From positions 1-23,989 of IMG/VR virus record IMGVR_UViG_3300028388_005076: a stretch of DNA of 23,989 bases; one strand, given 5' to 3'. This DNA comes from a virus. Below, piece after piece: positions 1 through 23,989 of the stretch (within the stretch, counting starts at the first letter, position 1; each line of letters starts with the position of its first letter). The translations under genes and the position numbers were made by a program. The notes below the pieces were generated by a model, which had not been told where the DNA came from, ran no database searches, and saw nothing but the letters and a program-made list of their open reading frames with translations.

Positions 1-89
1 GGGTTAAGTGGAGGGGTTTGAAATATGATCGGTGTAGGGGGGTATATAGGGCATGGAATGATTATATTTGTTTTTTACTAATTGATTAA
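1..89 (+). CDS. C-terminal end of an unknown gene entering from the left edge (partial)
   Basis: The third frame is open from base 3 to a TAA at 87-89 and encodes about 28 residues, rich in Arg, Trp and Tyr. The distance to the next start codon (102) matches the tight packing of the genes that follow, and the G-rich composition is the same. This suggests the tail of an upstream gene in the same operon. The stretch is short, so an open frame by chance is quite possible. No family can be named. Confidence 0.4.
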   Translation, partial: VKWRGLKYDRCRGVYRAWNDYICFLLID

Positions 90-101
90 TAGAGTTTTAA
101 G

Positions 102-764
102 ATGGAAAAGGAAAGACAGAATTTAATTTATCCTGATAGGATAATGGATCTTATTGAGGAGATGAAGAGTAATGGTCAGTATTGTAGTGTAGAGCATATT
201 GAGATGATCAATCGGGAGTTGATATCTCAGGTTGTCACTAAGGGTATTGATGAATTTTCACATGGTGTTTATTCATATTTAGAGAGGGTAAAGGCTTTTC
301 ATGTGGAGTTATTGAAAGGGGATGGGTTGTTACGTACTGACATGCCTCGTAAATTTTTGATGGACCAGGTATTAGATTTAACGACGTTGTTTTTGGATTT
401 GTTGTTAGGGATGGCTAATAGCAACAAGGGTTCATTTAAGGTGATGGATGGAGAGGAGCGACAGGATTACGGTTTTGCGGCTGTATTAAAAATGTTGGAA
501 GAGCGAGGTTTTAAGGTAGTGATAGATTCTGATTATTTTTCAGAGCCTAAAAAGGTAGATCCTACCAATGTAGAGCTTGATAATGAGTCTAATTTTTCAC
601 CTAAGGGTGAGGATAAGATGGGTTTTAGGGTAACTAATACGCCTACTGCTTCAGGGGGGTCCAATACGGATAGAGAGGAAGATACTGATACAAAGGGTGG
701 AGATAGTCGGAATTTGCATAAGGGTCCACGCCAGGGTAATGGTGGGATTAAGTACAGTATGTAA
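102..764 (+). CDS. Unknown protein with a helical N-terminal part and disordered tail
   Basis: I do not recognise this 220-residue protein. Residues 1 to about 150 look mostly helical, with a Leu-rich hydrophobic stretch near residues 90-105 (LDLTTLFLDLLLGMA) that is more like a buried helix than a membrane span. From about residue 150 the chain is polar and low in complexity, with Gly, Ser, Asp, Glu and Lys, as expected for a disordered tail. The ATG at 102 follows an AT-rich stretch with no Shine-Dalgarno site. It is the first complete gene of a + strand operon that runs to the terminator at 2203-2234. Its codons favour G and T at third positions, like the next three genes and unlike the structural genes. 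Confidence 0.75.
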   Translation: MEKERQNLIYPDRIMDLIEEMKSNGQYCSVEHIEMINRELISQVVTKGIDEFSHGVYSYLERVKAFHVELLKGDGLLRTDMPRKFLMDQVLDLTTLFLDLLLGMANSNKGSFKVMDGEERQDYGFAAVLKMLEERGFKVVIDSDYFSEPKKVDPTNVELDNESNFSPKGEDKMGFRVTNTPTASGGSNTDREEDTDTKGGDSRNLHKGPRQGNGGIKYSM

Positions 765-781
765 TCGAGATAGTTTGTGAA

Positions 782-1081
782 ATGGAGGAGTTAAGGGGCC
801 CTGTTGTCAAGTTTGATGGTTTTGAGTTTCGGGGAATTCAGTTTATAAATACGGTTAATGGTAATGCGCTGGTTCGCTATAAGATTATGGTGGAGGCTGA
901 CTTGCGTAAGTTTAAGGTTGGGGATATGTTTCGCGGGAGTTGCGGGAACATTTTCGAGTTAAAGTTAGCGTTAGATAATCGGGCTTATTTGGATATGGCC
1001 AAATCGATGGTGATTAAGCCTGGGGAGTCTTTTCCTTTGTGTTATCAATTGGAGTTGCTGGATAATTTAGATAATGTTTAA
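782..1081 (+). CDS. Small unknown protein
   Basis: This is a 99-residue protein of unknown function. The sequence alternates short hydrophobic and charged stretches (VVKFDGFEFRGIQF, RYKIMVEADLRKFKVGD) and looks like a compact beta-rich domain, perhaps an OB-like or barrel fold; that is only an impression. No signal peptide or membrane segment is seen. It starts 17 bases after the previous stop and is followed after 12 bases by the next gene, so it is probably co-transcribed with both. Codon use is G/T-rich like its neighbours. Confidence 0.7.
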   Translation: MEELRGPVVKFDGFEFRGIQFINTVNGNALVRYKIMVEADLRKFKVGDMFRGSCGNIFELKLALDNRAYLDMAKSMVIKPGESFPLCYQLELLDNLDNV

Positions 1082-1093
1082 TTAAGTAGTGTT

Positions 1094-1504
1094 ATGAGTA
1101 AGGAGAAAAAGGAAGATGTTTATTTGTGTCAGGACAATGACAATCAGATTAAGGTTAAGAAGAATGAGGAGGGTTTGATTGATGAACTTTGGATTAAAGC
1201 TGATGGTGATACCGGTTGGGTAGTAATTAGCTGGATAGATTTTCAGAATGCTTTAGGTTTATCTGCTAATGCTTTAAAGGGTTCTTCAAAGGAAAGGATT
1301 CAGGGTTTGTTAATGGCGGCAGGCTTTGAAACCAATGGGATGAATCAGTATCGGCATTTTGACTATGGGTCGTTGAGTTTAGAATCGTATGAGCCAATCG
1401 AGTTAGTTGAGAAGCTTATTCATATAGGGGCTCGAAGTCAGCATAATGCTATTAAAAGTTCGTTTGAGAAAATAGTAGAGGCTAAACCTAAGTTAGAGGA
1501 TTAG
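1094..1504 (+). CDS. Small unknown protein
   Basis: This 136-residue protein has no family I can name. It begins with a charged Lys/Glu-rich segment. A mixed region follows with Trp-rich strands (LWIKADGDTGWVVISWIDF, residues about 32-50), and then a helical half. The middle (FQNALGLSANALKGSSKERI) could hold a helix-turn-helix-like pair of helices, but I would not call it DNA-binding on this alone. It ends with TAG, one base before the next start. No membrane segment or signal peptide is visible. Confidence 0.7.
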   Translation: MSKEKKEDVYLCQDNDNQIKVKKNEEGLIDELWIKADGDTGWVVISWIDFQNALGLSANALKGSSKERIQGLLMAAGFETNGMNQYRHFDYGSLSLESYEPIELVEKLIHIGARSQHNAIKSSFEKIVEAKPKLED

Positions 1505-1505
1505 T

Positions 1506-1685
1506 ATGTATTTAAAACATGATCATAGTCGGATGGTAGAGGTAGTGGTCAATTTTGAGTTGCGCAAGGTGCACAATCGGTTAAATCGGTTATCGAGTGG
1601 GTTGGATATTCGTTTGAAGGAATTGCAAGCGGAGGACCCTTGGAGTAAGATAAATAAAAATACAGATATTTACTGGACCAAATAA
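1506..1685 (+). CDS. 59-residue unknown protein, easily missed
   Basis: An ATG one base after the previous stop opens a frame of 59 codons ending in TAA. It fills what would otherwise be a 187-base gap in a tightly packed operon, and the next gene starts six bases later. The product is basic and likely helical through its middle (NFELRKVHNRLNRLSSGL, residues 16-33), with two Trp residues near the C-terminus. G/T-rich codon use matches genes 102-1504, which supports it being a real member of that group. Function unknown. Confidence 0.65.
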   Translation: MYLKHDHSRMVEVVVNFELRKVHNRLNRLSSGLDIRLKELQAEDPWSKINKNTDIYWTK

Positions 1686-1691
1686 CAAGTT

Positions 1692-2165
1692 ATGAGCAAC
1701 GAGAAGATACCGGTCATTTTACAGGTGACTGAATTTTACGACGAAGATTACCACAGAGATCCCCAGGGAAGATTTTCTGCTAAGGGTGAGCTAAGTGGTT
1801 ACTACATATCGAAAGAGTCCTCAGACAAGCTTCAATCAAGTGTAGATCAGTTATCGAAAACGCTTGAGCAAACCAAAAAAGAAAGCAAGAAGAGGGCTTT
1901 AAAGATTGAGAATTTGAGTAATCATGTAGATAAGCTTCAGCATGATTTGTATGCAACGCGGAAAGAGAAAGAAATGCTGAAGGTAAAAATTGCTAACAGT
2001 AAAAAAAGTCACAACAATTTACATGGTAAGTATTTGCAAACAGTCATCAATTTAGATGAATTAGAAGGCCGGCACCCAAAAGCCCTGGCAGGTTTTAGCG
2101 CTCTATTTTTTGTTCTCGGGGTAATTGTTACATTTGTTGCTGCTGAGTTGTTTGATACGTTCTGA
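1692..2165 (+). CDS. Tail-anchored coiled-coil membrane protein of unknown function
   Basis: This 157-residue protein has three visible parts. There is a short polar N-terminus with an Asp/Glu/Tyr-rich patch, then a long Lys/Glu-rich coiled coil at about residues 41-105. A single hydrophobic span lies at about 131-152 (ALAGFSALFFVLGVIVTFVA), almost at the C-terminus. There is no signal peptide, so it is probably anchored by its tail in the inner membrane with the coiled coil in the cytoplasm. It is the last gene before a strong terminator. Composition changes here: G no longer exceeds C, unlike the genes just upstream. An envelope or host-takeover role is possible but unsupported; the topology does not fit a classical i-spanin, whose span is N-terminal. 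Confidence 0.75.
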   Translation: MSNEKIPVILQVTEFYDEDYHRDPQGRFSAKGELSGYYISKESSDKLQSSVDQLSKTLEQTKKESKKRALKIENLSNHVDKLQHDLYATRKEKEMLKVKIANSKKSHNNLHGKYLQTVINLDELEGRHPKALAGFSALFFVLGVIVTFVAAELFDTF

Positions 2166-2202
2166 CGTAACCTTTATTCGGTTGTAACTATCTTTCGTTT
2201 TT

Positions 2203-2234
2203 AAGCCTCTACTTTCTGAGTAGGGGCTTTTTTT
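2203..2234 (+). terminator. Rho-independent terminator of the 102-2165 operon
   Basis: The arms AAGCCTCTACT (2203-2213) and AGTAGGGGCTT (2219-2229) form an 11-bp stem with one G-T wobble and a five-base loop. The stem runs into a T-tract (2228-2234). It lies 37 bases after the last stop codon of the operon. Confidence 0.9.
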
Positions 2235-2245
2235 ATGAAGTGAAT

Positions 2246-2372
2246 AAAAAAAAGTCCTAAGTCTAATCTATCGTGTGGAAAAGGCCCAGTGTTGTAGTAG
2301 GTGGGCAGGAAGAGGGTAACGAACCGATTAGGACTTAGGACTTAAACAGATGTCTAAAGTGTCACAAAGATA
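2246..2372 (-). ncRNA. Candidate small structured RNA on the minus strand
   Basis: Bases 2252-2268 and 2326-2343 form a 17-bp stem with one bulged base around a 57-base interior. The interior has its own short pairings: 2271-2274 with 2319-2322, and 2284-2288 with 2302-2306. Read on the minus strand, the long stem ends directly in eight T residues (2253 down to 2246), as in an intrinsic terminator. The minus strand also carries TATCTTTG at 2372-2365, an exact match to the Bacteroidota -7 consensus TAnnTTTG. A transcript of roughly 110 bases would result. No good -33 element was found. The alternative is a DNA site or a + strand RNA element; no protein gene fits here. Confidence 0.35.
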
Positions 2373-2460
2373 ACCTGAGGCTTTTTAAACGACGATTCTG
2401 ATCGGTATTAGTGCCTATAAAAGGCTAAAACTGCTATTTTAGCGAGCAAATAGAAAAAAG
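2373..2460 (+). promoter_or_regulatory. Leader of the 2461 gene with a small hairpin and a possible promoter box
   Basis: A perfect 7-bp hairpin (GCTAAAA at 2424-2430 with TTTTAGC at 2437-2443) overlaps TATTTTAG at 2435-2442. That box is one base off the Bacteroidota -7 consensus and lies 26 bases before the ATG at 2461. The same nine bases TATTTTAGC recur 28 bases before the gene at 12884. This is the natural place for a promoter of the late block, because a terminator lies just upstream, but no -33 element is evident. Confidence 0.3.
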
Positions 2461-3174
2461 ATGAAAGAATTTTGGTTTAATTTTATGATGAAGTTGGGTG
2501 TTATTGGAAAACTCAACCTCATTCGATTAGATGATTTAAATGAATTATTAGCAAAACTCAGCAGCCATGTGCGTAACCTTAGTTTGAATTGGAAGCACAG
2601 CATGCATGATCACTGGCGTTTGTTTTCCCTGGGAGAAATGGAAAAGCGCTTTTTAAATTTCAGCTTTTATCAAGAAGGCTTAGGTCAAAAGACAATTCAA
2701 GATTTAGTTGGCCATGCGCGAAGAAACTATTACGTCTTCAGGGAACAGCAAGACGAGTATGCTCAAAAATGGATTGATCATCAATTAAGTTTTGAAACCA
2801 TGGTGGCGTATGACATGGGTTTTGTCACCTGGCAGAGTCAAATGCTGGAAGATTTAAGATCCTTGACTATTTACTTTTTAAAGTATGTAGCATCGGACCA
2901 GTGCCAATACAAGGAAATTATTCAAGATGATAATTCAGTTCGTGTACTGGTTCCTACTATTGCTAAAAAGCTGAATTTTTTAAAGCTCATTCACGATCTA
3001 TCTAAGAGGAGTTTTTATTGTGAGTACGTTAGCTATGACGAAGCTGCCGTCATGGCTAAAGAAACCAATCAGTACTTAAACAAAAAAGCGGCTGAATTAG
3101 GTTTAAGTATAGAGTTCAATGATGATAAAGTTCAAATAATCAAAATTTCTAATGGCAAGAATAACTGGAAGTAA
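2461..3174 (+). CDS. Unknown protein, first gene of the terminase-proximal block
   Basis: This 237-residue protein has no recognisable family. It appears almost entirely helical, with several aromatic-rich stretches (NFSFYQEGLG near residue 66, and LTIYFLKYVASDQC near 135-150). There is no signal peptide; the N-terminal hydrophobic residues are too short for a membrane span. It is the first gene after the terminator and non-coding stretch at 2203-2460, so it probably opens a new transcription unit leading into the terminase and capsid genes. The ATG at 2461 follows an A-rich stretch (GAAAAAAG). Its end overlaps the longest version of the next gene by 23 bases. Confidence 0.75.
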   Translation: MKEFWFNFMMKLGVIGKLNLIRLDDLNELLAKLSSHVRNLSLNWKHSMHDHWRLFSLGEMEKRFLNFSFYQEGLGQKTIQDLVGHARRNYYVFREQQDEYAQKWIDHQLSFETMVAYDMGFVTWQSQMLEDLRSLTIYFLKYVASDQCQYKEIIQDDNSVRVLVPTIAKKLNFLKLIHDLSKRSFYCEYVSYDEAAVMAKETNQYLNKKAAELGLSIEFNDDKVQIIKISNGKNNWK

Positions 3175-3472
3175 TGTGAGATTTGTCTTCATGGACCCAA
3201 GCAATGAGGTTATGGCAGTTAGTCGCTGGTTGCAGGTTATTGCACCTTTACTTGGAATTAGCGACATTACTCTAAGACGTAAATTTCAATTACCGGATGG
3301 TAAGATTAGGTCAAAGATTGAGTACAACGGCTACATTGTTTACCGGTGCCTGGAGCATAAAACGAAAGAGAAAAAAGGCAACGTCTTTTTAAATGGCCCG
3401 GAAGTAAAATTGGGCCAGGTCAAAAGGAGTTTCACCTTTCATGTTAAAAAGCCTAAAAAGAAAAAGTATTGA
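3152..3472 (+). CDS. Small basic unknown protein
   Basis: The product is a 106-residue protein that ends in a strongly basic Lys-rich tail (HVKKPKKKKY), so nucleic-acid contact is conceivable. The start is uncertain. The ATG at 3152 overlaps the previous gene by 23 bases. An in-frame ATG at 3191 (residue 14) would leave a 16-base gap instead and begin MDPSNEV. The middle (LLGISDITLRRKFQLPDGKIRSK) could contain two helices and a basic turn. No family is recognised. The stop TGA is shared with the next start as TGATG. Confidence 0.65.
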   Translation: MARITGSNVRFVFMDPSNEVMAVSRWLQVIAPLLGISDITLRRKFQLPDGKIRSKIEYNGYIVYRCLEHKTKEKKGNVFLNGPEVKLGQVKRSFTFHVKKPKKKKY

Positions 3473-3807
3473 TGGAACATCAGGAAGTTAGAACCTATGA
3501 CAACATGCTTGATTGTCAAGAAGGCTATGGTTATTTCATCTTTCAGCACAAAAGAAATGAAGGCTTTTACTATGCCAATGACTTTAAATGTCACGTAACA
3601 TCCAACTCCCTGGAAAAAGTTCAAGAGCATGTTAAATTAGAAAGCCGAAAAAGGAAAGACTGGTTTATTGCCCCTTACGTTAAAACGAATGGTGGTAAAG
3701 TTCCAATTCATAAAAAGCTGCCTTATTACTTGATCAGTAATGAGAATGGCAAAGTTTTTATTAACCTAATGACTGAAAAGTTTTATAATTCTTGGAAGAA
3801 TGATTAA
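3472..3807 (+). CDS. Small unknown protein
   Basis: I place the start at the ATG at 3472, which overlaps the previous TGA stop by one base (TGATG), rather than at the TTG one codon earlier. The 111-residue product is rich in Tyr, Phe, Lys and His and looks like a mixed alpha/beta cytoplasmic domain (GYGYFIFQHKRNEGFYYAND in its first third). It has no membrane segment or signal peptide. The last eight bases overlap the start of the next gene, which points to translational coupling within this compact group. Function unknown. Confidence 0.7.
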   Translation: MEHQEVRTYDNMLDCQEGYGYFIFQHKRNEGFYYANDFKCHVTSNSLEKVQEHVKLESRKRKDWFIAPYVKTNGGKVPIHKKLPYYLISNENGKVFINLMTEKFYNSWKND

Positions 3808-4066
3808 CAAAAAATGGAATGACATTCGCCAACAGCCTTTATCTGAAATTAATCAGGGCCAATGGTACATGATTGATTTTGGTGGTCGCAAAGGCAGCAT
3901 GAAGATGCGCGGGGATTATGTTTTCAAACAGGTACGCAACTGGCAGGAAAACAATTACCGGCGACAGCAACTACTTAAAATTCCAGCAGAGAAAGGGCCT
4001 TATACGGTTTATGAAAATACCGTGTACTTTGAATCAGGAGATGAAATAAAAATCGAAGAACTTTAA
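3800..4066 (+). CDS. Small unknown protein
   Basis: This is an 88-residue protein whose ATG lies inside the end of the preceding gene (ATGATTAA, 8-base overlap). The first half holds Trp, Tyr and Gly in strand-like stretches (GQWYMIDFGGRKG). The second half is a basic helix followed by short strands ending in an acidic tail. No known domain is recognised. It is part of an uninterrupted series of small genes between 2461 and the terminase, all on the + strand. Confidence 0.65.
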   Translation: MINKKWNDIRQQPLSEINQGQWYMIDFGGRKGSMKMRGDYVFKQVRNWQENNYRRQQLLKIPAEKGPYTVYENTVYFESGDEIKIEEL

Positions 4067-4072
4067 AAGAAC

Positions 4073-4321
4073 ATGATGGCCCAAAAAATGATGTTAGCAG
4101 GCTATATGGTGAGCGTAGACAGCACTTCTTTGGCAATGAAGGTTGGTAATAACATGGAGAACATTGATGTCATTATGCACGAGATAAATGAGCATCTTAA
4201 AGCCAGTCACAACAAAGAAATGTACGATCCGGTGGAAAACTATGTAAAAGGATATCGTTTAATTGCGGCTGGATGGGCCCCTGGAGAATGTCATATTTTG
4301 GCTTATGCAAAACTTCGATGA
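4073..4321 (+). CDS. Small unknown protein
   Basis: The product is an 82-residue protein starting at ATG 4073, with a second ATG at 4076 as an equally possible start. It has a Met-rich N-terminus, then a polar helical stretch (VIMHEINEHLKASHNKEMY), and ends with a short Gly/Ala-rich hydrophobic segment (RLIAAGWAPGECHILAYA) that is too short and mixed for a confident membrane span. The next gene begins inside its last codons. No family is recognised. I considered whether this and the next gene form one frameshifted protein and saw no convincing slippery site. Confidence 0.6.
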   Translation: MMAQKMMLAGYMVSVDSTSLAMKVGNNMENIDVIMHEINEHLKASHNKEMYDPVENYVKGYRLIAAGWAPGECHILAYAKLR

Positions 4322-4547
4322 TGACATTATCTACTTGTTTGAAGATTTTGTAGAAGACAGAAACAAGACGTTTATTTTTGTGGTCGGTATCTGTACTTAC
4401 GCCACTGATTTTCATGACCTGGAAAGATCAAGACAGTGGGTGTATTATCGAAGTTTGGTTTTAAGGCCAGATGCTACACTGCCTTTTATCCTTGACTCTG
4501 ATATCAATGTAGAAGCTTTGTTCAACTACACTTTCTTCTTAAACTAA
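4305..4547 (+). CDS. Small acidic unknown protein
   Basis: I choose the ATG at 4305 (80 residues, MQNFDDDIIYLF...) over the in-frame TTG at 4263. ATG starts dominate here, and the longer form would overlap its neighbour by 59 bases instead of 17. The product is rich in Asp, Glu, Phe and Tyr, with an early acidic helix (LFEDFVEDRN), then strand-like hydrophobic stretches (FIFVVGICTYA) and a hydrophobic C-terminus. No known domain is recognised. It ends six bases before the next start. Confidence 0.6.
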   Translation: MQNFDDDIIYLFEDFVEDRNKTFIFVVGICTYATDFHDLERSRQWVYYRSLVLRPDATLPFILDSDINVEALFNYTFFLN

Positions 4548-4553
4548 AAGCTA

Positions 4554-5123
4554 ATGTATCTTTTTAGAATTCGCAAAAATCAGGACCTCAACGAAGACTT
4601 TCCAGAGCTCAATGACATACCAGCGTTTAAGGAGGTTTTAAAAAAGTCTAAAGGCCAAGACTACATTAAGATCTTAGCATTTTATTGTGATTGGGAGTCT
4701 CCATTTCGTCAGTTCAAAAATGATGAAGATCGATTAAGCCAAATCACTAAGACCTTTTTCAATAAAAAGACTGATTCGTTTTATAAGACCAAGACCTGGA
4801 AGAACGCGGTCCAAATGTATTTTTTCTTACAGAAAGACCCGGACCGAATGCTTTACAACAGTCTTCAAAAATATTATGAGAAGATTGTAACCAGCATTGA
4901 AGAACTGTCAGGTAAAAAGCATGATGATTTAGAATCAGAGTTAGCGGACATGGATAAAGTATATCAGTTCAACAAAAAGGCTATTAGCCTTAAAAGTCAA
5001 ATTGACGAGTTGAAAGACCGTATTGAAAACAGTCAAACCCTGATCAATAAGAAAATTTTGGATAAACTTTGCTATCTTGAAAAACGTCAGTACCGGTTAA
5101 AGGTGCTGAATGAATCACTTTAA
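4554..5123 (+). CDS. Unknown phage protein with C-terminal coiled coil (possible small terminase)
   Basis: This 189-residue protein has an N-terminal helical region and a Lys/Glu-rich coiled coil from about residue 105 to 180. In the N-terminal part the pattern D-x-x-SPF-R-x-F-x-N-D-E-D-R (near residues 46-60) stands out. I have a general impression of such a 'SP[FY]R..[DE]..R' segment in phage proteins encoded close to terminases, but cannot confirm it here. Small terminase subunits usually sit just upstream of TerL and combine a small N-terminal helical domain with an oligomerising coiled coil, so this gene or the next is the best candidate. That assignment is inference from position and architecture only. 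Confidence 0.65.
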   Translation: MYLFRIRKNQDLNEDFPELNDIPAFKEVLKKSKGQDYIKILAFYCDWESPFRQFKNDEDRLSQITKTFFNKKTDSFYKTKTWKNAVQMYFFLQKDPDRMLYNSLQKYYEKIVTSIEELSGKKHDDLESELADMDKVYQFNKKAISLKSQIDELKDRIENSQTLINKKILDKLCYLEKRQYRLKVLNESL

Positions 5124-5140
5124 ATTTTAAATGTACCATT

Positions 5141-5485
5141 ATGGAAACGGTGAACATTGCTGATTTTTTAGCGAAAGATGAAGAACAACAAGCCCTTGAT
5201 ATTAAAAAAATTGATGGCATTAAAAAACTACAAAAACTCCAGGCGGCTGAGATTTCTGAGGAAGTTAAAGCGCAAATAGAGCAGCGCATTCAAGACCTTA
5301 AGCAAATCGAAAAAATGAAAGAAGAGAAAAAGCTAAAAACTGGTATTACACCAGAAGCCCTTGAAAAGAAAGAAAAAGCTAAAAAAGAAGAAGAAAAAAA
5401 GGCCGAAGCAAAAAAGCCTTCGTATGTAAGCATTTCGCCTCCCCCAATTCGGAAGCAAGAACGCAACAACCCATATAGCCTGTAA
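5141..5485 (+). CDS. Highly charged coiled-coil protein just upstream of TerL
   Basis: This 114-residue protein consists largely of Lys, Glu, Ala and Gln. Residues about 15-95 form an almost continuous charged helix or coiled coil, with a central KEKAKKEEEKKAEAKK run. A Pro/Ser-rich unstructured tail follows (SISPPPIRKQERNNPYSL). The N-terminus (VNIADFLAKDEEQQ) has the look of a short docking motif. TerL starts six bases after its stop. A role as terminase partner, scaffold or chaperone fits its position; no family is recognised, and low-complexity charged sequence makes homology searches weak. Confidence 0.7.
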   Translation: METVNIADFLAKDEEQQALDIKKIDGIKKLQKLQAAEISEEVKAQIEQRIQDLKQIEKMKEEKKLKTGITPEALEKKEKAKKEEEKKAEAKKPSYVSISPPPIRKQERNNPYSL

Positions 5486-5491
5486 CCCTAT

Positions 5492-7429
5492 ATGCTGGAT
5501 AGTCGCTTAACCAGGATTAATCATAATGCTAACCTCTCGGCAAAGATCAAAAAATATCAACCTTTGGTCTTTGAAAAATTTCCAGATGCTCCTAAAGACT
5601 CAGTAATCTATGAGGATTTTATTGAGGAAATAGAGCATTATTGCATTCACGGCTATAAGCCAAAAGGAATGAGTAAAATTTCAGGTAAGCACTTTAGCTT
5701 TCTGAATCTTACTCCTATACGTCTTAACGACCCAGAAGCGCCTCCAGAATTAGACCGGAAAATACTCTCAATTCCTTTCTACCGTGATTTAGATCATCTT
5801 TATTATCAAATCATGGAAGAATGTAAAAAAGATGGTCAAGGTATGATTGTAGGTAAGGCTCGAGATAAAGGTTTCTCCATGCTTAATGCTAATGCTCTGG
5901 TCAATGAATATACTTTCTTTGATTACAATGAAGTTGGCATTGCAGCGGGCTTAGAGTCAACCACTACAGGTTTATCCAATAAAGTAGAATTGATGTTGGA
6001 TAATATGTGGTGGCCCTTCCGGCACAATCGGTTAACTAATAACTCAAAAGAGATACATAGCGGTTGGTCTGATAAGCTTGAAAAAAATGGTTATAGATCG
6101 ACTATCTACAGCCGAACTGTTTTTAATCCTAACGTATTTAAAGGAGAGCGTTTAGGCTTAATGGTGTTTGAAGAGGCCGGAGAAATTGATCGGCTTAAAG
6201 AAGCGTATGAAGCAAGCAAGCCATGCTTTATGGATGGTAGTCGCATGTTTGGTTTACCGATTGTTGGCGGAACCGGAGGCAATATTGAAAAAGCCAGTAA
6301 GGGCTTTATGGAAATGTGGCAAAATGCAGAAGCTTTTAATCTGAGAAAAGTCTTCATTCCCGCCACTTTAGCGTACAAAGGTTATTTCGATTTTAGTACT
6401 GGAACCAGTAAACGCAAAGAAGCTTTAAAAGACATACTTGAAAAGCGAAAAATAATCCAGGAATCTGGAGATACTGAAGCCTACAATCTGCACGTTCAAA
6501 ACTATCCTATTGAAGAAAGCGAGATCTTCTTAAAAACAAAAGGAGGCACCTTCGATATTATTAAAATCAATAGGCAGCGTCAAAACTTGATGCTGGACCC
6601 AAACTACAAAAACATTTTAGAACGGGGATATTTTGTTTGGGATGATAGCACCAATACTAAGCGAGAGGAAATACCCTACTTAACCAATGATTTGAAAATT
6701 AGGTTTCGGGTTGAGTATGGCAGCAAGGTAAAGTTTGTTAGTCGTAATGATGGGCCCGTTAAAATATTGCTACATCCTTTTGAGGAAAATAGAGACAACC
6801 GTGGTCGACCTATTGATGTAATAGGAATTGATTCTGTGGATCAAGAGTATGCTGAGAGTTCTGACTCAAAAATGGCCGCAGTGGTATATAGAAGATTTGC
6901 CGGTTTAAATCAACCAGGACAGTTGCCTATTGCTACTTTTATGGATCGTAGCAACAATCCTGGAGAGCAATACGAACAAATGTTAATGCTTACCATGTAT
7001 TATGACAGTCAAGCATTAGTCGAGTACACTAAGGTTCGGATATTTGATTTCTGGAAAAAATGGGCAGGCATGAAATACGCTAAAAAACGGCCTCGAGTTA
7101 TTGAATCAAAAAACACCATTAATCGAAATGAATTTGGTGTTGCGATGCCTACTAATATTAAGAACAAAGGTATTGAGCTCATTAAGATTGACATTGCTTC
7201 AGATCGTTTGGAAGATTATATGTTCATGGATTTATTAGACGAATTAGCTGACTTTGGAAACAAAAACACTGATTTAGGTATGGCTTTCTTATTAGCTAAG
7301 TTGTTTGATTACGAACTGGATATCAAACCGATTGATTTAGGCAATGACCAAGAACAAAAATCCAGATACAACTTCCCTCGACATAATTTTACCAGAAGAA
7401 ACGGTAAATTACAAGTAACCTCAAGGTAG
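5492..7429 (+). CDS. terL: Terminase large subunit (ATPase and nuclease)
   Basis: TerL is the DNA-packaging motor: it binds the portal, hydrolyses ATP to pump DNA and cuts the concatemer. At 645 residues the length is typical. A deviant P-loop lies at residues 121-129 (GKARDKGFS), of the K-x-R-x-x-G-F-S kind rather than GxxxxGKS/T. The Walker B stretch is at 222-228 (GLMVFEE), ending in the acidic pair expected of the catalytic Glu. GGTGGN at 259-264 fits the coupling motif. The C-terminal RNase H-like nuclease starts at IGIDSVD (candidate metal ligand D447); E511 (ALVEYTK) and D594 (NTDLGMA) are candidates for the other acids. It is followed directly by the portal gene. The motif set and the order of later genes resemble crAss-like phages. 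Confidence 0.93.
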   Translation: MLDSRLTRINHNANLSAKIKKYQPLVFEKFPDAPKDSVIYEDFIEEIEHYCIHGYKPKGMSKISGKHFSFLNLTPIRLNDPEAPPELDRKILSIPFYRDLDHLYYQIMEECKKDGQGMIVGKARDKGFSMLNANALVNEYTFFDYNEVGIAAGLESTTTGLSNKVELMLDNMWWPFRHNRLTNNSKEIHSGWSDKLEKNGYRSTIYSRTVFNPNVFKGERLGLMVFEEAGEIDRLKEAYEASKPCFMDGSRMFGLPIVGGTGGNIEKASKGFMEMWQNAEAFNLRKVFIPATLAYKGYFDFSTGTSKRKEALKDILEKRKIIQESGDTEAYNLHVQNYPIEESEIFLKTKGGTFDIIKINRQRQNLMLDPNYKNILERGYFVWDDSTNTKREEIPYLTNDLKIRFRVEYGSKVKFVSRNDGPVKILLHPFEENRDNRGRPIDVIGIDSVDQEYAESSDSKMAAVVYRRFAGLNQPGQLPIATFMDRSNNPGEQYEQMLMLTMYYDSQALVEYTKVRIFDFWKKWAGMKYAKKRPRVIESKNTINRNEFGVAMPTNIKNKGIELIKIDIASDRLEDYMFMDLLDELADFGNKNTDLGMAFLLAKLFDYELDIKPIDLGNDQEQKSRYNFPRHNFTRRNGKLQVTSR

Positions 7430-7436
7430 TCCTGAT

Positions 7437-9806
7437 ATGGCAAAAAAGAAAAAATCCAATAAAACGGAAAAGAACAAAAGATCAATAGTAAAAGCTTATC
7501 AAGGCTCAAACTATCTTTTAAGCAGGATGCTTATTGATGAAGATGATAAAGACATCAATTGGGGTATTGAAACATTTTACGCTATAGCTACTCAAGTACG
7601 GCAAACCGCGGACACTATTATTTCAAGGCAAGACCGTTATGCAGAAATGCACCGCCGTTATAACTTGGATTTTGAGGAAGGTCAATTTGACTATATCCAC
7701 CAAGTAGAAAACAATGATTTACCGGTACCTTTTGAGTTCTTTCCAATTATACGACCTAAAGTTGACCAACTTACGGAAGAATATATGCTCCGGCCAGAAA
7801 AACGCTATGCTACTGCAGTAGATGATGAGAGTACTAATCAGCGAATGCAAGAGAAATTTGAGCTGGAATTTAGAAAATTCATGAAGCCGATTGATGATGC
7901 TATGAGTGAAGCAGTCGGTTTTGATGTAGTGCCAGAAAATCAGTCTATACCGGTAGTCTCTAATGTGGAACGATACATTAATGAAAATCCTATTGACATT
8001 GATGTTGAGGTTATTAATGATACCATTGAGTATCTATTGAAAGTTCGCAAACTTAAAGAGCGTATAAGGCCTCTACTTACAGATTACTTGTTGAGCCAGC
8101 ATTGTGTTTGCGAAATTGTAGAAGATGCAGGAGACCCTTTTATTTACCGTTTTAGGCCCGATGAATACGCTTACAGTATGCCAGCCAGTGAAGATTTTAT
8201 GGATAGAGCCAATTGGTTTTATGGTAGTAAAATGGAATCATTAGGTTTTGTATTGGATGCTTTTCGTAAAGACTTAGATGAAGAAGATTATGCCGCTTTA
8301 GAAAAGTTAAATGAGCCGTCTTATGCTGAGACTTTCTTTAAGAATCATCAAGTTAGTAACATGCATAACTACATACGCCATGAGAACAATCAAACTTTTG
8401 TTCGAGTCTCCAGGGCATATTGGCAGAGCTATAAAATTCAAAAAGCTAAAGAGTCTTATAGTAAAACCAAAAAGCGGATGTACTTCAAAATGGTGGGTAG
8501 TGATTACGAGCCCAAATCTTATGAAAGAATACATGAGCGTATGATTGATGATCCGTACCAAATATTCAATATTGCTGGAGTGTTTTGGATTAAGTTTGGA
8601 AAGACTGAAAATCAATCTCGAAGTGTAGATAATTGGTCCCGGTGTCCGTTGCCTATTGTCGGATTAGCCGGTAACAATTCCACTGGATTTCACATAAGCT
8701 TTGCAGAAATGCTCAAGCCTATTGAAAACCTATATAACGAGGTTATGTATCAGATTCGTTATCTGATTAAAAACTCCGGCGGTAAGCTAATTGTCTATGA
8801 CGTATCTCAAATGCCAAAACAATTTGGTGGTGATTACGGGCAAGTAGTGAAAGAAATGAAAATTAACCAAATTGTACCGGTTGATTTGAGTCAAGAAGGA
8901 AACCCGGACCATAGTAATTTTAACCAATGGAAAGAGCTTGATTTTAGTTTAAGCAATCAAATTACTTCATTGTGGAACACTAAAATGGCTATTGAACAAA
9001 TGGCCGGCCAAATATCTGGGGTCGATGAAAACAGAAGTGGAAACATTAGCCAATATGCTACCAACGAAATTGCCAATGAAAATATTCGGCGTAGTTCAAT
9101 GCGTAGCGAAACTTGGCTGGCTCCTTTTGATGGTTTTTACGTGCGTGTACTGGAAAGACTGGTGGCTCATGCCAAGCATATTTGGCCTGAAGGAAAAAAA
9201 CTCTCTTATTGGAAAGGTGACGGTGCTGAAAAGATTTTTAAGATTACCAGTACAATGATCATGAAAGATTGGGCTATTTACTTAGACAATCCATTTAAAA
9301 AACAAAGAGAGCAAGAGCAACTTACTATGCTGGCTCAAAACTTAATGTCGAGCGCCAGTGCTGAGGACCCCAGGTTACTTTTGCAATACGTTAAAGTACT
9401 CAAAGCAGATAGCTATGAAGAAGCTGAACGAGTGTTTGAAAAAGGTGTAGAGGTTATTGAGCAAATCCGAAAAGAAAATCAAAAATCTGAACAGGAAAAT
9501 CAGCAGCAAATTGCTAAAATGCAACAAGAAGAAGCTAACAAGCGTGAAGCAATGAAATCGGAACGTGAAGAATTGAAACGCGACATAGCTGAAATGAATA
9601 ACACTTCTCGTGAAAGAATAGCTTTAATCCTAAGTGATGAAGCTGAAATTAAAGCCCGTGCAGAACTCCTTAAAAATGATTTGAAAAAAGAAGGTAGTAC
9701 GGATGCTGGTGACAATTCTAAACCTGGAGAAAAAAAACCAGCCGATGAGAATAAAGCTGACAATCAAAAGAAAGCTTTAAATTCGGCCAAGAATAATTTA
9801 ATCTAA
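7437..9806 (+). CDS. Portal protein
   Basis: The portal forms the dodecameric ring at one capsid vertex through which DNA enters and leaves. The evidence is position directly after TerL, size (789 residues, large as in crAss-like and P22-like portals) and sequence character. A Lys-rich N-terminus is followed by an alpha/beta body with FPIIRPKVDQLTEEYML near residues 101-117. A helical stem/wing region follows (IANENIRRSSMRSETWLAPF near residue 545), with a long Gln/Glu/Lys coiled coil from about residue 660 to 750 and a charged disordered tail. The C-terminal coiled coil would fit a barrel reaching into the capsid; that is inference. The gene starts seven bases after the terL stop and is followed after 13 bases by the scaffold candidate. 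Confidence 0.87.
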   Translation: MAKKKKSNKTEKNKRSIVKAYQGSNYLLSRMLIDEDDKDINWGIETFYAIATQVRQTADTIISRQDRYAEMHRRYNLDFEEGQFDYIHQVENNDLPVPFEFFPIIRPKVDQLTEEYMLRPEKRYATAVDDESTNQRMQEKFELEFRKFMKPIDDAMSEAVGFDVVPENQSIPVVSNVERYINENPIDIDVEVINDTIEYLLKVRKLKERIRPLLTDYLLSQHCVCEIVEDAGDPFIYRFRPDEYAYSMPASEDFMDRANWFYGSKMESLGFVLDAFRKDLDEEDYAALEKLNEPSYAETFFKNHQVSNMHNYIRHENNQTFVRVSRAYWQSYKIQKAKESYSKTKKRMYFKMVGSDYEPKSYERIHERMIDDPYQIFNIAGVFWIKFGKTENQSRSVDNWSRCPLPIVGLAGNNSTGFHISFAEMLKPIENLYNEVMYQIRYLIKNSGGKLIVYDVSQMPKQFGGDYGQVVKEMKINQIVPVDLSQEGNPDHSNFNQWKELDFSLSNQITSLWNTKMAIEQMAGQISGVDENRSGNISQYATNEIANENIRRSSMRSETWLAPFDGFYVRVLERLVAHAKHIWPEGKKLSYWKGDGAEKIFKITSTMIMKDWAIYLDNPFKKQREQEQLTMLAQNLMSSASAEDPRLLLQYVKVLKADSYEEAERVFEKGVEVIEQIRKENQKSEQENQQQIAKMQQEEANKREAMKSEREELKRDIAEMNNTSRERIALILSDEAEIKARAELLKNDLKKEGSTDAGDNSKPGEKKPADENKADNQKKALNSAKNNLI

Positions 9807-9819
9807 ACTATCTATAAAC

Positions 9820-10800
9820 ATGGCAAAACAAGAGTTTGATGTAAAGTCCTTTTTAGGCGATGAAAGTGGTAGCTCCAGTAATGAAGGAGGTACCAATGAA
9901 GGTGGATCTGCTAATCAAGGTGACGCTGGTGGTGAAAAATCTAAAGGCCAAGGTGACCAAGGCAGTGAAAGTGGCGAAGGCGATGATGATGATTATTCAT
10001 TAGAAGCTCTGAACCAAGAAAGCGAGCCTGAAAATCAAGATCTTTTAGAAGCAATTAAGAAAGAAGGCTACAAGCCCGGTGATGATCTTAAAAGCTATTT
10101 GGAGAAGTTGAATTTATCCAAAGAAGCGCGAAACCAAGTATTGCTTCCAGAAGGCGTTGATGAAAATGGTTTAAGCAATGAAAATAAAGCGGCCATTAAA
10201 CGAATTGAAACGCTACTTGATGATAACCAAACATCAATGGAAGAGCGCATTCGTAAAGCTCTTGAATTTGAGTATAAAAATCGTTTGAGTGAAGAAGACC
10301 TGGAAGCGCACATTGAAGAAATCTTATCCGACCCAGTCAAAAGAGTTTCTTATGACGATAATATTCTAAAGGCTCTTCGCAACCAAGAAACTCAAATTCG
10401 GCAGAATGCTAAAGAAGCGCTTGTTCAATTTCGCCAAAAACACGAAGCAGCTAAAAAGAAAAGGCAAGAAGCGTTGTATAATAGCCGTCAATTATTTGGC
10501 AGCACGTTAAAGCCAGAAGTTCTTCGAGATATTGATTCCAAAATTGCCAGTGGTGATTTCTCAAAAGAGTTAGCTGATCCAGCCAATGAAGCTAAGCTTG
10601 CTCTATTGTGGTATCATCAGGAGATGATCGCTGACGTTTTTTCTCAACCGAACCATTTGGATGGTCTTGAGGAAGGCAAAAAGCAATTCTTTTTAAGGAC
10701 TACCAATTCCCAAGTTTCTAAAAGTGGGGTGGCTGGTCAAAAAAGCACCTCTAAACAAGGCAAAGGATTTGATGTCCAAGCCTTCATTAGCGACGATTAG
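9820..10800 (+). CDS. Putative capsid scaffold protein
   Basis: This gene lies between portal and major capsid protein, the usual place for a scaffold that guides shell assembly and then leaves. The 326-residue product is acidic and Ser/Gly/Asn-rich over residues 13-75, then strongly helical with charged coiled-coil segments (about 95-285), and ends in a flexible basic stretch. Both ends carry nearly the same motif: FDVKSFLGDE (6-15) and FDVQAFISDD (317-326). Scaffolds often bind capsid protein through a short terminal element, so this duplicated motif may be the docking site; that is inference. No protease domain is seen. The gene is followed by a 99-base leader with a large hairpin before the capsid gene. 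Confidence 0.65.
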   Translation: MAKQEFDVKSFLGDESGSSSNEGGTNEGGSANQGDAGGEKSKGQGDQGSESGEGDDDDYSLEALNQESEPENQDLLEAIKKEGYKPGDDLKSYLEKLNLSKEARNQVLLPEGVDENGLSNENKAAIKRIETLLDDNQTSMEERIRKALEFEYKNRLSEEDLEAHIEEILSDPVKRVSYDDNILKALRNQETQIRQNAKEALVQFRQKHEAAKKKRQEALYNSRQLFGSTLKPEVLRDIDSKIASGDFSKELADPANEAKLALLWYHQEMIADVFSQPNHLDGLEEGKKQFFLRTTNSQVSKSGVAGQKSTSKQGKGFDVQAFISDD

Positions 10801-10824
10801 TACTTTATTAGCATTCCAGCCAAT

Positions 10825-10898
10825 GTAGCATAGAATGAAACAAAGACTAATGTCACTTAACGGTTGCCTTAGTTTTTGTTTCATTTTTAATATGCTAC
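10825..10898 (+). promoter_or_regulatory. Large two-part hairpin directly before the major capsid gene
   Basis: An inner 17-bp stem pairs AATGAAACAAAGACTAA (10834-10850) with TTAGTTTTTGTTTCATT (10869-10885), with one G-T wobble and an 18-base loop. An outer 8-bp stem pairs GTAGCATA (10825-10832) with TATGCTAC (10891-10898). One unpaired base on the left and five on the right separate the stems. The outer stem closes one base before the capsid ATG at 10900. It could be an attenuating terminator, an RNase processing site or an RNA-stabilising 5' hairpin. Its long loop sets it apart from the three ordinary terminators in this window. Confidence 0.7.
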
Positions 10899-10899
10899 T

Positions 10900-12456
10900 A
10901 TGTCAGTTAAAATATCAAAAGGCAAGTATCAGGAAGGCGTAACAACCGAGGAAAACTCCTTAACCGCCAACCTAAATAAATACCCGGAAATCATGCGCCG
11001 GGTTGTTGATCTCCACCCCAAATATTCTGTAACCTGGCTCTTTGAAAAATTAGGCCGTTTTGATGGTTCTACTGAAATCAAAGACAACTCTTTTGAGTAC
11101 CGCCAACGCGGTCGCTTAGACAAGCCTTGGGTTGCAGCGGGTATTTTTAAAGCAGCTTCTGGTTACACGCCTCAAAATATGGCTACTGGAACCACCACTG
11201 CTGCTTCAAATTCCAGTGCTACTGTAAAAGAAACCATTAACACCATGATTTGGCTTGGTGCCTATCATGACCCTGACAATGACATCTACGCCAGTTTTAT
11301 CCATGGTAACGGATTAGTTCGTTTCCAATCTGGAGCTGCTGGTATTATCGTTAAGCGTGTTGATGAGAGTGTCACTCAAAACGGTAAAGCTGTTCATTCG
11401 GTATTAGTTAAAGTAATCTATGGAACTATTCTTCAAAGCGACGTTGCTGAAAATCAAATTATCGGTTTGACTGGTAACGCATTTGGTGAAGATTCTGATG
11501 GTGGTTACGATAACAGTATCTATGAGCACCTTCGTAGAGGATGGGTTTCTACTTTCCGTCGTAAAAAAGGTATTACTGGTGACGCTTTCACCAATGTATC
11601 CTGGATGGAATATGAAGGTCAACGTCTATGGTACTTTGAACAAGAGTACATTATGGAGCAATTAATCGCTATTGAAGTAGAGCGTAAGCTTCGCTACTCT
11701 CGTCGTTCAATGGGTGTATTAGACCAAACAAGCCCACAATTAGGACACCCCGGAGCCGATAACCTTTACCCTGGTGGTAGTGCGGCCAATGACCTAACTT
11801 GGGATAGCGCTGATCCTAAAAACAGCAAACCACCTGTTATTGGTGATGGTTTAGAAGCTCAGATTTCTGAGAAAAATGAATCAACCTATAACATTAACGG
11901 TGGATTGACTGCTACCGATCTGTTAGACTACATGGCCCGTTTAGGTGACGAGTCTCCAGAAGGTTCTACCGGTAACGAGTGGGTAGTGTTAGCCTCTACT
12001 TTAGGTCGTCGTAATATCCACAACGCTTTAAAAGAGGAAGCAAGCGGCACCAACGGTGGTACTCTGTTTAACATTGATTCGGGCAAAGACTACGCATTAG
12101 GCAGCAACTTTACTACTTATGAAATTATGGGTAATAAAATGGTTGTAATGCACGATGATGTTCTCGGTGACCCTCACTTGCACAACCGTGCAAATCAGTA
12201 TGGGTTAAAAGGATCTGGTGATCTTTGGTTCCTTGACATGAGTGTTCGTAACGGTGAGCCTAACATTTCTCTTCTTAGCAAGCAGAAACGTTCTTACATC
12301 AAAAAGTACATACCAGGTATGGTTGATCCAATGGACCCATCCAGTATGAAAGCAGCTCACGCTGGCGATCGTTTTGACGTGGAATGGTTAGGTTCTAACG
12401 GTGTTAAATTAGCAAATGAGTATACTTCTGGTATTATCAAAGGTGTAAGCCTGTAA
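10900..12456 (+). CDS. Major capsid protein (probable HK97 fold)
   Basis: This gene encodes the main shell protein. At 518 residues and directly following the portal and scaffold genes, it matches the expected place and size in crAss-like phages. The composition (Gly, Ser, Asn and aromatic residues spread evenly, no coiled coil, no signal peptide) fits a shell protein. The N-terminal 25 residues are polar and extended, as for an N-arm. A long helix candidate lies near residues 250-268 (EYIMEQLIAIEVERKLRYS), where the spine helix of the fold could be. A Gly/Asn-rich stretch at about 278-325 may be a surface insertion. The fold is inferred from context, not shown. Translation starts one base after the large hairpin at 10825-10898. 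Confidence 0.85.
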   Translation: MSVKISKGKYQEGVTTEENSLTANLNKYPEIMRRVVDLHPKYSVTWLFEKLGRFDGSTEIKDNSFEYRQRGRLDKPWVAAGIFKAASGYTPQNMATGTTTAASNSSATVKETINTMIWLGAYHDPDNDIYASFIHGNGLVRFQSGAAGIIVKRVDESVTQNGKAVHSVLVKVIYGTILQSDVAENQIIGLTGNAFGEDSDGGYDNSIYEHLRRGWVSTFRRKKGITGDAFTNVSWMEYEGQRLWYFEQEYIMEQLIAIEVERKLRYSRRSMGVLDQTSPQLGHPGADNLYPGGSAANDLTWDSADPKNSKPPVIGDGLEAQISEKNESTYNINGGLTATDLLDYMARLGDESPEGSTGNEWVVLASTLGRRNIHNALKEEASGTNGGTLFNIDSGKDYALGSNFTTYEIMGNKMVVMHDDVLGDPHLHNRANQYGLKGSGDLWFLDMSVRNGEPNISLLSKQKRSYIKKYIPGMVDPMDPSSMKAAHAGDRFDVEWLGSNGVKLANEYTSGIIKGVSL

Positions 12457-12501
12457 GACTAAAAGTGAAAATTTGAATATTAATCCAAAATAGAAATAAT
12501 C

Positions 12502-12789
12502 ATGCGTAATATTTTTTTAAAAGTTTCCAGAGTGATTTTCCCGGCTTGCGTAAGCGTAGTAGAACATGATGCTAATGTGCTATCAGTATATGATGGTCAG
12601 ATTGAGCATGAGTTCACTACTGATGCGGCTTCAGAAACTCTTAGCAATCGTATTGCTGACGGTTTGAAAGAAGCCAATATTCGTAAAAACCGAAATTTCC
12701 AATCTGTAGTAGACCCAATTGTGGTTGTTGACATTACTGGAATTAACATTACCGGTATTAAGTCAGCACAAGCCAAGCTGCACGTATAA
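12502..12789 (+). CDS. Small protein encoded after the capsid gene
   Basis: This 95-residue protein is encoded between the capsid gene and a terminator, so it probably shares the abundant capsid transcript. It alternates beta-like hydrophobic stretches (VSRVIFPACVSVVEHD, and IVVVDITGINITGI near the C-terminus) with a helical polar centre (ASETLSNRIADGLKEANIRK, about residues 43-62). An auxiliary capsid or capsid-vertex protein is the likeliest role by position. No family is recognised. A standalone start at ATG 12502 follows an A-rich stretch. Confidence 0.7.
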   Translation: MRNIFLKVSRVIFPACVSVVEHDANVLSVYDGQIEHEFTTDAASETLSNRIADGLKEANIRKNRNFQSVVDPIVVVDITGINITGIKSAQAKLHV

Positions 12790-12825
12790 GCCAGTTTGTA
12801 GGTTAGTTATTCCTACCTTAAACAG

Positions 12826-12856
12826 AAAAGGGAGCCCGAGTGGTTCCCTTTTTTTT
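12826..12856 (+). terminator. Rho-independent terminator after the capsid transcription unit
   Basis: AAAAGGGAGCC (12826-12836) pairs with GGTTCCCTTTT (12842-12852) over 11 bp with one G-T wobble, around a five-base loop. The T-tract extends to 12856. A weaker hairpin (GTAGG 12798-12802 with CCTAC 12812-12816) lies just upstream. It separates the capsid genes from the tail-connector genes. Confidence 0.9.
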
Positions 12857-12863
12857 ATTTTAG
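12856..12863 (+). promoter_or_regulatory. Possible promoter box before the connector genes
   Basis: TATTTTAG lies 28 bases before the ATG at 12884 and overlaps the end of the terminator T-tract. The same box is found 26 bases before the gene at 2461, and a variant (TATTTTTG) 24 bases before the gene at 16281. No -33 partner is seen, and the sequence is AT-rich, so chance is a real alternative. Confidence 0.25.
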
Positions 12864-12883
12864 CTACCTAATCTAATTTACAA

Positions 12884-13585
12884 ATGGCAAAATTTCTTTA
12901 TCAAAGCTTACTCATTCAAGGAAACACAGGACAAAATTTTCCTTATTACCGTGAAAAGAAAACCGGTAAACCTGTTTTTTACAAAAATGAGTTTGGCGAA
13001 AAAGTAGAACGTGGACCGTTCATTTCTGAGCAAACCAAAATTTTTGACTTAGAAAACGAACATGACAAGGAGATTGTTACTTATTTAAGTCTTCATCCAT
13101 TTAAAGACACTAAGTTTAAATTGATAGACTTAGATGCTGAAGCTCGTATTAAACAGCAAAAGCGAGATCATATTGGCAGCATTAGTCGTAAGATTTTTAT
13201 GATGTCAAACAAAGAGGCGCCGGCTTTCTTCAACTACCTGGACATGGAAGAGTATGGTGATTCGGCCAAAGCTGAATTGGTTAGTCGCTTAAATGACCCT
13301 GCTACTTTGCAAAAAGTAGAAGAAGCTCTTAACGTAAACAATTTGCCGCTAATAGTTTCTATTAGAAACATGGTCAAGTGGGGCGTAATTAAGTATGAAA
13401 ACGGTACTTACATCGCTGCTCATAACAATGAAATGTTAGGAATTTCCGAAATCCAAGCTGCCAAAAGCTTAGAAGAACAGAGAGATCTAACCAATTTTAT
13501 GGAGAAAGAATGGAAACGGAAAGAGGTTCAACATCGCAAGCAAGAGAAAAAGGATATGGACCGTTTGACAAATTTGAATCCTTAA
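12884..13585 (+). CDS. Probable structural protein of the head-tail block
   Basis: This 233-residue protein of unknown fold is encoded between the capsid and connector genes. The first 70 residues are aromatic and strand-rich (FYKNEFGEKVERGPFIS, then the HDKEIVTYLSLHPF stretch near 60-74). The centre holds helical segments (AKAELVSRLNDPATLQKVEEA, about 128-148), and the last 40 residues form a very charged Lys/Glu/Arg helix. A basic charged tail of this kind could contact DNA or the portal. It is the first gene after the terminator at 12826-12856 and lies 10 bases ahead of the next gene. Position suggests a virion or assembly role; nothing more is certain. Confidence 0.7.
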   Translation: MAKFLYQSLLIQGNTGQNFPYYREKKTGKPVFYKNEFGEKVERGPFISEQTKIFDLENEHDKEIVTYLSLHPFKDTKFKLIDLDAEARIKQQKRDHIGSISRKIFMMSNKEAPAFFNYLDMEEYGDSAKAELVSRLNDPATLQKVEEALNVNNLPLIVSIRNMVKWGVIKYENGTYIAAHNNEMLGISEIQAAKSLEEQRDLTNFMEKEWKRKEVQHRKQEKKDMDRLTNLNP

Positions 13586-13595
13586 ATAATAGGAA

Positions 13596-14177
13596 ATGAT
13601 TGCATCAGAAGCTTTTGATTTCATGGACCTAATGTTAGACAAGACAGGTTCAGCCAGTATTGAAACTTTAGAAAAACAAAAATTCATTATTGAAGCAGTT
13701 GAAGAATTGCTGAAAACTGAACGTAAGCGTTTAGGAAATCATCAAGCGGATACTGATAAAATCAGAACCCTTTACGACAATGAAATATTAACATCTCAAA
13801 ATGGTACCGGAGCCTATGCTGATTTTGCTTCGGTACGTTTTTCAAATGACACTAAATTTGTGTTGGGAGTTAAAACCACTGACCATTTTTTAAAGCCCCG
13901 GAGTTTAAAAGACATCTGGGGCTTATCTGGTCAGGGCTATGCTTCATTCTGTTATGTTGGAGAAAGTAAAATATACGCTTTACAAAAGCATAGCAGTTCA
14001 AGGTGGTTTGTCTTAAGAATCAAAAAACCAACTTATGACTGGACTAACAGCAATGATTTTGTGAATTTACCAGAGGAAACTCAACGTGATGTTTTGAAAA
14101 AAGCAGTTCGTTTAGCTTCTGCAGCTACAGAAGACCCCAGGTACCCAATTTATAATAACGAAGAACAAGAGTCATGA
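13596..14177 (+). CDS. Putative connector or tail-ring protein
   Basis: This 193-residue protein has an N-terminal helical part (about 1-55) and a strand-rich body with many Gly, Tyr and Phe residues (about 65-165, including SVRFSNDTKFVLGVKTTDHF). A short Arg/Ala helix and an acidic tail follow. Helix plus beta-sandwich is the layout of many head-tail connector proteins, and the gene sits where ring proteins are found in crAss-like phages, between capsid and muzzle genes. The next gene overlaps its stop as ATGA (4 bases). The assignment is by position and appearance; no diagnostic motif is visible. Confidence 0.65.
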   Translation: MIASEAFDFMDLMLDKTGSASIETLEKQKFIIEAVEELLKTERKRLGNHQADTDKIRTLYDNEILTSQNGTGAYADFASVRFSNDTKFVLGVKTTDHFLKPRSLKDIWGLSGQGYASFCYVGESKIYALQKHSSSRWFVLRIKKPTYDWTNSNDFVNLPEETQRDVLKKAVRLASAATEDPRYPIYNNEEQES

Positions 14178-15043
14178 CTTATTTAGAACTAAGAACAATC
14201 ATCCTTAAACAAGCTCATGGCCTTTATCCTGGAGTAGATCATCAACTTGATGATGATATGCTTAAAGATTTAGTAGAAAACGCAAGAGCGTTTACGCTAC
14301 TTAAAATGACCAATAGCGGTCGAGAAGTAGAAGGTAGTTTAGTCCAGCATATTGAAAACCTTAGACTTAATCCCTTACCAGTTAAACAAACGGAATTACC
14401 TTCATTAGCACAAAACCTACCATCAGGCGCTGATCTCAACACGATTAATCCAAAGGCTTATTATAAGTCTATGTATTATGCGGAATTGCCTTCAGAATTT
14501 TTACATTTTTCGAATAACAGAGCAGTGCATAGCATTACCAGTGTAGATCGAAAAATTCAAGTAGTAGTCGTAGAAGCAGACAGCATTAGAAACATAGGCG
14601 ATGAACTGTTTCCAACAGCATTTATAGTAGCTTGGATGCGCGGTCGGTTTTTGTATCTTAAAGACGTATCTGAGGACAACACATGGTTGACTATTAGGGA
14701 AGAATCTACTGATACATTGGTCCAAGATAGATCGACTTGGCCGGCAGGTGATTTATTGTTTTTTGAAAAAACGGTGGAGGAAGTAACCACTACAAATCCT
14801 TTACCCGTTAAAATGGTCAATGTAAGCGGAGTTTTTCGTGACCCTATTGCTGTAGCGAAGTTTAGTAGTAATGGTGAAAAAGCTTTTGAGCTTAATGACC
14901 AAGAAATAAATATTCCTGCAGAATATACCGATTTTGTTATTCAGCAAGTGTTCAGCAACTATGTAGCTAAAGCACTTAAAACCAAAAGCGATTTATTAGT
15001 AGACGGAAAGCCCGACACTACTCCAGATAAGCCAGCGGAATAA
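14174..15043 (+). CDS. Putative connector or tail-ring protein
   Basis: This 289-residue protein starts with a helical region typical of head-completion proteins (MTYLELRTIILKQAHGLYPG, then DDMLKDLVENARAFTLLKM at about 27-45). A long strand-rich region follows (about 95-235), and it ends with a helical segment (FVIQQVFSNYVAKALKTKSD, about 254-273) and a Pro/Asp-rich tail. It overlaps the previous gene by four bases (ATGA) and the next by one (TAATG), so the trio is probably translated together. By synteny it would be one of the rings stacked below the portal. I cannot say which ring it corresponds to. Confidence 0.65.
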   Translation: MTYLELRTIILKQAHGLYPGVDHQLDDDMLKDLVENARAFTLLKMTNSGREVEGSLVQHIENLRLNPLPVKQTELPSLAQNLPSGADLNTINPKAYYKSMYYAELPSEFLHFSNNRAVHSITSVDRKIQVVVVEADSIRNIGDELFPTAFIVAWMRGRFLYLKDVSEDNTWLTIREESTDTLVQDRSTWPAGDLLFFEKTVEEVTTTNPLPVKMVNVSGVFRDPIAVAKFSSNGEKAFELNDQEINIPAEYTDFVIQQVFSNYVAKALKTKSDLLVDGKPDTTPDKPAE

Positions 15044-15537
15044 TGGGTAACCACGCACGAGTATATACTTTGAAAGATTTAGTAGAGAATGGCATTTACG
15101 AGAACATGAAAATTCGTAATGCCAAAAAGACTAAAGTCAAAGAACTTACTCCGCGTTTAATTAGATCTATCCTTTGGACTTATCTAAAAATGAAAATACT
15201 TCAAGCTCTTAAGACTGGTCTTCCAATTAAGACCCCATTTGGTATATTCTGTTGGAGCCGAAGAAAGTCAAGGAGACCAGATCAAGTAATTGTGCATGAT
15301 AAAGGAGTAGAGATTATTCAAAAGAGAGACGAATACAGCCGTTCTCTGGCCCTTAAAATCATTCGCAATGATGATAAGTACCGGGTGCACTACGAACGGT
15401 CTATGAGAACTTATTTGAAAGAGTTTTTAGATAGTGGCCATGATATTCCTTATCGCAATATTAAGCGCCATGGAAAAGAGTTGTTGAAAATTGAAAATTA
15501 TCGCAGAGGCGGGAAATATTACACTAACAAAATTTGA
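15043..15537 (+). CDS. IHF/HU-like DNA-binding protein of the tail block
   Basis: Residues about 35-82 resemble half of an HU/IHF fold: a helical stretch (RLIRSILWTYLKMKILQAL) followed by LPIKTPFGIFCWSRRKSRRP. There FGIF (66-69) and the next Arg-rich strand match the conserved G-x-F-x-x-R region leading into the DNA-binding arm. Arg and Lys dominate the rest. An IHF-subunit-like gene within the tail block is a known hallmark of crAss-like phages. At 164 residues it is longer than HU (about 90), with a basic C-terminal extension of some 80 residues. It may bend or package DNA near the portal, or act as a regulator; its placement between ring and adaptor genes favours a virion or assembly role. 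The TAATG overlap couples it to the gene before. Confidence 0.65.
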   Translation: MGNHARVYTLKDLVENGIYENMKIRNAKKTKVKELTPRLIRSILWTYLKMKILQALKTGLPIKTPFGIFCWSRRKSRRPDQVIVHDKGVEIIQKRDEYSRSLALKIIRNDDKYRVHYERSMRTYLKEFLDSGHDIPYRNIKRHGKELLKIENYRRGGKYYTNKI

Positions 15538-15539
15538 TC

Positions 15540-16196
15540 ATGGAAGCACAATTAGTTTCACTGCGGAGAGTATTAGCCACTATTGAAGATTACACTCAAG
15601 ATCGTACCTATCAAAAAAACATGGCCACTATTGCCAATATTATTTTTGAGGGAGAAAAAAAGCTTCATACAGAGCAAAGTTTTGCTCGCAGAGATGAAAC
15701 CTGGGAGGCTCCTGAAGGTCATGCCATGCGCTGGATACCTTACCCTGAAAATGCTATTTGGGTAGAGCATGTTTACGTTAATGGTGTAAGGTTAAACCCT
15801 TCAAATAATCATTCTAAAGATTTGTTAACTAACGGTGAGTTTTTAAGAGACGTAGACAAAATTTGGTTTGCATTTATCCCTTCTAAAGTAAGAATGACAT
15901 GCAAGTTTCAACCGGTAGGAGAAGATGGTTTACCAATGGTAAGTGAAAATCATGTTGATGCTTTAGCATGGTGGGTAATTTATCATTTAGATTACGCTGA
16001 GTATCGTAAACAAAAATTACCACGTCGGATATTCATGGACACCAAAGCTTTAAAAGATAAAGCTATGCGGCAAGCTCGAGGTAGTGATAATATGCCAAAT
16101 TGGATGCAAAATCGTATTGTCAACAAGAGACTTTCTAATATGTGGTCTAAGAATAGAGAACAATATCAAATGATTGGAAATTTCTTAAAAGACTAA
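15540..16196 (+). CDS. Putative tail adaptor (ring) protein next to the muzzle gene
   Basis: I use the ATG at 15540 (218 residues), two bases after the previous stop; the TTG at 15534 in the same frame is less likely. The product begins with a long helix pair (about 3-45), has a Trp/Pro-rich strand region (YPENAIWVEHVYVNGVRLNP), then a helical half (LAWWVIYHLDYAEYRKQKLP and ALKDKAMRQARGSDN) with a basic C-terminus. This helix-strand-helix layout and the place just before the muzzle-type gene fit the P22 gp4-like adaptor, equivalent to the ring next to the muzzle in crAss-like phages. No motif proves it. Confidence 0.65.
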   Translation: MEAQLVSLRRVLATIEDYTQDRTYQKNMATIANIIFEGEKKLHTEQSFARRDETWEAPEGHAMRWIPYPENAIWVEHVYVNGVRLNPSNNHSKDLLTNGEFLRDVDKIWFAFIPSKVRMTCKFQPVGEDGLPMVSENHVDALAWWVIYHLDYAEYRKQKLPRRIFMDTKALKDKAMRQARGSDNMPNWMQNRIVNKRLSNMWSKNREQYQMIGNFLKD

Positions 16197-16224
16197 TAAA
16201 TAGTTCGTTATTATCAAGCAAAAG

Positions 16225-16252
16225 AAAAGCCTCTATAACAGAGGCTTTTTTT
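16225..16252 (+). terminator. Rho-independent terminator before the muzzle-type gene
   Basis: AAAAGCCTCT (16225-16234) pairs perfectly with AGAGGCTTTT (16240-16249) around the five-base loop ATAAC, and a T-tract runs to 16252. It closes the connector and tail-adaptor unit and implies that the muzzle-type gene has its own promoter or depends on read-through. Confidence 0.92.
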
Positions 16253-16256
16253 CGTT

Positions 16257-16264
16257 TATTTTTG
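16257..16264 (+). promoter_or_regulatory. Possible promoter box before the muzzle-type gene
   Basis: TATTTTTG matches the Bacteroidota -7 consensus TAnnTTTG exactly and lies 24 bases before the ATG at 16281, just after a terminator. No -33 TTG is seen at the usual distance, and T-rich sequence here raises the odds of a chance match. Confidence 0.3.
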
Positions 16265-16280
16265 AAAGCAAATCATTTGT

Positions 16281-19200
16281 ATGAAAAAGTGGACCGGCAT
16301 TAATCGATTCTTTAAAGGTCAACAACCTGATTTATCTCCTGAACTACAAAGTGAAAATTCTTATACCGAATTAAGGAATGGTCGTTTAATTGATGATGGT
16401 GAAGAAAATCAAAGTGTCCAAAACTTTAAAGGTGACGTGAACGCTATTGCACATGAAAACCTCAATGGCACCAGTGATATAATTGAATTTAGAGAAGCCA
16501 ATTCTTTGTCAAAGGGCAATGCGGTAAACTTTACAATGACGATTGCTTTTGACAACGAAAGTTTTACCGTAGATTTTGACTTTGTATATGAAGATGAATT
16601 ACTGGCTTATGAAGAAATAGCTAAAGCTATTGAAGCAGCATTAGACACTGATTCTAAAAAAAGGCTTAAGGTGGCCTATAACAACACAAAAGTTGTCATT
16701 TGGTACAATCAGCCGGAAGGAGTAAATGATGCCGTTACGCTTGACGCTACTTACTCCTTTACGGGTTTAATCAAGCGTAAAAGATTTACTTCTCGGTCTA
16801 ACTACCGAATCATTAAAAGTGTAGAGTTGCCAAATGAGCTCATTATAGTAGCTATTGCCAATGAAGGGCATTTAGATGTACCAGAAGCTTCAGCAACTAT
16901 TACCCCAGGAGGGGGCGGTGTTGGTTTTGGAGATTTAGCGAGTAGTTTTCAAACGGTATACAACACACCTACTGAGGCTAACATTGTAGCTATTTGGTCT
17001 ATTGAAGTTGATTACAATGGGTATTGGGTTGGTCAAACCTTGAAGTACTGCGATATCCTTAATTACAAGCTGAATAAAATACTTGATGTAGAAAGCAGTT
17101 TTGAAAATGAAAAGATTAGCAAGCTTTATTTAACTGATGGCTACAATCCTTTTTCGTCTATCAATTTGCATGACCCTAATTTAATGGCCATTGATCCATC
17201 AGATTTAGAAGTCTTTCCAGAGGTAAAATTTTCAGCTCCAATTCTAAAAAAGATAACCGATAGTGGTCGTTTGCCGGTTTGCACCATTCAATATGGTTAC
17301 ACGCTGATAAGTCAGAACGGAGCCAGCAGCGTATTATCTCCGATTAGTCAAATCATACCTATTGGTAATTATCAGTCAGGAGAACATACCAAAGGTGGTA
17401 CCAGTGATGAAATTACTTCAAAAGCAATAACTATTGAAATTTCTGATGTAGACACTGACTTCAATCGTATTAGAATTTACGCCTTATACTCAATTGGTGG
17501 TCGAGCTATAGATCGAGTGGAAATAATATCTGAGCAAGAGATTACCAGCTCAGTAATAGAAGTAGTCCATACTGGAACAGAAAGGGCCATAGAAGTGCCC
17601 TATGAAAGTTTACTGTCCAGCAATAACGGGTTCAAATATGCTAAGCATGTAGAAAGCGCGGAAAATAGATTGTTTGCAGCCAACTTAAATGTAGATACTC
17701 CAAACCTGGACAACTGGAATACAATTGTAAAGTCGGCCAATTATATTGGTGAAGTCTATGAATCTAAATACAACCCGGACCCAACGGCCTATATGTATTT
17801 GCCAAGTCAAAAGACTAATGGTTTTGACAGCAATAGCCAAAGAATATTTGGTGGGAAAACTCCAGGATATAATTCTGGAAACGGTGTTCAGGTCACTTTT
17901 GTGGTAAAAGAAATACCTATTGAAGACTACAGCATTGGTGAAGTTGCTGATATTTATAATACCAGCTTTAAAGGAAATTGGGATGCCAATACCGGGTATT
18001 TAAACCGAGAGTTAGTTTTTCACAATGGTCGATATTGGAAAGCTATTCGAGATAACAATAATGTTGAGCCTAACTATTCTAACGATTTAGATTGGAGCCC
18101 AAATAATTTTTATGAAACTGTTTCTAAGTTCAATTTTGGGATAGGTACTAACTCTGAAATTACTGAGTACTTAGAATACTACCCAAAAAACAAATCGCCT
18201 TTATATTACGGTAATGACAAAGCTAATTTTAACAGCCCGCACTTTCACCATCGGTTAGCTGGTTACATGCCAGGTGATGTTATTAGATTAGGTTTACTTC
18301 CAAGAGATAATCAAGGAAATGCTATGTTCGTAAAGTACATTGGTGATTTAAAGGTGCCTGACTTTAACAATGCCTATTACAAACTCAACCATCTTTCAGA
18401 CAATCATAATGATCTGGGAATTAGCAACAATTATTTCACCAGAGATTTTCGGCCTTTTGTAACTAAAGAAGTCAATGGAATAGCAGTTACTTATGCTCGA
18501 GTCGTTTTACTTGACATTTCAGTATGTATACCTAAAGAAATTCGAGAGCAATTATCAGGTTATGAAATTGTTCGATCAGTAATTACTGAAAATGATAAAA
18601 CTGTTTTAGGAGTTGGACCTTTATGGCAAACTAACTATTACAGTAATGCCGGACTAAATTTAAGTAGCAACAATAGTCAGGGTAAACCGGGTAACATGAA
18701 TGAAGTCCACGGTAATTCAGTATTTCCCCATGAGCAAATGGACATTGTTATTAATAGACCGCCTGTACCAAATAGAACATTGTTTACAGTTGATGTGGTT
18801 GACGCAATGGCTAAGCTTCGTGATTTTAACAGTGAACAAAATTTAGAAATGAAATTTGTTCAAGAACTACCACTCCATGGGGGACAACTAATTAGAAACA
18901 TCAATAATTCTAACACGGGTGAAAATCATTTGGGTTATATGCATAGTTTTAGTGCTGGACCTATTGTAAGCATGAACTCTGCTCATCCTACAAAAAACAC
19001 CCCGGTTAATTTATTGAGAACAGTTAATGTTGATGTTAATGAGTTAGTTCCGAAACAAATCATTAAGTCACCAAGCACCGATTATCGAAACAGCGCTATG
19101 CGTAATTTAAACCCATCAGCTCAAAGTGCTGCTGGTATTAATAAGTTAGAAAACAATCCAAGCTTATTAATAAGAACAAAAGAGGATTTTGATTTAGGAT

Positions 19201-20159
19201 TAGATAGAAGTGGAATGCTTACTTCTTTAGTAGCTATAAAACGCAAAAACCATACACCTTATGGTGGAGCTAATGAATTTGCAATAAAAAGCACTCAATG
19301 GATTTCATGCGGTCACTACACTCGAATTACGAGCCCTAAACACGCGCATATTGTAGGTGGTGGAGACACTTATTGGGGAATGCATGTATATAGCAAAGAT
19401 TATCAAGAAAACACTTGGCAAAGACCAAGTTTAAGAACAAGCATGCACGGTGTAAATCTTCCAACTTTAGGTAATTTTAATTGGAATTTTATGCACGGAA
19501 TAAAAGCTTTTGATAGCAGCTATAGGTTTCAAGTAAAAGAAAGCTTTGAAATTAACCCGGTTTACTTAAAAGACAACCGATATCGGGTCTTTGTTAGTGA
19601 TAACGAAAATTTCAGCAATCAACGGGCTCAACCTTACATGATATCGGTTTCGCCTCAAAAGATTAATGGGGCCTTAATTGACCAATGGTTAAAGTTTCCA
19701 GTTTTTGACCAATACGAAATGCCAAATAAGTTTGACGCTATTACTGATTTGGTTTCAGTTAATGATAAACTGTATGTGGTCCAAGGCAGAGCCGTGTCCT
19801 TATTGGCTATTGACCCTAAAGCTTTAATTCAAGCAGAAGAAACTGACATTTTAATTGGTAACGGAACGGGCCGGGTAATAGCTGATCATCAAGTCATAGG
19901 CTATCATGGTTCTTATCACAAATCTTCTATTGTAAAATTCAATGAAGGCTTTGTGTTTTTGGATAGCATTAACAGGGCCTTAATTATGGTTGTTGGTAAT
20001 CAAATGATTAATTTGTCAGAGCAAAAGAATCATCAAGACTATTTTAGAAAACTTTTCGATTCTATAAAACACGACAAGCCATTAGCCGGAAAAGGTTTTG
20101 CAGGGTACATTGACCCCGTGTATAATGAAATCGTTTTAACAATTATTGAGCAGTCATGA
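16281..20159 (+). CDS. Muzzle / tail stabilization-type protein
   Basis: At 1292 residues this is the largest complete gene. Its N-terminus (SYTELRNGRLIDDGEENQSV, about 27-46) has the 'RNGRL...G....V.N.KG' look of phage tail stabilization (P22 gp10-like) proteins, and its size and place after the ring genes match the muzzle protein that closes the tail tube in crAss-like phages. The body is strand-rich and Asn/Gly/Tyr-rich, as in a beta-propeller-like or repeated beta structure; the last 150 residues (YEMPNKFDAITDLVSVNDKL onward) resemble propeller blades. A separate module at about 565-607 (W567, G572-Y573, G583-R-Y585, P597, W605) looks like a small carbohydrate-binding domain, possibly an insertion. 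The stop overlaps the next ATG by four bases (ATGA). Confidence 0.75.
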   Translation: MKKWTGINRFFKGQQPDLSPELQSENSYTELRNGRLIDDGEENQSVQNFKGDVNAIAHENLNGTSDIIEFREANSLSKGNAVNFTMTIAFDNESFTVDFDFVYEDELLAYEEIAKAIEAALDTDSKKRLKVAYNNTKVVIWYNQPEGVNDAVTLDATYSFTGLIKRKRFTSRSNYRIIKSVELPNELIIVAIANEGHLDVPEASATITPGGGGVGFGDLASSFQTVYNTPTEANIVAIWSIEVDYNGYWVGQTLKYCDILNYKLNKILDVESSFENEKISKLYLTDGYNPFSSINLHDPNLMAIDPSDLEVFPEVKFSAPILKKITDSGRLPVCTIQYGYTLISQNGASSVLSPISQIIPIGNYQSGEHTKGGTSDEITSKAITIEISDVDTDFNRIRIYALYSIGGRAIDRVEIISEQEITSSVIEVVHTGTERAIEVPYESLLSSNNGFKYAKHVESAENRLFAANLNVDTPNLDNWNTIVKSANYIGEVYESKYNPDPTAYMYLPSQKTNGFDSNSQRIFGGKTPGYNSGNGVQVTFVVKEIPIEDYSIGEVADIYNTSFKGNWDANTGYLNRELVFHNGRYWKAIRDNNNVEPNYSNDLDWSPNNFYETVSKFNFGIGTNSEITEYLEYYPKNKSPLYYGNDKANFNSPHFHHRLAGYMPGDVIRLGLLPRDNQGNAMFVKYIGDLKVPDFNNAYYKLNHLSDNHNDLGISNNYFTRDFRPFVTKEVNGIAVTYARVVLLDISVCIPKEIREQLSGYEIVRSVITENDKTVLGVGPLWQTNYYSNAGLNLSSNNSQGKPGNMNEVHGNSVFPHEQMDIVINRPPVPNRTLFTVDVVDAMAKLRDFNSEQNLEMKFVQELPLHGGQLIRNINNSNTGENHLGYMHSFSAGPIVSMNSAHPTKNTPVNLLRTVNVDVNELVPKQIIKSPSTDYRNSAMRNLNPSAQSAAGINKLENNPSLLIRTKEDFDLGLDRSGMLTSLVAIKRKNHTPYGGANEFAIKSTQWISCGHYTRITSPKHAHIVGGGDTYWGMHVYSKDYQENTWQRPSLRTSMHGVNLPTLGNFNWNFMHGIKAFDSSYRFQVKESFEINPVYLKDNRYRVFVSDNENFSNQRAQPYMISVSPQKINGALIDQWLKFPVFDQYEMPNKFDAITDLVSVNDKLYVVQGRAVSLLAIDPKALIQAEETDILIGNGTGRVIADHQVIGYHGSYHKSSIVKFNEGFVFLDSINRALIMVVGNQMINLSEQKNHQDYFRKLFDSIKHDKPLAGKGFAGYIDPVYNEIVLTIIEQS

Positions 20160-21559
20160 GCCTATTTGATTCAGATGTAGCAATACTATGGTTAGAAGAC
20201 ACTCCGCAAACTTTCAATCAAGGTGATAAAATCTTAGTCGAAGGTGTAGGGTATTTTGTAGCTAAAATTGACATTGAAGGTGACGTTAAGCCTAACTTGA
20301 ATTCTGAGTTTTTTTATAAGGCTCATGGCTTAGAGCCTGAAGAACCAGTAAATGAAATTCCTGGACTTTATCAAAATGACCAGTATTACACTTGGGGCGA
20401 AATTGCTAAAGACAGCAATAACCAAGTATACATTAGTCGGCTTTACAGAAATTACGCCAATGGCTTAAATGATGGCACGGCCTGGAAAAGAAGATTTGAC
20501 TTAGATCAAGAAGCAACCATTAGCCCTTCAACAGCAGAAAATGCAATTGAATATGATAAAACCAAAAGTTATTTTGCAGGAACCTTAGTTCAAAAAAGCT
20601 ATAGCGAATTTGCTACAGCATTAAAGGATGTTCCTCCAGGGGTTACTCCTTATCTTAAAAATAAGGATTATTGGTTACTTCAAACTAAAGAAGAGGGTAG
20701 GCCAATGATAAGCCCTATTGAATACAGCAATGTTCTTTACAATCCTGATCTTCCAATAAGAGCCGGTCATAACAAAATATTTGATGAAAGCGGTTATGCA
20801 GCAATTCCAATTAATGACTCGTTAGGAGCCGATTTAAAAGACCATCGATTTTTTAAGCGTACTTCTCCTGTTAACCCTGAAACTGAAATTGACAATCTTA
20901 AAAGAGAATTTAACGGAAGTCCAGTAAATGCAGGTGAATTAGTGGATTATAATGGATTTGTTTTTCAGGCTTTAAAAGACACTGACAAACCACCGGTCAA
21001 TAAAAGTCCAGAATACAGCTTAATTAAACCAAGTGAAACGCCAGCTGAAACTGTAACAGAGCCAGTAATTACGGGTGAAAGTATTGTAATCAATAGGCAG
21101 GGTACTATTATTGGATATAGAGATTTAGTCAGTACATGGTACGGTAATTTCAAATCTCATGTATACAGTGTAAAAAACCGAATGATTCCAAGGCTTCATA
21201 ATGTAGGTGAATTACAAAGTGCTCATGACAATCATTTGATCTTTAAGCTCAAGTTTATCATTAATTTCAAAAACCTAATTAAGATCCTCGATTACATTCG
21301 TATTATTGGCTACACCATTTTGAGATTTACAACAATTCGATATAGCAGCAATTTCAGCAACGAACAAGTTGTCAATGACACGCATACAGAGCGCTATAAA
21401 ATGATTGAAGGAGAGCATGAAGTAGCTGCGAGAGAAAGAGAAGCCAGTGGGCGTATAAGAGGCAATTACGCTGAGGTTACTATTGAAGACGCCAAAACTT
21501 CTCAAAAGCAGAATATCAAAATCAATTCAGTTAAACATCTTTCAAGAAACAGTCACTAA
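20156..21559 (+). CDS. Modular adhesin-like virion protein with five carbohydrate-binding-type repeats
   Basis: This 467-residue protein contains five degenerate modules of about 36-45 residues: roughly 18-57, 70-112, 131-175, 199-235 and 253-290. Each follows the pattern of CBM5/12-like sugar-binding domains: x-G-x-hydrophobic, a turn with G or N, aromatic-x-A or similar, a Pro- or Gly-containing loop, and a closing aromatic pair. Examples are FNQGDKILVEG-GYFVA, VNAGELVDYNGFVFQA and AGTLVQ. A Thr/Glu/Pro linker (about 291-306) leads to a C-terminal region with strand-like and hydrophobic stretches (FIINFKNLIKILDYIRIIGY at 368-387) and a charged end. It overlaps the muzzle-type gene by four bases. 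A receptor-binding or capsule-binding role is inferred from the modules; the family is not confirmed. Confidence 0.6.
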   Translation: MSLFDSDVAILWLEDTPQTFNQGDKILVEGVGYFVAKIDIEGDVKPNLNSEFFYKAHGLEPEEPVNEIPGLYQNDQYYTWGEIAKDSNNQVYISRLYRNYANGLNDGTAWKRRFDLDQEATISPSTAENAIEYDKTKSYFAGTLVQKSYSEFATALKDVPPGVTPYLKNKDYWLLQTKEEGRPMISPIEYSNVLYNPDLPIRAGHNKIFDESGYAAIPINDSLGADLKDHRFFKRTSPVNPETEIDNLKREFNGSPVNAGELVDYNGFVFQALKDTDKPPVNKSPEYSLIKPSETPAETVTEPVITGESIVINRQGTIIGYRDLVSTWYGNFKSHVYSVKNRMIPRLHNVGELQSAHDNHLIFKLKFIINFKNLIKILDYIRIIGYTILRFTTIRYSSNFSNEQVVNDTHTERYKMIEGEHEVAAREREASGRIRGNYAEVTIEDAKTSQKQNIKINSVKHLSRNSH

Positions 21560-21561
21560 TT

Positions 21562-22116
21562 ATGTACTACGGACCCAATGAAACTTATGACCCGGTAACA
21601 GGTGAGCTTCAAATAGAGCTTGAAAAAATAATTTCAAAAATTGAAGAACAGTACGCAACAGTACCGGCCAAAAAAATAGAAATTGTCAAAGCTGAACCTA
21701 AGACTTTAGATCAAACCAAGGCGAATCAAAAAAAGCACATGGCTCGTGAAGAAGTACGAACAGACAATCTTCCTAAAAGTGATAGTTCTGATGCCGGGGG
21801 GATAGCCGGAATGATTGGGAGCCGTTTGGATGATATGGCTCAAGGTTACCTGGGAGCCGGAACAGCATTAGCTGAAAACTTAGCAAACCCAAACAGTGAC
21901 GGCCATGAAAATTTAGGAACGATGATTGACATGGGGGCAAGTATTGCGGGAAGCATGGGACCGGCTGGTGCTCTCGTTGGTGGCTTAGCTAAAATCGGAT
22001 ATAGCATAGCTGACAATAAACGCGAAGAACAAAGGGCCCGAAATAGGAAAAAACGCAAGCAAGAAAAAGAGCTTGCTGAATTAAGAAATTCTCAAATCGC
22101 TAAATTCGGATTGTAA
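21562..22116 (+). CDS. Gly/Ala-rich protein, candidate ejected membrane-active protein
   Basis: This 184-residue protein has a charged N-terminal half and then a Gly/Ala/Met-rich amphipathic stretch at about 79-150 (GGIAGMIGSRLDDMAQGYLG and SIAGSMGPAGALVGGLAKIG). A strongly basic segment follows (about 153-165, NKREEQRARNRKKRK) with a short helical tail. Small Gly/Ala-rich proteins encoded next to large internal virion proteins are often ejected with the DNA and insert into the host membrane, as with gp14 of T7. That role is inferred here from composition and from the lysozyme-bearing gene that starts in its stop codon (TAATG). No signal peptide is present. Confidence 0.65.
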   Translation: MYYGPNETYDPVTGELQIELEKIISKIEEQYATVPAKKIEIVKAEPKTLDQTKANQKKHMAREEVRTDNLPKSDSSDAGGIAGMIGSRLDDMAQGYLGAGTALAENLANPNSDGHENLGTMIDMGASIAGSMGPAGALVGGLAKIGYSIADNKREEQRARNRKKRKQEKELAELRNSQIAKFGL

Positions 22117-23989
22117 TGCCAGAAAAAAAATCAAAATTAGTTTTCAATCCTTCCAAAGAAGAATTGTTTTTGCTTCAGTTACTTATGGAGAAAGAAGCAA
22201 AAGGCTATAACCACAGGTATGCTTTAGGGCGAAATGACGCCACATTTGATAGTTATGAAAAGCATCCAAAGATTGCAGAAAAAATTCCTGATTCCGATTT
22301 GTTAAGTACTGCGGCTGGCGCTTATCAGTTTGTTTATAAGACTTGGAAAGAACAACAAGACAAATACGGATACCCTGATTTTAGTCCGGCCAGTCAAGAC
22401 ATGGCGGCTTTAAATTATCTGCGAGATTCCTACGACGGAGACCTTACGGCTGATCTTAAAGCTGGAAAAATATTAGAAATTGGACATGCTTTACAAAGCA
22501 GATGGGAGAGCTTACCAGGTGGTGAAAAAAGCCTTTGGTCAGATGAAGATTTTGTGGAGTCATATAATGGATTGCTTAACGGCACATGGGCCCCGTCAAA
22601 CATTATATACACATTAGACAAAGAGAATTATAAAACTGTTGGAGACACTCGACCACCTATCCCTAAAACTTCTCCTGATGGTAATGGGGGAGCTGGTTAT
22701 ATCGAAACAAGTTTAAAAGCCAACAAAAGGAAGCTGGTTGATTTAAGCAAAAAAGAGAGAGACGAATTACAAAAAACAAGTGTAGAGTTTCGCAAATACC
22801 GTAATGAGCTTAAAGAAAAACGTGCTACCGATCCAGATTATGGATTTAACGATTACAAAGATGACATCAATAGTTTCTTAGAAGCAAATCCTTTGGCTTT
22901 AGAGTTTTCTGATGTAGTTGGTGGCAATGTTAGAGAAACTGATGAAGCTTTTAAACTCAAAACAAAACAAGAAAAAGAGTATGAAGCATTAGAGAAGATT
23001 GAACAAAAACATAAAAAAGCTTCTGATGAAATTCTTCTTTTGATGGAAGAAAAAGGAGGTCTTTCTGGTAAAGGATTAGAAGGATTTGAGCAAAAAGTTG
23101 ATAAAGCAGCAGAAGACTTTTTTAAAATAGATCTTGAGTTTACTGCAGCTAAAAGAAAAGCAATTGCAACTGAAATGCAATATTATCAAGCTATTGCTGA
23201 TAACAGTGAAGAATACACAGCAGCTGAAAGGCGTATTGCTATTCAAAAAGTAAAGGCTTTAAAAAAGTATGATGAAAAGTTTTATCAGAATGTTAAAGAT
23301 TATGTCTTCAACAAAGGGAGAATAAGAAATCTTATTGACTGGAATGATCAATCTATATTTCAAGAAGAAGTAACAAAAAGAACAAGCGATGTTAGTAATC
23401 ACACTGAAATTCTTTCTAAAGATGGAGAACCTGTTGATATAGATGTAGATGAACATTATGACAACGACCCTTCCTTAGCTTTTCTACAAGAAAAAACCAA
23501 GAAATCAGAACAGGAAGATATAGAGCAAATTCAAATTGAAATTCAGGAAACTCAACAGGTTATTGATGATGCCAGTCAAACAATTAAAGACGGTGCTGAA
23601 TATGTTCAAGCTGAAACAAATCGGCAAAACGCAATAAAGCGAGAAAACACAAAGGATAACCCACAAGACCCAGATAAGCCTGATCTTGATGATGAAAATA
23701 CAGATGAAGAAGGTGAAAGCGCTGAAGAAGCGTTAGGTGAATTAGACGAGCGTCCTGGTTACACCATGGGTAAACAAACCCTATGGGAAAAAATGGGTGG
23801 CTCAGATGGCGCTGCTGCTTTTGGAATGGCTATTACAGCCGCGGCACAAGGCGATCAAGACCCAGGTGACATTGAGTTACCAAGGGTAGATGAAATGACC
23901 TTAAACCACGCAAATACGCTTAAAGAGATTTCTCAAATGGGATTAACCCCTGCTGAAGAAGCTGGTTTAAGAGCCGATATAGGCCGTTC
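22116..23989 (+). CDS. Large virion protein with N-terminal lambda-R-like lysozyme domain (partial)
   Basis: The frame runs open from ATG 22116 to the right edge (624 codons seen). Residues about 15-135 match the phage lambda endolysin R family (GH104 transglycosylases): E27 aligns with the lambda catalytic Glu19, F-x-x-Y-x-x-HP is at 44-51, STAAGAYQF at 64-72, and PDFSPASQDMAAL at 87-99, with a later SLPGG. The usual AGRYQ Arg is Ala (A69). After a Pro/Gly linker come long charged coiled coils (about 205-395 and 450-515), an Asp/Glu-rich stretch, and then MGGSDGAAAFGMAITAAAQG, which looks membrane-active. This architecture and place fit an ejected cargo protein that opens the host cell wall during infection rather than a lysis endolysin. 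No holin or spanin is seen beside it. Confidence 0.85.
   Translation, partial: MPEKKSKLVFNPSKEELFLLQLLMEKEAKGYNHRYALGRNDATFDSYEKHPKIAEKIPDSDLLSTAAGAYQFVYKTWKEQQDKYGYPDFSPASQDMAALNYLRDSYDGDLTADLKAGKILEIGHALQSRWESLPGGEKSLWSDEDFVESYNGLLNGTWAPSNIIYTLDKENYKTVGDTRPPIPKTSPDGNGGAGYIETSLKANKRKLVDLSKKERDELQKTSVEFRKYRNELKEKRATDPDYGFNDYKDDINSFLEANPLALEFSDVVGGNVRETDEAFKLKTKQEKEYEALEKIEQKHKKASDEILLLMEEKGGLSGKGLEGFEQKVDKAAEDFFKIDLEFTAAKRKAIATEMQYYQAIADNSEEYTAAERRIAIQKVKALKKYDEKFYQNVKDYVFNKGRIRNLIDWNDQSIFQEEVTKRTSDVSNHTEILSKDGEPVDIDVDEHYDNDPSLAFLQEKTKKSEQEDIEQIQIEIQETQQVIDDASQTIKDGAEYVQAETNRQNAIKRENTKDNPQDPDKPDLDDENTDEEGESAEEALGELDERPGYTMGKQTLWEKMGGSDGAAAFGMAITAAAQGDQDPGDIELPRVDEMTLNHANTLKEISQMGLTPAEEAGLRADIGR

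Follow-up and report, generated by a model that had tools for sequence, protein, structure and literature searches.

Gene content of the locus

The window analyzed here, that is, the whole stretch of DNA under study, is the entire IMG/VR record IMGVR_UViG_3300028388_005076 (23,989 bases), which is probably a fragment. It carries a structural gene block of a crass-like (Crassvirales-type) phage, with a portal ORF (PHROG portal match, 9e-59), a major capsid protein (Pfam Crass_capsid, 1.8e-11) and two ring-protein-like ORFs whose Pfam matches are sub-threshold. In this window the muzzle protein appears to be encoded by two genes that share an ATGA start/stop overlap, with about 300 residues added at the cut (Table 1). 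The downstream gene, P0001, is a single plus-strand ORF with exactly the limits given in the first-pass annotation, and only two short ORFs of 62 and 76 aa lie opposite it on the other strand. A consensus search of the plus strand found no terminator-like hairpin between muzzle part 1 and P0001.

P0001 is followed by a glycine-zipper protein that is possibly a membrane-inserting ejection (cargo) protein. The next ORF (22116-23989) runs off the contig end. It has an N-terminal muramidase-like pattern (SAAGAYQFVYKTWKEQQ...FSPASQDMAALNYL) and no Pfam match, and possibly encodes an ejection protein with a cell-wall-degrading domain.

Table 1. Features of the split muzzle locus, in window coordinates.
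Feature	Positions	Strand	Evidence
Terminator-like hairpin 5' of the muzzle gene	16222..16252	+	Consensus match only
Muzzle part 1 (1292 aa), from the N-terminus almost to the end of the beta-propeller	16281..20159	+	Pfam, phmmer, lengths of relatives
CBM5/12-like module in muzzle part 1, residues 563-612	17967..18116	+	Similarity to L002, Pfam sub-threshold, insertion versus relatives
ATGA start/stop overlap dividing the muzzle coding sequence	20156..20159	+	Sequence
P0001, 467 aa: inserted module region, then muzzle C-terminus (muzzle part 2)	20156..21559	+	ORF list, C-terminus profiles
First-pass repeat 1, residues 14-58, CBM5/12-like by eye only	20195..20329	+	Background fraction 0.37
First-pass repeat 2, residues 69-116, unsupported	20360..20503	+	Background fraction 0.22
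Repeat 3, residues 131-178, CBM5/12-like, supported	20546..20689	+	6.5 bits, background fraction 0.0036
First-pass repeat 4, residues 193-240, unsupported on its own	20732..20875	+	Background fraction 0.30
Repeat 5, residues 246-294, CBM5/12-like, best supported in P0001	20891..21037	+	9.7 bits, background fraction 0/2,528
Muzzle C-terminus, P0001 residues 310-467: last propeller strands and C-terminal beta domain	21083..21556	+	Profiles, model fit to gp44
Glycine-zipper protein, 184 aa	21562..22116	+	Relatives directly 3' of the intact muzzle in L031 and L035 (phmmer 5.4e-4 and 3.8e-4)

The upstream gene encodes a muzzle protein that ends early

In phage PhicrAss001, the muzzle forms a hexamer that acts as gatekeeper at the tail tip (PMC10172136). 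The upstream ORF matches the Pfam family crAss_MUZ (PF25731) at 9.3e-88 and the PhicrAss001 muzzle gp44 (7qok_A) at 9e-14 by phmmer, in an alignment that ends at gp44 residue 1193 of 1371. We gathered muzzle loci from 15 named phages and 80 from IMG/VR, and later more from the nearest clade. Of 63 distinct ORFs that include the region where the window muzzle ends, 61 extend past it, and the two exceptions are truncated by contig ends. The further residues past this common point number 134-291 in 51 IMG/VR muzzles (mostly about 170-190) and mostly 178-189 in the nearest clade, where one muzzle has 131. Muzzle part 1 ends about 170 aa earlier than its intact relatives.

The muzzle set also yielded some observations on individual relatives. 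The muzzles of L083, L071 and L019 have longer tails (236-291 aa) past the point at which the window ORF stops, and possibly carry more insertions there. Read with table 11, the muzzle genes of three Suoliviridae phages (L007, L013 and L017) have 12 to 21 in-frame stops, which is consistent with stop-codon reassignment. Finally, the muzzle gene of L064 (3018-6895) is broken near 4949-4985, a different place from the break in the window, through either a frameshift error or a second split.

The last third of P0001 corresponds to the missing muzzle end

We built a profile of the C-terminus from 60 muzzles and searched it against all window ORFs. Two of them match. Part 1 covers columns 14-95, the match running to its last codons. 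P0001 covers columns 110-263 with residues about 318-459 (E-value 3.5e-6), and the next ORF is at 0.11. The hhalign score of P0001 against this profile is 32.6, and the best of 100 P0001 shuffles reaches 20.9. With a profile of 16 members of the nearest clade, P0001 (residues about 392-462, E 1.9e-7) is the sole window ORF above chance; hhalign gives 34.7 here, whereas 200 shuffles reach at most 24.6 and reversed P0001 scores 15.7. These larger sets supersede an earlier hhalign comparison with 14 muzzles only, which was weak (23.7 versus 21.4 in shuffles).

Searches with P0001 as a single sequence point to the same region. Its sole match among 47 related virus records is the C-terminus of the L018 muzzle ORF, where P0001 residues 390-454 pair with residues about 1463-1526 of 1538. 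In a second set of relatives, the weak single-sequence matches are mainly muzzle C-termini (L128, L113, L119, L116 and L117). No P0001 relative was found in phage records (tblastn) or in IMG/VR, nothing was found when near relatives were sought with the capsid and terminase-position proteins as bait, and the comparison of solved structures with P0001 and with a six-module profile gave chance matches only.

A model of P0001 residues 302-467, for which the alignment included 36 muzzle C-termini, has a pLDDT of 68.6 and a pTM of 0.58. Its only PDB matches below 1e-3 are two gp44 chains. VIA-align superimposes it on gp44 residues 1213-1371 with a Z-score of 10.2 and an rmsd of 2.2 Å over 106 residues, and the next best superpositions, at Z 6.8 and 6.6, involve chains of virions or tails from other phages. 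Weaker matches (Z 5-6.4) to CBM32, netrin, furin and similar proteins were taken as common beta-sandwich arrangements and rejected as structural relatives. Since the model alignment itself contains muzzle proteins, the gp44 match is support for the assignment and not an independent proof of it.

Gene order agrees with the profiles. L031 and L035 each have an intact muzzle gene whose stop overlaps the start of the next gene, and the glycine-zipper part of that gene matches the 184-aa ORF 3' of P0001. P0001 therefore has no separate place in the gene order of those relatives, and is a muzzle end plus an insert. Judged from profiles and model together, the last third of P0001 (about residues 310-467) is the part absent from muzzle part 1. 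The homology of both muzzle parts is solid; the split, known from one metagenomic contig, is less so, and the same holds for the number of modules and for their function.

The cut lies in a turn of the propeller

The relatives have a strand near window residue 1290 (pattern NEVxFTI) that leads through a short turn into a strand with the pattern LxYNE. In the window this turn holds the stop and the ATGA as well as about 300 residues. The cut sits in a hairpin of the last propeller blade. Phage cr272_1 (L013) has about 20 extra residues in the same turn, which suggests that the turn tolerates insertions. By the usual strand order in a propeller blade it should be the B-C turn. In gp44, immunoglobulin-like domain 1 is borne on the face of the D-A connections (PMC10172136). 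The B-C turn would share that face, which would place the modules on the outer face of the muzzle.

The junction between the two genes

In the relatives the muzzle is one polypeptide; here it is divided between two ORFs with an ATGA overlap in one contig, and none of about 80 relatives has a split muzzle with an insert. The appropriate label is thus 'split muzzle', not 'typical muzzle'. A second ATGA-style junction is present in the window at 14174-14177, and another pair of genes overlaps by 4 bases at 15534-15537. Nine bases 5' of the P0001 ATG, its frame has a stop, the TGA at 20147-20149. In the approximately 10 bases where a shift must fall, we found neither a homopolymer nor a canonical slippery heptamer. 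Because the TGA closes the frame and the heptamer is absent, termination-reinitiation at the ATGA is preferred, and a programmed -1 frameshift is disfavored. Readthrough of the muzzle stop would not lead into the P0001 frame.

CBM5/12-like modules in the insert

The first-pass annotation had described five sugar-binding-type modules in P0001 and had proposed a profile search with each of them. We used a profile of 13 phage CBM5/12-like modules, drawn from tail fibers, minor tail proteins, tail-tubular-B proteins, one ring-protein-like ORF and others; it includes the window's own muzzle module, so that the test slightly favors the window. P0001 residues 1-305 score 9.3 bits against this profile, and the best of 200 shuffles scores 5.2. 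Set against 2,528 windows (52 aa each, from relatives) as background, repeats 3 and 5 score distinctly higher, and repeats 1, 2 and 4 do not (Table 1). Leave-one-out rescoring places repeat 5 at 12.1 bits, with repeats 1, 2 and 4 still at background. In pairwise comparisons, similarity is seen between repeats 1 and 4 (z 3.4) and between repeat 5 and the muzzle module (z 4.3), but the majority of pairs score no better than chance.

No repeat reaches the Pfam CBM_5_12 cut-off of 26.2 bits, and the whole of P0001 attains 12.3 bits at best; because of these scores, we term the modules CBM5/12-like and not CBM5/12. The closing aromatic is Tyr or Phe, not Trp, in some repeats, which makes for a weaker case for a canonical binding face. 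Single-sequence AlphaFold2 on whole P0001 was uninformative (pLDDT 30), and an alignment that mixed module rows with muzzle C-termini was set aside as the module rows were misplaced. By its sequence, the insert holds at least two CBM5/12-like modules; perhaps they number five.

A further module in muzzle part 1

A sixth module, at muzzle residues 563-612, is clearer than those in P0001. It scores 18.6 bits with Pfam CBM_5_12, against the cut-off of 26.2, and its best segment is 54% identical in a tail-fiber-like ORF of L002. The module is an insertion relative to the muzzles of L018, L020, L031 and L035. Given its absence from these four near relatives and its likeness to L002, the window muzzle has likely gained modules at two places. 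A search of IMG/VR with the muzzle module returned only the L002 contig again. No CBM5/12 domain was found at Pfam level in other muzzles across 47 records, and the 13-module profile found no modules in the muzzle ORFs of relatives.

Repeats 3 and 5 and the muzzle module resemble other phage CBM5/12-like modules above chance. The phage modules of this type that we found are mostly in tail fibers, minor tail proteins and, in two T7-like phages, proteins at the tail-tubular-B position. Two other records deserve mention. A ring-protein-like ORF of another crass-like record (L101, 1111-1998) contains a CBM5/12-like module (YNPSTTYQLNQIVFYNDQFYQSLRNNNSEIPENTDYWKVIDG); modules of this kind may enter several tail proteins. 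On the minus strand of L100, a 196-aa ORF (1315-1905) contains two modules that pass the Pfam CBM_5_12 threshold, at 39.8 and 29.4 bits, and the same record also holds a muzzle gene (G047).

Comparison with known systems

The closest characterized counterpart is gp44 of the Bacteroides phage PhicrAss001 (PDB 7qok and 7qol; PMC10172136), with which both window parts align in order. Sequence identity with the window muzzle is low (about 20%). Moreover, gp44 is encoded by one gene whereas the window uses two, and the window adds about 300 aa in a hairpin of the last blade as well as the earlier module.

A tail-tip protein with a CBM5/12-like module is also found in T7-like phages, in the tail tubular protein B, or nozzle, of Alcaligenes phage Piluca (QYW02392) and Escherichia phage vB_EcoM_APEC (QMP81509), one of which is annotated with a chitin-binding-type domain. 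These nozzles differ from the window in that one module was found, at a different position in the protein, in an unsplit gene and in a different phage group. The closest match to the muzzle module (FKGNWDANT...HNG) lies in the tail-fiber-like protein of IMGVR_UViG_3300026518_000062 (L002, ORF 9872-11281) which, unlike the protein that hosts the module in the window, is not a muzzle. The CBM5/12 family itself (Pfam PF02839) comprises domains of about 45 aa with the pattern aromatic-x-x-G-(D/E)-x-V ... G-x-x-Y/F-x-A ... P ... W/Y. This pattern is recognizable in two repeats and the muzzle module, but the window modules score below the cut-off and have some of the aromatics replaced.

Possible role of the split muzzle

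We consider it fairly likely that the locus encodes a split, two-gene muzzle that is co-assembled and whose CBM5/12-like modules most likely bind host surface polysaccharide. Two adjacent, translationally coupled genes would produce a muzzle homologous to gp44, both chains co-assembling in the hexamer. Each muzzle would then carry six copies of the insert and one module per part 1 chain, giving many copies on the tail tip. Presumably exposed on the outer face, the modules would most likely bind host surface polysaccharide, and this binding might anchor the tail tip ahead of gate opening. Glycan binding is predicted here by analogy with other phage modules, and the host-range role that the first-pass annotation put forward is likewise putative. 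In the view suggested by the authors of the PhicrAss001 structure, the outer part of the muzzle makes contact with the cell, and insertions in it alter its surface (PMC10172136). A stronger form of this proposal is more doubtful: that the muzzle truly consists of two chains, with the propeller completed in trans and the cut hosting a multivalent glycan-binding array, which would couple surface binding mechanically to the opening of the gate.

The reading least compatible with the data is that of the first-pass annotation, in which P0001 stands beside the tail as a multivalent adhesin in its own right and carries five CBM5/12 modules. P0001 is indeed a separate ORF with module-like repeats, and the annotation was right to see such repeats in a virion protein; multivalent binding is plausible through the two supported modules. 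It misjudged the identity of the protein, however, having missed both the muzzle C-terminus in P0001 and the better module at muzzle residues 563-612. Residues 310-467 are the muzzle end that the upstream ORF lacks, nearby relatives have no gene at the P0001 position, and the modules sit on the ejection machine, joined to part of the tail-tip gatekeeper, and not on a binder next to the tail. We regard a free-standing adhesin as very improbable. A more serious competitor, although still less probable than polysaccharide binding, is that the 300-residue insert serves as a structural spacer or as a surface for protein-protein contacts, such as the docking of tail fibers, with no sugar binding. 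Tyr or Phe in place of the closing Trp in some repeats fits such a role, as does the fact that three of the five repeats are unrecognizable as CBM5/12; on the other hand, the modules against which two of the repeats and the muzzle module score come mostly from phage tail fibers and nozzles, one of them annotated as chitin-binding type.

The muzzle could be continuous, with a module insert, and the break at 20150-20159 could be a sequencing or assembly error or an unrecognized frameshift. The two frames differ by one base, the split is known from a single contig, relatives with a complete muzzle end have a single ORF there, and the break in the L064 muzzle gene could itself be an error. We nevertheless find this explanation unlikely, as the junction is precisely an ATGA overlap, of a style found at another gene border in the window, and the zone of about 10 bases available for a shift has neither a homopolymer nor a canonical slippery heptamer. 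The insert and the identity of the C-terminus hold whether the split is real or an error.

The assignment to the muzzle accounts for a protein left without relatives by ordinary sequence searches. The locus suggests that a muzzle gene can be cut inside the propeller and presumably still work. Host recognition at the tail tip of crass-like phages is poorly known, and a muzzle that appears to have gained CBM5/12-like modules at two places would give a direct test of host polysaccharide binding.
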